Source: Atribacter laminatus
GTDB lineage: Bacteria > Atribacterota > Atribacteria > Atribacterales > Atribacteraceae
Reading direction: 5' to 3'
DNA length: 64,000 nt
NCBI RefSeq assembly: GCF_015775515.1
Contig: NZ_CP065383.1
Location: forward strand, 558,001-622,000
A model generated the notes under the pieces. It saw only the letters and a list, made by a program, of their open reading frames with translations. It searched no databases and was not told the origin of the DNA. Positions 1 to 64,000 of the stretch are shown here, in pieces. Positions within the stretch are counted from its first letter, which is position 1. Each line of letters opens with the position of its first letter. A program made the position numbers and the translations under genes.

Positions 1-405
1 ATGATGCTTGCGGTTTTCCATTTCTAACATAGCTAAAATTCGGCTACTTAACTTGGATATGAGATGCTTTTTAATTCCCATAATTTGCAAAGGAAATATG
101 AGGTTTTCATATACTGTCCGGGAAGGTATCAGTTTTAAATCTTGAAAAATTATGCCTAAATTTCTACGAAGAAAAGGCAGATAGCCATCGTCTAAATGAT
201 TGATACGGATATCATCAAACCAGATATCACCCGAGGTTGGAAGCTCTTCCCGGTTGATTAGTTTCATTAAAGTTGTTTTCCCAGCACCAGTAGGGCCAAC
301 TAAAAAAATAAACTCACCTTCTTCGATCGAAAACGAAACATTTTGAAGGGCTTTAACCCCACTGGAATAAATTTTATATACCTTGTCAAAACCTATAAAT
401 GCCAT
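1..405 (-). CDS. ftsE: FtsE-like cell-division ABC transporter ATPase (partial, 3' end outside window)
   Basis: The first 135 codons of an ATPase run off the left edge without a stop. The start ATG at 405 gives MAFIGFDKVYKIYSSGVKAL. Walker A (GPTGAGKTT) lies near residue 38, followed by a Q-loop region (GIIFQDLKLIPSRTVYENL) typical of FtsE. In known systems FtsE pairs with the membrane protein FtsX and controls peptidoglycan hydrolases at the division site, and ftsX usually follows directly, which here would be outside the window. The Walker B and signature motifs are not visible because the gene is cut. Another LolD/MacB-type ATPase cannot be fully excluded, but the N-terminal pattern fits FtsE well. 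Confidence 0.82.
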   Translation of the reverse strand, partial: MAFIGFDKVYKIYSSGVKALQNVSFSIEEGEFIFLVGPTGAGKTTLMKLINREELPTSGDIWFDDIRINHLDDGYLPFLRRNLGIIFQDLKLIPSRTVYENLIFPLQIMGIKKHLISKLSSRILAMLEMENRKHH

Positions 406-580
406 TTTTTAGATTTCTCTACTCTTCTTTGAACTTTTCTCTTTAAATGAGCTTAATCTATACATCTTTTGGTCATTATACCATTTACCGTTATACAATG
501 ATGAACAAGGAGCATTAACTCATCAACTACCAATCTATTTATCCAAAGCGTATTGCCTATCAGGCTTGTTCAACCCTTCG

Positions 581-1324
581 TTATTTTATTCCCAATCTCT
601 CTTTTAAAACCATCCAACCAAATCGAAAAAAAGCTGGAACAACTCTTTTTAAGCGATGCGGTTCGGAAGCTATTCGATAGAGCCATTCTAATTTCATTTT
701 TCGAAACAATGATGGAGCCCTTTTTTTATCCCCACAGAGTACATCAAAACTCCCACCTATTCCAATCATAATCGAGGCTTGAAGCAAATTTCGATTCTTA
801 TGAATCCACAATTCCTGTCGAGGAGAACCTAAACCCACCAAGAGAATATCCGGCTTCGATTGATTTATATCTTCGATAATTGGTAAAGAATCTTGAAAAT
901 ATCCGTGATGATAACCCGAAATAATTGTTTTGGAAGCATGTATTTCAAGGTTTTTTACTAATCTGGTTACAATCTCTGGAGAGCTTCCCAAAAAATAAAA
1001 AGACCAACTTTTCTCTTGCCCGATCCTGAGAAGCTCTTCCATCAATTCAACCCCTGGTATACGGTGCTGGATGGTTATCCCTAATATTCGAGCTGCTACC
1101 AATATTCCATTCCCATCAACAATCCTTAAATCAGCACTATGCAAAGCCTGATAAAACTCGTCATCAGTTGCTTGCCGCGCAACCATTTCAGGATTGAGAG
1201 TGATGATGTGAGCTTTCTGACCAGATTGAATTGCCTCAGAAATAAAGGAAACTAAATCAGAAAAGGAGTAATCAGAAATTAAAATACCTAATAATGAATG
1301 TTCTGATGACGATCCCCCGTGCAT
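581..1324 (-). CDS. WecG/TagA/CpsF family glycosyltransferase
   Basis: A 247-residue protein of the WecG/TagA/CpsF family, which adds N-acetylmannosamine (or a related sugar) to undecaprenyl-diphosphate-GlcNAc during wall-polymer synthesis. Family motifs are present: ITLNPEMV near residue 42, the DGNGI segment near 70, and VGLGSPRQELWI near 167, followed by a GIGGSFDVLCG block. Length is typical. It lies 18 bp downstream of csaB and transcribes the same way, suggesting a shared operon for secondary cell-wall polymer or S-layer anchoring. The exact sugar transferred cannot be read from sequence. The 176-bp gap to ftsE has no recognised element. Confidence 0.9.
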   Translation of the reverse strand: MHGGSSSEHSLLGILISDYSFSDLVSFISEAIQSGQKAHIITLNPEMVARQATDDEFYQALHSADLRIVDGNGILVAARILGITIQHRIPGVELMEELLRIGQEKSWSFYFLGSSPEIVTRLVKNLEIHASKTIISGYHHGYFQDSLPIIEDINQSKPDILLVGLGSPRQELWIHKNRNLLQASIMIGIGGSFDVLCGDKKRAPSLFRKMKLEWLYRIASEPHRLKRVVPAFFRFGWMVLKERLGIK

Positions 1325-1342
1325 GGAATATTTATTTTCCTT

Positions 1343-2419
1343 TCAGTTATCATTATCCATTTGTTCTAATATTTCTCCCAGCCATATCCGGCTTTGATCA
1401 TCAAGTCGTCTTAACTGGTTTTTGATTTCAATATTATTTTTAAAAATATCTTGGCATTGCATATATAATTTAAAAAAGGTTTCTTCCGAGAGGTCTTGCC
1501 ATAACACCAAGTTTCTCTTCCCCCACCAATTGGCAAAGGACTCAATCTTTGGATCAATATTCAAAGCATACCAAGGAACATCCATCATGGTGGCTAAAAT
1601 TGCCGGATGAAGTCTCATGGTGAAAACCGCAGCGAGTTGATGAAAATAAGGCTGGATTTCTTCAATTGATTGAAAATATTTCCATTGACAATTAACTTGA
1701 TTGGCAATTTGTGAAGCAATTTTATAATCATATTCATAATGAAAGGCAACGATTTCAATCCTTTCTGGAATTCTTGCCTGGAGGTATTTTAAAACATTAA
1801 CCAATAGGTCCTGGTTAGCTAAACTACTGTATCGAACAAAAAAACCTACCGTTGGTTTGGTATGAGTCATATTTAAAACATTTTCATCAATTGAGACTAC
1901 CGGATCGACTCCAATTTTTATTCTATTACTGGAACCACTTAATCTTCTTACCAAATCTGCACTTTCTTGATCACGGGCTACAAATAATTTCATTCTTTTA
2001 AGAATAAAAGCCACTATCTTCTGACTTAAAGCTCTATGGAAAGGGCCTAAACCACAACGATAAAACAAAAGAGGACGACGAAAAATTAACGCCCAACCCA
2101 ATAAAAAAGAATAATATATTAAAGATCGAAAACTCGTTGAATCTTGCAGAAGACTCCCTCCCCCTACGACAACATAATCACTTCTGGCAATTTCTCTTAA
2201 AACTGTAATTATTTTTTTTCGGAAAACGACCAATAGATTGGAGAAGGAACGAGGGGAAAATTGACTATCCTGAGTTAAAACCAAGTAATAAAAAGAATAA
2301 GGGGTCGCTTTAGAAATAACTTCCAAATCATTGATTATCGATCGAAGAGAAAGCTCGTCTCCCCAATTACCAAAACCATAATACCCGAGTAAAAATATTT
2401 TTTTTTGAGTATCTTTCAT
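1343..2419 (-). CDS. csaB: polysaccharide pyruvyl transferase CsaB
   Basis: A 358-residue protein that begins with the family signature (KKIFLLGYYGFGNWGDE) and carries VVGGGSLLQD near residue 83 and FTMRLHPAILA near residue 265, all hallmarks of CsaB-type pyruvyl transferases. CsaB adds ketal pyruvate to a secondary wall polysaccharide, the ligand for SLH-domain S-layer proteins. It sits between a DUF5693 membrane protein and a WecG/TagA transferase, an arrangement also seen in Firmicutes-like anaerobes. No strong ribosome site precedes the ATG, so expression may depend on the upstream DUF5693 gene, 11 bp away. Confidence 0.92.
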   Translation of the reverse strand: MKDTQKKIFLLGYYGFGNWGDELSLRSIINDLEVISKATPYSFYYLVLTQDSQFSPRSFSNLLVVFRKKIITVLREIARSDYVVVGGGSLLQDSTSFRSLIYYSFLLGWALIFRRPLLFYRCGLGPFHRALSQKIVAFILKRMKLFVARDQESADLVRRLSGSSNRIKIGVDPVVSIDENVLNMTHTKPTVGFFVRYSSLANQDLLVNVLKYLQARIPERIEIVAFHYEYDYKIASQIANQVNCQWKYFQSIEEIQPYFHQLAAVFTMRLHPAILATMMDVPWYALNIDPKIESFANWWGKRNLVLWQDLSEETFFKLYMQCQDIFKNNIEIKNQLRRLDDQSRIWLGEILEQMDNDN

Positions 2420-2430
2420 ATTAAAGCGGT

Positions 2431-4314
2431 TTATATATTTGTTCTTTTTTTATAAGCATCATTCTCTCCAAACTGACTCAGCCATTTCCATATCCAATAG
2501 GCAATCCGGACAACAATATAGTAGAAAATGAATACTACCAAGCTTAGTATAAAGGCATTAAAGAATCGAAGAAGGATGAAAAGAAATGGGGTATGGATAT
2601 GGCAAAAAGAATTGAAGAAGGTGATAAAGCCAATCGTTACCCCAAGCCAAAGCACAACCTTAAAAAGAGGTTGATAATTAAAACGGCGGAGGGAAAGAAG
2701 AATCCATAAAGCCGGGTAACCAATCATAAATTCTTTCGTTCGAGGTCTCATAAAAAGGAATCTTTCCAACCAAAGCCTCATTTTACTTTCTAACATCCCG
2801 GCTGGAAGCAATGGAAAGTTACCTGAACGGGTTAAATAAACTACAAATCCTCCAGCAAGAATCATTAAAATAACAAATTCATAGCGCTTTAAGGTTCCCA
2901 AAACCACTGAATGAATACTCCGATTCAGATAACCCGACTTAAAAAGATAAAGAGCAACTAAAATTATAGGAATGACCAATGAGGTTTTTACTCCTGAATA
3001 TTGCTCAATCCGAAGAACATAAAGCCATTGATAAAGACCACAGGAAACCACCAGCCCACCGGCAAATACCATACAAAATGCAGTAAGGATAGGTACCAAC
3101 GGATTCTTTTTTGACCGAAACCCATCAATCAGGGAAAAAACAGCCAAACTTGGATAAGCAATACCAGAAAGAACACCAATGATTCTCAAATTCAACGCAT
3201 TATCCTGGAAAAGCGTTCCCGATAAAACAAATAAACTTATAATGAAAATTATCCATTTTCCTGGTAAAAAGTAACTATAGAGCAGCGCTATAGCTATTGC
3301 CACCGAAAGTGAAAATAATACCGAGGCAACCAAGGGAGGTTCAAAAGGCATAAGGGGGTAAACCGTTCCGCGGGTAAATCCACTGGATTCAATATCAGAA
3401 AATAACGCAATGAGATAGGAATAATTTTTCTCCCAAAGGTTTATTGACGGTTCGGTAAAAAATCGCACGTAAAGAAGACGGACCGACCGTTCTTTTACAG
3501 CTCGAAGAAATCTTTCTCGAGCCTCAAGAGGAGTATAGTTCTTTATTTCATCGGGTGGAATACTATGAACTCGAATGGTTTGAGCTGGAGCTAAACGAGC
3601 AAGGATGGTTTCTCCTTTTTGTCCTACGAACTCTGTGTATCCCCAGAATAGCTTTTTCTTTTCAAGGAAGTTGGCCATTTCCATCAAAGATTCTGAATTT
3701 CCGTTTCCAAGTACTTGGTCACCAAAGAATATTAAACCATCTGCTTGATCATAAATCGGATCAGAAAGAAGGTTTTTTAAGATTTCTGGAGTAATTCCTT
3801 GCCAGTTTCTTGGACGAAGTATAATTCGAAATCCCTTATCTTTTAAAAGCTGCACAAGGTTATTATCCCAACCCAAACCTATCTTATCTTCTTCTTCATA
3901 GGAAATATTTAAGCCAATAATATTCGGGGAAATTTCGATCGGAGAGCGACCTAAAATGCTTAACTGGTGGATAATCGATTCTTTTAAAGAATTATTAGAA
4001 ACATAAAAATAACGAAGAAGAGATGGATATTCATGATCAACAGCAACTGGTAGTACTTTTCCTAATTGCTGAAGATTTTTTAAATCATAATCGCTTACAC
4101 CAATAACGCTTACCCCTGCTTGTTTCAACTCGTCTAAGGTTTCATCAACTGATTTTCCTAAACGGAGTGATATGACTTCAATATCCTGCCAATCGCAAAC
4201 AACTTCGATTTCTTTCATGGCTGCTTCGTTTTTTAACCGTGTAGGGAGTACCATCAGCGCTCCAAGCAAAGCAGATATAATTGCTATAAGAAGAAATAGT
4301 TTAGAAAATTTCAT
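2431..4314 (-). CDS. DUF5693 family polytopic membrane protein
   Basis: About 627 residues. An N-terminal membrane anchor is followed by an extracytoplasmic domain to about residue 320 that starts with the conserved CDWQDIEVISLRLGKS block. The C-terminal half holds roughly ten hydrophobic segments. The family is known only as DUF5693, is common beside csaB, and has no established function. A role in wall-polymer handling is inference from context. The start was set at 4314, not at the more distal in-frame codon at 4341, because the ATG overlaps the stop of the biotin-carrier gene as ATGA and is preceded by a GAGGG ribosome site. This is a classic translational coupling arrangement. Confidence 0.85.
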   Translation of the reverse strand: MKFSKLFLLIAIISALLGALMVLPTRLKNEAAMKEIEVVCDWQDIEVISLRLGKSVDETLDELKQAGVSVIGVSDYDLKNLQQLGKVLPVAVDHEYPSLLRYFYVSNNSLKESIIHQLSILGRSPIEISPNIIGLNISYEEEDKIGLGWDNNLVQLLKDKGFRIILRPRNWQGITPEILKNLLSDPIYDQADGLIFFGDQVLGNGNSESLMEMANFLEKKKLFWGYTEFVGQKGETILARLAPAQTIRVHSIPPDEIKNYTPLEARERFLRAVKERSVRLLYVRFFTEPSINLWEKNYSYLIALFSDIESSGFTRGTVYPLMPFEPPLVASVLFSLSVAIAIALLYSYFLPGKWIIFIISLFVLSGTLFQDNALNLRIIGVLSGIAYPSLAVFSLIDGFRSKKNPLVPILTAFCMVFAGGLVVSCGLYQWLYVLRIEQYSGVKTSLVIPIILVALYLFKSGYLNRSIHSVVLGTLKRYEFVILMILAGGFVVYLTRSGNFPLLPAGMLESKMRLWLERFLFMRPRTKEFMIGYPALWILLSLRRFNYQPLFKVVLWLGVTIGFITFFNSFCHIHTPFLFILLRFFNAFILSLVVFIFYYIVVRIAYWIWKWLSQFGENDAYKKRTNI

Positions 4315-4694
4315 GAGATATCCCTCGGATTTTCCTCGCATTCTAATAATGGATCACCGGTGTCAACAGTATCGTTTTCTTCAACAAAGACTTGGGTCAC
4401 AATCCCTTCATTTTCAATTTGAATTTCATTTTCCATTTTCATTGCTTCTAAAATTATAGCGACATGCCCCCCAGAAACTCGTTCGCCTTTTTTTACTTGC
4501 ACCGATAAAACTCTTCCTGGCATGGGAGCTCTAAGAACTGTTGTCACTTGCATAGGAGCGTTTGTCGGAGTAATTTCACGAGGAATTCTTTTGATCTTTT
4601 CGACTTGAATTTTCCCATCTTCCCTGGATTCATTAACTTCAGAGACTTCAACTTCAAACTCTTCACCATTGACCCGGACTTTGAATTTACGCAT
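4311..4694 (-). CDS. biotin carrier subunit of acyl-CoA decarboxylase/carboxylase
   Basis: A 127-residue protein with an N-terminal MRKFKVRVNGEEFEVEV segment, a short linker (about 35-50) and a C-terminal biotinyl domain. The biotinylation motif EAMKMENE has its acceptor lysine at residue 86. It matches gamma/biotin carrier subunits of sodium-pumping methylmalonyl-CoA or glutaconyl-CoA decarboxylases and of propionyl-CoA carboxylases. The start at 4694 is chosen because GGAGGAG lies eight bases upstream; an in-frame ATG at 4712 would place that ribosome site inside the gene. The carboxyltransferase partner is 0.85 kb upstream, separated by repeats. No biotin carboxylase or membrane decarboxylase (MmdB) gene is in the window, so which of the two complex types this belongs to is open. 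Confidence 0.88.
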   Translation of the reverse strand: MRKFKVRVNGEEFEVEVSEVNESREDGKIQVEKIKRIPREITPTNAPMQVTTVLRAPMPGRVLSVQVKKGERVSGGHVAIILEAMKMENEIQIENEGIVTQVFVEENDTVDTGDPLLECEENPRDIS

Positions 4695-4732
4695 ACCGAA
4701 ACTCCTCCCCATTAGAAATACAATACCTTCTA

Positions 4733-5190
4733 TCCTGAAAAGACATGAACGATTAATATGAGCCCTCTCTTTTTGAGGGCGTGAAGACCTTTTCTGACAC
4801 CGCAGGTGTCATCCTGAGGCTTCGTTATATGAAGCCGTGAGGACCTCATCTTTTCATTATTTTAAAAAATACTAAATGAGATTGCCACGTCGCTGCGCTC
4901 CTCGCAATGACGGGGCGGGTGGATGAGATTGCCACGTCGCTGCGCTCCTCGCAATGACAGAGCAGGAGGAAATAATTCAAATCCCCCTTACCCCCTTTTC
5001 TAAAGAGGGAGATTGTTTCCTGAGTATATATTTTCATCTTCATCTGGTGCTGTGAAAGTGGCATGACGGTCTATCCTGAAAAGACCGGAAAGTTTTTTAT
5101 AAGTCATGTATTTATAGCAACCAACCGTAATCTCATTCTGGACTTTCAACCTCATCCTCACCTTCTCCCATCAAGGGAGAAGGAACCAAA
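4733..5190. repeat. mosaic palindromic intergenic repeats (region A)
   Basis: Several repeat modules stack here. A hairpin module of the 'cctgaggcttcg...cgtgaggacctcatc' type lies at about 4797-4855. Two copies of a 36-bp core (starting gagattgccacgtcgc, ending cgcaatgacgg) lie at 4878-4913 and 4925-4960 with 47-bp spacing; the second ends in gacag. A C-rich/G-rich inverted module lies at about 4978-5010, and a 'ccttctcccatcaaggga' module at about 5150-5190. The same modules recur at five other places in the window. The remainder of the gap up to 5342 shows nothing I recognise. Confidence 0.9.
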
Positions 5191-5341
5191 AAGTCGTCCC
5201 TTCTAGTCTTTATTGCGCCCGATTAAGCTAGCGGCATACCATGGCATGTCGAATCCTTGGTTTTTCATCCTTATTTAGCGATTAGAAATAACGGAATCAT
5301 TCTTTCTAATTTTTGAGATTGTACTTTCATGACTATGGAAA

Positions 5342-5545
5342 TTAATATCTAAAACGCGATAAACCCCAACAATTTTCTTGCAGACACAAACTCTTCCACC
5401 CTTTATTTTTTTGTTGGATATAGCTATTTTCCACAACTATTTCCCCCGGTTGTTCGTCATGCTCATATTGGAGGACCGCAGCTATCACTGCGGCTATTAT
5501 TTGAGGATTAACGTCGGGCTCAATCTTAAACTGGGATATTCCCAT
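5342..5545 (-). CDS. small MmdE/MmdD-like subunit associated with carboxyltransferase
   Basis: A 67-residue protein starting MGISQFKIEPDVNPQIIAAV. The central 'NPQIIAAVIAAVLQY' resembles the short conserved tail found in the delta/epsilon subunits of Veillonella-type methylmalonyl-CoA decarboxylase and in small ORFs that follow mmdA/pccB genes. The start at 5545 is preceded by AGGAAAGGG and lies inside the last codons of the carboxyltransferase gene, with a 20-bp overlap, so the two are probably translated together. A stabilising or assembly role is known for epsilon in Veillonella; here it is inference. There is no transmembrane segment, so it is not an OadG-type gamma subunit. Confidence 0.65.
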   Translation of the reverse strand: MGISQFKIEPDVNPQIIAAVIAAVLQYEHDEQPGEIVVENSYIQQKNKGWKSLCLQENCWGLSRFRY

Positions 5546-7085
5546 GTTTTTTTCCCTTTCCTGTAATTCTTTTTGACCAAAAAATTTCAAGAGCTCGAAT
5601 AACTTTTAGCCGAGTTTCTTGAGGATCAATAACTTGATCGACATACCCTCTTTTGGCAGCTTCATAGGGATTATAAAATTCCTGACGGTATTCCTCAAGC
5701 AATTTCTCTCTTTCAATTTGAGCATCTAAGGCTGCTTCTATCTCTTTTCGAAAGATGATATTAACCGCCCCCTCGGCGCCCATTACAGCAATTTCGGCAG
5801 TAGGCCAGGCCAATACCAAATCGGCTCCAAGATCGCGACAACACATAGCTAAATAAGCACCACCATATGCCTTGCGCATTATTACCGTAATCTTTGGAAC
5901 GGTGGCTTCTGAGTATGCATAGAGAATCTTTGCTCCATGTCGGATGATTCCTCCAAACTCTTGATTACTTCCCGGTAAAAATCCCGGAACATCGACAAGG
6001 GTAACCAGAGGAATATTAAAAGCGTCGCAAAATCGAATAAACCGAGACGCCTTGTCGCCCGAATCGATATCCAAGCATCCAGCCAGATGATAGGGTTGAT
6101 TTGCTACTATTCCCACAGTATGACCATTCATTCGAGCAAACCCAATGATTAAGTTTTTTGCAAAATCTTTTTGGATTTCAAAAAAAGAATCTTGATCAAC
6201 TAAGTCTTCAATGATTTTTTTAACATTATAAGGTCGATTGGGATTGGTAGATACAATATCCAAAAAGGAGGAATTTTTTCGATCAACTGGGTCTTGGCGC
6301 TCGCCAACCGGTGGCTCTTCGACATTATTGGATGGAAGGTATGAAAGGAGCTTTTTCACTTCAAAGAAACACTCTTCTTCGTTTCTGGACACGAAACTAG
6401 CAACCCCGCTTTTGGTAGCATGAGTATGGGCACCACCCAATTCTTCAGCAGTGACTTCTTCACCGGTTGCAGCTTTTACAACTTGAGGGCCGGTTACAAA
6501 CATCTTGCTTGTCCCTTGAATCATAAAAATATAATCCATAAGAGCTGGAGAATATACTGCCCCTCCTGCACAAGGACCAGCTATTATTGCTATTTGGGGA
6601 ACAATGCCCGAATTTAAAGTATTCCTATAGAATATTTGACCGTAACCGGATAGGGAGTCAATACCCTCTTGGATCCGAGCTCCTCCTGAATCATTAATTG
6701 CAATAATAGGGGCTCCGACTTTCAATGCCATGTCCATAATTTTACATATTTTTTGTGCATGCATTTCGCCTAAAGATCCACCCATAACGGTAAAATCCTG
6801 GGAGTATATAAATACCGGCCTTCCATCGATAGTTCCATAACCAGTTACAACGCCATCAGCTGGTGGCTTTTTTTCATCCATACCAAAACGGGTTGAACGG
6901 TGCTCGATAAAAAGATCGGTTTCTTCAAAACTATTTTCGTCAAGTAAAAGAAAAATCCTTTCTCGGGAAGTTAGTTTTCCACTTTTGTGCTGCTTATCAA
7001 TTGCAGATTTCCCTCCACCCAGAAGAATCTTTTCTTTTTTATTTTCTAGAGAGGTAATGAGTTCTTCCATTTTTTTTCTGGACAT
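5526..7085 (-). CDS. mmdA: acyl-CoA carboxyltransferase subunit (MmdA/PccB type)
   Basis: A 519-residue carboxyltransferase of the length typical for methylmalonyl-CoA decarboxylase alpha or propionyl-CoA carboxylase beta. Visible motifs are the N-terminal half acyl-CoA site (GGSLGEMHAQKICKIMDMAL, then INDSGGARIQEG near residue 134) and the C-terminal half (VDVPGFLPGSNQEFGGIIRHGAKILYA near 365; MRKAYGGAYLAM near 400). It moves carboxyl between acyl-CoA and the biotin carrier. Neighbours include the small epsilon-like gene and the biotin carrier. Without a beta membrane subunit nearby the sequence does not decide between a sodium pump and an ATP-dependent carboxylase. Confidence 0.9.
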   Translation of the reverse strand: MSRKKMEELITSLENKKEKILLGGGKSAIDKQHKSGKLTSRERIFLLLDENSFEETDLFIEHRSTRFGMDEKKPPADGVVTGYGTIDGRPVFIYSQDFTVMGGSLGEMHAQKICKIMDMALKVGAPIIAINDSGGARIQEGIDSLSGYGQIFYRNTLNSGIVPQIAIIAGPCAGGAVYSPALMDYIFMIQGTSKMFVTGPQVVKAATGEEVTAEELGGAHTHATKSGVASFVSRNEEECFFEVKKLLSYLPSNNVEEPPVGERQDPVDRKNSSFLDIVSTNPNRPYNVKKIIEDLVDQDSFFEIQKDFAKNLIIGFARMNGHTVGIVANQPYHLAGCLDIDSGDKASRFIRFCDAFNIPLVTLVDVPGFLPGSNQEFGGIIRHGAKILYAYSEATVPKITVIMRKAYGGAYLAMCCRDLGADLVLAWPTAEIAVMGAEGAVNIIFRKEIEAALDAQIEREKLLEEYRQEFYNPYEAAKRGYVDQVIDPQETRLKVIRALEIFWSKRITGKGKKHGNIPV

Positions 7086-7165
7086 AAATTTGACCCTACC
7101 AGTTTTTTAAATAATTCAGTAATTTTATAACCAATCCCATTTTTATTTTTAGAAATGAATCAGCT

Positions 7166-8059
7166 TCATTTTCGAGAAGAAGCAATTCTTACTTTCTCAG
7201 ACCGCGATGGCTTTTTAACCTTCGTTATCTGTTTCACAACAACATCTCCGTTTTTAACCAAAGTGATTTGATCGATGTCGATATTCACTTCGATCAGTTC
7301 AACCCCACTGAGATGTTCTACTTTCTCCTTTAAATACCTCTGTATAAAAGCACAGATTTGGACTAATTGAGAATAATTTTTAAAAACACAACCTATCCTA
7401 ACATTAACATGAGACTCAACTTTATGTAACAAAATATCATTAATTTTTTCAATCCAGGGGAGGTTGGTTAAAAGAACTAAAATGATGGATCGTAAAGCAC
7501 TTTCTGAAACAATCAACTTACCTAAATAACTGAAAGGTGGCCGAACCACTGTCTTTTCTTTTGAAGAATAAAACCAACCCCAAACTTTCACTGGAATAGT
7601 ATCAACAATATTTCCCCACAAATTTCTCTTAAGTTCAACCAAAGGAACAGGAATGGTATGTTTCCCTTCTCCAATCCGAGCTTGAAGGGCATTTTCTATT
7701 TCTTCAGGACTGGCTATGTCTTCAATCATTACAACTTCAGATGGATTAGGAAGCTGCAAACGCTCACATATTTTTTCCACCATAGCCAGAGAAATACCTA
7801 AAACCATTATTTTAGGGGGATGAATTTCTTTTAGGGCGTCAATAATTTGTTGCCGATGATCAGTAAAATAAAAAACCGCAATTTTTGCTGCTTTAATTTT
7901 ACTTACCTCTGCTTTGGAGGATTTTCCAGCGATAATGCTCCCCTGAGAAATTAATAATCCATCGTCAATAATGCAGTCAATCCCATATCTCTGAGCGATA
8001 TGAGGAGCTCGATAGCTTTTACCTGTTCCGGTTGGACCTACCAAAGCGTAAACTTTCAT
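7166..8059 (-). CDS. P-loop ATP-binding protein with Asp23-like C-terminal region
   Basis: A 297-residue protein. The N-terminus (MKVYALVGPTGTGKSYRAP) has a clean Walker A at residues 8-15. The stretch around residue 140-155 (KHTIPVPLVELKRN) looks conserved. The C-terminal third (about 185-275) has the 'SALRSIIL...VESHVNVRIGCVFKNYSQLVQ' pattern that recalls Asp23/Gls24-type envelope stress domains, ending in a basic tail. Function is unknown. The start at 8059 was preferred to an in-frame codon at 8089 because the protein then begins just before the P-loop; the ribosome site (AGGTG) is weak. It starts 12 bp after prfB, so the two are probably co-transcribed. Confidence 0.7.
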   Translation of the reverse strand: MKVYALVGPTGTGKSYRAPHIAQRYGIDCIIDDGLLISQGSIIAGKSSKAEVSKIKAAKIAVFYFTDHRQQIIDALKEIHPPKIMVLGISLAMVEKICERLQLPNPSEVVMIEDIASPEEIENALQARIGEGKHTIPVPLVELKRNLWGNIVDTIPVKVWGWFYSSKEKTVVRPPFSYLGKLIVSESALRSIILVLLTNLPWIEKINDILLHKVESHVNVRIGCVFKNYSQLVQICAFIQRYLKEKVEHLSGVELIEVNIDIDQITLVKNGDVVVKQITKVKKPSRSEKVRIASSRK

Positions 8060-8070
8060 GATATTTACAC

Positions 8071-9169
8071 CTAAACCTGTCCTTGCCAATCCATTCGAAG
8101 ATAAGCATCGATAAAATCATCAATTTCTCCATCCATAACTCTTTGAACATTACCAACTTCATAGTTAGTCCGATGGTCTTTAATCATACTATAGGGCTGG
8201 AAGACATAACTCCGAATTTGATTCCCCCAAGCTATTTCCTTTTGCTCGCCCTTCATTTCCAAAATTTTCTCGTCATGCTCTTTTTTCATGAGTTCATAAA
8301 GTCTAGCTCGTAAAATCCTCATCGCAACCGCTTTATTTTGATGCTGTGATCGTTCATTCTGGCATTGAACAATCAAACCACTGGGAAGATGAACTATTCT
8401 CACCGCCGAATCGGTTGTATTCACATGCTGCCCACCACGACCTCCAGCTCGGAAAGTCTCAATTCTTAAATCCTGTGGGTTAATTTCGATGTCAATTTCT
8501 TCACTTACCTCGGGAATAACATCCACCAAGGCAAAAGTTGTATGACGCCTTCGGTTGGCATCAAAGGGAGAAATCCTCACCAGCCGATGGATCCCACTTT
8601 CTGATTTAAGGTAACCGTAAGCATATTGGCCCTGCACTAAAAAAGTAATGTGTTTTAAGCCAACCTCTTCTCCCTCTAAAACATCGGTCACGTTTACATC
8701 AAATTTTTTTCTTTCACAGAAACGACTGTACATTCGAAACAACATCTGAACCCAATCTTGAGATTCGGTTCCGCCAGCTCCCGAATGAATAGTTATAATC
8801 GAATTGCTTTGGTCTTCTTGATTTCGGAACAATAATCGGATATCCAGATCTTCAACTTTTTCCGAAAGGTCATGGATATCTTTTTCAAGATCGGAATACT
8901 CCTCATCATCAGGAGTGAGAATCTCTTGGAGCTCAACTGTCTGCTGATATTCATTTTTCAAGCTTTCGTATTCCTCTATTATACTTTTATATTTTTTATA
9001 ATCTTGTAATTCCCTTTCGTTTTGGGTGTTACTCCAAAAATCAGGGGAAGTCATTTTTTTCTCAATTTGTTTAACTTTTAATTGTATTTGTTCTTCTTCA
9101 AAGATATTCTCCTATTTCGTTAAGCTTGTGTCGAATAGTACTGAATTCAACAGAAATGTCAATCGCCAT
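8071..9169 (-). CDS. prfB: peptide chain release factor 2 (programmed +1 frameshift)
   Basis: RF2 recognises UAA/UGA stops and releases the nascent peptide. The long frame (from 9054) carries the GGQ catalytic loop (RAGGRGGQHVNTTDSAVR) and LYSRF/DVLEG segments, but it lacks the usual N-terminus. Upstream, an ATG at 9169 behind AGGAGG opens a 23-codon frame (MAIDISVEFSTIRHKLNEIG...) that ends at CTT TGA (stop at 9098-9100) after an internal Shine-Dalgarno-like AGGAGA. A +1 shift on CTT-T joins it to EEEQIQLKVKQIEKKMTSPD. The product is 365 residues, the normal RF2 length. This is the known autoregulatory frameshift, in which low RF2 favours shifting. Confidence 0.95.
9098..9112 (-). promoter_or_regulatory. 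prfB programmed frameshift site
   Basis: On the minus strand the order is an AGGAGA-like internal ribosome site, then TAT CTT TGA A. CTT TGA is the canonical slippery/stop pair of bacterial prfB genes. The zero frame stops at TGA; the +1 frame continues with GAA GAA GAA into the RF2 body. Confidence 0.93.
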
Positions 9170-9364
9170 TATCTAAAACCTCCTAAAAAATTATCGAATC
9201 TTAATTTTTCTTTTAGGGAAAAAATCCTTCTTTAATTCCCTTTTAGTAAATATAAACCAAATAAGACTTTTTGTCTTCTGATTCCTGTTTGCTTTCCAAC
9301 CATCACTCCATTTACAAGACAGAATAAGCAAAAATTGTTTCAAAATATTCTTGAACAACCAAGT

Positions 9365-12034
9365 TTATTTTCCACAGCAGTACTTATACTTTTTTCCACT
9401 CCCACAAGGGCAGGGATCATTGCGACCAATTTTTCCCTTTTTTGTAACTTCTGTTTTCCGGTTTTCCGAAGATGGAGCCTGATTAGTCCGAACCGTTGAA
9501 GGTTGAACCGGACGATGGGAAGCAGCTGGTTTCCCTCCTTCAGGTACCAGTCGAATCCGTAAAAGATATTTGACAATATCCTCTCGGATCTGCGCAATCA
9601 TATCATGAAACATATCAAAAGCTTCGATTTGATATTCAACAAATGGGTCTTTTTGACCAACCGCTCGAAGCCCAATACCCTCCCGAAGATGGTCCATATT
9701 ATGTAATTGTTCTTTCCAATATCCATCTACTACTCGTAAGCCAACAAATCTTTCCACTTCACGAAATACCTTATCATTTACCTCACTTACTTTTTGCTCA
9801 TAAATCTCTTTATAACGAGCAATTATTATTTTTTCTAATTCTTCTGGCTTGGCTTGGGAACGTTGTTCCACGGGAATTCCATGACCAAAACCAAAAAGGT
9901 CAAAAAGACGGTGATCAAAACCATCCCAATCCCATTCCTCAGGATAGGTTTTTTCTAAAGCATAAGTTCTCACACATTCGTGAACCACGTCATTTAACAT
10001 CTCAAAAATTAACGGACGCAGATTATCTTCGGTTAAGAGAGTTCGTCTTTGATTATAAATGACCTCTCTTTGTTTATTCATGACATCATCATATTGCAGA
10101 AGAGTTTTTCGGATATTAAAATGATACCCCTCTACTTTCTTTTGAGCTCCTTCAATCGCCCGAGTGACTAACCCATGTTCAATGGGAACTCCTTCCTCAA
10201 CACCAAATTTATCCATAATGCCAGATATTCTTTCAGAACCAAAAAGTCTTAAAAGATCGTCTTCCATGGAAAGAAAAAAACGTGACGAACCTGGATCTCC
10301 TTGTCGACCCGCTCGTCCGCGTAATTGATTGTCAATGCGCCGACTTTCATGACGTTCAGTACCAATGACGTGCAATCCTCCTTTTTCAACCACAAAAGTA
10401 TGTTCTTCTCCGGCAATTTTTTGGAATTTTTGAACAAGTTGTTGAAGCTGATTCTGTTGGTCAGGATTGAGATCAAATTCCAGACTGTGCCCTTGGCTAG
10501 TTAACTCTTCTCGAGCTAGATATTCGGGATTACCACCTAGAATAATATCAGTCCCTCTCCCCGCCATGTTGGTTGAAATGGTTACTGCCCCTTTTCTTCC
10601 AGCCTGAGCAATTATTGCTGCTTCTCTTTCATGATTTTTCGCATTTAATACCTGATGAGGAATTTTCTTTTTTTCCAACATTCGACTTAATTTTTCAGAT
10701 TTTTCTATAGATATGGTTCCGACCAACATCGGACGTCCTTCTTGATGCCATTTTTCAATCTCTTCAACCACGGCTTCAAACTTCTCTTTTTCAGTACGAT
10801 ATATTACATCCGGGTAATTGGTCCGTTTAAGAGGCATATTGGTAGGAATAACTACAACTGGCATACCATAGGTATAAACGAATTCATCTTCCTCGGTCTT
10901 TGCTGTTCCAGTCATTCCGCAAATCTTGTCATACATACGAAAATAATTTTGGTAGGTTACCGAGGCGAGTGTTTGGTTTTCATTTGCTACTTGTACATTT
11001 TCTTTCGCTTCTATTGCTTGATGGAGACCATCGCTATAACGCCGACCCTCCATAAGCCGTCCGGTAAATTCATCAACAATAATCACTTCACCGTTTCTCA
11101 CAACATAATCTACATCTTTTTTATAAAGATGGTGAGCCCTTAAGGACTGTCGAACTCGCTGTTCAATTGAGTCTTTCCCCGCAGTATCATAGAGGTTGTC
11201 AACATGAAGAAGCTTCTCTACTTTGCTGATTCCTTCTTCGGTCAACCAAATGGATCGAGTTTTTTCTTCAAAGTCAAAGTCAACCGAGTGGGAAAGCTTT
11301 CGTGATACTCGATCAATTTTATAATATATTTCGGTCGAATCCTCTGCTGGTCCGGAAATGATGAGAGGTGTCCGGGCTTCATCAATTAAAATGCTATCTA
11401 CTTCATCGATGATTGCATAATTGAGCTCTCCTTGTACTATATCTTCCCGACGATGTGCCATGTTATCACGGAGATAATCGAACCCGTATTCAGTATTGGT
11501 TCCATACGTAATGTCACCGTGATATGCTTTTTTTCTCTCCTCAAAAGTTGAGGCATGTTGAATTAAACCAACTGTTAAGCCAAGAAATTCAAAAATTGGT
11601 CCCATCCAATATCGGTCACGACGGGCCAAATAATCATTTACCGTTACGATATGAACTCCCTTACCAGTCAGAGCATTCAAATAGGCAGGCATCGTAGCAA
11701 CTAATGTTTTACCCTCACCAGTTTGCATTTCAGCAATTTTTCCTTCATGTAATACGACTCCCCCGATAATTTGAACATCAAATGGTCTCATACCGGTAAC
11801 TCGACGAGCTGCTTCCCTCGCCACCGCAAAGGCCTCAACTAAGATATCGTCTAAGTTTTCTCCATTTTCTAAACGATTTTTAAAATAAGGAGTCTTATCG
11901 GCAAGCTCTTTATCGCTGAGGCGCGATATTTCCTTTTCAAAAGAATTAACTGGATCAACAAAGCGCTCAGTCACTTCTTTAAGAAATCGATCTTGAGATA
12001 TTTTCCCAAAATATTCTTTGATCAAACCAAACAT
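9365..12034 (-). CDS. secA: preprotein translocase ATPase SecA
   Basis: The 889-residue motor of the Sec pathway, which pushes unfolded preproteins through SecYEG. Walker A (MQTGEGKTL) lies near residue 100, the [19 protein letters not shown] block near 205, and the [13 protein letters not shown] helicase motif near 490. A C-terminal zinc-binding SEC-C tail reads [17 protein letters not shown]. The start at 12034 follows AGGAGG at six bases; an in-frame TTG at 12052 has no ribosome site. The gene precedes prfB with a 196-bp gap, a pairing common in bacteria. The SEC-C tail suggests SecB-like or ribosome contacts are retained. Confidence 0.97.
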
Positions 12035-12128
12035 TGAATGCCTCCTTGCCAATTTAAAAAGATCGTAAGTTGGCCGAAATGAAAACCCTCTTTTTCAGAT
12101 CTCCTGATAATCATACGAAGGCGAAATC

Positions 12129-12137
12129 ATTATATCA
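12129..12137 (-). promoter_or_regulatory. candidate extended -10 promoter of secA
   Basis: On the minus strand TGATATAAT forms an extended -10 (TGnTATAAT), giving a leader of about 85-90 nt before the secA ATG. No convincing -35 is seen, as is usual for extended -10 promoters. The rest of the 12035-12330 gap shows nothing else that I can support. Confidence 0.5.
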
Positions 12138-12330
12138 TACCCCCTTAGGTCTTCTAGAGTTCATTCTCTGAGTATAGCCCACCATGCGACTTGATAGCAT
12201 AAGAAATGAATTAAGGTTTTTTAATGAAGTCTTTATTAAAAAAGTTAGGTATCGTAGCAAGGCTATTTTAAAAAACTTTTGTAAGGACTTAATTTATCGA
12301 GCTCGTAGATGGATTTTCAGGATTGGAGAG

Positions 12331-12873
12331 TTAACTGGGATATTCCTTTCTCATATAAAATATGATGAAAGCTATTAAACCAATGCCTAATAAATAATCA
12401 CCAATACTGATTACAAAAGGGCGGCGCATGATAATCGAATAATAGGGAAGAGTATCACCCAAAAAAGGAAGTCGGGTAGACGCTTTGAGGAGAGTATAAT
12501 CGAGATAAAGGCCACTTTCTAAATGAGCTGCTAAATCATTGAGTTGAAGTCTTTGAACCATTGGAAGCCAAACCGGCATCATCCCTCGATTAAAAACAAT
12601 AACCAGGATATTGAGAAATGCCCCAACTGAGACAATTTTCATTCCATAAGATTTATAACTAAAAAGGGTCCCAATAAAAACAATAATCATACCAATAATA
12701 TTGAACCATTGAAAAGATGATTCGGAGAAATACGGGCCAATAAACTTCACAACAAAGCCCAATACAATAAGCCATAAATAAGGAATGTTGGCTTGCTTTA
12801 GATTACGGAAGTTTCCATGACTGATAAAACCTACGATGATACCAATTAAAACAAAATCAGCCAGCAACTTCAA
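12331..12873 (-). CDS. DUF5317 family membrane protein
   Basis: A 180-residue protein with about five hydrophobic segments and the 'FNRGMMPVWLP' motif characteristic of DUF5317, a family of unknown function found mainly in Firmicutes-like bacteria. It overlaps the end of the upstream HD-GYP gene by 17 bp, so the two are translationally linked and probably act together. The start is a TTG at 12873; a second TTG at 12867 has better spacing (nine bases) to the AGGAGG site, so the product may be two residues shorter. No catalytic residues are apparent. Confidence 0.82.
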   Translation of the reverse strand: MKLLADFVLIGIIVGFISHGNFRNLKQANIPYLWLIVLGFVVKFIGPYFSESSFQWFNIIGMIIVFIGTLFSYKSYGMKIVSVGAFLNILVIVFNRGMMPVWLPMVQRLQLNDLAAHLESGLYLDYTLLKASTRLPFLGDTLPYYSIIMRRPFVISIGDYLLGIGLIAFIIFYMRKEYPS

Positions 12874-14107
12874 AGCCCTCCTGCAAAATCTCTTTTAGAG
12901 CATTTATGACCTTCATATCATAATACTGGTTTCCTTCATTTTCCATGATAGTTAAGGCTTCTTCTACTGAATACGCTTTACGATAGGGCCGGTCGGAAGT
13001 TAAAGCTTCAAAAACATCAGCCACAGCCAATATAAGAGATTCAATAGGAAGGTCAGTCTGCTTCTTTCCATCGGGATAGCCACTTCCATTACATCTCTCA
13101 TGGTGAGATCGAATTAAACCGGCGATCTCCTTTAAAAAGTCGACTTTGGAAACTATATCAAAACCTATAACCGGATGCTGTTTAACAATGATATACTCTC
13201 CTTCAGTAAGAGGACCAGGCTTTCTTAAAATTGCGTCTTCAATTCCAATTTTCCCAACATCATGAAGCAAGGCTGCGTATTCAATCGTTTCACGCTTTTT
13301 ATCCGATAGATTTAGTTTTTCAGCAATCGCCAGTGAAACTTTTGCTACTCGATCAGAATGACCTTGAGTGTATGGATCCTTAGCATCCAGCGCTGCAGTG
13401 AGAGCCCGTAATAATTCAAGATGGACTTTTTTGGTTTCAACATAAAGTTTAAATGAGTATCTAGCTATCATCAGAGGAAATAAGAATAAAAATAATCCCA
13501 CGTAACCAATTCGTAAATATATCAAGTAAAGCAACAGCGAATAAGGGAAAAGTCCAAAATACTGTAGGAGGATTCCATTGACATCTTTTTTCCATAAAAC
13601 CGGAATCGGTATGCCAGTACTTAAAGAAATGACCATGACGACCAAGAAAGCATTGCTTAGGAAAAAAACTAATATGGAAATGACAATGGCTATATAAAAA
13701 GTAAGCTGATTCCAAGTATAAGAATAACCCCCAAGGAGTTGAAAAACATACCCAGAAAGAAAAGCTGATATAGCAAATTGAGCTCCATTAAAGAGACTTT
13801 TTTGCCAACCTGTTTTCATATAAATGATAACATTTCCAATAAAGGTAACAATCATTACCAAATAAGGGTTGGTTAGTAAAATAAAAGCATAAATTATAGC
13901 GAAACTAACCGATATTGATGTATGGGGAGAAAGATGAATCGGTAAAGCTTCGGTAACTATTATTAATACCAGGAAGGTGATGATCTTAGCAAGAGGAAAA
14001 TGACTAAAATTAGTGGTTAAAAGTGAGTATAAAAATAATGCAATACCACAAATAATAACTGAATAAATATATAAATTTAATAGTTGCTTCTTTTTATCGG
14101 ACTTCAT
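12857..14107 (-). CDS. membrane-anchored HD-GYP domain protein (probable c-di-GMP phosphodiesterase)
   Basis: 416 residues. The N-terminal half (about 10-215) holds seven or eight membrane segments. The C-terminal half is an HD-GYP domain: HSDRVAKVS, LLHDVGKIGI, HHERCNGSGYPDG and VADVFEALTSDRPYR are all present, so the metal-binding histidines/aspartates and the GYP triad look intact. Such proteins hydrolyse cyclic di-GMP and signal through it; the membrane part resembles an MASE-type sensor, its ligand unknown. No Shine-Dalgarno is visible before the ATG. A 25-codon ORF with a strong ribosome site lies 48 bp upstream, so coupling or a regulatory leader is plausible. Confidence 0.9.
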   Translation of the reverse strand: MKSDKKKQLLNLYIYSVIICGIALFLYSLLTTNFSHFPLAKIITFLVLIIVTEALPIHLSPHTSISVSFAIIYAFILLTNPYLVMIVTFIGNVIIYMKTGWQKSLFNGAQFAISAFLSGYVFQLLGGYSYTWNQLTFYIAIVISILVFFLSNAFLVVMVISLSTGIPIPVLWKKDVNGILLQYFGLFPYSLLLYLIYLRIGYVGLFLFLFPLMIARYSFKLYVETKKVHLELLRALTAALDAKDPYTQGHSDRVAKVSLAIAEKLNLSDKKRETIEYAALLHDVGKIGIEDAILRKPGPLTEGEYIIVKQHPVIGFDIVSKVDFLKEIAGLIRSHHERCNGSGYPDGKKQTDLPIESLILAVADVFEALTSDRPYRKAYSVEEALTIMENEGNQYYDMKVINALKEILQEGFEVAG

Positions 14108-14155
14108 TCAAAATTTTAAAAAAGACGGCCAGGGCATTTCTAATGCAACTTCAGC

Positions 14156-14233
14156 TTATCTCCAATGGAAGCCAGCACCACTGGCTAACACAATGGCCAA
14201 AAGGCCAAGAAGAATGCTCAACAGTTTCTTCAT
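14156..14233 (-). CDS. 25-residue hydrophobic micropeptide upstream of HD-GYP gene
   Basis: An ATG at 14233 preceded by GGGAGGG (spacing about six) opens a 25-codon frame that starts MKKLLSILLGLLAIVLA and ends in GAGFHWR before TAA. It looks like a signal peptide or single membrane helix with a short aromatic tail. The ribosome site is stronger than that of the HD-GYP gene downstream. It could be a leader peptide, a secreted or membrane signalling peptide, or a small membrane partner of the HD-GYP sensor. I do not recognise a family. Evidence for translation is the ribosome site, start, and composition only. Confidence 0.55.
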   Translation of the reverse strand: MKKLLSILLGLLAIVLASGAGFHWR

Positions 14234-14239
14234 TCACAA

Positions 14240-14385
14240 GCCCTCCCTGCGATCATTCTCCATCTTTCTTCGCTATTTAAAGATGGGAAGGCCGCTCCGC
14301 TCTCTATTGACTCCTGGCCGCCTTTTCTTCTCCTTATAGTTCTATATCCAGAACATATGGACTGATACAAAATCGGCTATCAGCG
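14240..14385 (-). ncRNA. hairpin-rich leader upstream of micropeptide/HD-GYP operon
   Basis: On the minus strand a perfect eight-base-pair stem CCATCTTT/AAAGATGG with an 11-nt loop lies at about 14257-14283. A GC-rich segment bounded by GGCC repeats lies at about 14290-14322. A CTGATA/TATCAG stem lies at about 14362-14384. I compared the segment by eye with GEMM-I and GEMM-II cyclic di-GMP riboswitch motifs and saw no match. A structured 5' leader is supported by these stems; a ligand is not. Confidence 0.4.
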
Positions 14386-14439
14386 TTTCTTTCTTTTTGG
14401 ATTGCATTGAAAACTATTTTTGCTTATAATCACTCCTTT

Positions 14440-15126
14440 TTAATGCTCAGAAACGTTTTTTTCTAAATTTTCTTGATGGAAGGAATGATAATAATTCACC
14501 TTCCTATTTACGGCATCCAACGCTGATCGTGCAACGGTTTCATAGATTTCATCTCGAAGTAAAGCTGTACCTATCAAGGTCCCTTCGGTTTTTTCACAGT
14601 TTCGATAATCAACCAGACAAACCGCCACATCAAATTCACAATAATTATGAACTGTAACTCCACGTATGCAAAACAATGGGGTTGCAACAATTTGATTTAT
14701 ACAATCTATAACTGCTTGGGCAACTAACGAACACCGCTCTCTCTGGTCCCAGGCTTTGCTAGTCAGACAGGAATGATAAACCTTGTCAACGAGTTTGATT
14801 TCTACATCCGCCTGAAAATTATCACCGGTTTTTTTCCATCCAACCCCCCATAAAATAGGTCGTTCTTGGGTTACCGCCGTTTCGTGAGACGGTTCTTCTA
14901 AGTCGAAACTCACAACACTGATTTTTTTATGATCAATTTCAATACCAAAGCGAGCCTTTATAAGGGTCTCAATATCTCTAACTAATAATTTAGGCCCTTT
15001 GCTCCGATTGGATAAAACATGAACCTCAGTAATATTTGAGCCTTCTCCAACAATTTTTACATTTATAATACCGTCAATACAACTTATCGAGTCCTCTATA
15101 GTTTTAAAATCAACACGTTCGTTCAT
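14440..15126 (-). CDS. conserved protein of unknown function
   Basis: 228 residues, soluble, with no signal peptide. The N-terminal 80 residues (IVGEGSNITEVHVLSNRSKGPKLLVRDIETLIKARFGIEIDHKKISVV) have a pattern I have seen in uncharacterised actinobacterial and firmicute proteins, in which a short alpha/beta domain ends in a 'DHKKIS' block. The C-terminal part (about 95-210) is a second alpha/beta region with scattered cysteines. It lies 100 bp downstream of hpf in the same direction. I cannot assign a function. The ATG at 15126 follows GGTGGGG. Confidence 0.6.
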   Translation of the reverse strand: MNERVDFKTIEDSISCIDGIINVKIVGEGSNITEVHVLSNRSKGPKLLVRDIETLIKARFGIEIDHKKISVVSFDLEEPSHETAVTQERPILWGVGWKKTGDNFQADVEIKLVDKVYHSCLTSKAWDQRERCSLVAQAVIDCINQIVATPLFCIRGVTVHNYCEFDVAVCLVDYRNCEKTEGTLIGTALLRDEIYETVARSALDAVNRKVNYYHSFHQENLEKNVSEH

Positions 15127-15225
15127 AATTTCCCCACCTAAAAATTGTCTTTTTTATACTTTTTCATCAATAATGTTTTCCAATAATTGATAAATTTCCC
15201 TGGCTTATATTTTAACAATTAAAAG

Positions 15226-15774
15226 TTAATACACAGGATCAATTAAGCCGTAGTCTCCATCATTTCTTTTATAGAGAATTTGAACTTTATTATTATCCAT
15301 ATCTTTATACACGAAAAAAGAATGGCTGAGAAGTTCCATTTGTAAAATGGCATCTTCAACTGTCATAGGACGAAGTATAAATTCTTTAGTACGCACCAAC
15401 TTGCCAGGAATTTTTTCTTCGCTCTCAATTTGAGGAAGAATCTCATTGATTTCGATAGCCGAAAGAGCTTCTCCTGATTTCAAAGCACCTCGGCGAGCCA
15501 ATTTTTCTTTATAACGTTTTACCTGTCTTTCCAATTTATCATCGACAGTTTCGAAAGATGTCCTCCAATCGGGACCTTCTCCTTCGGCTCGAAGAACAAT
15601 CCCACTTGCTGTCATAGTAACTTCACTTTTAATTCGTCCTCGTACCAAACTGAAAACAACAGTTGCATCGATAAGCTTATGGAAAAACTTATCAAGTTTT
15701 GACAACTTTTTGGTCACATAATCTCTCATGAGGTCGTCGACACCGATATTTTTTCCTCGAACCACCACTTCCAT
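15226..15774 (-). CDS. hpf: ribosome hibernation promoting factor (long form)
   Basis: A 182-residue long-form HPF. The N-terminal S30AE domain (residues 1-105, MEVVVRGKNIGVDDLMRDYV) binds the 30S decoding region. The C-terminal domain (about 125-182, KEFILRPMTVEDAILQMELL...SHSFFVYKD) drives 100S ribosome dimerisation in stationary phase. The ATG follows AAGGAGG. It starts five bases after the PfkB kinase gene ends, so it is probably read through from the sugar-kinase genes, giving a possible link between carbon supply and ribosome storage. Confidence 0.95.
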   Translation of the reverse strand: MEVVVRGKNIGVDDLMRDYVTKKLSKLDKFFHKLIDATVVFSLVRGRIKSEVTMTASGIVLRAEGEGPDWRTSFETVDDKLERQVKRYKEKLARRGALKSGEALSAIEINEILPQIESEEKIPGKLVRTKEFILRPMTVEDAILQMELLSHSFFVYKDMDNNKVQILYKRNDGDYGLIDPVY

Positions 15775-15779
15775 CGCAG

Positions 15780-16733
15780 CTACCTCCTTTTAGATGAGTA
15801 ATATTTTTCAATGAAAATGTGCTCCATAAACTGGTGTGCCATATCCAGGTTAAACACCCCCGCTCCTGAACAAAAGGTATTGGCAAGCCCGCAGGCGGTT
15901 CCAAATAGAATGGCATCCTGTACATCAGCTTGTTGAGAAAGTTGAGCTACGACTCCTCCAACTAAGGTATCTCCCGATCCAATAGAAAATCCTCCACCCC
16001 TTAAAGTATTATCGGCTTTTACAATAAAAACTTCATCATGATATCCAACTACTAATCCTTTTGGCCCGTCGGATAAAATAATTAAGGGAATCTTCAGTTT
16101 TTGGAAACAATGTACTGCTTTTATTTTATCATCCAATGATAGAATAGCAAATCCTAATGCTTCTTCGGCTTCCTTTACATTAGGTTTAATTAAAAAAGGA
16201 ATTGAATTGAGAGCTAAAGAAAAAGGCAAACCAGAGCTATCAAGAACCGAATAAGCTTTTTTTTGCTGGGCAATATAGATGAGAGCCGAATAGAAATCTC
16301 TTCTTACTCCTCTTGGGAGTGAACCAGATAAGATGAGATAATCATCCGGCTTGAGTTGTTTTTCAATGCTATGGATTAAAGTGAGTGATGAACCAAAAGG
16401 AACCAGAGGGCCAATCTCGTTAACAACCGTATGTCGATTCATTTTTTCTTCGTGAATAACTGTGGTTAGACGAGTTTCTCCAAGAGTTGGCCAAGCATCA
16501 AAAGGAAGATACTCTTTGGATAAACCGTTCGCTACTTTGATTCCATTATCACCGCCAAGAAATAGATAGAGATGGCTATCAAAACCCATTGTCCGTATTG
16601 CTCGAGCAACATTAATTCCCTTTCCAGCAACCGTTACTTCAACCTGGGAAGCTCGATTCACTCCATCTAAATTGAGTTCGGTTAAAACGAGTAGTCGATC
16701 AAGGGCTGGATTGGCACAAACCACCAAAATCAC
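15780..16733 (-). CDS. PfkB family kinase, 1-phosphofructokinase/tagatose-6-phosphate kinase type
   Basis: 317 residues of the LacC/FruK subgroup: the N-terminus MILVVCANPALDRLLVL, then AGKGINVARAIRTMG at about 37-51, and the catalytic GSGDTLVGGVV near residue 255 with the base Asp. The subgroup phosphorylates fructose-1-phosphate or tagatose-6-phosphate at the remaining terminal position. GTG start at 16733 overlaps the stop of the fructokinase gene as GTGA, and GAGGAG precedes it. A fructokinase/phosphofructokinase pair without a PTS gene nearby suggests substrates arrive as free sugars or are made inside the cell. Confidence 0.87.
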   Translation of the reverse strand: MILVVCANPALDRLLVLTELNLDGVNRASQVEVTVAGKGINVARAIRTMGFDSHLYLFLGGDNGIKVANGLSKEYLPFDAWPTLGETRLTTVIHEEKMNRHTVVNEIGPLVPFGSSLTLIHSIEKQLKPDDYLILSGSLPRGVRRDFYSALIYIAQQKKAYSVLDSSGLPFSLALNSIPFLIKPNVKEAEEALGFAILSLDDKIKAVHCFQKLKIPLIILSDGPKGLVVGYHDEVFIVKADNTLRGGGFSIGSGDTLVGGVVAQLSQQADVQDAILFGTACGLANTFCSGAGVFNLDMAHQFMEHIFIEKYYSSKRR

Positions 16734-17713
16734 AAAGGATTCTCCTCAATAAAAATTTCAACTTCTTCTTGAGTTGGAAGAGCTGGAATTGCTCCCTTTT
16801 TCAAAGTCGTTAGAGCTCCTACAGCATTGGCACGACGACCTGCATAACGAAGCGTATCATCAGGAATGGGTTTCCTTTCTCTCAGGTCATTCCAAAACAT
16901 ATAAAGAGAACTGATCAATCCGGCTACAAAGCCATCTCCAGCTCCAGTAGTATCAACAGCATGAACCGGAAAGCCTTCTACGCGAAGTGATTTCTCTTGG
17001 TGAATAAGAATAGAACCTTCTTTCCCCAAGGTTATAATTACCAGTGCTAGATTATAGCTACGTTGTAAATATTGAATAGCTTCTTCAATAGTATTGGCTT
17101 CAGCAATAAACATCGCTTCTTCTTCGTTCAATTTTACAACATCAGATAGTTCTATACCAAGCCGCATTTTTTCCCGGGCTTCATCCAATGTTTTCCATAA
17201 GGCTGGCCGTAAATTCGGATCAAAAGATACTAAATATCCGTATTTACGAGCTAATTGAATAGCTTTAAAAGTCGCACTATTGGATGGTTCATGAGTCATG
17301 GTAATTGATCCAAAATGAAAAACACCGCTTCCAGAAAAAATCGAATCTATAATATCCGACTGATCCAAAAGCATGTCTGCCCCTGGGTCTCGGTAAAAAA
17401 CAAAATCCCTTTCACCCTCTTCAGTTAAAGAAACAAAGGCTAAAGTCGTTTTCGCCTTAGTCGTTGAAGTTAAATAATCGGTTTTCACGCCATTTTTATC
17501 TAAAGTCATTCTTAAAAAATCGCCAAAGGCATCTTTACCAATTTTTCCAATAAAATAGGTTTCAATGCCTAATTTTGATAAACCCACTGCCACATTAGCA
17601 GGGGCACCCCCTGGTGCTTTTTCAAAACCTGGTGCATCCCTTAAGGTTACACCATTTAAGGTAGAAACAAAATCAATTAAGAGTTCCCCTAAACAAATGG
17701 CTTTTTTATCCAA
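16730..17713 (-). CDS. fructokinase-like PfkB sugar kinase
   Basis: About 327 residues. The N-terminal CLGELLIDFVS, the substrate motif GGAPANVAVGLSKLG (about 36-50) and the C-terminal DTTGAGDGFVAGL with the catalytic Asp place it with ScrK-type fructokinases, which make fructose-6-phosphate from fructose and ATP. The start is taken as TTG at 17713, eight bases after AGGAGG; the GTG at 17722 would sit on top of that ribosome site. It is translationally coupled to the second PfkB kinase. A terminator-like hairpin separates it from xylB upstream. Confidence 0.87.
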   Translation of the reverse strand: MDKKAICLGELLIDFVSTLNGVTLRDAPGFEKAPGGAPANVAVGLSKLGIETYFIGKIGKDAFGDFLRMTLDKNGVKTDYLTSTTKAKTTLAFVSLTEEGERDFVFYRDPGADMLLDQSDIIDSIFSGSGVFHFGSITMTHEPSNSATFKAIQLARKYGYLVSFDPNLRPALWKTLDEAREKMRLGIELSDVVKLNEEEAMFIAEANTIEEAIQYLQRSYNLALVIITLGKEGSILIHQEKSLRVEGFPVHAVDTTGAGDGFVAGLISSLYMFWNDLRERKPIPDDTLRYAGRRANAVGALTTLKKGAIPALPTQEEVEIFIEENPL

Positions 17714-17817
17714 TTGCCTCACCTCCTATGGTGACAGTGATCAGTGATGGATATTGGTATCTATGTCTCTCTTTAACCTTTAATGTTCCACAAGAAAAAT
17801 AAGGAATTTTTCAACAA

Positions 17818-17880
17818 TTAAAAAATTCCCCCCTCGGTCCACCATCAGATGGAATGGTCAGAATGAGGAGGGGAAAGATT
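17818..17880 (-). terminator. terminator after xylB
   Basis: Downstream of xylB on the minus strand, CTTTCCCCTCCTC pairs imperfectly with GAGGGGGGAA, enclosing an inner CCATC/GATGG stem, and is followed by a run of T residues. This separates xylB from the PfkB kinase pair. Confidence 0.7.
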
Positions 17881-17944
17881 TTTCATTGTCAAAAGACTCA
17901 ATATAGGGCATGAACATCAATCCATCTTGTTCTTTTAATCTGGA

Positions 17945-19474
17945 TTACCAAGAAATATCGGAAATCCGCTTGTAGAATGGCTTTAAAGCTGGATACAAGT
18001 CTTTATATATTTGATATATTTCATTATATCGAATCCCTTTTTGGGAATCAGGGTAGACTTTATCCGTCACTTTCACGGCCTTTTGGCAAGCTTGTTCAAC
18101 ATTAGAAAAAACTCCCTTTCCGACCGCAGCCAATAAAGCTGCACCGAATGCAGGTCCTTCATCAATTTGAACTTGATATAAAGGAACTTGATATATGTCA
18201 GCTTGAATTTTTCTCCATAAGGGGCTTTTGGCACCCCCGCCAATGGCCATGAATTCCTCGATAGGAATGCCCATTTCCCGAATGATCTCAAAGGAATCTC
18301 TCATACCAAAGGTAACGCCTTCCATAACTGCCCGCACCATCTCATTCTTTCGATGTTTCAGGGTTAAACCAAAAAACACTCCCCGAGCATAGGGATCGGC
18401 ATGGGGTGTTCTTTCGCCGGTTAGATAGGGTAAAAAAACCAGACCTTCACCACCCGGTTCAACCTGAGCTGCCTCTTCGGTTAAAATCTCATAGGCATCT
18501 TTTTCGAGTAATGCTGCTAGGTTTTTTTCCTCGGTTCCAAGAACATCACGAAGCCAACGAAAAGATCCGCCAGCCGCCAACATAACACCCATAACGTGCC
18601 ATTTACCCGGAACCGCATGACAAAAGGTGTGAACACGACCTTTCATATCAATTTTAACTTCATCACTAAAAGCAAAAACCACACCTGAAGTACCAATACT
18701 CGCGGATACTAAGCCGGACTTGACAATACCAGTTCCTATAGCTCCAGCTGCATTATCCCCTCCCCCGGCAACAACAATGACTTGGTCATTCATTCCAAAT
18801 AATTGAGTAATCTCTTTTTTTAAATAACCGGTTATTTCCGGCGACTCATAACATTCTGGAAACCAATTTCGATCGAGCTTGAGGTCAGCAATGATTTCAT
18901 CTGACCATTGTCGACGAGGCACATCGAATAACGAAGTGCCTGATGCATCAGATACATCAGTTGCGAATTCTCCGGTCAGACAAAATCGTATATAGTCTTT
19001 GGGAAGCAAAATTTTATCAATACGTTTATAATGTCCTGGCTCGTTATTTTTCAACCAATAAATTTTAGGCGCCGTAAAACCAGCTAAAACCGGATTCCCG
19101 TTGATCCGCATTATTTTTTCTCGACCAACGATTTGAGTTATTTCTTCACATTCCTTAGCGGTTCTTTGATCACACCAAAGTATAGCTGGACGAATTACTT
19201 CTCCTTTGTTATCGAGGAAAACTGACCCATGCATCTGACCAGTCAAACCAATACCAACAATAGCCTTTCGATCAATGGAAACCGAATCAAGGGTTTTTTT
19301 GATAGCTTGTTGGGTTCCCTGCCACCAATCAGAAGGATCTTGCTCCGCCCAGTTGGGACGTGGAGTATAAAGGGGGTATTCTTCTACACCCTTTGCAATG
19401 AGCTCACCATTTTCGTCAATTAAAATTGCTTTACATCCGGTTGTCCCGACATCAATTCCCAGAAAATAATCCAC
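17945..19474 (-). CDS. xylB: xylulokinase
   Basis: A 509-residue FGGY kinase. MDYFLGIDVGTTGCKAILID opens the ATP-binding fold, ILWCDQRT lies near residue 100, and GLTGQMHGSVFLD (about 73-85) carries the MHG signature typical of D-xylulokinase, which makes xylulose-5-phosphate. The C-terminal FGGY signature region (AIGGGAKSPLWRKIQADI) is complete. GTG start behind AAGGAGGG. It follows the E2 gene by 22 bp and ends in a terminator, so it closes the SDR-acoX-E2 operon. Two other FGGY kinases in the window lack the MHG motif. Confidence 0.93.
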   Translation of the reverse strand: MDYFLGIDVGTTGCKAILIDENGELIAKGVEEYPLYTPRPNWAEQDPSDWWQGTQQAIKKTLDSVSIDRKAIVGIGLTGQMHGSVFLDNKGEVIRPAILWCDQRTAKECEEITQIVGREKIMRINGNPVLAGFTAPKIYWLKNNEPGHYKRIDKILLPKDYIRFCLTGEFATDVSDASGTSLFDVPRRQWSDEIIADLKLDRNWFPECYESPEITGYLKKEITQLFGMNDQVIVVAGGGDNAAGAIGTGIVKSGLVSASIGTSGVVFAFSDEVKIDMKGRVHTFCHAVPGKWHVMGVMLAAGGSFRWLRDVLGTEEKNLAALLEKDAYEILTEEAAQVEPGGEGLVFLPYLTGERTPHADPYARGVFFGLTLKHRKNEMVRAVMEGVTFGMRDSFEIIREMGIPIEEFMAIGGGAKSPLWRKIQADIYQVPLYQVQIDEGPAFGAALLAAVGKGVFSNVEQACQKAVKVTDKVYPDSQKGIRYNEIYQIYKDLYPALKPFYKRISDISW

Positions 19475-19496
19475 TGACTGACCCTCCTTTTTTTAT

Positions 19497-20759
19497 TTAT
19501 ACGATTAATCCTAAAGGTTCTTCAATGAGATTTTTTAAATATTGCATAAACTGGGCTGCGACCGCCCCATCTACGATCCGGTGATCTCCAGATAAAGTTA
19601 AGTTCATCAAAGAAGCTACTATAATATTCTCTCCATCAACATAGGGACGCTTTTTAATTGCACCACAGGCTAAAATAGCCGATTCCGGTGCGTTAATAAT
19701 AGCATTAAATGAATCAACTCCATACATACCCAAATTTGATATTGTAAAGGTACCTCCGGTTATTTCTTCGGGGAGTAACTTTGATTCACGAGCTCTTTTT
19801 GATAAATCATTAGTCTCAACTACAATTTGTGATAGCCCCTTCAAGTTGGCATTTTTAACTACTGGAACGATCAAACCATCCTCCAAAGCTACGGCTACTC
19901 CAATATTGATAGCTGAGTTCATCTGGATTCCATTATCGAGAAAGTAAGCATTGATGGTTGGAAATTTCTCTAAACTCTGGGCAATAATTTTTATCAAAAT
20001 ATCATTGTAGGAGATTCGAAGTCCGGTGGTTTTTTCAATAAGAGGCAACATCCTTCCTCTTAATTTAACCAATTCATCAGCTAAAACTTCCATTTGTAAG
20101 TAAAAATGAGGTTTATTTATCATACTACTATGCATTCTTTCCGCAATAATTTTTCTCATACGGGATAAAGGAATAATTTCTTTCGGCAACTCTTCGCTTG
20201 GTGTTACCGTTCCTTTTGTCTTGATAGCAGGCTCAGTTTTTAGTATTTCTGCTTTTTGAGGAGTAACGGTTTTCTTTTGCTGATAGGCATTTTCAATGTC
20301 CTCTTTAACGATTCTTCCACCAGGACCAGTGCCTTCTATCTTTGATAGATCAAGACCATACTCATCCGCTAATCGACGAGCAAGAGGTGAGGCTTTAATC
20401 CGTTCTTTTGCAGCTTCGGTGTCTGCGGTGGCTTTCGTTTCTTCTGTTGGCACTGTTACCGATTCCTTTTTGGTTTCCTGGGGAGTTGGGACAACCTCTT
20501 CTTTTTCTTCTATAACTTCCCCTGGCTTTCCGACATAAGCGACTGTTTGAGTAATTGGAATGGTTTCTCCTTCACCAGCTATAATCTTTAAAACAACTCC
20601 GTTCGCAGTTGATTCAACTTCCATATTCACTTTATCAGTTGCGACTTCAAATAGGGCGTCACCCTTCTCAACCTGATCTCCCTCTTTAACCAGCCACTTG
20701 TTAATAATTCCCTCTTCCATGGTTAAGCCCAATTTGGGCATAATTATTTTTTCCGCCAT
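19497..20759 (-). CDS. 2-oxo acid dehydrogenase E2 (dihydrolipoamide acyltransferase)
   Basis: 420 residues. One N-terminal lipoyl domain (1-76, lipoyl lysine at residue 43 in EVATDKVNMEVES), a proline/threonine/glutamate-rich linker, a peripheral subunit-binding domain (about 125-160, ASPLARRLADEYGLDLSKI), and a catalytic domain ending in SGDHRIVDG with the active-site His and Asp. The start at 20759 follows AAGGAGAG; the in-frame codon at 20819 has none. AcoX and an SDR lie upstream, so an acetoin-dehydrogenase-type complex is likely, though pyruvate is possible. The matching E1 is 11 kb away as a fused alpha-beta chain. No E3 gene is in the window. Confidence 0.92.
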   Translation of the reverse strand: MAEKIIMPKLGLTMEEGIINKWLVKEGDQVEKGDALFEVATDKVNMEVESTANGVVLKIIAGEGETIPITQTVAYVGKPGEVIEEKEEVVPTPQETKKESVTVPTEETKATADTEAAKERIKASPLARRLADEYGLDLSKIEGTGPGGRIVKEDIENAYQQKKTVTPQKAEILKTEPAIKTKGTVTPSEELPKEIIPLSRMRKIIAERMHSSMINKPHFYLQMEVLADELVKLRGRMLPLIEKTTGLRISYNDILIKIIAQSLEKFPTINAYFLDNGIQMNSAINIGVAVALEDGLIVPVVKNANLKGLSQIVVETNDLSKRARESKLLPEEITGGTFTISNLGMYGVDSFNAIINAPESAILACGAIKKRPYVDGENIIVASLMNLTLSGDHRIVDGAVAAQFMQYLKNLIEEPLGLIV

Positions 20760-20953
20760 CGACAATCTCTCCTTTTCGTTTAAAAAAAGATTCGTTAATT
20801 CCACCAAAAACCAACACAAAATAACTCTATTTATCTCTTAAGGATAATTGTATATTATCTTGACATGAAGAAATAAGTATTTAATCGATAATCCTGGGTA
20901 AAAAGATCTTCTCTTATGCGAATTTCCTATTTCGTCTTGCCGCTCTTGATGAC

Positions 20954-21952
20954 TTATCGTACTTGTTCCATTATTTGCTTGATGCTCGCTTTTACCGGAC
21001 CATTTCTATCCAATAGTACCGTCCAATTTTCCCCTGTACGAACCGGCAGTTCTCTTTCACCATCGAGAGCAATAATCCCATCAGTATGATTAATTGGGAA
21101 TGATTGATTTTCCTGAAGGTATCCCCACTCACCAACACCAATTTTTTGCACTAAACCAGGAGCAATCGGCACTCCAACCATTCGACCGCTGCGATCGGGG
21201 AAAACATACCCTCCATAAGAATCCTGGGATGAAATTTTTATTACACGATCAACAATGGTGCTTAAGCCAGTTTTCATGGAATCGGTTTGAGTAACCACAA
21301 CTAATTTCACTAACGATGAATCCCATACCGCTCGAGCACCAATTTCCTTTTTATCTAGTAAAACCACATCCACCAAAGCTACACCTTTTTCAGTATTATT
21401 TTGAAAAATTCGTAATATTTTTTTCTGCTCTAAAACCTGTTTCTCTTCCACCCATCCGTTCATAAAATATCCAAGTGCCATCCCCAATATTGTCGGTTCA
21501 ATATTATCAGCAAAAACATTATTTGTCCCGGCAGATATTGAAAAAAGAGGGATTTTTCGGCTATATCGGGCTACTAGCCGATTCGTTCCATCTCCACCCA
21601 AAACAACTAAAGCCGCAAACTTGGGTTTTTTGGCAATAAATTGGGTAAAATGAATTGTATCAGCTTCATCTCCAAAAACGGGTATTGGTGCTTTCTCAAA
21701 CTCAATGTTTTTTAAAGATTTCCCGACTTCATCAATGACTGTTTCAACCAGTTCATAAGGATCGGGCATATAAATTAACTTTATTGGTCCAGTGGTTATT
21801 TGGTCAAATCCCAAAAGAATTCGAATAGTATAATTTATCTTTTCCCGATTCCCAAATACTGATCCATGGGCAACTAATCTTCGTATATCTTTCCCGGCTA
21901 CCGGATTAACAACCAAACCTATTGTCTTCAGTTCAGTGGACCTCCTGTCCAC
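20954..21952 (-). CDS. acoX: AcoX-like ATP-NAD kinase family protein
   Basis: 332 residues (325 if the internal start is used). The NAD-kinase/diacylglycerol-kinase fold is shown by TIGLVVNPVAGKDIRR at the N-terminus, LVVLGGDGTNRLVAR near residue 140 and SAGTNNVFAD near 165. Proteins of this type are called AcoX in acetoin-catabolic operons, where their role is unproven. The start is uncertain. The GTG at 21952 has no ribosome site, whereas a CTG at 21931 sits nine bases after AGGAGG and gives MKTIGLVVNP, the usual family N-terminus. The longer frame is listed as the conservative choice. It overlaps the SDR gene end. Confidence 0.85.
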   Translation of the reverse strand: MDRRSTELKTIGLVVNPVAGKDIRRLVAHGSVFGNREKINYTIRILLGFDQITTGPIKLIYMPDPYELVETVIDEVGKSLKNIEFEKAPIPVFGDEADTIHFTQFIAKKPKFAALVVLGGDGTNRLVARYSRKIPLFSISAGTNNVFADNIEPTILGMALGYFMNGWVEEKQVLEQKKILRIFQNNTEKGVALVDVVLLDKKEIGARAVWDSSLVKLVVVTQTDSMKTGLSTIVDRVIKISSQDSYGGYVFPDRSGRMVGVPIAPGLVQKIGVGEWGYLQENQSFPINHTDGIIALDGERELPVRTGENWTVLLDRNGPVKASIKQIMEQVR

Positions 21953-22721
21953 CGGTTAAGTTTATTGCTTGACCGGTCATATAGTCGGACTGTGTGGATG
22001 CAAGAAATACCGCAAGATTTGTTATATCTTCAACGGTACAACCTCTTCCTAAGGGTACTTTTTCAACATAAATTTTTCGGACCTGCTCAGGAGGAACTCC
22101 TAATTTTACTGAATATTCTTTATCCAATAAATCCCACATTGGGGTTGAAAACACATTACCAGGACAAATGGCATTGACATTGATATGGAAAGGGGCGAGG
22201 TCGGTTGCAACGCTTTGGGTAAGTCCTACAACACCAAATTTCGCTGAACTATAAGCAGCCAGCCACAAGCCGCCTTTCTTCCCTGATTTAGAACTAATAT
22301 TGATAATTTTTCCACTTTTTTGTTCAACCATATATTTAGCAACTTCCTTGATACAGAGAAAGGTTCCCTTGAGGTCAACATCGATAATCGCATCCCAGAT
22401 TGATTCGGGAACGTCGGTTATAAAGTTGGCTTTAATAATCCCAGCTGAATTCACCAGGATATCGATTTTTCCAAAATGGTCATGAACCTGACGAACAGCG
22501 CTTTCTACATTTTTACTCTTCACAACATCTAATTGAATCGCTAATGCTTGCTGTCCAAGAGATTTGATTTCTTGAGCTGTTTTCTCTGCACCTTCTAAAT
22601 TTAAATCGCAACAGGCGATATGTGCTCCTTCTTTTGCAAAGCGGAGAGCAATTCCCTGCCCTATTCCCGAAGCAGAACCAGTGATAAATGCAATTTTTCC
22701 TTTCAAGGGTTGGGTTTCCAT
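21933..22721 (-). CDS. short-chain dehydrogenase/reductase
   Basis: About 262 residues of classical SDR type. NAD(P)-binding GSASGIGQGIALRFA near residue 12, NSAGI near 90, and the catalytic Ser...YSSAKFGVVGL near 155 (Tyr-x-x-x-Lys). The C-terminus ends in NLTGGQEVH. Members near acoX are often acetoin/diacetyl or polyol dehydrogenases, so oxidation of a sugar alcohol or diol is inferred. The ATG at 22721 is used, with AGGTGG upstream; a GTG at 22736 would overlap the ribosome site. It opens the acoX-E2-xylB run. Confidence 0.88.
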   Translation of the reverse strand: METQPLKGKIAFITGSASGIGQGIALRFAKEGAHIACCDLNLEGAEKTAQEIKSLGQQALAIQLDVVKSKNVESAVRQVHDHFGKIDILVNSAGIIKANFITDVPESIWDAIIDVDLKGTFLCIKEVAKYMVEQKSGKIINISSKSGKKGGLWLAAYSSAKFGVVGLTQSVATDLAPFHINVNAICPGNVFSTPMWDLLDKEYSVKLGVPPEQVRKIYVEKVPLGRGCTVEDITNLAVFLASTQSDYMTGQAINLTGGQEVH

Positions 22722-22932
22722 AAATATTTTCACCACCTATTATTAATTTGAATATAGGGAACCTTCTTTTTCCAAAGGTTCCGTTTCAAAAATCTTTTTT
22801 CCTGTTCTCATTCTTACCTGCTTCTACCACTTTTCTCGCCCATTTGACTTCTAAATAAAAATAAATGAAGCTCTTTCTCTCCTGTAGCGAAAGTTAACTA
22901 GTAAGAAAGGGTATCATACACTCATTGCTATT

Positions 22933-23973
22933 CTATAAAAAACTCACAACCGCTTTCAAGGCTTTTCCTTCTTTGACCAGCTGGATTCCCTCAACGACTT
23001 TTTCAAGAGGAACTACATGGGTAATCAAACCTTTGGCATTAATCCGCTTGGAATAAATCAGTTTGGCTGCTTCTTCATACTGAGAAGCATGAGAAGCAAA
23101 CACTCCAAACACTCCTACCTCTTTATAATGGACAGTGTTGCTGTTGAATTGGATGGTTGGTTTGTCCTTGGGTAAACCACCAAATAAGCTAATGCGTCCT
23201 TGTGGAGCGATCATCTCCAAAGCCTGCTCTTGAGCTGCTCCAGATGATGCTGCTACGATGATAACATCAGCTCCCAAACCATCGGTCTTAGTCAATACTT
23301 CATCTTTTAAGTTCTTTTCTGCTGAGTTTATGTAGTAATCGGCTTGTACTCGCTTGGCTAAATCCAAACGTTCCCCGGATATATCTGCAATGATGATCTT
23401 ACCGGCCCCTTGGTTTTTGGCTAATTCAACATGCATACATCCGATAGGACCAGATCCGATTACTAAAACAGTTTCTCCAAATCCTATATTTAAATAGGAT
23501 TGTCCATTTACAGCACAGGAAAGCGGTTCTACCAAGCTAGCTTCAAGCAAATCCATATCTGGCGGCAAAACGAGTAAATTGCCTTTATCAACGCCAGCTT
23601 TTGGAATTTTTAAGTACTCGGCAAACCCCCCTGGAAAATGGTACCCGATATATTCCTGCTCGGGACATAGATTTTGGAGGCCACGTCGGCAATAATGACA
23701 GCGGCCGCAGGAAATAACTGTTATCACCGAAACTTTATCTCCAACCTTATAGCCCTCTACACCCTTTCCTACCTCAACTATTTCTGCCGATATTTCATGA
23801 CCAGTAATATGAGGTGGCTTCACTTTTGGGTGCCCAAATTGGAAAATACGGACATCGGTTCCACAGATAGCACAGGCAGCTACCTTTAATAACACTTCGC
23901 CGTCACCAATTTTTGGCTTTGGGACTTCACGAACTTCCATCTGACCAGGTCCGAGAAAATGCGCAGCTTTCAT
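22933..23973 (-). CDS. zinc-dependent alcohol/polyol dehydrogenase
   Basis: 346 residues of the medium-chain dehydrogenase family (sorbitol/threonine/butanediol dehydrogenase branch). Catalytic zinc ligands are suggested by CAICGTDVRIFQFGHPK and GHE; the structural-zinc four-cysteine loop is CGRCHYCRRGLQNLC; the Rossmann motif is GSGPIGCMH near residue 172. It probably oxidises a secondary hydroxyl of a polyol or diol with NAD. Start at 23973 follows AAGGAGAG; the upstream in-frame codon at 24033 lies in repeat-adjacent sequence. It closely resembles the dehydrogenase at 34156-35205. Confidence 0.9.
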   Translation of the reverse strand: MKAAHFLGPGQMEVREVPKPKIGDGEVLLKVAACAICGTDVRIFQFGHPKVKPPHITGHEISAEIVEVGKGVEGYKVGDKVSVITVISCGRCHYCRRGLQNLCPEQEYIGYHFPGGFAEYLKIPKAGVDKGNLLVLPPDMDLLEASLVEPLSCAVNGQSYLNIGFGETVLVIGSGPIGCMHVELAKNQGAGKIIIADISGERLDLAKRVQADYYINSAEKNLKDEVLTKTDGLGADVIIVAASSGAAQEQALEMIAPQGRISLFGGLPKDKPTIQFNSNTVHYKEVGVFGVFASHASQYEEAAKLIYSKRINAKGLITHVVPLEKVVEGIQLVKEGKALKAVVSFL

Positions 23974-24039
23974 TTTATTTTCTCTCCTTTCTATTTCTAA
24001 AAGCAGTGATGAGTGACACCTAATCAACACCAATTTTCC

Positions 24040-24385
24040 CCTTCATCCTCACCTTCTCCCATCCAGGGAGAAGGAACTTTCTAGTCGTCATTGCGAGACC
24101 TGGTTTTTTTGAGGTCGTGGCAATCTCATGAGTCATCTTTTATTATTTGTGGAATTGGAATAAATGAGATGCTGATAATGTCCGGTAAAAACACCACTCT
24201 CCTTAGAATCAAAGAATGGCTAAATGAGATTGCCACGTCGCATAGGACGCTCCTCGCAATGACGGAACAGGAAAAAACTCAAATCCCCCTAACCCCCTTT
24301 GCTAAAGGGGGAAACGATTCCTGGGTAAGTATTTTCATCATCATCTGGTACCACCACGTGATAGGGCTGTCTACCCTATTATTGT
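24040..24385. repeat. mosaic palindromic intergenic repeats (region B)
   Basis: Contains a 'ccttctcccatccaggga' module at about 24045-24077 and an inverted, diverged copy of the 36-bp core at 24087-24127. It also has a direct copy with a four-base expansion in the middle (cgcataggacgctcc) at 24226-24265 and a C-rich/G-rich inverted module at about 24285-24315. The rest of the gap up to the FGGY kinase at 24519 shows nothing further. Confidence 0.88.
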
Positions 24386-24518
24386 AAACCGGATTCGGCA
24401 ATAAGATTAAGCCATCCATAAATCGGATTATCCTTGTGAATTTGGCAACAGTCTCCAAAAAGAAAAACCACATTTTCCAACTTTTTCATCTACTTTATCA
24501 AAACAAATGGTTTTTTCT

Positions 24519-26030
24519 TTAATCTTTAAAAATACATTGTTTTAGAGCTGGATATAAGTGTTTATAAACTTCATATTTTTCAAGGTATCGATTGGCGTTA
24601 ATTGGATTTGGTTCATATACATGTTTTACCTGGACAATCGAGTTAACTAATGAAGAAAAATCCTCAATATTTTCCCTGGCTTTCCTTCCTAATAAAGCCG
24701 CCCCCAAGCAAGCAGCTTCGGAAACATTGAGTGTTTCAACTGGCAGGTTATAGACATCGGCTTTTATCTGTAACCAATGTTCATTTCGGGCTCCACCACC
24801 AATAGCACGTAAAGCTCTCACCTCAACACCAGCATTCTTAAGTAACTCAAGATTAAATTTCATTTCCAAACTAATCCCTTCTAAAAGAGCTTTCACCACT
24901 TCTTTGTTGGTAGTTTGGAATTTTAACCCAACAATCATCCCACAAGAATTCGTATCAAAATATGGGGTACCGGTGGTGGTAAAATGAGGGAGGACATAAA
25001 GATGAGTTGGATCTTCTGGCAAACCATCAAGAATGAGGTCATAAACATTTTTTTGAAGGAGTCGTGACTGTTCTTTTTCCAAGCCAGCAAAATTATCTCG
25101 ATACCAGCGGAGAAGCTGCCCGCCAGTAAAATTATAAACTAAAGTGATAAAAAGATCGGAAACCGAATGATGATAGCAACAAAGATTGTTTTCTCTCATC
25201 AAAGGTGTTAAAACTAATTGAGAGATAGCCGGTGCTATGCACTCCACGGTTCCGGTGGCATCCATTGCTAAATAAGGTCGAATAACACCCGCTCCCAAGG
25301 CTCCTGATGGTTGGTCATGGGCACCACAAGCCACTAAGACTGGATGTGGCCATCCCATCTTTTTTCTGAAGGTTTCGGAAACAAGACCTATTGCTTGCCC
25401 TGATGGAAAAGGTTGGGCTAATTGATTCTCGTTAATCCCTGCTATATCTAAAATTTCTGGCGACCATCGAGCTTTTTTTACCTCAAACATCATTGTTCGA
25501 CCCGCTAAAGAATAATTTATAGCTGGTTTTAATCCCAATCGGAATACAATAAAATCTTCGAAGCAAAGAAAATAGCGAGCCTTTGAAAATATATCGGGAG
25601 TATACTTTTTCCACCAAAGAATTTTATTGATCGTCCCAATCCCCGAGAGAGGCATTCCGGTAGTTTTAAAAAATTTCTCTTCTCCCAGCTTTTCCTTCCA
25701 GAATGGAACGAACTCATCTCCTCGCTCGTCAAAGGTTACTATGCTTCTTGCCAGACAACCACCTTTTTCATCAATTGGAATGACCGCTTCGCCTTGTGCA
25801 GATATAGCCAAGCTAACTGGGTAATCACCTTGATAGGAATGAGATACCTCCTGTAAACAATCTTCAACGGAACGAAAAACTTCGTCAGCATCCAATTCGA
25901 TCCATCCCTGATTCGGTTGATATAAGGGGTATTCTCTATAAGCTTGGGCTACTGTATGACCCTCTTCATCAAAAGCGATCACTTTGCAGCCAGTTGTTCC
26001 AACATCGATACCCAAATAACTCAAATCCAC
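24519..26030 (-). CDS. FGGY family carbohydrate kinase
   Basis: 503 residues. YLGIDVGTTGCKVIAFDEEG opens the first FGGY domain; AIGGGARNEHWLQIKADVYNLP is the second-domain signature. The xylulokinase MHG motif is replaced by SAQGEAVIPID, matching the second kinase at 28267, so the substrate is probably not D-xylulose; a tetritol, pentitol or ketose is possible. GTG start behind GGAGAGG. It follows a TIM-barrel isomerase gene by 41 bp, suggesting an isomerase-kinase pair acting on the same sugar. Confidence 0.88.
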   Translation of the reverse strand: MDLSYLGIDVGTTGCKVIAFDEEGHTVAQAYREYPLYQPNQGWIELDADEVFRSVEDCLQEVSHSYQGDYPVSLAISAQGEAVIPIDEKGGCLARSIVTFDERGDEFVPFWKEKLGEEKFFKTTGMPLSGIGTINKILWWKKYTPDIFSKARYFLCFEDFIVFRLGLKPAINYSLAGRTMMFEVKKARWSPEILDIAGINENQLAQPFPSGQAIGLVSETFRKKMGWPHPVLVACGAHDQPSGALGAGVIRPYLAMDATGTVECIAPAISQLVLTPLMRENNLCCYHHSVSDLFITLVYNFTGGQLLRWYRDNFAGLEKEQSRLLQKNVYDLILDGLPEDPTHLYVLPHFTTTGTPYFDTNSCGMIVGLKFQTTNKEVVKALLEGISLEMKFNLELLKNAGVEVRALRAIGGGARNEHWLQIKADVYNLPVETLNVSEAACLGAALLGRKARENIEDFSSLVNSIVQVKHVYEPNPINANRYLEKYEVYKHLYPALKQCIFKD

Positions 26031-26070
26031 TCACCTCTCCTATATAGAAAATTCAATCACCAATTCTTAT

Positions 26071-27042
26071 TTATAATAAGCTTCCTATGTAACGCATTGC
26101 TTCAAGGGAATTTGCTTCTTTTTGAATTTGGTGAAGTGCCTTGAGATCAATCTTTTTAACTACCTCTAACATATATTGAATATTTTCAATACTAAACCGG
26201 CAGGCTTCAGCAGAATCCTCCCGATAAGGAAAAATGTCTAAACCCAACCATCCTTCATAACTGGATAAATTCAGGTAATAAATGAACTCGAGGGTTTCCC
26301 AGAAATGAACTGATCCAACCGCCATGTCATCATCCCAATCCCGATAATTATCGTTAAGATGAAGAACAAACAATTTTTCAAATTTATCCAAAAGAGCAAC
26401 CACGTTAGCCGGTGATTCTTTGCAGTTGAAAGAATGACCTAAATCAACCGTTACCCCTACATTGGAACATCCGGTGGCGTGAGAAAGATAGAGGGCTGTT
26501 CCCGAAGAATAAATTGTTGAGTGGGTGCGGGGTTCACGAAGCTTGTACTCGAGGCTAAGACGTACTCGAGGATTATGTTGGGCAATTTCAATCAATGCTT
26601 CAACCATTAAATTCCATTGTGCAACATAATTAATCTGAAAGGGATAATCAAAGCCATCCTGACCTGGCCAGAGATTCATTACACCTGCTTCCAGATACTC
26701 AGCAATATCCATTGCTTTTTTGGAATAATCGATTGCCTTTTTCCTTAATTCAGAATTTTCTGACATCAAACTTCCCCGGGCAAAAATTGGATCACTAAAC
26801 AAATCAACATCACAACAGGCTAATTTTAAGCCCCGATCTTGGAGTGCTTTTTTAACAAAATCGACGTTATTTTCATTAAGTGGTTGAGGATAATGCATCA
26901 TTACGCCAGTGAGATTAGGAACCGCAGCGATTCGATCTAACGACTCTTCGATATTCCCACCTGATTTGTATCCAGTCACACAAAACCGATCGGGGGTCGC
27001 CCCAAAAACCCATATGCCGGTAGAAAATCCTTTGCTTTTCAT
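26071..27042 (-). CDS. TIM-barrel sugar isomerase/epimerase-like protein
   Basis: 323 residues of the xylose-isomerase-like/AP-endonuclease-2 TIM-barrel family. Probable metal-site residues occur in MNLWPGQDGFDYP (about 118-130), LSLEYKLREPRTHS (about 178-191), VTVDLGHSFN (about 213) and GLDIFPYRED (about 280). Start at 27042 is chosen because AGGAGG lies eight bases upstream, whereas the ATG at 27051 abuts it. It is a close paralogue of 62332-63312. Isomerisation or epimerisation of a ketose/aldose is inferred; the substrate is unknown. The downstream FGGY kinase probably uses its product. Confidence 0.83.
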   Translation of the reverse strand: MKSKGFSTGIWVFGATPDRFCVTGYKSGGNIEESLDRIAAVPNLTGVMMHYPQPLNENNVDFVKKALQDRGLKLACCDVDLFSDPIFARGSLMSENSELRKKAIDYSKKAMDIAEYLEAGVMNLWPGQDGFDYPFQINYVAQWNLMVEALIEIAQHNPRVRLSLEYKLREPRTHSTIYSSGTALYLSHATGCSNVGVTVDLGHSFNCKESPANVVALLDKFEKLFVLHLNDNYRDWDDDMAVGSVHFWETLEFIYYLNLSSYEGWLGLDIFPYREDSAEACRFSIENIQYMLEVVKKIDLKALHQIQKEANSLEAMRYIGSLL

Positions 27043-27064
27043 TGACTTCATCCTCCTTTTGTTT

Positions 27065-27905
27065 CTATCCTGAAAATACCGGAACGATTTTAATAGGTAA
27101 CTCATATTAAGTAACTAACCAGAATCTCATCCAGGGCTTTCACCCTCATCCTCACCTTCTCCCATCAAGGGAGAAGGAACTCTGAATTCTTATGTTCTTT
27201 TTTCCCTCGCCCCTTCGTGGGAGAGGGTCAGGGTGAGGGGGTAACTCATTTTCATCCTCATCTGGTGCTGCTAAGAGCAGCATGAGGGTCAATCCTAAAA
27301 ATCCAGGAATGATTTTTTATAGGTAACTCATATTTAGTAACTAACCAGAATCCCATCCAGGGCTTTCACCCTCATCCTCACCTTCTCCCATCAAGGGAGA
27401 AGGAACTCTGACTCGTCATTGCGAGGAACGAAGTGACGTGGCAATCTCATGAGTCCAATCTTTTTTAATTCTCTCCCTTTGGATAAAAGGAAATGATTCG
27501 GGATTCGATTTTTTCCAGTTTTTTTTAAAATCCCCTCTACCCCCTTTGCTAAATGGGGAAATTGGCTCTAGAGCATATATCTTCATCCTCACCTGGTGCT
27601 GTAAAGTAGCATTAAGGTCTATCCTGAAAATAACAACAAATGAATTCTTTAGTCCGTCATCCTGAGACTTTGCTACTCGAAGCCGTGAGGATCTCATCCT
27701 TTTATCTTTTTCTTTAAACAATTTTTACTAAATGAGATTGCCACGTCGCTGCGCTCCTCGCAATGACGGAGCGGGTTGATGAGATTGCCACGTCGCTGCG
27801 CTCCTCGCAATGACGGAGCGGGTTGATGAGATTGCCACGTCGCTGCGCTCCTCGCAATGACGGAGCGGGTTGATGAGATTGCCACGTCGCTGCGCTCCTC
27901 GCATT
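27065..27905. repeat. mosaic repeats with 47-bp tandem palindrome array (region C, left part)
   Basis: Two near-identical stretches with 'ccttctcccatcaaggga' modules lie at about 27065-27185 and 27290-27405, and an inverted core copy at 27415-27448. A hairpin module lies at about 27655-27703. A tandem array of the 36-bp core at a strict 47-bp period follows: 27734-27769, 27781-27816, 27828-27863 and a fourth copy starting at 27875. The fourth copy is split by the 160-bp element that starts at 27906. Open frames here translate to the spurious 'CEERSDVAIS' or 'LRGAQRRGNL' strings and are not genes. Confidence 0.92.
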
Positions 27906-28065
27906 CAGGCTGTGTAACAATCCCTTTCACACACCAAGAAGAGCTTGAAATTAGAGGATACATTCTATTTATCTTCATTTTTTTGGTTATCTATTCCCAA
28001 TATTCCTGTAAAATATTAACATAAGTGGTGGTAAAAATTTTACAGAATAATTATGACACAGCCTG
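27906..28065. mobile_element. 160-bp MITE-like element, copy 1
   Basis: Begins CAGGCTGTGT and ends ACACAGCCTG, so the ends are inverted repeats of about ten to twelve bases. Flanked by ATT (27903-27905) and AAT (28066-28068), consistent with a 3-bp target duplication with one change. It interrupts the fourth tandem palindrome core between 'ctcctcgc' and 'gacggagcgg'. It has no coding frame of note. The same 160-bp length, ends and insertion point occur at 44663-44822. Confidence 0.8.
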
Positions 28066-28240
28066 AATGACGGAGCGGTAAAAATTCAAATCCCACTTTC
28101 ATCCCCCTTTGCTAAAGGGGGAGCTTTTTCCATAGCCCCTCCGTGAGAGGGCAGCTCTTTTCATTCTCAACGGGTGCCACTAAAGTGGCATGAAGATCTA
28201 ATAACTATTTTAAAAAACCTGGTAATATTAATCTCCTTTT
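28066..28240. repeat. mosaic repeats (region C, right part)
   Basis: The remainder of the split core (to about 28075), then a C-rich/G-rich inverted module at about 28090-28125 and a 'ggtgccactaaagtggcatgaa' hairpin at about 28163-28185. The FGGY gene ends at 28267. Confidence 0.75.
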
Positions 28241-28266
28241 TTTATTAAAAAAGGGGTTGAAGAAAA

Positions 28267-29799
28267 TCACTGTTCTTCTCGGGTCAGATCGCTGATCATT
28301 CTGTTAACTTTTAACAAATCTTTATATATTAACTGATATATCTGATAACGATTATTATAGTTTTGAATATAGCTATTGTTTGGCTGGATGGAATCCTCAA
28401 AGGAAACCATGGCATCAATTGCCTCTTCAAAACTTTTAAATACTCCTTTGGCAACTCCCGCCAACATAGCAGTTCCAAGAGCAACTGCTTCACCGGTTTT
28501 TGGAATGACCAAAGCTTTCTGAAGAATGTCAGCTTTAATCTGCAACCATGCTCTCGAACGAGAACCACCACCAATCGCTCGCAAGCAGTTGATCGGTAAA
28601 CCGAATCTTTCGTATAAATCTAAATTTATTTTCATCTCATACGTAAGGCTTTCCAAAATCGCTTTGACTACTTCTTCCTTGCTGGTTGCCAAAGTAAGGC
28701 CAATTATTGCCCCTCGTGATTTTTCATCTAGGTAAGGTGTTCCCGTTCCGGAAAAATGCGGAAGAACAAATACTGAGGCAGGCTTATCCGGTATTTCCTT
28801 TAATAATAGATCATATGCGCTCCCACCAATTTGGGCTGCTTTTTCAAGTTCCTCGAAACCAAACTCATCTCGAAACCAACGAAGCACAACCGCACCTGAC
28901 GCTATATACGCCAGGGTAATGTAGGAATCTTTCACAACATGAGGATAACAGCAAAAACTGTTTTCCAACATTTCTCTGCTAAAAAAGGCACTTTCCCCAA
29001 GATTGAGTGCAACACATTCGGAGGTTCCTATTCCATACATCGCTTCACCTGGGTTTTTCACTCCACATCCCAAAACTCCACAAGGCTGGTCATGACCTCC
29101 AGTGGCAATTAAAAGATTTTTTGGAAGGCCGCTTATGCCGGATATTTTTGAACTAATGGTTCCAGCTATGCTTCCAGAGGGAATAGCCCGAGAGAGATTC
29201 TGTGGGTCAACACCTGCCAATTTACAAATTTTTTCCGACCATTCTTTTTTGACTACATCAAAAAGCATAGTTCGAGCTGCCAAAGAATAGTCAATTACTG
29301 GTTGATCTTCCGTCAATCGATAAATAATATAATCCTCAACACAACAAAACTTCCAGGTTTTTTCAAACACGTCTGGGCAATGGTCTTTGAGCCATAATAT
29401 TTTATTAACCGTATACATACCATGTAGAGGCATACCGGTTATTTGAAATATATTATAAGGGTCTTCTCTTTCTAACCAGTAATCAATATAAGTATGAGCT
29501 CGAGTATCGAAATTTGCCAGAGCATTATAAAGTGCCTTACCAGAGCTATCAATTGGAATAAGCGTTTCCCCATGAGAGGTAACGGCTACGACTTCTATTG
29601 GTTCTTTTGACTTTTTCGCAGCTTCGATAAGTGCATCAAGAACGCTTTCCCAAATATGTTCGGGATTAATCTCCAACCAACCCGGTTGCGGTGTTATAAA
29701 AGGATACTCACGGTATGATTGAACAAGCATAGTTCCTTCTTCACGAAAAAGGACAACTTTACAACCACTCGTTCCTACATCCAAACCAGCCAAAACCAA
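28267..29799 (-). CDS. FGGY family carbohydrate kinase (paralogue)
   Basis: 510 residues. The N-terminus MVLAGLDVGTSGCKVVLF and the C-terminal AIGGGSRSRAWLQIKADILQ are FGGY motifs. Like the kinase at 24519 it has a GE motif (VTSHGETLIPID) in place of the xylulokinase MHG, and the two share YSLA.RTM.F and GGHDQP-type blocks, so they are probably paralogues with related but distinct substrates. TTG start behind AGAGGG. It stands alone between two repeat regions. The sugar cannot be read from the sequence. Confidence 0.87.
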   Translation of the reverse strand: MVLAGLDVGTSGCKVVLFREEGTMLVQSYREYPFITPQPGWLEINPEHIWESVLDALIEAAKKSKEPIEVVAVTSHGETLIPIDSSGKALYNALANFDTRAHTYIDYWLEREDPYNIFQITGMPLHGMYTVNKILWLKDHCPDVFEKTWKFCCVEDYIIYRLTEDQPVIDYSLAARTMLFDVVKKEWSEKICKLAGVDPQNLSRAIPSGSIAGTISSKISGISGLPKNLLIATGGHDQPCGVLGCGVKNPGEAMYGIGTSECVALNLGESAFFSREMLENSFCCYPHVVKDSYITLAYIASGAVVLRWFRDEFGFEELEKAAQIGGSAYDLLLKEIPDKPASVFVLPHFSGTGTPYLDEKSRGAIIGLTLATSKEEVVKAILESLTYEMKINLDLYERFGLPINCLRAIGGGSRSRAWLQIKADILQKALVIPKTGEAVALGTAMLAGVAKGVFKSFEEAIDAMVSFEDSIQPNNSYIQNYNNRYQIYQLIYKDLLKVNRMISDLTREEQ

Positions 29800-29890
29800 T
29801 GATACCCTCTCCCTCCATCAATTCGAAGTATTTTTATTTTTTTTATGGCAAAAGCATTGAACCAAGGGTAAAAACTAAATTTCCCGTCTT

Positions 29891-30385
29891 CTATCATGAA
29901 AATAACGGACCATTTTTTAAGGGAATTCTTTTAGAGCAACTCACCAGGATCTCATCTTTTTTAGTTTTTTCTTCACAATGAATACTTTAAAGGATGAGAT
30001 TGCCACGTCGCTGCGCTCCTCGCAATGACGGGGCGGGTTGATGAGATTGCCACGTCGCATAGGACGCTCCTCGCAATGACGGAGCAAGAATAAATTCAAA
30101 TCCCCCTAACCCCCTTTGCTAAAGGGGGAAACGATTCCTTGATACCTATTTTCATCATCATCTGGCGCTGCGAAAGCAGCATGAGGGTCTATCCTGAAAA
30201 TAACGGACCATTTTTTAAGGGAATTCTTTTAGAGCAACTCACCAGGATCTCATCTTTTTTAGTTTTTTCTTCACAATGAATACTTTAAAGGATGAGATTG
30301 CCACGTCGCTGCGCTCCTCGCAATGACGGGGCGGGTTGATGAGATTGCCACGCCGCTGCGCTCCTCGCAATGACGGATTTAGAGA
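29891..30385. repeat. mosaic repeats with a 298-bp-offset direct duplication (region D)
   Basis: Core copies at 29996-30031 and 30043-30082 (the second with the cgcataggacgctcc variant), and at 30294-30329 and 30341-30376. The stretch from about 29896 to 30055 is repeated almost exactly 298 bp further on (about 30194 to 30353), including 'aataacggaccatttttt' and the first core. A C-rich/G-rich inverted module lies at about 30098-30130. The rest of the gap to 30495 shows nothing else. Confidence 0.88.
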
Positions 30386-30494
30386 GGTATTTACCCCTGG
30401 TTTGGCACTTAAAAAACGGCATAGAAATCTGTTCTCATTCGTCAAAATAAAAAGGAATAGAAATCTAAAATTCATTTTATTCATCTCTATTTTA

Positions 30495-31664
30495 TCAGGT
30501 CTCCATACCCTCTTTAAAAAACCGCGATTGAAAAACTAAAAACATCGCCACTACTAATACAACAACCATAATGAAGATAAAACGAAGTCCCATATAATCA
30601 GAAAGAATTCCCAGTATCCAGGGGAAGAACAACGCACCAGTTCCTCCTAAAGCTACTACAACTCCAATGGCAGTGGCCTGCATTTCCTCAATATTTCTAG
30701 CAACAACAGCTACGACTAAAGGCCAGATACCAGAAAAACCAAAACCAATCCCCATAAAGGATAATATAACCAAGGGAATGCTATTAGTCATAAGAAGTAA
30801 GAATAAAAAAACCAAGCTAATAATAGATGAAATCCGTAAAAGCGTTCCATAGTGATTCTTTTGAGAGAGATAAGCAAAAACAATTCTTCCGATGGTTATC
30901 ATTCCCCAATACCCAGCCATGGCTAATCCACCTAAATACAGATTTCCTTTTAGCCCTTTTACAATATAGGTGCTCATCCAGGAGGAGCTAGCAATCTCAG
31001 ACCCCACATAGAGCAACATCGCCAAACAACTTACCGCCAAAAAAGTTTTCCAGCGTTGATATAAAATCAGAATATTTCCACTGGTAATCCCTTTTCTCTC
31101 TTTCTGAAATAATTTTTTTTCAAAGTAAATGAAGAAAAATAAAAACATTGAAACAACCGCGGGCAAGAGGTATAAAAACCTCCAGTTAAAACCTATTCCT
31201 AAAAGATAACCAGTTAAAAAAGGACCACTGGCAGCTCCGATTCCAAAAAATATTTGACTCATGTTTAAGGCAAATCCCTCTCGACCATTAAAAACCTGAG
31301 AGATGAGACCAGTCATGGGTGCTTCGCAAAACCCTCCACCCAATCCCATGATTAACATCCCCAACTCAATGAATAGAAAAGAATGAGCCGTGCTTATACA
31401 AAAAAAACCGATCCCAAGAAATAATTGACTCAGAACTATTATTGGTTTTTTCCCAAAATGATCACAAAGAAAACCACTGGAAAAAGTGGTAATCACATAG
31501 GTTAAATAATAAAGGAAAAAGAGCCTTCCAGCTCGACCGGCGGTTACCTGGAATATATCCATCCATTTAGGGAGAGCAGCACCAGTAATGATCATTGATA
31601 TTGCTAAGAAATAAAATACGATACCAACCATAAAATAAAACTTGATTTCAATTTTTCGATCCAT
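30495..31664 (-). CDS. MFS transporter
   Basis: 389 residues with about twelve hydrophobic segments and the MFS loop 2-3 motif (GFLCDHFGKKPIIV) near residue 63. The large repetitive glycine pattern (LIMGLGGGFCEAPMTGLISQ) recalls sugar/FucP-like and general drug/sugar porters. Its setting between kinase and dehydrogenase genes suggests uptake of a sugar or polyol, or export of a product; the sequence does not decide. The ATG follows AGGGAC. Confidence 0.85.
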   Translation of the reverse strand: MDRKIEIKFYFMVGIVFYFLAISMIITGAALPKWMDIFQVTAGRAGRLFFLYYLTYVITTFSSGFLCDHFGKKPIIVLSQLFLGIGFFCISTAHSFLFIELGMLIMGLGGGFCEAPMTGLISQVFNGREGFALNMSQIFFGIGAASGPFLTGYLLGIGFNWRFLYLLPAVVSMFLFFFIYFEKKLFQKERKGITSGNILILYQRWKTFLAVSCLAMLLYVGSEIASSSWMSTYIVKGLKGNLYLGGLAMAGYWGMITIGRIVFAYLSQKNHYGTLLRISSIISLVFLFLLLMTNSIPLVILSFMGIGFGFSGIWPLVVAVVARNIEEMQATAIGVVVALGGTGALFFPWILGILSDYMGLRFIFIMVVVLVVAMFLVFQSRFFKEGMET

Positions 31665-31955
31665 TTCATGTCCCTTAGTTAATTTTTAAAAGTGACGAGT
31701 TTTGGCTAACTTATATATTAATATTAAAAAGATCTCCCTTTAAATTAAAGTTTATTCATAAGAATTAAAGGTTTTATGGAGTTTCTATACTTTTTTATTT
31801 CTACTTGGAAAATCAGGGAAATTAAATTCTAACTAATGAAAGTCACTCTTATCCTCAACTAGTAATGCTGCTGTATCGTATGAACGACCATTCTGTTCAC
31901 TGATTTCAAGGTCTAACAAATTAAATTCTGCTTAAATTTATATAAAAAATTTAAG
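31665..31955. other. AT-rich gap upstream of MFS gene, no recognised feature
   Basis: No open frame with a ribosome site, no palindromic module and no clear promoter was seen between the MFS start and the hairpin at 31956. Confidence 0.5.
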
Positions 31956-31976
31956 GGGCGCAATAAAATTGCGCCC
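31956..31976 (-). terminator. terminator of E1 gene
   Basis: A nine-base-pair stem GGGCGCAAT/ATTGCGCCC with a three-base loop, followed on the minus strand by CTTAAATTTTTT. It lies 67 bp after the stop of the fused E1 gene. Confidence 0.85.
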
Positions 31977-32043
31977 GTTGGGGATTTCTCCATAAAACAT
32001 AACTTTTATTAAGCTTCAAAATCACTTTAGCAATTTATTTCAA

Positions 32044-34053
32044 TTATTCTAATAACTTTTTCACTGCTTTAACCACATCTTGGGCTTGGGGAATGGAATT
32101 GTCTTCTAAATAACGACTGCAGGGAACCGGTGCATCGGCAGCGCTTAATCTTACTAAGGGAGCATCAAGATAATCAAAGGCATTTTCTATAATTTGCATC
32201 CCAATTTCTCCTCCGGGTCCACCGGTTTTGCAGGCTTCAGAAACAATCACTACTCTTCCGGTTTTCTTTACTGAGTTAACAATGGTATTAATATCTAAAG
32301 GCAACAAGGTTCGGGGATCAATAACTTCAATATGAATACCTTCTTTTTCCAGTATTTCGGCGGCTTCCATTGCAACCAGCAACATTCGTGAATAAGCAAT
32401 AACAGTTACATCGGTACCCGATTTTTTTACATCAGCAACCCCAATGGGAATAAGATATTCATCGTCAGGTACCAAGCCTTTGGTGTTATACAACATTTTA
32501 TGCTCGATAAAAATTATCGGATTATCTTCCCGAATAGCTGACTTAAGAAGACCTTTTGCATCAAAAGGAGTAGCTGGCATTACCACCTTTAAACCAGGTA
32601 CATGCATAAACCAAGATTCCAAGCTTTGAGCATGATGTGCTCCAGAAGAGCGACCGCAGCCACCTTCAGTTCGAATAACCATCGGAACTCGAGCTTTCCC
32701 TCCAAACATATATCGAATCTTTGCTCCCTGATTATATATTTGGTCCATAGCTAATCCTGCAAAATCCACATACATCAGTTCACCAACTGGACGAAGACCA
32801 GTTATCGCTGCACCGACACAACATCCGACAATGGCTGCCTCAGAAATAGGAGTATTTCTTATTCGTTCATCACCAAAATCCTGCCATAAACCCCGAGTTA
32901 CTCCATAAGCTCCACCGTATAAACCAATATCTTCTCCAATCAATACTACATTGGGGTCATGATTGAGTTCTTCTTTCAAGGCTTCGTTTAAAGCATCACG
33001 ATAGGTAATGTCTCTCAGATTTTGATTGTTGCTATATTCGCTAAAAGAGTGAACGACTTTTGCTCCTTTTTTTTGCTCTTTTTCAGCGAAATCTTCTTCG
33101 ACATAGACATCTTTGGTTATTTCTTCCAGCGGGGGGTAGGGGCTTGATTCGGCAAATTCAACTGCTTCAGTTATTTCGTTTTCTACCTCTTCATCTATTG
33201 CATTTATCTCTTCCTCTTTTGCAACAGTGTTTTCAAGCAGCCATTTTCGAAATCGTTTGATTGCATCGCGTTCTTTCCACTGTTTTTCTTCATCTTTGGT
33301 TCGGTAAGCTCTCGGATCGTTTTTGGAATGACCCAAATATCGATAGGTCTTACATTCAATAAGCGTTGGACCTTCTCCTCGACGAGATTTCTCTGCCGCT
33401 TGTTCAACAGCTTCCATGACTGCCAAAACATCCATTCCATCTACTACTAAGCCTGGCATTCCATAAGCTTGACCTCGTTCAGCTATGTCTAAAATGGGAA
33501 AAGCTTCTCGTACCGGCGTTGACATAGCATAAAGATTATTCTCGCATACATAAACGACCGGTAATTTCCAGGTTGCTGCCATATTCACCGCTTCATGAAA
33601 AGCTCCGGTATTAGATGCTCCATCACCGAAAAAACAAACTGTGACTTTCTCAGTTTTTTTATATTTACCAGTCAACCCCGAACCAGTTGCGATTGGGATT
33701 CCACCACCCACAATTCCATTGGCTCCAAGATTCCCAGCGTTTAGATCGGCAATGTGCAGTGATCCTCCTTTGCCCTTGCAATAGCCGGTAATTTTTCCAA
33801 ATAACTCGGCCATCATTTCTCGCAAAGTTGCACCTTTCGCGATACAATGTCCGTGTCCACGGTGGGTTGAAGTAATATAGTCATCGGGATGAATGGCATT
33901 ACAAGCACCAACCGCAACGGCTTCCTCGCCTATATAAAGATGAGTTGTCCCTCGGATTTTATCCTGAGAAAAAAGATCACTTACGGTTTCTTCAAAACGG
34001 CGGATGCGGAGCATATCCTTATACATTCGAAGTAGTTTGTCTTTCGATTCCAA
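32044..34053 (-). CDS. 2-oxo acid dehydrogenase E1, alpha and beta subunits fused
   Basis: About 669 residues. The alpha part (1 to about 315) has RRFEETVSDLF, HRGHGHCIAKG and the thiamine-diphosphate motif GDGASNTGAFHEAVNMAA...ENN. A charged linker (about 315-350) leads to the beta part (RDITYRDALNEALKEELNHD..., EDIGLYGGAYGVTRGL, and EGGCGRSSGAHHAQSLE). In the acetoin/pyruvate group the two chains are usually separate genes, so this is a natural fusion. It decarboxylates or cleaves a pyruvate/acetoin-type substrate and feeds E2. The start is taken as TTG at 34053, seven bases after GGAGG; the ATG at 34068 lies upstream of that site. It ends the polyol operon. Confidence 0.9.
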   Translation of the reverse strand: MESKDKLLRMYKDMLRIRRFEETVSDLFSQDKIRGTTHLYIGEEAVAVGACNAIHPDDYITSTHRGHGHCIAKGATLREMMAELFGKITGYCKGKGGSLHIADLNAGNLGANGIVGGGIPIATGSGLTGKYKKTEKVTVCFFGDGASNTGAFHEAVNMAATWKLPVVYVCENNLYAMSTPVREAFPILDIAERGQAYGMPGLVVDGMDVLAVMEAVEQAAEKSRRGEGPTLIECKTYRYLGHSKNDPRAYRTKDEEKQWKERDAIKRFRKWLLENTVAKEEEINAIDEEVENEITEAVEFAESSPYPPLEEITKDVYVEEDFAEKEQKKGAKVVHSFSEYSNNQNLRDITYRDALNEALKEELNHDPNVVLIGEDIGLYGGAYGVTRGLWQDFGDERIRNTPISEAAIVGCCVGAAITGLRPVGELMYVDFAGLAMDQIYNQGAKIRYMFGGKARVPMVIRTEGGCGRSSGAHHAQSLESWFMHVPGLKVVMPATPFDAKGLLKSAIREDNPIIFIEHKMLYNTKGLVPDDEYLIPIGVADVKKSGTDVTVIAYSRMLLVAMEAAEILEKEGIHIEVIDPRTLLPLDINTIVNSVKKTGRVVIVSEACKTGGPGGEIGMQIIENAFDYLDAPLVRLSAADAPVPCSRYLEDNSIPQAQDVVKAVKKLLE

Positions 34054-34155
34054 ATTAAACACCTCCATAAATGAGCGAATCACAACGAGTCATAATTGTT
34101 TAACCGCTTATAATTCCAGCATAAAAAATCAATCTATCAATCTATCATTTCTTTT

Positions 34156-35205
34156 TTACGGTTTGACGATTATTTTCAAATAATTTCCCTTTTCTGCTTC
34201 AACCAACATGGCAGGAAGTTCTTCTAAAGATATGACTTTGCTTATAATTTGAGAAGCATTAACTCTTTTCCCCGCCATCAATTCAATACACATATTGATA
34301 TGGTCTGACGTCGTTCCGCTGGTCCCATGAATAAAGAGTTCTTTATAATGTATGATATTGCTGTCGAGGCTCACTATGTGGTCATCTTTTGGCAGCCCTC
34401 CGAAAAAGTTGATCCGGGCTTGGTTGGCAGCCAAATCCAATGCCATTTCTTGTGCTTTTCGAGCGGGGGCGGAAATGATAATAACCGAAGGACCAATTCC
34501 ATTGGTCGCTTCCATGAGAACTTCTTTTAAATCTTCCTGCATAGGATTCACATAAACATCGGCCCCGAATTGACGAGCCAAGTTCAAACGACCTTCCTGG
34601 AATTCAGAAATGATGACTTTGGTTGCTCCAAGGGTTTTTGCTAAAGAAATATGCATACAACCTATGGGTCCGGCTCCAATTATTAAGACATGATCACCAA
34701 CTCCAACTTGGGATAACATCTGACCATTTAAAGCGCAAGCCATTGGTTCTGCAATAGCAGCTTCTTCCAAAGCCAAGTCGTCTTTAATCAGAATGAGATT
34801 CCCCCGTCGAATGGCTTTTTCTGGAATCCGCATATATTCAGCGAAACCTCCGGGGTAATAGTATCCAAAAGCCTCATAATTTTCTTTAAATGTAAGGCAC
34901 AGATTGGTTAATCCCCGTCGACAATAAAAACATTCACCGCAGGATACGATTGGATCAACAGCAACTTTATCCCCAACCGCATACCCCTTCACATCTTTTC
35001 CAACTTCAGCAATTGTGCCGGCAATCTCATGACCAACAATTTGAGGTATTTTTACACCTTTATGACCATGGCGAAAAATCCGCATGTCGGTTCCACAAAT
35101 TGCACACGCACCGACCTTAAGAAGTATATCTCCCGGTCCAATTTCCGGAAGGGGACTTTCCTCAATTCTCAAATCACCCGGTCCATAATAAACTGCTGCT
35201 TTCAT
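34156..35205 (-). CDS. zinc-dependent alcohol/polyol dehydrogenase (paralogue)
   Basis: 349 residues, medium-chain dehydrogenase. CAICGTDMRIFRHGHKG and GHE for catalytic zinc, CGECFYCRRGLTNLC for structural zinc and GAGPIGCMH for NAD are all present. It is strikingly like the dehydrogenase at 22933-23973, including the IGCMH block. It sits between mtlD-like and E1 genes. Oxidation of a secondary alcohol in a polyol or of a diol such as butanediol is inferred. The ATG is preceded by GAGGAG. Confidence 0.9.
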   Translation of the reverse strand: MKAAVYYGPGDLRIEESPLPEIGPGDILLKVGACAICGTDMRIFRHGHKGVKIPQIVGHEIAGTIAEVGKDVKGYAVGDKVAVDPIVSCGECFYCRRGLTNLCLTFKENYEAFGYYYPGGFAEYMRIPEKAIRRGNLILIKDDLALEEAAIAEPMACALNGQMLSQVGVGDHVLIIGAGPIGCMHISLAKTLGATKVIISEFQEGRLNLARQFGADVYVNPMQEDLKEVLMEATNGIGPSVIIISAPARKAQEMALDLAANQARINFFGGLPKDDHIVSLDSNIIHYKELFIHGTSGTTSDHINMCIELMAGKRVNASQIISKVISLEELPAMLVEAEKGNYLKIIVKP

Positions 35206-35259
35206 TTACTCCACTCCTCTCAATTCTTCCCAAGGGGAAGTTTACAATTTATGATCCCA

Positions 35260-36441
35260 CTATTTCCGAAATCGCTCTCGAAATTGATGATAAGATCGAA
35301 TAATGCCCTCGCCTATAGCGTTTTCAGGATCAAGACCACATAATTTTTGAATGACTTTTTCAATGCCTTCCTCCTTTATCATGTTCAGGAGTTTTAGTGC
35401 ATCGGCATCCTTATCATAATCATAATTTAATGCTACTCCAGCTACCTTTATTATTGCAGCTGGAAACATCTTTTGAGATTGGCAAAGAGCGATTCCTCCA
35501 ATTATACGGTCATCCTCACCAAGTTTGCGAATTGGATCTCTCCCAACCCGGTACACCGTATCCATAAGTAATGGATTTAAAAAACGCTCTTTTAAGTCTT
35601 CAACAAATTCGTTCACTTCAACCCTATCTAAATCCGGATACTTCCGAAGAATTGAAGTTGAGGTTTCATTGAGCACATCATCAAGAAGATTTTTTATTTC
35701 TTCATCGGCAATTGCCTGATGTATGTATTCATATCCCTTTAAGTAACCGAAGTAAGCTAAAGTTGCATGGCCTAAATTATGGATAAAGAGCTTTTTGTCA
35801 ACTTCGGAAGAAAAATTTTGAACTGGTTTCAAACCCGAGATTTCAGGGAAAACTCCCTTTACCGCGGTTGCATCATATGGAAGTTTATGATAAGCTTCGG
35901 CAACTATAAACAGAGGATCATCAACACCGAATCGCTTGTCCATTACTGGAACCATGCGGGCAACAACCGTTCCAACAAAACCTACTTTTTCTTGAAGAAA
36001 TTGTTTTCCTTCAGTATTTAAATGATTGTTCACTTCATTTTTGAAAAATTGAGGTGCATCCTTGAGATTTTCACACAAAAGAATATTCATTGGGATGGGA
36101 TTTTTTTTAAGGCGAAGCTGAATCCCATCAGCCACCAAAGGAGCAATAGCTGGTAAATTTTTTACTCCAACAGCTGTAAAAATAATCGATGAGGCGGCAA
36201 TAGCTTTTGAGATATTGTTTTTCTCTTCGGTCTGATATGCAACTAAATTATTAATGGTCACATTTTTTTCTTGACCGTTTTTTTCTAATAATCGAAGAGG
36301 ATAGCTTGAGCGAGAATTGAGAAGTTTAACAAGATCTGAATAGGCTTCAACAAAAACAATACGATAATTCGACTCCCATAAAAGATGACCAATAAAACCT
36401 CTTCCAATGTTGCCTGCTCCAAACTGAACAGATTGGTTCAT
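35260..36441 (-). CDS. mannitol-1-phosphate 5-dehydrogenase-like polyol dehydrogenase
   Basis: 393 residues of the MtlD type. The N-terminal FGAGNIGRGFIGHLL is the NAD motif, and the C-terminal KLFIHNLGHATLAYFGYLKG (near residue 210) with the conserved Lys/His pair is the family active-site block. It converts a polyol phosphate such as mannitol-1-phosphate to the ketose phosphate. There is no mannitol PTS nearby; a PfkB kinase precedes it by 29 bp and could phosphorylate a free polyol or ketose. The ATG follows AGAGG. The true substrate is uncertain. Confidence 0.85.
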   Translation of the reverse strand: MNQSVQFGAGNIGRGFIGHLLWESNYRIVFVEAYSDLVKLLNSRSSYPLRLLEKNGQEKNVTINNLVAYQTEEKNNISKAIAASSIIFTAVGVKNLPAIAPLVADGIQLRLKKNPIPMNILLCENLKDAPQFFKNEVNNHLNTEGKQFLQEKVGFVGTVVARMVPVMDKRFGVDDPLFIVAEAYHKLPYDATAVKGVFPEISGLKPVQNFSSEVDKKLFIHNLGHATLAYFGYLKGYEYIHQAIADEEIKNLLDDVLNETSTSILRKYPDLDRVEVNEFVEDLKERFLNPLLMDTVYRVGRDPIRKLGEDDRIIGGIALCQSQKMFPAAIIKVAGVALNYDYDKDADALKLLNMIKEEGIEKVIQKLCGLDPENAIGEGIIRSYHQFRERFRK

Positions 36442-36470
36442 TCAAAAACCTCTCATTTCTTTTTTAAAAT

Positions 36471-37403
36471 TTACGAATGTTTACGAATAAAATCAATAAC
36501 TTCATCAAAATTCCCAACACCGTCGGTAGCTCCCATAGCTTGAACACACATAGCCCCACAGGCGTTCGCAAATCGACCAGTTTCATATAAATCCCATTTT
36601 TTTGAATAACCAACTAAGAAACCAGCAGCAAAAGCATCACCAGCGCCAGTTCCATCTACAGCTTTTACTTGAAAGGGAGGGACCAATATTTTTTCGTTTT
36701 GAGTCATGATGAAACTCCCTTCTTCTCCCATTTTAATGGCGACTATCTGAATCCCATAATCAAGAAAAAATTTGGCATTATCTACCATATTCTGATGTCC
36801 CGAAATACGGGTGGACTCATCACGATTAGAAATAAAAATATCGAGGAGGGGAAGGTAGGGTTCAATGACGTTGAGCCATTGCCCACTGTCATCCCAATAG
36901 GTATCAATCGAAGTAGTTACTCCAGCATCTTTAACTCGCTTTAAAAGAGCAGTTGTCTCGGGTCCGTCAAAACCAGGCATTAAAAATGTGCCGGTGATGT
37001 GTACGATATCCGAATCAAGAAAAAACTCATCTTGAATATCAGCATTTCTTAAACTTTGATTAGCTCCTGCACAGTGAATAAAGGAACGCTCTCCTTGCTC
37101 ATCGACTAATACCATAGTAGCCGAAGTTGGATATTCTCGAGTTGTGGTTATGCCTTTGGGGTCTATCCCCTCTTTTCGAAGCGAATTGATGATAAATTCA
37201 CCCAAACCATCTTGCCCCACTTTCCCAACCATCACTACTTCTTCGCCTAATTTTTTCAATACCACCCCAGTATTGTTGGCTCCTCCACCCACATGTAGTT
37301 CCATTTGTGGGATTAAAACCAATTTTCCTCTTTCCGGTATACGATTGATTGGCCGACCCAAGAGATCGGCGACCAGGATTCCTATGCAAGTTACTTTGGC
37401 CAT
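36471..37403 (-). CDS. PfkB/ribokinase family sugar kinase
   Basis: 310 residues. CIGILVADLLGRPI at the N-terminus, GGGANNTGVVLKKLG near residue 38 and DGTGAGDAFAAGFLVG with the catalytic Asp near 250 are ribokinase-family motifs. ATG behind GGAGGG, only two bases after the SorC-type regulator. In this operon it probably phosphorylates the inducing sugar or polyol before the MtlD-like enzyme; the substrate is not readable. Confidence 0.87.
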   Translation of the reverse strand: MAKVTCIGILVADLLGRPINRIPERGKLVLIPQMELHVGGGANNTGVVLKKLGEEVVMVGKVGQDGLGEFIINSLRKEGIDPKGITTTREYPTSATMVLVDEQGERSFIHCAGANQSLRNADIQDEFFLDSDIVHITGTFLMPGFDGPETTALLKRVKDAGVTTSIDTYWDDSGQWLNVIEPYLPLLDIFISNRDESTRISGHQNMVDNAKFFLDYGIQIVAIKMGEEGSFIMTQNEKILVPPFQVKAVDGTGAGDAFAAGFLVGYSKKWDLYETGRFANACGAMCVQAMGATDGVGNFDEVIDFIRKHS

Positions 37404-37405
37404 TT

Positions 37406-38365
37406 TTATCCCTCCAGAACTGGTATTCGACTAATAATTTTCATGGCGGTCTTTTCATCAGTGATAAGAACATCGATAAAACGACCCCGGAGAGCCCCAA
37501 GAATAGCATCGGCTTTTTCTTCACCACCTGCTACTCCGATCACATTGTGCATTTTTTGGATATCTTCAAGAGGAACTGCAACCGTTCTTCGGTGTAAAGG
37601 TGTATCTAAAATGGTTCCATCAATGGTGTAAAACTGACCTAAAATATCTCCAACGGCTCCTTTTTGCTTTAATGCTTCTAACTCGTGGTAATCTATAAAA
37701 CCAGTTAAAGAGTAAATTGAATAACGAACATCAACCGTACCAATGCCCACCAATGACCATTTAGCCTGACAGGCAAGCTGAAGAGTATTTTGGTTTATTC
37801 TTTCGTTCAAGTAAAAATTTCTTATTTCTTCATTCTCAACCACTGCTGGTGCATAAAGATAATAACATTCTCCTTCAAATATCGAAGCCAGTTTTTCCCC
37901 AATAGTATAGGGATTAAGTGAGGCTGATGAAGTTAATCCTCCAACCATGGTAACGAATTTAAGGTTCTTAACCTTTGCCGAACGAATCGCCAAAGCCAGG
38001 TGTTTTAGGGTTCGTCCCCAGGCAATTCCAACCAAATCTCCATTATTTAAAACCTTTTCCAAATACCATGCCCCAGCTCTCCCAATGCATTCATAAATCT
38101 CTTTTCCTTGGGGGGTTGGGATTACCACAACATCTTGAAGTCCAAATTGTTTACGAATTATAGATTCAATTTTTAAACAATTGGAAAGAGGCGATTCAAT
38201 CGATATCTTTATAATTCCATTTTTTTGCGCTTTGTCGATAAGCCTGGCAACTTTCGGTTGAGAAAGTTTCAATAGGTGGCCAATTTCATTTTGGGTAAGC
38301 CCTTCCATGTAGTGCAGCCAAGCAATTCGAGTCATCAATTCAACATTTTCATCGGTAAGGTTCAT
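37406..38365 (-). CDS. SorC-family sugar-responsive transcriptional regulator
   Basis: 319 residues. An N-terminal helix-turn-helix (about 20-45, GLTQNEIGHLLKLSQPKVARLIDKA) is followed by a sugar-phosphate-binding domain with IAWGRTLKHLA near residue 115, TMVGGLTSS near 138 and GVAGGEEKADAILGALRG near 275, as in SorC/DeoR regulators. It heads the PfkB-MtlD-ADH-E1 operon and probably controls it through the palindrome at 38390, responding to a phosphorylated sugar. ATG behind AAGGGA. Confidence 0.9.
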   Translation of the reverse strand: MNLTDENVELMTRIAWLHYMEGLTQNEIGHLLKLSQPKVARLIDKAQKNGIIKISIESPLSNCLKIESIIRKQFGLQDVVVIPTPQGKEIYECIGRAGAWYLEKVLNNGDLVGIAWGRTLKHLALAIRSAKVKNLKFVTMVGGLTSSASLNPYTIGEKLASIFEGECYYLYAPAVVENEEIRNFYLNERINQNTLQLACQAKWSLVGIGTVDVRYSIYSLTGFIDYHELEALKQKGAVGDILGQFYTIDGTILDTPLHRRTVAVPLEDIQKMHNVIGVAGGEEKADAILGALRGRFIDVLITDEKTAMKIISRIPVLEG

Positions 38366-38389
38366 AGCAAATCCCTTTATTTAAAATTA

Positions 38390-38413
38390 AAACATGAATG
38401 ATTATTCATGTTT
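38390..38413. promoter_or_regulatory. 24-bp perfect palindrome, probable SorC-family operator
   Basis: AAACATGAAT, four centre bases GATT, ATTCATGTTT: ten-base arms with no mismatch, 24 bp before the regulator start and just downstream of the predicted promoter. Placement suits autorepression. Confidence 0.75.
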
Positions 38414-38432
38414 CTAATATACATTCACTTCT

Positions 38433-38460
38433 ATTTTATATTTTTCCTCTATAATGTCAA
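38433..38460 (-). promoter_or_regulatory. promoter of the SorC-headed operon
   Basis: On the minus strand TTGACA (38455-38460), a 16-base spacer and TAAAAT (38433-38438). The operator at 38390-38413 lies just past the expected start of transcription. Confidence 0.65.
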
Positions 38461-38518
38461 TAAAATTGTAGAATAATGAATATAATTTCAGCTTTATTTC
38501 ATTTTATCGTCCAAATTT

Positions 38519-39244
38519 TTACTTTCCAGTTGCTAAAGCCAAAACCAGTATAGTTTGACTTCCCACTCGACGTAAAGCCGTGGATAAACTCTCCACGGTG
38601 GAACGTGAGGTTATAACATCATCGATGATTAATATTTTTTTCTTCGCTAAAGATTTTTCATTCTCTACTCGGAAGGCGTCTTGGAGATTAAGCCTCCTCT
38701 CTTTCATGCTGAGCCCTACCTGAGGGAGAGTTTTCTTTTTCCGAGTTACGGTGTTGCTAATGAGGGGTTTTTGTAAAAAGTTTGAAATACCTCGTGCTAA
38801 GATTTCAGCTTGGTTAAACTCTCTTTCACGAAGACGAGATTGATGGAGTGGTACCGGGAGAATTCCATCGATATCACGAAAGAAGGGATTGGAAGATAAA
38901 AATTCGACTAATAAATGAATAAATAAAATTCGCAAGGATAGAATTTTTCGATACTTAAAAGCATGAATAGCGCTTTTAATTGGGGGTTCATACAAGGTAA
39001 CAGCTCGAGCGCAGTCAAAAGTAAAAGGTTTTTCTCGGCATCGTCGGCATTTAGTTTGGCGATTACTCGGTACTGGTCTTCCACAGATCAGACAATAGGG
39101 AGATATTTCTTTTCGAATCATTTCTTCACAATCTTTACATAAGGGATAGCCTGCCGACTCAGTAATATATTTTTTACAATTCACACAATTTTGAGGGAAA
39201 AAAAAGTGAAGGACCCCCTCACCGATTCCTTGTCGATTCAGCAA
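38519..39244 (-). CDS. comFC: ComFC-type phosphoribosyltransferase
   Basis: 241 residues. A four-cysteine N-terminal zinc segment (CVNCKKYI...CKDCEEM, then CLICGRP...CRRC) is followed by the phosphoribosyltransferase fold: LPVPLHQSRLREREFNQAE near residue 125 and ILIIDDVITSRSTVESLS near 200. ComFC proteins serve natural transformation in several bacteria; no other competence genes are here. The start is TTG at 39244, seven bases after AAGGAGG; the frame extends upstream but that part is not preceded by a ribosome site. Confidence 0.88.
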   Translation of the reverse strand: MLNRQGIGEGVLHFFFPQNCVNCKKYITESAGYPLCKDCEEMIRKEISPYCLICGRPVPSNRQTKCRRCREKPFTFDCARAVTLYEPPIKSAIHAFKYRKILSLRILFIHLLVEFLSSNPFFRDIDGILPVPLHQSRLREREFNQAEILARGISNFLQKPLISNTVTRKKKTLPQVGLSMKERRLNLQDAFRVENEKSLAKKKILIIDDVITSRSTVESLSTALRRVGSQTILVLALATGK

Positions 39245-39461
39245 AATACTTCCTCCTTTCGTAAAAAAGTGATATATATACATCATCCTCTCTCTCATTC
39301 TCATATTCCGTTATAAATAAAGTAAAATTTTTAATTGTTTTGTTTCATTTTTCTACCACCGTGAAAGATTTAAAGTTATTTAATTGACATTAATTTTATC
39401 TGTAGTTTCGAAGCAGTTCTCGTTTCTTTTCTAAAAAATATAGAGAATCATATAAATATTT

Positions 39462-40259
39462 TCATATTTTCTGACAACAAGGGCAAAAATATGTGCTTCG
39501 TTGAGCCATCTTAATTCTTTCTACAGGAGTTCCGCATGCTAAACATGGTTTTCCTTCCCGATCATATACTTGTAAACAATTCTGGAAAAATCCACTTGAA
39601 CCATCAGTGTGTTGATAATCCCGAATGGTAGTCCCCTCGCATTGAATTGCCTGTTTAAGGACAATAAGAATTGTATCAAATAATAATTTTTTCTCTTGGC
39701 TGGTTAAATCATTCACCCTTTTTTTTGGATGAATTTTACTTAAAAAAAGAATCTCACTGGCATAAATATTTCCAATTCCAGATACCCAGGCTTGATTCAT
39801 GAGGAAATTTTTTATTGGAAGAGTTTTGTTTATTAATAGTCTTTCAAACTTATCCCAGGAATAACCGCTTAGTAGAGGGTCTAACCCAAGATTTTGCATG
39901 ACTTTTTTTCTTTCATTTTCAGTTAAATATTTAATTTTCCCAAAACGGCGGGCATCACAAAAAGCAATAAATCCGGTAGATAAAGTGACACATACTCTTT
40001 GAAACCGGAGATTATCCTTGGCTTGAATATATATTAAACTCCCAGTCATTCCCATATGAAAAAGGAGAGAGCTAAAGTCATTAAAAATTAAGAAAAGATA
40101 TTTCCCTTTTCTTATCAGGTCCTTTATAACTTTATTAAGGATATCATCGGAAGGAATCTGAATTTTATTATCATATATTTCTATGTCAACTATTCTTTCT
40201 CCTATCAACGGAATCAAGAGTTCTCTTCTTATTATTTCAACCTCAGGAAGTTCCGGCAT
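39462..40259 (-). CDS. mutM: formamidopyrimidine-DNA glycosylase
   Basis: 265 residues. MPELPEVEIIRREL gives the catalytic Pro2/Glu3; LLFHMGMTGSL lies near residue 65; the H2TH region (AWVSGIGNIYASEILF) near 155; and the C-terminal zinc finger (CLACGTPVER...TYFCPCCQK) near 240-263. The enzyme removes 8-oxoguanine and formamidopyrimidines and cleaves the strand. It is divergent from the ABC operon on the plus strand. Usual length for the family. Confidence 0.95.
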   Translation of the reverse strand: MPELPEVEIIRRELLIPLIGERIVDIEIYDNKIQIPSDDILNKVIKDLIRKGKYLFLIFNDFSSLLFHMGMTGSLIYIQAKDNLRFQRVCVTLSTGFIAFCDARRFGKIKYLTENERKKVMQNLGLDPLLSGYSWDKFERLLINKTLPIKNFLMNQAWVSGIGNIYASEILFLSKIHPKKRVNDLTSQEKKLLFDTILIVLKQAIQCEGTTIRDYQHTDGSSGFFQNCLQVYDREGKPCLACGTPVERIKMAQRSTYFCPCCQKI

Positions 40260-40505
40260 TCTATTCCTCCTATTCCATTCATAGCAAGAAATTACTGTTC
40301 AAAAAGTTGGTTTTGATGTTCTTATTTTCTCATTAGACTTTAAAAAAACCAATAATTTTAATTAATATGGGAACGGTTAAACAACATTTCCACTATAATT
40401 AGTATAAAATAATCGATGAGTTTATTTAAACAAATGGGCCAATAAAAAAGAATCATTCCCTTGTAAGTTTCAGTGAAAACGAAAGGAGGACATAAAAACT
40501 TATCT

Positions 40506-41453
40506 ATGATACAAACTGAAAATCTTTGTAAGGCCTATAACGATTTAATGGTAGTGAAGGACTTAAACCTCAAGGTTGAAAAAAATGATATTTATGGGTT
40601 TTTGGGTCCGAACGGTGCTGGAAAAACAACAACTATTATGATGCTTCTCGGACTTGTTCCTAAATCGGGAGGGAAAATATATCTCCTCGGAAATGAGATG
40701 AAACCCAATAATGTCGAACTAAAAAGAAAGATTGGTGTTGTTTCAGAAAATCAATATTTCTATCGTGACATGACCGCTTCGGAATACCTCAATTTCTTTG
40801 GTGAAATTTATGAAGTTGAAAATCGACAAAAACGGATCGATAAATTAATGAGTGCTGTTGGTTTAGAAAAAGAAAAAAATAAAAATCTTGGTGCTTATTC
40901 TAAGGGTATGCAACAAAAATTGGCCTTTGTGAAAGCTCTTCTCCATGATCCAGAATTACTCATCCTTGACGAACCGGTAGCCAACCTCGACCCAACCAGT
41001 ATTAAACAAATTCGTGACCTTATTGAAGAAGAACATGAAGCTGGTCGAACTGTGTTTGTTTCCTCTCATCTTCTTTCCGAGGTTGAGAAACTTTGTAAAA
41101 AAGTTGGAATCATCAATCAGGGAAAATTACTTGCTGAAGACAACATGGATAATATCAAAAGAAAATTATCGGATACGGTGACTATTCGTACCGAATTGAA
41201 TCAAGAAGCCCAAAACTTAGAGCCGGTTTTAAGCAATCTTCCCTTTATCAAAGCTTTTCAATCCAAAGAAAATAAAATTGAAGTCCAACTTAAAACCGAT
41301 CGAGATTACCGTAAAGACCTTTCAGAAGCAATTTTTAATTCTGGTTACATCATCCTTTCTATGCAAGCGAAAGAAATGAGCTTAGAAGAGGCTTTCATCA
41401 CTATTACTCAACAAAACATTTCTTTATTAACCGACCGAGGGAATGGACAATGA
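40506..41453 (+). CDS. ABC transporter ATPase (ABC-2 type exporter)
   Basis: 315 residues. Walker A is FLGPNGAGKTTT near residue 34, the signature YSKGMQQKLAFVKALLHDPELLILDEP covers C-motif and Walker B, and SSHLLSEVEKLC is the switch region. The C-terminal 90 residues form the extra domain found in drug/lipid/Na+-type ABC-2 ATPases. The ATG at 40506 is about 15 bases from GGAGGA, long for a ribosome site; no closer start exists in frame. The stop overlaps the next gene by four bases. Confidence 0.92.
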   Translation: MIQTENLCKAYNDLMVVKDLNLKVEKNDIYGFLGPNGAGKTTTIMMLLGLVPKSGGKIYLLGNEMKPNNVELKRKIGVVSENQYFYRDMTASEYLNFFGEIYEVENRQKRIDKLMSAVGLEKEKNKNLGAYSKGMQQKLAFVKALLHDPELLILDEPVANLDPTSIKQIRDLIEEEHEAGRTVFVSSHLLSEVEKLCKKVGIINQGKLLAEDNMDNIKRKLSDTVTIRTELNQEAQNLEPVLSNLPFIKAFQSKENKIEVQLKTDRDYRKDLSEAIFNSGYIILSMQAKEMSLEEAFITITQQNISLLTDRGNGQ

Positions 41454-42169
41454 AAAAGAAAAAAACAACCATCCTTATTTCTACTTTTATACTTGTTGTT
41501 TTGGCAGTTTTATTTGTTTTAGTCTACTTTTCCACCAATACCAATTGGGGAACGCTCCAGGGTAAAGTAGTCGATGAAATATCTCAAGATGTGGTCAAAA
41601 AACTTCAGGTTACTCTTGACGGAAAGTCAGATATTCTCTATATGAGTAAAGATTATAAATTATCCCGGATTCCTCCAGGAAAGCACACTTTAATAGCCGT
41701 TGCTCCCTATTACGAAGAAATTCAACAGGAAATTGATATTAAAAAAGGAATAAATGTTTTTGATTTTACCATGAAAGGGAAGGAAATCCCTGGTTTAGCT
41801 GGAATCATATGTTTCTCTGAACCAACTGAGCAGGGTATCGAAGTTGAAATCCGCTTTAAAAATCACCAAGGGCAAGGTATATCCGATTATCCCGCTCTCC
41901 CCCTTACACTCGAGGGTAAATTATATGTTCGAAATGGTGACGAAGATAATTTTAGCCGGGGAAGAAGGCTTTTTGACGGCCCTATGAAGCTTTTCTGGGA
42001 CCCAACTTCTTATTTAGCCCGAAATAAAGCTGTTATACCCTGGAATATACTTGATATTGATACTGAAAACGAAAAATTCGGTCTTATGGAGTTAACATTA
42101 ACCACTCCACAGGGCGCTTTTGAAGACGTCATTGAAAATGTTGAACTATCCAAGAAGGAGGGTCAGTAA
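41450..42169 (+). CDS. membrane-anchored carboxypeptidase-regulatory-like domain protein of ABC operon
   Basis: 239 residues. One N-terminal membrane helix (about 8-28) precedes a beta-rich domain (GTLQGKVVDEISQDVVKKLQVTLDG...IPPGKHTLIAVAPYYEE), as in carboxypeptidase regulatory-like (CarboxypepD_reg) folds, and then a second beta-rich part. No catalytic residues are visible. It lies between ATPase and permease in one operon (ATGA overlap with the ATPase, two-base gap to the permease), so an extracytoplasmic accessory role in the exporter is inferred. Confidence 0.7.
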   Translation: MKKKKTTILISTFILVVLAVLFVLVYFSTNTNWGTLQGKVVDEISQDVVKKLQVTLDGKSDILYMSKDYKLSRIPPGKHTLIAVAPYYEEIQQEIDIKKGINVFDFTMKGKEIPGLAGIICFSEPTEQGIEVEIRFKNHQGQGISDYPALPLTLEGKLYVRNGDEDNFSRGRRLFDGPMKLFWDPTSYLARNKAVIPWNILDIDTENEKFGLMELTLTTPQGAFEDVIENVELSKKEGQ

Positions 42170-42171
42170 CT

Positions 42172-42993
42172 GTGGCAAGCCAAGGACGAATTACCAAGAT
42201 TCTCCTAAAAAGAGACCTTTTATATAGTTTATATAGCTGGGGTTATTACGGAGTGTTGTTTATTTCTTTCTTCGCGTCGTCTTTTATTTTGAAAAATTTT
42301 CTCGATGGAATTAGAGAAGACGACATTTTAGTGAGCGCGTTTCCCCTCAATTATCCTTTGTACATTACCATCATCATCATCTCGCTCTACCTGGTGCTTA
42401 TTTCGGCAATTTCGATATCAAGGGAACGTGAACAAGGAACCTTAGAAGTTCTTTTCTATGGACCGGTTACTTCAAAGAACTTTCTTATGGCCAAATTCTG
42501 GAAAGACTTTTTTTTGGGAGTAATTTCATTAGGTTTTACTGCTGTTTACTTCTTTTTAGTGAGCTTTTTTACCAATTTAGGATTTACTCCTGGCCTGGTT
42601 CGAGCCCTGATCATGGGGGTATTTCTCATATCTTGTGTGGTCAGTTTTGGGCTTTTCATATCCTCGTTGACCAGCCGGGTAAGAAGTTCGGTCATCACCC
42701 TCATTGCTGTTTTTGGAGCATTTCTCGCTATCCAGTTTTCTTATAGCACTCTCTTGGGATTAGAAAAAGAATCCCTTCCAACTTCTCTTTTTTATATTCG
42801 AGAAACGCTTCAATTGGTTTTTAAAGGAATCAATTGGGTTTCACCCTTTGCTTACTTATCGAGAGGCTTAGATTCAGTATTGTTGGATAATTGGTCATTG
42901 TTTTTCACCAATGCATTCTATTGTGTAGTATATGTGACGGTATTTCTCTCTCTTTCCATCTACATCATGAACCGAAGAGGTGTCAAGGCATGA
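42172..42993 (+). CDS. ABC-2 type permease
   Basis: 273 residues, six predicted membrane segments. The ISISREREQGTLEVLFYGPVTSKNFLMAKFWKDF block near residue 80-115 is the conserved cytoplasmic loop of ABC-2 permeases, as in NosY/gliding-type exporters. GTG start right after the accessory gene. The stop overlaps the next ATG as ATGA. Substrate unknown; partners suggest a cell-surface or exported polymer/protein task. Confidence 0.88.
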   Translation: MASQGRITKILLKRDLLYSLYSWGYYGVLFISFFASSFILKNFLDGIREDDILVSAFPLNYPLYITIIIISLYLVLISAISISREREQGTLEVLFYGPVTSKNFLMAKFWKDFFLGVISLGFTAVYFFLVSFFTNLGFTPGLVRALIMGVFLISCVVSFGLFISSLTSRVRSSVITLIAVFGAFLAIQFSYSTLLGLEKESLPTSLFYIRETLQLVFKGINWVSPFAYLSRGLDSVLLDNWSLFFTNAFYCVVYVTVFLSLSIYIMNRRGVKA

Positions 42994-44324
42994 AAAAAAA
43001 TCCTTTCATACTATTTGTCTTCATTATTGTCAGCCTATGTGGAGTATCGACTATTGCTCTGGCTGAAGCTCCGGTTTTACGAGAACAACTGGTATACTCT
43101 TTGACCTCATTTAACGGTTCAGGATACAGCAAAAGTTTCTGTCCAGCTACTGAAGAAACAATTTATCTCATTACTGATGAACCCAGCATCATAAGTCCAC
43201 GGAAAACTATTGTCTATTTTTGGCCGATTACCCAAAAGTATATGGCCGGTTTTAGCACTCTTAATGAAGAGGTCGCTGGTAAGTTAGAGTTAATTCAAAA
43301 CGGAAAAGTTGTAGATACTCTTGATAAGGTTGATTATTCTCTCTTTTACCCGAAAGGATACTATTCAGAAAAAGCTGTCGTCTACACCGAGGCTTCGGCT
43401 ATCGAATCTTTTGAAAAATATCAGACAGCTGTTGATCAATTTAATGTTCAATTAAGACAATACTATGAAAATATGGCCCAATATCGTGAATCTTTTAATC
43501 GTTTTTTAGAAGAAGTAAGACGTCGTCGTGAAGCTGGAGATACAGGACCAGTTAATATTCCAATCCCCCAAGAACCAAAACCACCCGATTTTGTTCAATT
43601 CTACTCAACTGAACCAGCTCAAGGTTTTGTTTTACAGCTTCCGGTAGGATCTTATGAAATCCAGCTTCGAGCCGAAGATGGTACCCTAATTGAAGGAAGC
43701 GAAAAAAAAGTTATTGTTTTTGCTTCCCGTCGCCAAGGTGGTACCGGTTACGAAATAATTCCGGGAAATCGATGGACGAAAAAAGAAAATTGTGATGAAC
43801 CCTCATGGATTATCCATGCTACAGGGAAAAATGAACTTTACTTTAACCCGTTCCTTCAAGATGAATACAATGAGTTATATCACAACAAACTCGTTGATCC
43901 TCAAAATGTCGGACGATTAGAACGCTGGAAATGGGTTCATGTTGACCCCATCGATAACATCAAAACCATTCTGGGATACAAGCAACAAATTCTCCAGTCA
44001 GTTGATAAGTTACCTTACTTTGTTAAGCAAATTCCTGGTCCGGAACTAGGATATGAAATACTCAAATATAACGATGAGCTTAAACAGCAGGGATATCAAC
44101 CGACTTTCGAAAGTTATAAAGTTACTTTAGATCCAAATCTTCCCAAACGTGATTATTCTGTTTCGTTGGTCCAATCTGATAATAACCAACCCGTTTCCCA
44201 AAGCGAACGTGTAATAAGGTTATTGAAAAAAGAAAATGCTGGTTATTTATATGCAATTCCATTTTTCCCTTTGATAGTTGCGCTTATCGTTATCCTATCC
44301 CGACGAAGCCATGTTGAGAAATAG
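42990..44324 (+). CDS. secreted coiled-coil protein with C-terminal membrane anchor
   Basis: 444 residues. A signal peptide (MKKNPFILFVFIIVSLCGV...ALAEAP) is followed by a beta-rich part. A coiled-coil segment (about 145-185, rich in Q/E/R, e.g. QLRQYYENMAQYRESF) and another beta-rich region come next, and a C-terminal hydrophobic helix (IPFFPLIVALIVIL) ends before RRSHVEK. I recognise no family. It closes the exporter operon, overlapping the permease as ATGA. A structural or tethering role outside the membrane is inference. Confidence 0.7.
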   Translation: MKKNPFILFVFIIVSLCGVSTIALAEAPVLREQLVYSLTSFNGSGYSKSFCPATEETIYLITDEPSIISPRKTIVYFWPITQKYMAGFSTLNEEVAGKLELIQNGKVVDTLDKVDYSLFYPKGYYSEKAVVYTEASAIESFEKYQTAVDQFNVQLRQYYENMAQYRESFNRFLEEVRRRREAGDTGPVNIPIPQEPKPPDFVQFYSTEPAQGFVLQLPVGSYEIQLRAEDGTLIEGSEKKVIVFASRRQGGTGYEIIPGNRWTKKENCDEPSWIIHATGKNELYFNPFLQDEYNELYHNKLVDPQNVGRLERWKWVHVDPIDNIKTILGYKQQILQSVDKLPYFVKQIPGPELGYEILKYNDELKQQGYQPTFESYKVTLDPNLPKRDYSVSLVQSDNNQPVSQSERVIRLLKKENAGYLYAIPFFPLIVALIVILSRRSHVEK

Positions 44325-44339
44325 TTTCTTTTTGTGGTT

Positions 44340-44385
44340 ATAATCAAAAGGCTGGAGAAATAAAATTCTCCAGCCTTTTGATTAT
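44340..44385. terminator. strong hairpin terminator of ABC-2 operon
   Basis: A 20-base-pair perfect stem whose arms include AAAGGCTGGAGAA and TTCTCCAGCCTTT, with a six-base loop ATAAAA. T-rich tract CCTTTTGATTATC on the plus strand. It works in either direction and insulates the operon. Confidence 0.92.
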
Positions 44386-44409
44386 CAACTCAGTATTACT
44401 CATTTAAAA

Positions 44410-44662
44410 TAATTCTATCCAGAAAATACTGGTATGCTTAAAAAACGGCATCATCCTGAGGCATCGTTTCTCGAAACCGCGAGGATCTTATCTGACGCTG
44501 CAGGCGTCATCCTGAGCGGTGTTTTTCCGCGTGAGGATCTCATCTTTTTTGTTTTATTCTTTATAATTATATTAAAGAATGGGATTCTCACGTCGCAAAA
44601 TTCGCTCCTCAGAATGACGGGGAGGGTGGATGAGATTGCCACGTCACTGCGCTCCTCGCAAT
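44410..44662. repeat. mosaic palindromic repeats (region E, left part)
   Basis: Two hairpin modules ('cctgaggcatcgttt...cgcgaggatcttatc' and 'cctgagcggtgttt...cgcgtgaggatctcatc') lie at about 44450-44545. A diverged core lies at about 44581-44620 and a core beginning at 44632 that is split by the 160-bp element. Confidence 0.85.
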
Positions 44663-44822
44663 CAGACTGTGTCACAATCCCTTTCATACACCAAGAAGAG
44701 CTTGAAAGTGGAGGAAACATTCTATTTATCTTCAATTTTTTGGTTATCTATTCCCAATATTCCTGTAAAATATTAACATAAGTGGTGGTAAAAAATTTAT
44801 AGAATAATTATGACACAGCCTG
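44663..44822. mobile_element. 160-bp MITE-like element, copy 2
   Basis: Begins CAGACTGTGTCA and ends TGACACAGCCTG, an inverted repeat with one mismatch. Exact AAT flanks at 44660-44662 and 44823-44825 give a 3-bp target duplication. It interrupts the core at the same place as copy 1 (between 'ctcctcgc' and 'gacgg'). Internal sequence is nearly the same as copy 1, with no usable gene, so a transposase must be supplied from elsewhere if it moves. Confidence 0.85.
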
Positions 44823-44945
44823 AATGACGGAGCAGGAAAAAATTCAAATCCCCTCCGCCCCCCTCTTCTAAAGGGGGGCGGAGTTCAACTTCTGAGTATA
44901 TATTTTCATTCTTATCTGGCGCTGTTTAACAGTATAAAGATCTAT
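44823..44945. repeat. mosaic palindromic repeats (region E, right part)
   Basis: The rest of the split core, then a C-rich/G-rich inverted module at about 44848-44885 and a 'ggcgctgtttaacagtataaag' hairpin. Confidence 0.75.
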
Positions 44946-44975
44946 TCTCTATCAAGAGAGGTAAATTTTAAAAAA

Positions 44976-45767
44976 CTATTTATCTTTTGGCCTGGGAAAT
45001 TTACCTTGAAGAGCATCATAAACTATTTTTTTAACATCAGGTGAGAAATCCGAAGATAACATCCATTGCAGATAATCAGGGACTTGCGAAACAAGTTGTT
45101 TTAAGGTCCAACCGAAATATTTTTTCCCAAAGTGACATACAATCTCTCCGTTCGACCAAATGAACTTCCCCTCCGGATCTGCATAATTGGCTAATCCAGG
45201 TTGGCACAATGCATGTAAATCTTCTACATTTTTTGGTAACTCCTGATGAATTTCTAATTGTTTATCCAATATTTCAGCAGCTGCTGTTGCATCACCTTGG
45301 GCTGTATGGGCTAATTCCATTTCTTTGCCGCAATACTTTAAATAAGCACTCTTTAAATCTCGTGGCTCTAAGATATGGTAAAGAATTTGAACATCAATAA
45401 ACTTTCGATCTCTTTTTTGGAAAGGGACACCGGCTCTTCGCAACTCTGCTTCAAGAAAAGGAATGTCAAACTTCACCACATTAAAACCGGCTATATCACA
45501 TCCTTCAAGAAAACAAACAATATTTGGAGCATATTCTTGGAACTCTGGTTCATTTGCCACATCTTCATTGGTAATACCATGTATTGCTGTTGCTTCAGCC
45601 GGTATAGGTATTCCTGGATTCATTCGATGGTTTTTATACTCATAATTCCCATCAGGATAGATTTTAAGAATTGATAACTCAACTATTCTATCTAAATTTG
45701 GCTGAAGACCAGTGGTTTCAACATCGATAAAGGCAAGAGGTTTATCTAAAATCAAGTTTTTTAACAT
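44976..45767 (-). CDS. DEDDh 3'-5' exonuclease (DNA polymerase III epsilon-like)
   Basis: 263 residues. The Exo I motif FIDVETTG sits near residue 12, HGITNEDV and GFNVVKFDIPFLEAELR form the Exo II region, and HTAQGDATAAAEIL gives the DEDDh Exo III. The C-terminal 70 residues (VCHFGKKYFGWTLKQLVSQVPDYLQWML) match the exonuclease X C-terminal/DUF3820 domain. It probably acts in DNA repair rather than as replicative epsilon. ATG behind AGGAGA. Confidence 0.9.
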   Translation of the reverse strand: MLKNLILDKPLAFIDVETTGLQPNLDRIVELSILKIYPDGNYEYKNHRMNPGIPIPAEATAIHGITNEDVANEPEFQEYAPNIVCFLEGCDIAGFNVVKFDIPFLEAELRRAGVPFQKRDRKFIDVQILYHILEPRDLKSAYLKYCGKEMELAHTAQGDATAAAEILDKQLEIHQELPKNVEDLHALCQPGLANYADPEGKFIWSNGEIVCHFGKKYFGWTLKQLVSQVPDYLQWMLSSDFSPDVKKIVYDALQGKFPRPKDK

Positions 45768-45799
45768 ACAGTCTCCTGCTCCCCTCATCAATCTATGAA

Positions 45800-46714
45800 T
45801 TAACTATCCTTTTCATAGATTAAACCTTCATATTTTTTTAAAATACGATCTCTCCATTCCATAAAATCAATCTCTATTTCCTGAAGGATGGCAGCGTTTT
45901 TTATTTGACTGGAAGAATATTCAAGCATTTTATTTTTTATTTCTCGTGCTTCTCGATCTGGTATGGGGAGATTTTCCAGAAGATCAACTGGTGGTGGATT
46001 TCCATTTTGGGCTACCCAAATGTAGTTTTGCATTTGATTATGAAATGTAATCACTGAATCAATTGAGGATTTTTGCAGAGCATTAGGGATAAAAAAAGTG
46101 ATTACGCTGACAGCGATAAAAACTACCATAGCCCATTGTATGATTTCCTCGGCTTTTTTCTTCCACGAAAACCAGCTTTCTCCAGGAGAAACCAGGTAAC
46201 CCAAAAGCATCCCACTCAACAAACCACCAATATGAGCACCATTATCCACCACCGGGGTTACAAAACCGATAATCAAATTTATAAGGATAAAAGGAAGTAA
46301 ACTTCTGGTAAGCCTATTTAAAGATGTGTTCCGATACTTTAGACCACTGGCAAATAACGCACCAGCCAAACCGAAGATGGCACCGCTGGCTCCCACACTT
46401 ACATTGGAATAATTCATTAATAGAGAAAGCAGACTCCCGCCTATACCAGTGATAATGTAAATTATAAAAAACTTCTTTGCTCCATAAACTCCTTCAGCTA
46501 ATCGACCTAAATTATAGAGTGCATACATATTAAAAAATAGGTGCCAAATACTTCCATGAAGAAACATACATAGTAGAAGCCTTTGCCATTCTCCAGAAAT
46601 AATAAGGGGACCAAATTTTGCACCTAAACGAAGGAGTATAGGAACGGAAAATCCACCACTTATTAATGTCGTAATAAAAAAGACTAAATTCAATAATATT
46701 AAAAAAAATACCAT
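45800..46714 (-). CDS. rhomboid family intramembrane serine protease
   Basis: 304 residues. GASGAIFGLAGALFASG gives the catalytic Ser; AHIGGLLSGMLLGYL gives the catalytic His. Six or seven hydrophobic helices are visible, plus a C-terminal soluble tail of about 90 residues. Rhomboids cleave membrane proteins within the bilayer. The next gene, an exonuclease, starts 33 bp downstream and is probably co-transcribed though unrelated in function. Confidence 0.92.
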   Translation of the reverse strand: MVFFLILLNLVFFITTLISGGFSVPILLRLGAKFGPLIISGEWQRLLLCMFLHGSIWHLFFNMYALYNLGRLAEGVYGAKKFFIIYIITGIGGSLLSLLMNYSNVSVGASGAIFGLAGALFASGLKYRNTSLNRLTRSLLPFILINLIIGFVTPVVDNGAHIGGLLSGMLLGYLVSPGESWFSWKKKAEEIIQWAMVVFIAVSVITFFIPNALQKSSIDSVITFHNQMQNYIWVAQNGNPPPVDLLENLPIPDREAREIKNKMLEYSSSQIKNAAILQEIEIDFMEWRDRILKKYEGLIYEKDS

Positions 46715-46788
46715 AAATAAATCCTCAATTTGAAATTAAAACATGGGGCAATATACATTGTCCCATGTTTTTTAAGGTATGATCAAGC

Positions 46789-47526
46789 TTAACTGGTTAA
46801 CATTTTTTCCAATTCAGGTCGAACTTTTTCATCACTGGCAACGTATTCGTTTATTTCCAAGCTCAATTTAATCAGGATATAAGCCCAATATATTCCTAAA
46901 GTTATAACACTTAATATAATAACCAAAACTACACTTCGCTGTGGTATTCGGTAGATATAGCTTTCTGAATTATACCCTTTGGCTCCCTTTAGATATGAAT
47001 ATATCTTATCTTTCATATCGGAAACCTTACTGGTTGCTTTAAAAATATTCGATAGGTATATTGCCAGAAAAACAAAACCGATCAAATAGAGGAGGAATGA
47101 ATACCAACCAACAAATTGAGCGATAATATACAATACCAAATAGATATAAAATGGCCATGCTTGAACCAAGAAATCTCCCAACCGATTTACAAAAAAACCG
47201 ATTTCTCCACGGAGCGGATCTTGCAATTGTTCTTTAGCATGGGTAAAAATATGTTTAGTATTTTTGATATTATTGTTGATAACATTCCCCCATTGATAAA
47301 GCACCACTGCTTGGAGGATCGCACTGATTAATGCAAAAACCACTGCAATGACTACCGTGCCACCTGCCGCTACCGCTCCGGTTGCAACATCTCCGGTTGA
47401 AACCTCAGAAACTGCTGCAAAACCGCCAATCATAGATACAATCGGTGTTAAAATTATAAATATTACCGCTAAAACAGCAGAAATTACACTTACTCGGTTT
47501 TCTTGCAAGAAACCTGAAACTGCCAT
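46789..47526 (-). CDS. membrane protein with DUF4234-like C-terminus
   Basis: 245 residues, five or six hydrophobic segments. The C-terminal 'VVLVIILSVITLGIYWAYILIKLSLEINEYV' resembles DUF4234, found in small bacterial membrane proteins of unknown role. A glycine/alanine/valine-rich stretch (about 40-60) is odd for a soluble loop and probably part of a membrane region. ATG behind AAGGAGGG. Confidence 0.65.
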   Translation of the reverse strand: MAVSGFLQENRVSVISAVLAVIFIILTPIVSMIGGFAAVSEVSTGDVATGAVAAGGTVVIAVVFALISAILQAVVLYQWGNVINNNIKNTKHIFTHAKEQLQDPLRGEIGFFVNRLGDFLVQAWPFYIYLVLYIIAQFVGWYSFLLYLIGFVFLAIYLSNIFKATSKVSDMKDKIYSYLKGAKGYNSESYIYRIPQRSVVLVIILSVITLGIYWAYILIKLSLEINEYVASDEKVRPELEKMLTS

Positions 47527-47598
47527 TACACAGCCCTCCTTAACCAGTTTTTGATTCTTTTTAAAATACCATAAGAATGAAAAAAATAAAAACCTTTT

Positions 47599-48612
47599 TT
47601 AACTATTTTTTATAAATGATAAGGTTTTTTCTTCTTTTTCAGAAAACTTCTCATCAACTAATTCAGGAGTCCATTTCCCGCAGCGACTTCCCCACAAAGC
47701 CTTTACTTTACCCTCTTCTTTCAAAACCACAATTTCACAGCTATTTGGGCAATCATTGCAGGTAAAGCTTCGATTTTCATAAGAGCGATTTATCACATCA
47801 AAGCCTTGGAAAAAAGTTTTTTCTTGTTTTGCACCGAATACCAAAAGAGCGGCTCCCCAGGCACCCATGATTCCATGTTCCTGGGGTACAATAATTTTAA
47901 ATTTTCCTTGGTAAAAATCATGAAAAGCTTGAACAATCCCTTGGTTGGCGGCTACTCCACCCTGAAAAACGATGGGATCCAATATGTTTTTCCCAGTTGC
48001 TAGGTTATTAATAAAATTTCGTACCAATGCTTCACAAAGACCACGGATGATTTCTGGTTTACCAAAACCCAGTTGTTGTTTATGAATCATATCTGATTCA
48101 GCAAATACCGTACAACGCCCGGCAATTCGTACCGATTGTTGAGCCTGTAAAGCTAATTTACCAAATTCTTCTATGGGTATCCCCAAACGAACTGCCTGAT
48201 GTTCCAAAAACGATCCCGTTCCTGCAGCACAGATAGTGTTCATAGCAAAATCTTCAACCACTTGATCTCGAATAATGATTAGTTTAGAATCTTGTCCACC
48301 TATTTCAAAAACCGTTCTCACTTCAGGCAGAAGAGTTATGGCAGCAACTGCATGAGCAGTAATTTCATTTTTAACCATATCCGCCCCAACAACTACACCT
48401 GCTAAATGGCGCGCACTTCCTGTTGTTCCCACCCCTCGTATTACACCGCCAGATGGATAGTGGGATTGTATATATTTAAGACCGGTTTTTAAAGCCGCAA
48501 TTGGGTCCCCGCTGGTTTTTAAGTAACAACTCGAGTAAATTTTTTTGTCAGATGTCATTAAAGCAAACTTTGTTGTCACTGAACCAACATCAACCCCGAG
48601 ATAAAGATCCAT
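47599..48612 (-). CDS. acyl-CoA dehydratase activase (BadF/BadG/BcrA/BcrD family ATPase)
   Basis: 337 residues. The ASKHA ATPase fold is shown by YLGVDVGSVTTKFALM at the start, GVGTTGSARHLAG near residue 60 and EIGGQDSKLIIIRD near 103. AMNTICAAGTGSFLEHQAVRLG carries the cluster-binding Cys. A C-terminal extension (FTCNDCPNSCEIV...SRCGKW) has four more cysteines. Such activases inject an electron into 2-hydroxyacyl-CoA dehydratases or benzoyl-CoA reductases. No dehydratase subunits of classical type are adjacent. Confidence 0.9.
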   Translation of the reverse strand: MDLYLGVDVGSVTTKFALMTSDKKIYSSCYLKTSGDPIAALKTGLKYIQSHYPSGGVIRGVGTTGSARHLAGVVVGADMVKNEITAHAVAAITLLPEVRTVFEIGGQDSKLIIIRDQVVEDFAMNTICAAGTGSFLEHQAVRLGIPIEEFGKLALQAQQSVRIAGRCTVFAESDMIHKQQLGFGKPEIIRGLCEALVRNFINNLATGKNILDPIVFQGGVAANQGIVQAFHDFYQGKFKIIVPQEHGIMGAWGAALLVFGAKQEKTFFQGFDVINRSYENRSFTCNDCPNSCEIVVLKEEGKVKALWGSRCGKWTPELVDEKFSEKEEKTLSFIKNS

Positions 48613-48675
48613 TTATATTTAACCTCCAACCATCACACTTTTAAGCATTCATAAGAAAGCATTTATTGTACCTAT

Positions 48676-49776
48676 TTAAGAGCACGATGCTTCTCGAACC
48701 TTTTGTTGGCGACGCATTTCCAAAACATCAACAAAAGCTTCAACTCGAGTTATCATTCCTGCCTCTCCAGCATGTTCATCAATAGCTAAATGAAGTATAG
48801 GAATATTGTATTCCCTTCCTACTCCTGCAACAATACTTTTTGCAACCGCTTCAGGCATGCAGGTAAAAGGATATAAATGAATGACTCCATCAAAACTTTT
48901 CTGGGCATATCGGATAGTACTTCCAACTGTGTCAATCCCTTCTCCACCAACAAATCTTTTTAGAAAAGGTTTTGCTAATTTCCAAGCTTCTTCTTTTTCT
49001 CTTGAGCGGGTAAAAGGGAAAAAATTTAGAACATATTCAGCGGTTGAAACCGAGTTATCCACTAAGACACCCATATTTCCTAAAAGCTTTTCAATGTTAA
49101 AATTCACTCTAAATTCTTGAGCAATATAAACTTCACCCACGATGCCTATCTTAATAGGTTCATTTTTTTTTAGAGTGTTAAGTTGAGATATTTCAAGGAG
49201 AGTATTTTCTCGTATTCCTTCTAATTGAGCAACGGAACTGATATTTTTAACCTCTTTTAAGCTTTTTTCAATCAATCTATCAAGCTGTGAAGGATCTTTT
49301 AATTTCCATCGAACCAGTCGGCTGGTTTTCTCCAAATCCTCAACATACCGAAGAACATTCCAAGCTAATCGAACCGCACGATGAATTCGTGAAATTGACC
49401 ATTTTCCTCCAACCATTGTCTTTAAAGAGGAAAAAAAGTTCTTCCAACCATACCGAGGAGAATCAATAAGAATAAAATTCACATTATAGCCTAGATCTTC
49501 GATAATAATTCTTTGAATTTGTCCATAATAACCAAAACGGCAAGGTCCAACTCCACCAGCCATAAAAATGGTATCAGCTCCCTTTTCTATACCCTCAATG
49601 AAATTGCCTAAGGTCACTTTCATTGGAAAACAAGCATTTTGAGGAGCGAGTTTAACTCCTATTTCAATAGTTTTTTTAGTAATTGGGGGTGGAGGGACAA
49701 TTTCAATGCCCAGTGCTGGATAAAGAACCTCCAGAACCACATCAAGATGTGCGAGATGAGGAAAGGTTGCTTTCAA
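48676..49776 (-). CDS. acyl-CoA dehydratase activase-related protein (DUF2229-type), unit 1
   Basis: 366 residues. The N-terminal MKATFPHLAHLDVVLEVLYPALGIEIVPPPP and QNACFPMKVTLGNFIEGIEKGAD, with GGVGPCRFGYYGQ near residue 78 and FTCMPEAVAKS near 305, match the CoA-related DUF2229/HgdB-like family. Conserved cysteines suggest a 4Fe-4S cluster. It overlaps unit 2 by 35 bp, so the pair is translationally coupled to each other and followed by the activase. The family often occurs fused to the activase; here it is split. Confidence 0.82.
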   Translation of the reverse strand: MKATFPHLAHLDVVLEVLYPALGIEIVPPPPITKKTIEIGVKLAPQNACFPMKVTLGNFIEGIEKGADTIFMAGGVGPCRFGYYGQIQRIIIEDLGYNVNFILIDSPRYGWKNFFSSLKTMVGGKWSISRIHRAVRLAWNVLRYVEDLEKTSRLVRWKLKDPSQLDRLIEKSLKEVKNISSVAQLEGIRENTLLEISQLNTLKKNEPIKIGIVGEVYIAQEFRVNFNIEKLLGNMGVLVDNSVSTAEYVLNFFPFTRSREKEEAWKLAKPFLKRFVGGEGIDTVGSTIRYAQKSFDGVIHLYPFTCMPEAVAKSIVAGVGREYNIPILHLAIDEHAGEAGMITRVEAFVDVLEMRRQQKVREASCS

Positions 49777-50740
49777 ATGTTTCTGTCCTCCATTTCATCA
49801 TATCAACAAAAGCTTCCAAACGAGTTATTAAGCCAGCTTCGCCAGTATGTTCGTCAATCTCAAGGCGTAAATAGGGAATAGAATGAACTTCTCTTCTTAA
49901 CCACCGTTCGATGAGCTCGCCAACCAGCGAATCGGGGCCACATTCAAATGATACTAAATGGACGAATCCTTTTATTACAGGATCTTTTTGGTATATTGAA
50001 TGGAGCGCACTGCCTAATACTTCATTGGAAATAGTCCAAAAACTGGGTTTAGGGATTTTTGTTAATGCTCTTCGGATCTTCTTTTCATCTATCATATCAC
50101 TGGTAACAATTGAATAACCCATAGCATTCATTTTTTGAAGGATATTCATATTAATATAACTGTCATTGATCAAATAACTATGGCCTAACAAAAGAATTTT
50201 TTCCTGATGTGGCGTCAACATTGGATGGTTGTCAATCAAATTTTCGGGAAAATATCCATTGGCAGTTTTTTTCCGGTATTGGGAATGAGCCTCTTCGGCA
50301 ACTTGAAGGGCATGGTTTATTTTTTTGTTATTTGAAGTAAATCGTCTTCCTATTTCAAAAAAACCTTGCCGCCACCCAATAAAACCTCGATCTCTCATGT
50401 TGATTTCATCATCAATAATTCTTTCCTGAGGTATATTAAAAAGATTCCTAACCATATCAGGCAAACCAAGTATTTTCGGGCAATTATATTCATTTTTACA
50501 AAAACTCACCATACGTGGCACAAAAAGTAAATCAACTTTATCCTTTAAATAATGGCAGTGACCTAAAAACACTTTAACTGGAAAACATATTTCGTCCACT
50601 CCATAAGTAAGCCCTCGTTGAATAATGAGCTTATTGGTTGGTGGAGAAATCACCAGTTCTGCACCTAATTCTTTTAAAAAAGTTGACCAATAGGCATAAA
50701 AACGATAAAACAACAATCCTCGAGGAATACCAACCTTCAA
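49742..50740 (-). CDS. acyl-CoA dehydratase activase-related protein (DUF2229-type), unit 2
   Basis: 332 residues with the family N-terminus (KVGIPRGLLFYRFYAYWSTFLKELGAELVISPPT). Cysteines occur in DEICFPVKVFLGHC, CKNEYNCPKI and SFECGPDSLVGE. It is a diverged relative of unit 1, with the same IDEHTGEAGLITRLEAFVD ending. The start is taken as TTG at 50740 because AGGAG lies ten bases upstream and the family begins there; the ATG at 50767 has no usable site. It is the first gene of the activase operon. Confidence 0.8.
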   Translation of the reverse strand: MKVGIPRGLLFYRFYAYWSTFLKELGAELVISPPTNKLIIQRGLTYGVDEICFPVKVFLGHCHYLKDKVDLLFVPRMVSFCKNEYNCPKILGLPDMVRNLFNIPQERIIDDEINMRDRGFIGWRQGFFEIGRRFTSNNKKINHALQVAEEAHSQYRKKTANGYFPENLIDNHPMLTPHQEKILLLGHSYLINDSYINMNILQKMNAMGYSIVTSDMIDEKKIRRALTKIPKPSFWTISNEVLGSALHSIYQKDPVIKGFVHLVSFECGPDSLVGELIERWLRREVHSIPYLRLEIDEHTGEAGLITRLEAFVDMMKWRTETFESNLSSSRTS

Positions 50741-50799
50741 ACGGCATTCATCTCCTTGATCGAGCATCCTTATTTTTTATAATAAAATTTACAACATTA

Positions 50800-51245
50800 T
50801 TTAACCTGAAAACACCATTTACCATGAATGTTATGATACTGTCATCCTGAGCCCTCGCTTTTTGAGGGCGTAAGGATTTCATCTGACACCGCAGGTGTCA
50901 TCCTGAGCGGTGCTTTCCCGCGTGAGGATCTCATCTTTTAAGTTATATTTCCCTTTGACTAAAGGAAAGGTTTTCTCCATGGGTTTCTCGCTACTAAAGT
51001 TCATCAATTCTTAATTTTTTTATTCGACTCACGGATCACGATTCACTACTCACGACTCACTGTTTTTAGGAATGAGATTGCCATGTCATCCAACCAAAAA
51101 ACGGTTGAACTCCCCGCAATGACGGAGCAGTAAAAAATTCAAATCTCCCATTATTCCCCTTTGACTAAAGAGGAATTTGATTTCTGAATTGTATTTAATT
51201 TTAAACTGGTGCTGTAAAAACAGCATAAGGGTGAATCATTATAGA
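50800..51245. repeat. mosaic palindromic repeats (region F)
   Basis: Two hairpin modules ('cctgagccctcgc...gagggcgtaagg' and 'cctgagcggtgc...cgcgtgaggatctcatc') lie at about 50840-50937. A diverged, expanded core lies at about 51073-51123 (atgtcatcc... in place of the usual middle), and a C-rich/G-rich module at about 51140-51175. No open frame of interest. The rest up to the nrdR promoter shows nothing. Confidence 0.82.
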
Positions 51246-51422
51246 CCCGGAAGGATATTTCTATTTTTAAAAAATCCTCTAATCCCAAGACTATATTATA
51301 TTCATTAACCCAGGAAAAACCAAATAATTTCAAGTAATTTAGACTTTTGATTAAATAAAGTCTATTTTTAAATAAAAGTTTTTTCCCCCTGACGAAGTAA
51401 GGATTATTTTTTGTTTCCCTTA

Positions 51423-51461
51423 TTGATTTTTCTTAAAGCTATTATATACTAAATATAGTAT
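51423..51461 (+). promoter_or_regulatory. nrdR promoter with NrdR-box-like palindrome
   Basis: TTGATT (51423-51428), 16 bases, TATACT (51445-51450). Overlapping the -10 is ATACTA-AATA-TAGTAT (51446-51461), a perfect 16-bp palindrome close to the NrdR-box consensus. It fits autorepression of nrdR-nrdD-nrdG. Confidence 0.75.
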
Positions 51462-51498
51462 GTTTTACAAAATCTAAATCTATATGTTGGGGTGCAAG

Positions 51499-51960
51499 AT
51501 GCATTGTCCGGTTTGTGGTGAACCTGATTCTCGAGTTATTGATTCACGGGTTGCCGACGGAGGAAGTGGGGTGCGGCGTAGAAGAGAATGTCCTAAATGC
51601 TTAAAAAGATTTACTACCTATGAGCGATTAGAAAGAAAACCATTGGTAATTATCAAAAAAGATGGGAGAAGGGAAATTTTTGACCGAGAAAAAATTTTAA
51701 ATGGGATGTTAAAAGCAGTTGAAAAGCGGCCAATATCTGTAGAAGTTTTAGAGTCTATAACAAGCCTCATCGAAAAAGAGATACGAGATGAAGGATACGA
51801 AGAGGTGTCTTCGTCTCGAGTTGGAGAAAAAGTTATGGAAAAATTAAAGGAATTAGACCAAGTGGCTTATGTCCGTTTTGCATCAGTATATCGAGAATTC
51901 AGGGATATCGATCAGTTTATGGAAGTTTTGACTTCTTTAAAGACTGGAGAGAAACATTAG
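51499..51960 (+). CDS. nrdR: transcriptional repressor NrdR
   Basis: 153 residues. A zinc ribbon ([15 protein letters not shown]...[15 protein letters not shown]) is followed by an ATP-cone (about 48-138, [30 protein letters not shown]). NrdR senses dATP/ATP and represses ribonucleotide reductase genes. The start at 51499 (MHCPVCGE) matches family N-termini; a 51484 ATG would add five residues. It lies upstream of nrdD and has the matching box in its own promoter. Confidence 0.95.
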
Positions 51961-52021
51961 TTATTGAAATCAAAGATATTCATAAATTATTAATTTTTTC
52001 ATTGTAAATGGAGGGATTTTT

Positions 52022-54124
52022 GTGAGTAAATCTTTTGAAGTCGACCAATTAACACCTCAAAAAGTGCAAAAAAGGGATGGCCGAATCGTTCCCTTTGATC
52101 GGAAAAGAATAGAGAGAGCTATATACAAAGCTTTTCAAGCAGTTGGTGAAACATCTGAAACAATTCCCGATGAGTTGAGTCAAGTGGTAACCAATCAGCT
52201 TTTCGAAAAATATGGAATAACTACCACCGTTGACATTGAAACTATCCAAGATTTAGTTGAAGAAACTCTGATTCAATACGGTTATTCAAAGGTTTCAAAA
52301 GCTTACATTCTTTATCGTCGTAAAAGACAGGAAGCCCGTGAAGCTCTCCAAGCTGCTGTGGATGTGGAAAAAATAGTCCAAGAATACCTTTTAAAAGCGG
52401 ATTGGCGAACCCAGGAAAATTCCAACACAACCTACTCTTACCCAGGATTGGTCCTTCACGCTGCTGGCTCAGTAATGGCTCACTATACCCTCAATCGAAT
52501 TTATCCTGATGAAGTAAGAGATGCGCATATAAACGCTGACCTTCATATCCATGACCTCTCTTACGGAATTACAGCCTATTGTGCAGGCTGGTCAATAGAA
52601 GAGCTTATTCGAGAAGGATTTGGGGGAGTCAAAGACAAGGTTGCAGCCGGTCCGGCAAAACACCTGTCAGCACTTACCGGACAAATGGTCAATTTTTTAG
52701 GAACAATGCAAATGGAGTTTGCCGGTGCCCAAGCCTTCAACTCCGTAGACACTTATTTAGCTCCCTTTGTTCGTTTTGATCGACTCGATTATCGGATGAC
52801 CAAACAACTCATTCAGCAAATGGTATTTGCCATGAATGTTCCGTCTCGTTGGGGGAGTCAAGCACCCTTTATCAATTTCTCTTTTGATTGGATTGTTCCA
52901 GAAGATATGAAAGAAAGGCCGGTAATTATTGGTGGCAAAGAGCAACCCGAGTTAGGTTGTTATTGTGATTACCAACAAGAAATGGATATGATCAATCGCG
53001 CTTTTATCGAAGTGATGTTGGAGGGTGACTTTGAAGGAAGAGTGTTCTCTTTTCCTATCCCGACTTACAATATTACTGCTGATTTCCCCTGGGATTCAGA
53101 AAATGCCATGTTGCTTTGGCAAATGACTGCCAAATATGGTGTCCCATATTTTCAGAATTTTATCTCCAGTTCCCTGAAGCCCGGTGATGTTCGATCTATG
53201 TGTTGTCGTCTTCAACTTGATTTAAGGGTCCTGCGTAATCGAGGGGGAGGTTTGTTCGGGTCAGCTGACAAAACCGGTTCAATTGGGGTTGTAACCATTA
53301 ATCTACCAAGAATTGGCTATTTGAGTAAATCCGAGGAAGACTTTTTTACCCGATTAAAAGCAAAAATGAGTATCGCTAAAACTGCTCTGGAAATAAAAAG
53401 AAAAGTGGTCGAACGGAATATGAAAAACGGTCTTCTTCCTTATACAAAAAGATACCTGGGAACTTTTAAAAACCATTTTTCAACTATTGGGTTGGTAGGA
53501 ATGAATGAATCCTGTATTAATTTTATTGGGAAAAATATAGCCGATCCAGAAGGGAAAGCTTTTGCTTTGAAGGTTCTGAGTTTTATGCGAGAATGTTTGG
53601 CTGACTTCCAGGAAGAAACTGGGAATCTCTACAATTTGGAAGCTACCCCAGCTGAAGGTACCAGTTACCGCCTGGCAAAGCATGACAAAAAGCATTTTCC
53701 CGATATTTATACCTCGGGAGAAAACGAACCCTATTACACCAACAGTACCAATTTACCAGTAAACTATACCGATGATCCCTTTGAAGCCTTAGACCATCAA
53801 AAAGACCTACAAGCTTTATATACCGGTGGTACGGTATTTCACGCTTTTATGCCAGAAACGCCCGAGCCCGAGACGGTTAAGCTCTTTATAAAGCGAGCTT
53901 GCGAGAAATATACCGTTCCCTATATTACTGTTACACCCACTTTTTCGGTTTGTCCAAATCATGGATATATTCCCGGTCGCATCTTTCAATGCCCGGAATG
54001 TGGAACCGATACTGAAGTATACTCTCGGGTGGTTGGCTATTATCGTCCAGTCCAACGTTGGAATCATGGAAAACAAGAAGAATTTAAAGAACGCCAAGAA
54101 TATACTGTTACAAATACTATCTAA
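52022..54124 (+). CDS. nrdD: anaerobic ribonucleoside-triphosphate reductase
   Basis: 700 residues. An N-terminal ATP-cone (about 14-105) is followed by the catalytic barrel. Near the C-terminus lies a zinc site (CPNHGYIPG...CPECGTD), then the glycyl-radical segment SRVVGYYRPVQRWN with the radical Gly. It reduces ribonucleotides without oxygen, activated by the NrdG product downstream. GTG start behind GGAGGG. Its presence without an aerobic reductase in the window supports anaerobic life. Confidence 0.95.
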   Translation: MSKSFEVDQLTPQKVQKRDGRIVPFDRKRIERAIYKAFQAVGETSETIPDELSQVVTNQLFEKYGITTTVDIETIQDLVEETLIQYGYSKVSKAYILYRRKRQEAREALQAAVDVEKIVQEYLLKADWRTQENSNTTYSYPGLVLHAAGSVMAHYTLNRIYPDEVRDAHINADLHIHDLSYGITAYCAGWSIEELIREGFGGVKDKVAAGPAKHLSALTGQMVNFLGTMQMEFAGAQAFNSVDTYLAPFVRFDRLDYRMTKQLIQQMVFAMNVPSRWGSQAPFINFSFDWIVPEDMKERPVIIGGKEQPELGCYCDYQQEMDMINRAFIEVMLEGDFEGRVFSFPIPTYNITADFPWDSENAMLLWQMTAKYGVPYFQNFISSSLKPGDVRSMCCRLQLDLRVLRNRGGGLFGSADKTGSIGVVTINLPRIGYLSKSEEDFFTRLKAKMSIAKTALEIKRKVVERNMKNGLLPYTKRYLGTFKNHFSTIGLVGMNESCINFIGKNIADPEGKAFALKVLSFMRECLADFQEETGNLYNLEATPAEGTSYRLAKHDKKHFPDIYTSGENEPYYTNSTNLPVNYTDDPFEALDHQKDLQALYTGGTVFHAFMPETPEPETVKLFIKRACEKYTVPYITVTPTFSVCPNHGYIPGRIFQCPECGTDTEVYSRVVGYYRPVQRWNHGKQEEFKERQEYTVTNTI

Positions 54125-54181
54125 AAGTACTATGGTTCAGAATTCAATGATTGATCCTGAATAAATGAATTTGGAGAATAT

Positions 54182-54886
54182 ATGGTTTTTCGTGGTTGGC
54201 TGAGGGTTAGTTTTATTGAATATCCAGGGAAGATCTCTACTGTCTTGTTTACCGGTGGGTGTAATTTTCGATGTCCCTATTGTCACAATCCAGAATTAGT
54301 ATTTTTAAAAGAATCCCTTCCTCAGATTCATGAAAATATTGTTCTTGATTTTTTACAGAGAAGAAAAGGGATGATTGATGCAGTATGTATCACCGGGGGT
54401 GAACCGTTAATCCACACCCCCGATCTTTTTCCTTTTTTAGAAAAAGTAAAGCAAATGGGATTTTTAATTAAAATTGATACCAATGGAAGCCTTTTCCAAC
54501 CATTCCAGCAAATTTCTCAAGCCGGTTTAGCTGATCTGTGGGGAATCGACTATAAGCTTCCTTTTTCTCTATATAAAAAGGTTTTAGGAGAAAAATGGCA
54601 TAAAAATTGCCAGTCGGTTTTGGATCAAGCGCTTAAAAACCCCAATCAAGCCGAAATTCGTACCACCATTTATCCACCTTTTCACGATGAAAAAACCCTT
54701 TTTGAAATGGCTGAAAAGTGCTCTTCCGCCAATCATTGGTATTGGCAAAACTTCCAACCCCAAAAAACCCTAAGCGAAGAAGCTCGCACTATTTCTCCAT
54801 ATGTACCCTCACTTCTCAACCAGTGGCGAGACCTCATTAATAACCATATCCAGAAAGACCTGATTGTCATTCGGCCTTATTCTTAA
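54182..54886 (+). CDS. nrdG: anaerobic ribonucleotide reductase activating protein (radical SAM)
   Basis: 234 residues. The radical-SAM cluster motif CNFRCPYC (CxxxCxxC) lies near residue 28, and VCITGGEPLIH near 74 binds SAM. The protein installs the glycyl radical on NrdD. It is longer than E. coli NrdG and like the pflA-type variant used by many anaerobes. ATG behind TTTGGAGAATAT. It converges with the ABC permease gene at 54913 with a 26-bp gap. Confidence 0.92.
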   Translation: MVFRGWLRVSFIEYPGKISTVLFTGGCNFRCPYCHNPELVFLKESLPQIHENIVLDFLQRRKGMIDAVCITGGEPLIHTPDLFPFLEKVKQMGFLIKIDTNGSLFQPFQQISQAGLADLWGIDYKLPFSLYKKVLGEKWHKNCQSVLDQALKNPNQAEIRTTIYPPFHDEKTLFEMAEKCSSANHWYWQNFQPQKTLSEEARTISPYVPSLLNQWRDLINNHIQKDLIVIRPYS

Positions 54887-54912
54887 ACACATTTCTACCA
54901 ATAAAATAAGGA

Positions 54913-55905
54913 TTATAATTTTACTTTTCTTTCATAAAAAATTCTTTGAATTGAATCAAGAGATACGGCTGCAACGACCACCACTCCGCTTACTGCAGTT
55001 TGCCAATAGGGAGAAATACCAAAAATTACAATTATATTTTCAATAACTCCGGTTATCACGGCACCTAATACAGCACCAACAGGATTTCCTATACCTCCTG
55101 CCGGTGAAACCCCTCCAATAACCGAAGAAGCAATTGATGGTAATACCCACTCTTGCCCAATTGCTGGCTGGGAGGAACCAAGACGTGCTACCATAATCAT
55201 GCCAGCTAAGGCAGCTAACAATCCAGCCATCATGAATGTTATGATCTGAATTCTATCCACCCTGATCCCAAGTATTTTTGAGGCTTCACGATTGTTTCCC
55301 ACGGAATACATATAACGACCAAAAATAGTATATTGGGTGATAAACAACACTGCCCCGGCGACACCTAACATAATTATAAAAGGTGCTGGTATCCCTAAAA
55401 AATCACCTTGGCCTAAAAAATAAATAGCTTTAGGAATACCAGTTATCGCTCTTCCTTTAGAAATTACTAGGTTGAGGCCGGTATAAACACCAGTCATTCC
55501 AACTGTTACAACCAAAGAATTCAAGTTCAACTTTGCCACCAAAGCTCCATTAAGAAATCCACACCCTGCTCCCAATAAGAGGCACAAGCCAAAGGCAAGC
55601 CAATGATGAATTCCTAAGTTAATGATGAGAACTCCACCAATAACCCCGCAAAAACCTGCTATAGCACCAACCGATAAATCCAATTCTCCAACCAACAATA
55701 AACATGCTTGACCCAAGGCTATCATTCCGACAAATGCTAGAGACCTTGTTAAAGCCTGTAAATTATAACCACTTAAAAAATAAGGCGACAAAAGTGAAGC
55801 AAGAACAACAAGAACAATAAGCGCAAAAATAACACCAATTGAACGTGTTTTTCTAACTATTTCTATCGTTTTACCTAACTTCGAAACATTCTCTCTCTGT
55901 GCCAT
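54913..55905 (-). CDS. ribose-type ABC transporter permease
   Basis: 330 residues, eight to ten hydrophobic segments with the RbsC family block (VGELDLSVGAIAGFCGVIGG near residue 72, and ASSVIGGVSPAGGIGNPVGAVLGAV near 262). It forms the membrane channel for a sugar importer with the ATPase and binding protein upstream. ATG at 55905 follows GGAGTG; a GTG at 55914 overlaps that site. Confidence 0.92.
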   Translation of the reverse strand: MAQRENVSKLGKTIEIVRKTRSIGVIFALIVLVVLASLLSPYFLSGYNLQALTRSLAFVGMIALGQACLLLVGELDLSVGAIAGFCGVIGGVLIINLGIHHWLAFGLCLLLGAGCGFLNGALVAKLNLNSLVVTVGMTGVYTGLNLVISKGRAITGIPKAIYFLGQGDFLGIPAPFIIMLGVAGAVLFITQYTIFGRYMYSVGNNREASKILGIRVDRIQIITFMMAGLLAALAGMIMVARLGSSQPAIGQEWVLPSIASSVIGGVSPAGGIGNPVGAVLGAVITGVIENIIVIFGISPYWQTAVSGVVVVAAVSLDSIQRIFYERKVKL

Positions 55906-55926
55906 CTTAAACACTCCAAAACCTTC

Positions 55927-57450
55927 TTATTTAGCAGTAACTTGCTCTTTATCTCTATCAATAACATTGATTGCTGATGAAATGATTTCTGAGGTTTTAA
56001 CTTTACTTGGGTCGAATTCACCAGTTATTTTTCCTCGATAAACAGTAATAAGTCGATTACAACATCTCATTAATTCTTCAAGTTCTGAAGATACTAAAAT
56101 TATTCCAATCTTTTCTTTTTCAGCAAGATCTTTCATAATTTTATATATTTCGGTTTTCGTCATGACATCAATTCCCTTGGTTGGTTCATCAAAAATGATT
56201 ACTTTTGGGGTTGGCGAGCAAAACATTGCACGTCCAACAATAACTTTTTGTTGATTTCCTCCACTTAGAAACCTTATTGGTGTTTCTATTGAAGATGTTT
56301 TTACCGAATATAATTTTACCAACTCTTCGGTCATTGATTTTTCTTTCTTTGCTGATACCACAATACCATTTAGTACTTTTTCCCCGAGAGCAACCCCAAC
56401 ATTATGGCGAACACTTAAATATGGAAATATCCCTTGTTGCTTTCGTTCTTCAGGAAGGTAAAATACACCACCTTGGATGGCGAAATGAGGGCTTCCAAGC
56501 TTTAATGGTTTTCCACCAACTTGTACCTCCCCTTCTACCACATATCTATACCCCAAAATTGTCTGCATAATTTCAGAACGCCCTGCTCCAACTAAACCGT
56601 AAAATCCCAGTATTTCTCCTCGGTGTAGTTCAAAATTAATATTTAAAAACCCTTTACCGGTTAGATTTTTTACTTCTAATACAAGTTCTCCTTTATTTTC
56701 GGTTGGACGGAAGATAATTCTTTCATCAATTTCTCTCCCTGACATCATTTTTATTATCCAGTTTCTATCAACATCTGAAGCTTTTGAATAACCAACTTTT
56801 TTCCCATCTCTGAGAACGGTTATTTCGTCACCTATAGCAAAAACTTCTTCAAGCTTATGAGATATATAAATTATTGCTTTCCCCTCTTTCTTGAGTTGGT
56901 TTACTACTTGAAATAGACGCTTGGTATCTTCAATAGTCAAACTGGTTGTTGGTTCATCAAGGATTATTATTTCACAGTCTTCGATGATTAGCGCACGAGC
57001 TATTTGCAATAATTGTTTACTCGAAGGAGAAATATCATTTACGCTGGTCTCGGCTTTTTCAACGACGTGGAATTTTTCTAAGAGAGGGGCCGCCATTTTA
57101 AATATCTTACTTTTACTCGAATAAAATCGATTTAACCCTTTCCTTTTAAAAGGCAATAATAAATTTTCTCCTACCGTCATATATTCAAATAATTGTAATT
57201 CTTGAGGAACGTAAGCAACCTTATTAATAATCTCGGGGTTCTCGAAGATACTTTTATCTTCAATTTTTACATTTCCTTTTTCAGGATGATAAATGCCAGT
57301 TAAAACTTTTACAAAAGTACTTTTACCAGCTCCATTTTCTCCTACAATGCAATGGACTGTTCCTTTTTTACAAGCGAAATCGACTTCATTGAGAGCCACT
57401 ACCCCTGGAAAAATTTTGGTAATACCGGTTGCTTCTAAGATATAATCCAT
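55927..57450 (-). CDS. ribose-type ABC transporter ATPase (two nucleotide-binding domains)
   Basis: 507 residues. First half: Walker A GENGAGKST near residue 38 and LDEPTTSL near 163. Second half: FYGLVGAGRSEIMQTILGY, a variant Walker A, and LSGGNQQKVIVGRAMF as signature. It powers uptake by the RbsABC-type importer. The start at 57450 follows AGGAAG; the upstream in-frame codon at 57489 lies inside the hairpin between the genes. Confidence 0.93.
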   Translation of the reverse strand: MDYILEATGITKIFPGVVALNEVDFACKKGTVHCIVGENGAGKSTFVKVLTGIYHPEKGNVKIEDKSIFENPEIINKVAYVPQELQLFEYMTVGENLLLPFKRKGLNRFYSSKSKIFKMAAPLLEKFHVVEKAETSVNDISPSSKQLLQIARALIIEDCEIIILDEPTTSLTIEDTKRLFQVVNQLKKEGKAIIYISHKLEEVFAIGDEITVLRDGKKVGYSKASDVDRNWIIKMMSGREIDERIIFRPTENKGELVLEVKNLTGKGFLNINFELHRGEILGFYGLVGAGRSEIMQTILGYRYVVEGEVQVGGKPLKLGSPHFAIQGGVFYLPEERKQQGIFPYLSVRHNVGVALGEKVLNGIVVSAKKEKSMTEELVKLYSVKTSSIETPIRFLSGGNQQKVIVGRAMFCSPTPKVIIFDEPTKGIDVMTKTEIYKIMKDLAEKEKIGIILVSSELEELMRCCNRLITVYRGKITGEFDPSKVKTSEIISSAINVIDRDKEQVTAK

Positions 57451-57486
57451 TTTTTCTTCCTGTCCCCATCCATTTTTATTAAAAAC

Positions 57487-57531
57487 CACCCATAAAAAGT
57501 TGAACCTAAAAAGATCAACTTTTTATGGGTG
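57487..57531 (-). terminator. intercistronic hairpin between binding-protein and ATPase genes
   Basis: A perfect 17-base-pair stem CACCCATAAAAAGTTGA/TCAACTTTTTATGGGTG with an 11-base loop and a T-rich tail on the minus strand. It probably ends or stabilises most transcripts after the binding-protein gene, so the solute-binding protein is made in excess of the membrane parts. Confidence 0.85.
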
Positions 57532-57550
57532 ATAAAATAATTAATTCCTT

Positions 57551-58519
57551 TTAGTATCCTTTATATTCCTTTACATCATCAGGAATCATGTCTTTGGTTA
57601 TTACAACAAAACCAGTATCAACTAACATTGGCGTAGCAATTCCTTGATTCTGTAACCACATACAAAGAACTGCATAAGCACCTTGCATTTTGGGTTTGGT
57701 GCTATATGAAGATTCCACAACGCCTTCTTTTATTAAAACTATCAGTTGATCTAAATCATCCAAGCCGACATGGATGATTTCTCCAACTTTTCCAGCCTCT
57801 TTAATGGCAAGACCGACTCCTATTGGTCCAGCTGCGTTATGGGCTATCATACCATCAAGATCAGGGTGGGCAGCAATGATTGCAGCTGCTTGCTTCTGAG
57901 CTTGTTCAATGCTATCGTTATCAACACCTTCAGCTACAATTTCTATCTCTGGCAGTTTGGAAAAAAACTCTTTTGAAGTTTCAAAACGCTTCTTATGATT
58001 GGGTGCAGTAGGAACTCCTTCAATGAGAGCTACTTTATAAACATCCTTCTTTTCCTTAGCTTTCATCAAATCCACGAGTCTCTGGCAGGCTCCAATCTGT
58101 TGGGCAACAAAATCATTGTTAACCGTGGTTAGGCCCATGCCTTCTGGAGCGTAGGAGTCAAATACAACAATGGGAATTCCACGGGCGAGAATTGCCTCTA
58201 AGACCGGCCTATTTCCTTCAGCATCAAGAAGGTCCAAAGTAATACCCGCTGGTTCAGTTGCTGCTGCTTGTTCAAGTATTCTGTTTTGTTCCACGACACT
58301 TGCGGTTGCTGGAGCCCTATAATCGATGACAAAGGTATCTCCAGTTACTTTTCCAAGAAACTCAGCCATTTCCTGTGCTCCTTGGTTAACTTTATCAAAC
58401 CAAGGGTGAACAATTTTTGGTACTATCACATATTTATATTCTTTTGCCTGTGCTAAACCTATACTGATAACAAATACTGTTAATAGTAAAATAGTTACAA
58501 CAAACAAGCTTTTCTTCAT
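57551..58519 (-). CDS. ribose-type periplasmic/lipid-free sugar-binding protein
   Basis: 322 residues. A signal peptide (MKKSLFVVTILLLTVFVISIG...AQA) leads into the periplasmic-binding-protein fold (peripl_BP_4): IVHPWFDKVNQGAQEMAEFLG, GIPIVVFDSYAP near residue 120, and AHNAAGPIGVGLAIKEAGKVG near 230. There is no lipobox cysteine. It binds the sugar for the adjacent importer. ATG behind GGGAGGAAG. Confidence 0.9.
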   Translation of the reverse strand: MKKSLFVVTILLLTVFVISIGLAQAKEYKYVIVPKIVHPWFDKVNQGAQEMAEFLGKVTGDTFVIDYRAPATASVVEQNRILEQAAATEPAGITLDLLDAEGNRPVLEAILARGIPIVVFDSYAPEGMGLTTVNNDFVAQQIGACQRLVDLMKAKEKKDVYKVALIEGVPTAPNHKKRFETSKEFFSKLPEIEIVAEGVDNDSIEQAQKQAAAIIAAHPDLDGMIAHNAAGPIGVGLAIKEAGKVGEIIHVGLDDLDQLIVLIKEGVVESSYSTKPKMQGAYAVLCMWLQNQGIATPMLVDTGFVVITKDMIPDDVKEYKGY

Positions 58520-58610
58520 TTTTCTTCCTCCCTTTTTTAGGATTAACAATAAATATAAATCCTATTCATTTGAACAGAGTTTTATTTTATCTATTATCAT
58601 CACCTCTTTT

Positions 58611-59471
58611 CTAAACAAAAATTTTCTTCTCTACGCTTTTCAAAAAATCCAAACCCTTTTTCGCAATATCCTCAGGTTCAGCAATTTCTCTCCAGATCGC
58701 AACCTGACGACCAAAATCTTCCTTCATAATATCGGGCGTAAACGATTCAACAACTAACCACCTTTTGTAACCAATTTCTTTTAAACCTTGAAAAACCTCG
58801 TCCCACTCGACGTGACCATTACCAGGAATTCCTCTATTGCTTGCACAACAATGAAAGTGGAAAAGTAAATCACCAGCAGTTTTGATGGCATCATATAAAT
58901 GATTTTCTTCAACATTCATTTGGAAGGTATCTAAATGAATTTTCAATTGAGGATGGTTAATTTCATTTATAAGAGCTTTTGCTTCTTCGGCGGTGTTGAG
59001 AAAATGGGATTCAAAACGGTTGACGGGTTCAAGAGCAAGGAACACCTTATAATCTTTCGCAAATTCTGCAACTTTGAACAAGCTATCCTTGCAAATTTCC
59101 CATTCTTCTCGAGTTCTCCCTTTTTTATTGCTTAAGCCCCAAGGTGCATATACAACTCCCCCGATTACATCACTACCTAGTTTTGCGGCTTCTTCTATAC
59201 ACTTTTTGAGAAAAGTAATTCCGTTTTCCCTAATAGCATTATCATTTGATGTAATATCAGTTTTTTCATCCAGTGACGTAGAACATAAACACTTAATATC
59301 CAATTTCTTTGCTTCTTTGGCAATTTCATTGGATAAATTAGAAGATAAATAATCTTCGCTTAAAGAAATTTCAATTCCTTCGTAACCAAGTTTTTTAACT
59401 TTTTCCAGTACCGATATTCTTTCACGTGTGAATTTTGAAAAAAACAACAAACCAAAAACACCATAGTGCAT
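58611..59471 (-). CDS. sugar isomerase/epimerase of the tagatose-3-epimerase type
   Basis: 286 residues. TIM barrel with EGIEISLSEDYL near residue 30, ALEPVNRFESHFLNT near 143 and LKIHLDTFQMNVEE near 175. It continues with HFHCCASNRGIPGNGHVEWDEVF near 205 and VVESF near 238; the Glu/Asp/His/Glu metal set looks intact. It resembles D-tagatose/D-psicose 3-epimerases. The start at 59471 follows AAAGGA; earlier ATGs at 59495 and 59480 have worse spacing. It lies just upstream of the binding-protein gene and probably acts on the imported sugar. Confidence 0.87.
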   Translation of the reverse strand: MHYGVFGLLFFSKFTRERISVLEKVKKLGYEGIEISLSEDYLSSNLSNEIAKEAKKLDIKCLCSTSLDEKTDITSNDNAIRENGITFLKKCIEEAAKLGSDVIGGVVYAPWGLSNKKGRTREEWEICKDSLFKVAEFAKDYKVFLALEPVNRFESHFLNTAEEAKALINEINHPQLKIHLDTFQMNVEENHLYDAIKTAGDLLFHFHCCASNRGIPGNGHVEWDEVFQGLKEIGYKRWLVVESFTPDIMKEDFGRQVAIWREIAEPEDIAKKGLDFLKSVEKKIFV

Positions 59472-59781
59472 TTTAATCATCCTTTCTTCATTCATAATCA
59501 GTTTTTCTATTTTAAGTTTAAAAATCTCCCTTTTCTATGTCAATGAATTTCGCTTTAATTAAAAAGTATCATTAATTATAAAATTTCTTATTACTGCATC
59601 TTTGACTAAATTATTGAAAGTTTTTATTTTGGAAAATCAACATTAAGTTTACTTTTTAAATATAACGCATTACAATGATCAAATTCTTTTAATTATTATG
59701 TTAATATCGTTTTCCCCATACTGAATGAACAAAACATAAAAAATAAATATAAGTAATTATTTGATGGCAATTTTTATTCCC
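59472..59781. other. AT-rich gap, no recognised feature
   Basis: Very AT-rich sequence upstream of the epimerase gene. I looked for promoter boxes and hairpins and found nothing that I can support. Confidence 0.5.
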
Positions 59782-60879
59782 TTATAATTTTTCTATCTTA
59801 TCCTGCATTTCTTTGGTTCGATTTGGATCAAGCGCCCCAGCAATGATATGGTACTTTACCGAACTTTTCTCAGGAATAATTCTCACGTTACCAGCTGCTT
59901 TTTCATGAGTGTATCCTTCTGGATCACAAGTCCCCGGCAATAAAAACCCATAGGCTTCTCGATCCCGGTTCCGTATAATCCAACGGGTTGCATGGTCAAG
60001 TTGATCCGGTCGGTAGGAAACATAATCTCCTGAACCATTAGGATGAACTTGTAAAAAATGTGTCCATCCCCGATCATCGGTTTTGGGAGATTTAAGATAA
60101 ATAACCAATTCTGGAAAATAAGGATCTTCAGGAAGTATGGTTTGCATGCGTTCAGGATTAGTTTTAATAGTATTCACAAACTGAATATACTCCTTACTCA
60201 TAGGAATATCCTTCGAATGAGCTGGGATACTTTCTCGAAGTTTAATAAATTCTGTATTCCATGGAACCGGTTGTATCATTTTTCCGTAATCGATAGGTCG
60301 AAAATTGATATGGGTCATATACATATGTTCCATTGGATAATCAGAAAGATTTTCGATTTGAATATCAATATCCAATAGGGATGATTGACTGTGAATCTTA
60401 ACTACTGGATAGGCTCGATAGTAGCTTGAGGTAAAGGCATCATTGTATTGGAATTCTCCAGTAATTGCTAAATAAAATCCCTTTTCGTCTTCACCAAAAA
60501 GTAACCGGGGATGGTCAAAATTTGCGTAAGGGAGCTCACCGTGAAGTGGATGGGTGTCTTCTTTTCCTGGATTTCCGGTTCTTAAGGCTCCACAATGGTA
60601 CATAAAACATCCATAGGTATTGGCTATTGATTCAACATTTTTTGGTTCATCAAATTTTGATAGCATTTTAATGCTTCTACCATAAAAAACTGCATCCCAG
60701 ATTTGCTGCCCTTTATAAGGTAAAACAGTTATATATCCCAATTCATTTTCCAATTTTATGGCATGGATTCCACTATCAAAAATGAAAAGGGAGGCTTTTA
60801 AGGCTTCCCTTTTCATTAATTCCATCTCTTTATAGTGAAACATTTCTTTCCTAATAATAACCTCGCCTTGATAAGCCAT
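59782..60879 (-). CDS. DUF4432-like aldose-epimerase-fold protein
   Basis: 365 residues, soluble, beta-rich. Segments such as ELGYITVLPYKGQQIWDAVFYGRSI, FMYHCGALRTGNP, THPLHGELPYANFD and YMTHINFRPIDYGK resemble DUF4432 and other galactose-mutarotase-fold proteins. Several His/Glu/Asp could form an active site. Anomeric or hexose-related epimerase activity is plausible; the substrate is unknown. ATG behind GGAGGTG. It sits between the two transport sets. Confidence 0.78.
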   Translation of the reverse strand: MAYQGEVIIRKEMFHYKEMELMKREALKASLFIFDSGIHAIKLENELGYITVLPYKGQQIWDAVFYGRSIKMLSKFDEPKNVESIANTYGCFMYHCGALRTGNPGKEDTHPLHGELPYANFDHPRLLFGEDEKGFYLAITGEFQYNDAFTSSYYRAYPVVKIHSQSSLLDIDIQIENLSDYPMEHMYMTHINFRPIDYGKMIQPVPWNTEFIKLRESIPAHSKDIPMSKEYIQFVNTIKTNPERMQTILPEDPYFPELVIYLKSPKTDDRGWTHFLQVHPNGSGDYVSYRPDQLDHATRWIIRNRDREAYGFLLPGTCDPEGYTHEKAAGNVRIIPEKSSVKYHIIAGALDPNRTKEMQDKIEKL

Positions 60880-61265
60880 AATTCACCTCCTAAAAAATAC
60901 CGCAATATATAAATTTTTTCATGAAAATGCTTTTTTGAAGAATATTTTTAATTTATAAGTCTTTATTTATAGGATAAACCTTAATAAGGGACATTGCGCA
61001 CAAAAGAAATGATTAAAATTACAGACATAGATTTGCTACAATTAAGTACATAATGGTTGAATAACCTAATTTTACTAATTTTTATAAAAAGACGGATTGA
61101 TGGAATCCTAAAAATTTAAATAATTAAAGAATAAAAACAAGATAACATTATTTTATCTTTATCTACTCAACACTACTTTTAGTTGTAGTTTGCCAACCTC
61201 TACTTTTATTCTTGCATAATAGAGGTTGGCAAACTTAACAGCCACCTTATCTAATTTTTCTGGTT
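60880..61265. other. gap with one terminator hairpin, otherwise featureless
   Basis: Contains the hairpin at 61187-61235. The remaining part, upstream of the DUF4432-like gene, is AT-rich and shows no clear promoter, operator or gene. Confidence 0.5.
61187..61235 (-). terminator. hairpin terminator after second binding-protein gene
   Basis: A perfect 16-base-pair stem AGTTTGCCAACCTCTA/TAGAGGTTGGCAAACT with a 17-base loop, 31 bp after the stop. No long T-tract follows, so a role in mRNA protection is also possible. Confidence 0.75.
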
Positions 61266-62237
61266 TTATCCAACAGTTGGATCTCCTTCTTCTAATCTTT
61301 TAAGAAATTCATCAACGTTGGTTTCATCTACCTTTAAAATACCTGTATCCAAGCTTTCCAAAGGAACATCCTTGGTCAAGTGTTCAAAAAGTGCTTTTAC
61401 TGGTTGGTATCCTTGCATAAATGGATTTTGGCTTAAAGAAGCGTTGGTAGCACCAGCTTTAATATTATCAAGCGTTTCTGGCATTAAATCATGGCCCACT
61501 TGTTTCACTTTTCCGATGAGGTTGTATCGAATTATTGCTCGACCAACCGCCGGAGTTGTCACTGCATCAAGGCTGGCAATTCCTGCCAGGTCAGGATTGG
61601 CAACAATAGCATTTTCGATTGCAGCATATGTAGTTTGCTCGTCCCCTTTAGCATTAAGAATACCAATTACTTCAATATCGGGATACTCGGCCATTTTTTC
61701 TCTTACGCCTTTTTCTCGGTTCTGGGACCACGGAGCAGCTGCATCACAGCTAGTAATAAGAACTTTGCCTTTTCCACCCAAATATTCGGCTAAAAATTTT
61801 GCCTGCACCCGACCAGATTCAACAGTATCCTGCCCATAAAAAGCAATCCTTTTGGACGTTTCAGAATCTGTATTAAAGGTTACAACCGGAATTCCTGCTT
61901 CTAATGCCTTTGCAATAATTGGGTCAATGACTTCTGAGCTAAGAGGAGCTATTGCTAAGCCATCAACTTTTTTGGTAATGTAATTTTCAATTATTGATAC
62001 TTGTTGATCAATATTCCAATTGACCGGACCATCAATAAAAGCATTAACTCCAAACTCCTTGGCAGCTGCATCAATTCCAGCTTTAAGCGCTTGAGCAAAG
62101 TTGATAGATACGTCAAGATATATGCAAGGAATTTCAATATCTTTTGGATCCTTATCTACCGCTGCATTTGCTATCCCAGAAAAAAATACAGCTACAACTA
62201 GTATGGCTAAAACTAGCATTAATGTTTGTTTTTTCAT
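61266..62237 (-). CDS. ribose-type sugar-binding protein (second system)
   Basis: 323 residues. A signal peptide (MKKQTLMLVLAILVVAVFFSGIANA) and a type-1 periplasmic-binding fold: IDQQVSIIENYITKKVDGLAIAPLSSE near residue 78, AGIPVVTFNTDSETSKRIAFYGQD near 112 and GIASLDAVTTPAVGRAI near 218. Part of the second importer, whose ATPase lies at the right edge. ATG behind GGAGGGGC. Confidence 0.9.
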   Translation of the reverse strand: MKKQTLMLVLAILVVAVFFSGIANAAVDKDPKDIEIPCIYLDVSINFAQALKAGIDAAAKEFGVNAFIDGPVNWNIDQQVSIIENYITKKVDGLAIAPLSSEVIDPIIAKALEAGIPVVTFNTDSETSKRIAFYGQDTVESGRVQAKFLAEYLGGKGKVLITSCDAAAPWSQNREKGVREKMAEYPDIEVIGILNAKGDEQTTYAAIENAIVANPDLAGIASLDAVTTPAVGRAIIRYNLIGKVKQVGHDLMPETLDNIKAGATNASLSQNPFMQGYQPVKALFEHLTKDVPLESLDTGILKVDETNVDEFLKRLEEGDPTVG

Positions 62238-62331
62238 GATGCCCCTCCAAATGATAAGTTATTTTAAAAGAATACAGAATTCAAGCCCTCCTTTCTTTTC
62301 CAAGTATATATTATTTAAGTGAAAAAACCCT

Positions 62332-63312
62332 TTATTTTTTTTCCAAAACAACTTTTCTCAAATGTTCCAATGCAGCAACAGCATCACTTTTTTTCTGATA
62401 TTTTCTAATTTTCTGACTATCAAGTTGGTCAACAATTTCCTCCAAACTCTGAATCATTCTAACTGCAAGGCTGCAAGCTTCAAAAGGATCCTCCCGGTAA
62501 GGGAACATATCGAGGGTTACATATCCTTGATAATCGGTTTGCTTCAAATACCAGAAAAATTCTAGGTTACTCCAGATATTTACTGATCCAGCAATTAAAT
62601 CGTCATCCCAGGTTCCATAAGCATCATTGAAATGAACATTAAATAGCTTGCCAGCTCGATTTATTAAGCATAATGATTCTGCAGCATTTTCGTGGGCGAA
62701 TAGGGCATGTCCATAATCGAGAGTAACGCCAAAATTTGATGCATTGACTTCATTGGCAAGATAAACTGCTTTCCCGGCATTATTTATCAAAGAAAACATG
62801 CGAGGTTCTTTTGGTTTGTACTCATAACCAATTTGTATATCCGGAGCATATGCACTTATTTCTTTCATAGCAGAAATGGTATTGTCCCATTGGGAGTAAT
62901 AATCATTTTGAAAATAGTAATCAAAACCGTCTTGACCAGGCCATAGAGATGAAATTTTTGCACCCAATTCCCTGGCCATATCAATGCTCTTTTTGGAAAG
63001 GTCAATAGCCTGTCTTCGAATTTTTTCTTCAGTATTCGTAAATGCACCATATTTATAAACCGGATCCCCAAAAATATTGGCATTCACCGCATTAATTATT
63101 AAACCATTGTCCTTAGCCATTTTCGCTGCATCTTTAATGGCGATACCATTCAGATCTGAGGTATGAAGATCGATCGATTCTGCCCCTGGTATCCGTGCAA
63201 CAATTTTTATTTGTTCTTCCAATGAATGCATCGGCCGATACCCACTGGACAAGAATCGATCAGCAGCAAAACTGACACACCATAATCCAACACCAATTTT
63301 AAATTTCTCCAT
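62332..63312 (-). CDS. TIM-barrel sugar isomerase/epimerase-like protein (paralogue)
   Basis: 326 residues. Closely similar in pattern to 26071-27042: ISSLWPGQDGFDYYFQNDYYSQWD, IGYEYKPKEPRMFS, VTLDYGHALFAHENAAE, HFNDAYGTWDDDLIAG and DMFPYREDPFEAC. The metal-binding set appears conserved. Start at 63312 follows GGGAGG. It lies between the ATPase and the binding-protein genes of the second importer, which ties its substrate to the imported sugar. Sugar unknown. Confidence 0.85.
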   Translation of the reverse strand: MEKFKIGVGLWCVSFAADRFLSSGYRPMHSLEEQIKIVARIPGAESIDLHTSDLNGIAIKDAAKMAKDNGLIINAVNANIFGDPVYKYGAFTNTEEKIRRQAIDLSKKSIDMARELGAKISSLWPGQDGFDYYFQNDYYSQWDNTISAMKEISAYAPDIQIGYEYKPKEPRMFSLINNAGKAVYLANEVNASNFGVTLDYGHALFAHENAAESLCLINRAGKLFNVHFNDAYGTWDDDLIAGSVNIWSNLEFFWYLKQTDYQGYVTLDMFPYREDPFEACSLAVRMIQSLEEIVDQLDSQKIRKYQKKSDAVAALEHLRKVVLEKK

Positions 63313-63358
63313 TTTTTTCCTCCCCAAGATTCAATCCTTTTTTTATTTTGCCAATCTT

Positions 63359-64000
63359 TCATCCCTTTAAAGCATACTTTAATACTGTTCCCTTATCTAC
63401 TTGATCACCAAACAAATTCGCTACTAACACCCCATTCCTCATAACTAATATCCGATCACACTCAGCTAATACTTCTTGCAATTCAGAAGAAACCAAAAGA
63501 ATTGATAATCCTTCATCTCGTAATCGTTGTAAAATCCTATAAATTTCAGCCTTTGCTCCAACATCTATACCCCGAGTGAGTTCATCTACTAAAAATATTT
63601 TAGGTTGAGTAGCTAACCAACGCGATATAATAACTTTTTGTTGGTTGCCCCCACTTAAATTTTTTACCATCTGAGAAACGCTTCCTACCTTAATGCTAAG
63701 GCTCTGAACCAGTTTTTTTGCAATTTCAAAAACTTTCCTTTTATTGATAAACCCAATTGGAGCTACTTCCTTTGGATTTGACATATTGATATTATCTTTA
63801 ACATCCATATTTGAAAATAACCCAGTTTTTCTCCGATCTTCTGGGACCATGGCGAGTCCATTCTTTATTGCCTGCTTAGGATTGGTAATATTTATCTTTC
63901 TTCCAAAAAGAAAAATCTCACCCTGATCCAATTTGGCAGTTCCAAAAATACTTTCTAATAATTCAGTTCTACCAGAACCTTGAAGACCATAAATACCCAA
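63359..64000 (-). CDS. ribose-type ABC transporter ATPase (partial, 5' end outside window)
   Basis: The C-terminal 213 residues of a two-domain RbsA/XylG ATPase, running off the right edge. The second nucleotide-binding domain is visible: GIYGLQGSGRTELLESIFG (Walker A variant), NLSGGNQQKVIISRWLATQPKIFLVDELTRGIDVGAK (signature and Walker B) and VSSELQEVLAECDRI. It goes with the binding protein at 61266. The start and first domain are not in the window. Confidence 0.92.
   Translation of the reverse strand: MGIYGLQGSGRTELLESIFGTAKLDQGEIFLFGRKINITNPKQAIKNGLAMVPEDRRKTGLFSNMDVKDNINMSNPKEVAPIGFINKRKVFEIAKKLVQSLSIKVGSVSQMVKNLSGGNQQKVIISRWLATQPKIFLVDELTRGIDVGAKAEIYRILQRLRDEGLSILLVSSELQEVLAECDRILVMRNGVLVANLFGDQVDKGTVLKYALKG

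Follow-up and report, generated by a model that had tools for sequence, protein, structure and literature searches.

A 160-bp IS1182-type MITE and a full-length IS1182-family element share an insertion site in a CGTC-tagged palindrome of Atribacter laminatus

Within the window, i.e. the whole 64,000-nucleotide stretch of Atribacter laminatus DNA analyzed here (contig positions 558001-622000), two 160-bp elements interrupt a palindromic repeat at the same point. Does such an element seek out the palindrome, or are palindrome and element copied together as one unit? A preliminary description of this DNA had left both options standing. It had placed the first element inside the fourth unit of a palindrome array and had noted a second one of the same length and insertion point, and both observations were confirmed, the array units having a 47-bp period (Table 1). 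Copy 1, which is exactly 160 bp long, starts with CAGGCTGTGT and ends with ACACAGCCTG, and is 94% identical to copy 2. The copy 1 locus is flanked by two related sugar-kinase-like ORFs (window 24519-26030 and 28267-29799), the second of which has 10-25 matches in each congener. A 98-bp direct repeat, 97% identical and containing a CCTTCTCCC...GGGAGAAGG hairpin, is present at window positions 27088-27185 and 27314-27411.

Table 1. Coordinates of the elements, their flanks and their target palindromes in the window, and of the full-length IS copies in the same genome.
Feature	Position	Strand	Remarks
160-bp MITE copy 1	27906..28065	+	ends CAGGCTGTGTAACAAT / ATTATGACACAGCCTG; orthologous empty site in G005
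Copy 1 left 3-bp flank, ATT	27903..27905	+	AAT expected on that strand; centre base differs from right flank
Copy 1 right 3-bp flank, AAT, part of target duplication	28066..28068	+	
Tandem array of CGTC-tagged palindrome units, 47-bp period	27732..27905	+	fourth unit interrupted by MITE copy 1
Array units, at	27732, 27779, 27826, 27873		
Rest of interrupted fourth palindrome unit, AATGACGGAGCGG	28066..28078	+	
160-bp MITE copy 2	44663..44822	+	orthologous empty site in G003
Copy 2 target-site duplication AAT, left	44660..44662	+	
Copy 2 target-site duplication AAT, right	44823..44825	+	
CGTC-tagged palindrome unit interrupted by copy 2	44629..44662	+	intact orthologue in G003
1751-bp IS copies (same genome)	59401-61151; 1183538-1185288; 1444426-1446176; 1498688-1500438		

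The 160-bp element and its full-length partner

The genome, a single contig of 3,101,225 bp, was found to contain 24 copies of the element (73-100% identity, best E 5e-79). Both ends carry terminal inverted repeats of about 16 bp, CAGRCTGTGTCAYAAT, and the 16-bp end occurs 54 times genome-wide versus 0 times for a reversed-pattern control. Three copies lie within 4.5 kb at 545815-550280 of the contig, shortly upstream of the window, and two others occupy neighbouring palindrome units at 1091497-1091848, one of them having lost an end.

The same ends were recovered on four nearly identical elements of exactly 1751 bp, which differ from the first copy by 10-27 bases and consist of a single ORF between terminal inverted repeats. 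This ORF encodes a transposase of 490 amino acids, uninterrupted by stops in all four copies, with the Pfam domains DUF772 and DDE_Tnp_1_6 and a score of 381.8 bits against the NCBIfam model NF033551 (IS1182; cut-off 270). A decayed fifth IS1182 copy starts at a site like those of the intact elements, CTCCCTGCAAT followed by CAGACTATG. The MITE-like nature suggested in the preliminary description, which had proposed looking for a full-length IS that shares these ends and encodes a transposase, is supported by these elements. Short, present in 24 copies and too small to hold a transposase gene, the 160-bp repeat combines terminal inverted repeats with a 3-bp target-site duplication, empty sites and an autonomous partner with the same ends; on these sequence features, it is a non-autonomous IS1182-type MITE. 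Of the outcomes named there as speaking against mobility, neither copies at unrelated sites without duplication nor a known RNA family was seen.

The MITE and the IS have only their terminal 14-19 bp in common and differ in their interiors. An origin of the MITE as an internal deletion derivative of the present IS was rejected, since nothing but the ends is shared. From the ends and the target, it appears very probable that the IS transposase mobilizes the MITE in trans; another, lost IS1182 element could be the real mover, because the MITE interior is not derived from the present IS. In the congener with the most MITE matches (G005, 20 matches) no transposase was detected, though MAG assemblies often miss multicopy IS.

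Target site, duplication and empty sites

The same position of the same palindrome was occupied by 26 of the 28 elements, namely the four IS and 22 of the 24 MITEs. The occupied target reads CTCCTCGC-AAT-[element]-AAT-GACGG within a dispersed CGTC-tagged palindrome; in the orientation of the palindrome, the site itself is GCTCCTCGC-AAT-GACGG. One of the two remaining MITEs (L021) sits in the loop of such a palindrome, and the other (L023) lies elsewhere, yet also at ATT. Among the 22 on-target MITEs, the left end is lost or decayed in two (L020, L024) and the left flank is rearranged in one (L016). The elements are found in both orientations relative to the target (15 versus 12).

The preliminary description had given ATT/AAT flanks. 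This is true of copy 1 and is not typical, as copy 1 is the sole exception among 27 two-ended elements; the other 26 have identical direct-repeat flanks (23 AAT/AAT and 3 ATT/ATT). Differing 3-bp flanks were also seen in congeners (L063, L066, L067, L070, L073, L076) and at L107 and L114. At these loci and at window 27903-28068 it is mostly the centre base that differs, by A versus T, with the effect that the flanks perfectly extend the terminal inverted repeat (ATT...AAT); in L073 and L107 the flanks are perfectly inverted over 11 bp. Such centre-base changes look as if an imperfect palindrome had been corrected by template switching.

About 253 unoccupied cores TCCTCGCAATGAC were counted in the genome with at most one mismatch, versus 0 for a control pattern, so that about one in ten target sites is filled. 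Targets of this kind represent less than 0.01% of genome positions, yet hold 26 of the 28 insertions. AAT alone cannot explain the site choice, because the window contains 4123 AAT/ATT trinucleotides and 183 CAATG/CATTG. The target resembles CGTC-tagged REPs in being palindromic and dispersed, with CGTC followed by a stem starting in AT (CGTC-ATTGCGAGG...GGCAAT; about 253 tag-end cores). Compared with families 1-4 (8-9 bp stem, 4-5 bp loop) it is longer and imperfect, and a 57-nt stretch folds no better than shuffled sequences. At the window loci that were read, the palindrome is intergenic. A second palindrome family (GTCATCCTGAG...GTGAGGATCTCAT; window 44434-44555) is common in the window, but all 28 elements of this genome lie outside it; in another Atribacterota bin, an element (L096) lies in a palindrome related to this second family.

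Orthologous loci lacking the element were found for both window copies. The genes next to copy 2 recur in congener G003, where the palindrome is intact, GAACTCCTCGCAATGACG. Those next to copy 1 recur in congener G005 together with the composite repeat, whose single unit there, GCTCCGTCATTGCGAGGAGC, is uninterrupted; CTCCGTC-ATT-GCGAGGAG in G005 corresponds to CTCCGTC-ATT-[160]-AAT-GCGAGGAG in the window. The gain thus amounts to 160 bp plus a 3-bp duplication, with nothing lost. Since the four-unit expansion is absent from G005, tandem expansion and insertion were separate events. Five congeners differed strongly in their MITE matches (0, 10, 9, 0 and 20). Among the congener copies listed, those with two ends are flanked by trinucleotides of the AAT/ATT type and mostly lie in the same palindrome; one carries a changed base. 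In congener G002 the element coordinates coincide with those on contigs of Candidatus Atribacteria AS27yjCOA_164, which places the window in the same genus of Atribacterota as that bin.

Same-ended elements in other phyla

GTDB genomes were scanned for exact paired ends, with a length range of 152-182 bp that was set by the search pattern, so that the lengths carry little information. The scan returned 34 loci from Atribacterota, Aminicenantes, Aerophobetes, Omnitrophota, Scalindua, bacterium BMS3Bbin05, Chloroflexi, Saprospiraceae, Deltaproteobacteria and others; a few of them, e.g. L100 in Prevotellaceae, are probably chance matches. Across phyla the interiors are mostly unrelated and not alignable past the ends, and a common descent of these interiors was rejected on that ground. 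The interiors of L093, L101, L103, L104 and L120 contain CGTC-like or other palindromes, as if captured by the ends.

The flanks often form inverted repeats centred on the element, with 11 of 33 at or beyond the 95th percentile of chimeric controls (p = 4e-6, an optimistic value because related copies within a genome are not independent). This stem-complementarity score was picked after the minimum free energy fold of the joined flanks had failed to separate true from chimeric flanks. An outward-facing GTCAT tag was present within 25 bp at 11 of 28 sites outside Atribacterota versus 4.8% of random positions (p = 3e-8, again optimistic, as related copies are not independent). Elements in Aminicenantes (L098), Aerophobetes (L119) and Omnitrophota (L093) lie at the exact site CGC-AAT-GAC, or GTC-ATT-GCG on the other strand. 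In Aminicenantes CSMAG_1216, a MITE (L099) and IS1182 ends (L143, L148) occupy the same position of one repeat; to judge from these positions, this is a second example of a MITE and an IS with a common target. An IS1182-like match was detected in 10 of 18 of these genomes, with only two passing the cut-off, and draft assemblies limit such detection.

Proposed mechanism, rival explanations and known systems

We are confident, from the shared ends and the shared site, that an IS1182-family transposase would move the MITE into the CGTC-tagged palindrome at AAT, a target common to MITE and IS. The DDE transposase made by the 1751-bp element would bind the ~16-bp ends CAGRCTGTGTCAYAAT and carry the gene-less MITE in trans. 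A 3-bp staggered cut at AAT in GCTCCTCGC-AAT-GACGGAGC would lead to duplication of this trinucleotide. The palindrome would be the preferred landing site of both elements and may act as a safe haven, as it is intergenic at the window loci and abundant (~250 free sites), and landing between genes may be of benefit.

The option that core and element form a compound repeat, copied whole by homologous recombination or within a larger mobile unit and sharing its insertion point by descent, would fit the similar composite repeats (AAATTCAAATCCCCCT, CTTTGCTAAAGGGGG) that often extend beyond the palindrome in several copies. The G005 orthologue, however, has these composite flanks without the element, and G003 has the palindrome without it; moreover, both orientations occur, each with a 3-bp duplication, and the 1751-bp IS is found at the same spot with a different interior. 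The empty sites refute joint copying at both window loci, and we regard it as very improbable in general. The other option of the preliminary description, that the element targets the palindrome core, is borne out by the same empty sites, the duplication and the two orientations, which support insertion into a pre-existing palindrome. Even less credible is an immobile structured RNA or regulatory repeat. The single strand does fold more stably than shuffled sequences (z = -4.0), but the terminal repeats make up much of this predicted fold, the alignment holds almost no compensatory changes, each present in a single sequence, and no Rfam family covers the element, the only matches being weak, sub-threshold miRNA-model matches outside it. 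Its presence also varies among congeners, with target duplication.

How the target is chosen is a separate matter, on which the element would stay an IS1182 MITE either way. Recognition by DNA structure, i.e. of any hairpin or cruciform loop and not of the CGTC-palindrome sequence, is a genuine possibility, though not the one we would expect. It draws on IS1272 of Staphylococcus, which belongs to the same family and is reported to replace inverted-repeat targets that are unrelated in sequence, without duplication (PMC5678879). Same-ended elements of other phyla occupy different palindromes, in many cases precisely at the centre of the loop, with the flank complementarity above chimeric controls reported in the previous section, and in the present genome AAT is central in a GCTCC-TCGC-AAT-GAC-GGAGC hairpin wherever the outer flank permits. 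On the other hand, 26 of 28 insertions fall at one position of one palindrome family despite the presence of the second family (7 versus 12 matches in the window), and sites without the GGAGC arm in the outer flank are still used (L012, L019, L119). IS1272 and the present IS have in common the transposase family, 16-bp terminal repeats and inverted-repeat targets (PMC5678879), whereas the present element uses one sequence-defined site. IS1272-like target replacement was rejected here, as the empty-site comparison revealed no loss and a 3-bp duplication.

MITEs of the IS1182 type are already known, as are IS that target REPs and the targeting of inverted repeats by IS1272. In Methanosarcina acetivorans, ISMac2 (IS1182 family) has MITEs of 160 bp (14 copies) and 169 bp (7 copies), which resemble the present MITE in being non-autonomous, IS1182-type and of similar size; they differ in the repeat sizes tabulated (26/4 and 25/0), no palindrome target is described for them, and IS1182 is named in that paper's table only (PMC3852290). 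REP-targeting IS, including IS1397 and ISKpn1 (IS3), IS621 (IS110), ISRm22 (IS4) and others, are reported for five families, IS1182 not being among them; like the present IS, they have a fixed insertion point in dispersed extragenic palindromes, and the paper makes no mention of MITEs (PMC1525189). CGTC-tagged palindromic repeats, whose superfamily the present target resembles by its CGTC tag followed by AT, were described as being without a dedicated transposase, apart from a few fortuitous associations with transposase genes, and Atribacter is not mentioned (PMC3733652). Unlike the cases of that survey, here an IS and a MITE use the tag junction as target. A search of open-licence papers for the end and target sequences returned only chance primer-like matches, and within this literature the very strict site common to MITE and IS and the link with CGTC palindromes are apparently unreported. 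The similar elements in palindromes of several other phyla look new, and the link with CGTC palindromes beyond a single phylum, which has been partly tested, is the most interesting part.

The system offers a natural DDE transposase that is very strict in its choice of site, with 26 of 28 insertions falling on one trinucleotide of a single repeat, and also supplies its minimal substrate, the 160-bp MITE; the pair allows testing whether IS1182 enzymes read the palindrome sequence or the hairpin structure. For CGTC palindromes it also provides a candidate partner enzyme; their lack of a dedicated transposase had been left open (PMC3733652). A broader proposal, which we put forward tentatively and consider rather unlikely, is that a clade of IS1182 transposases and their MITEs may recognize CGTC-tagged palindromes as a class, by the combination of tag and hairpin, both in Atribacterota and in several other bacterial phyla. 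If this is true, the clade would represent the first systematic link between CGTC repeats and a group of enzymes.
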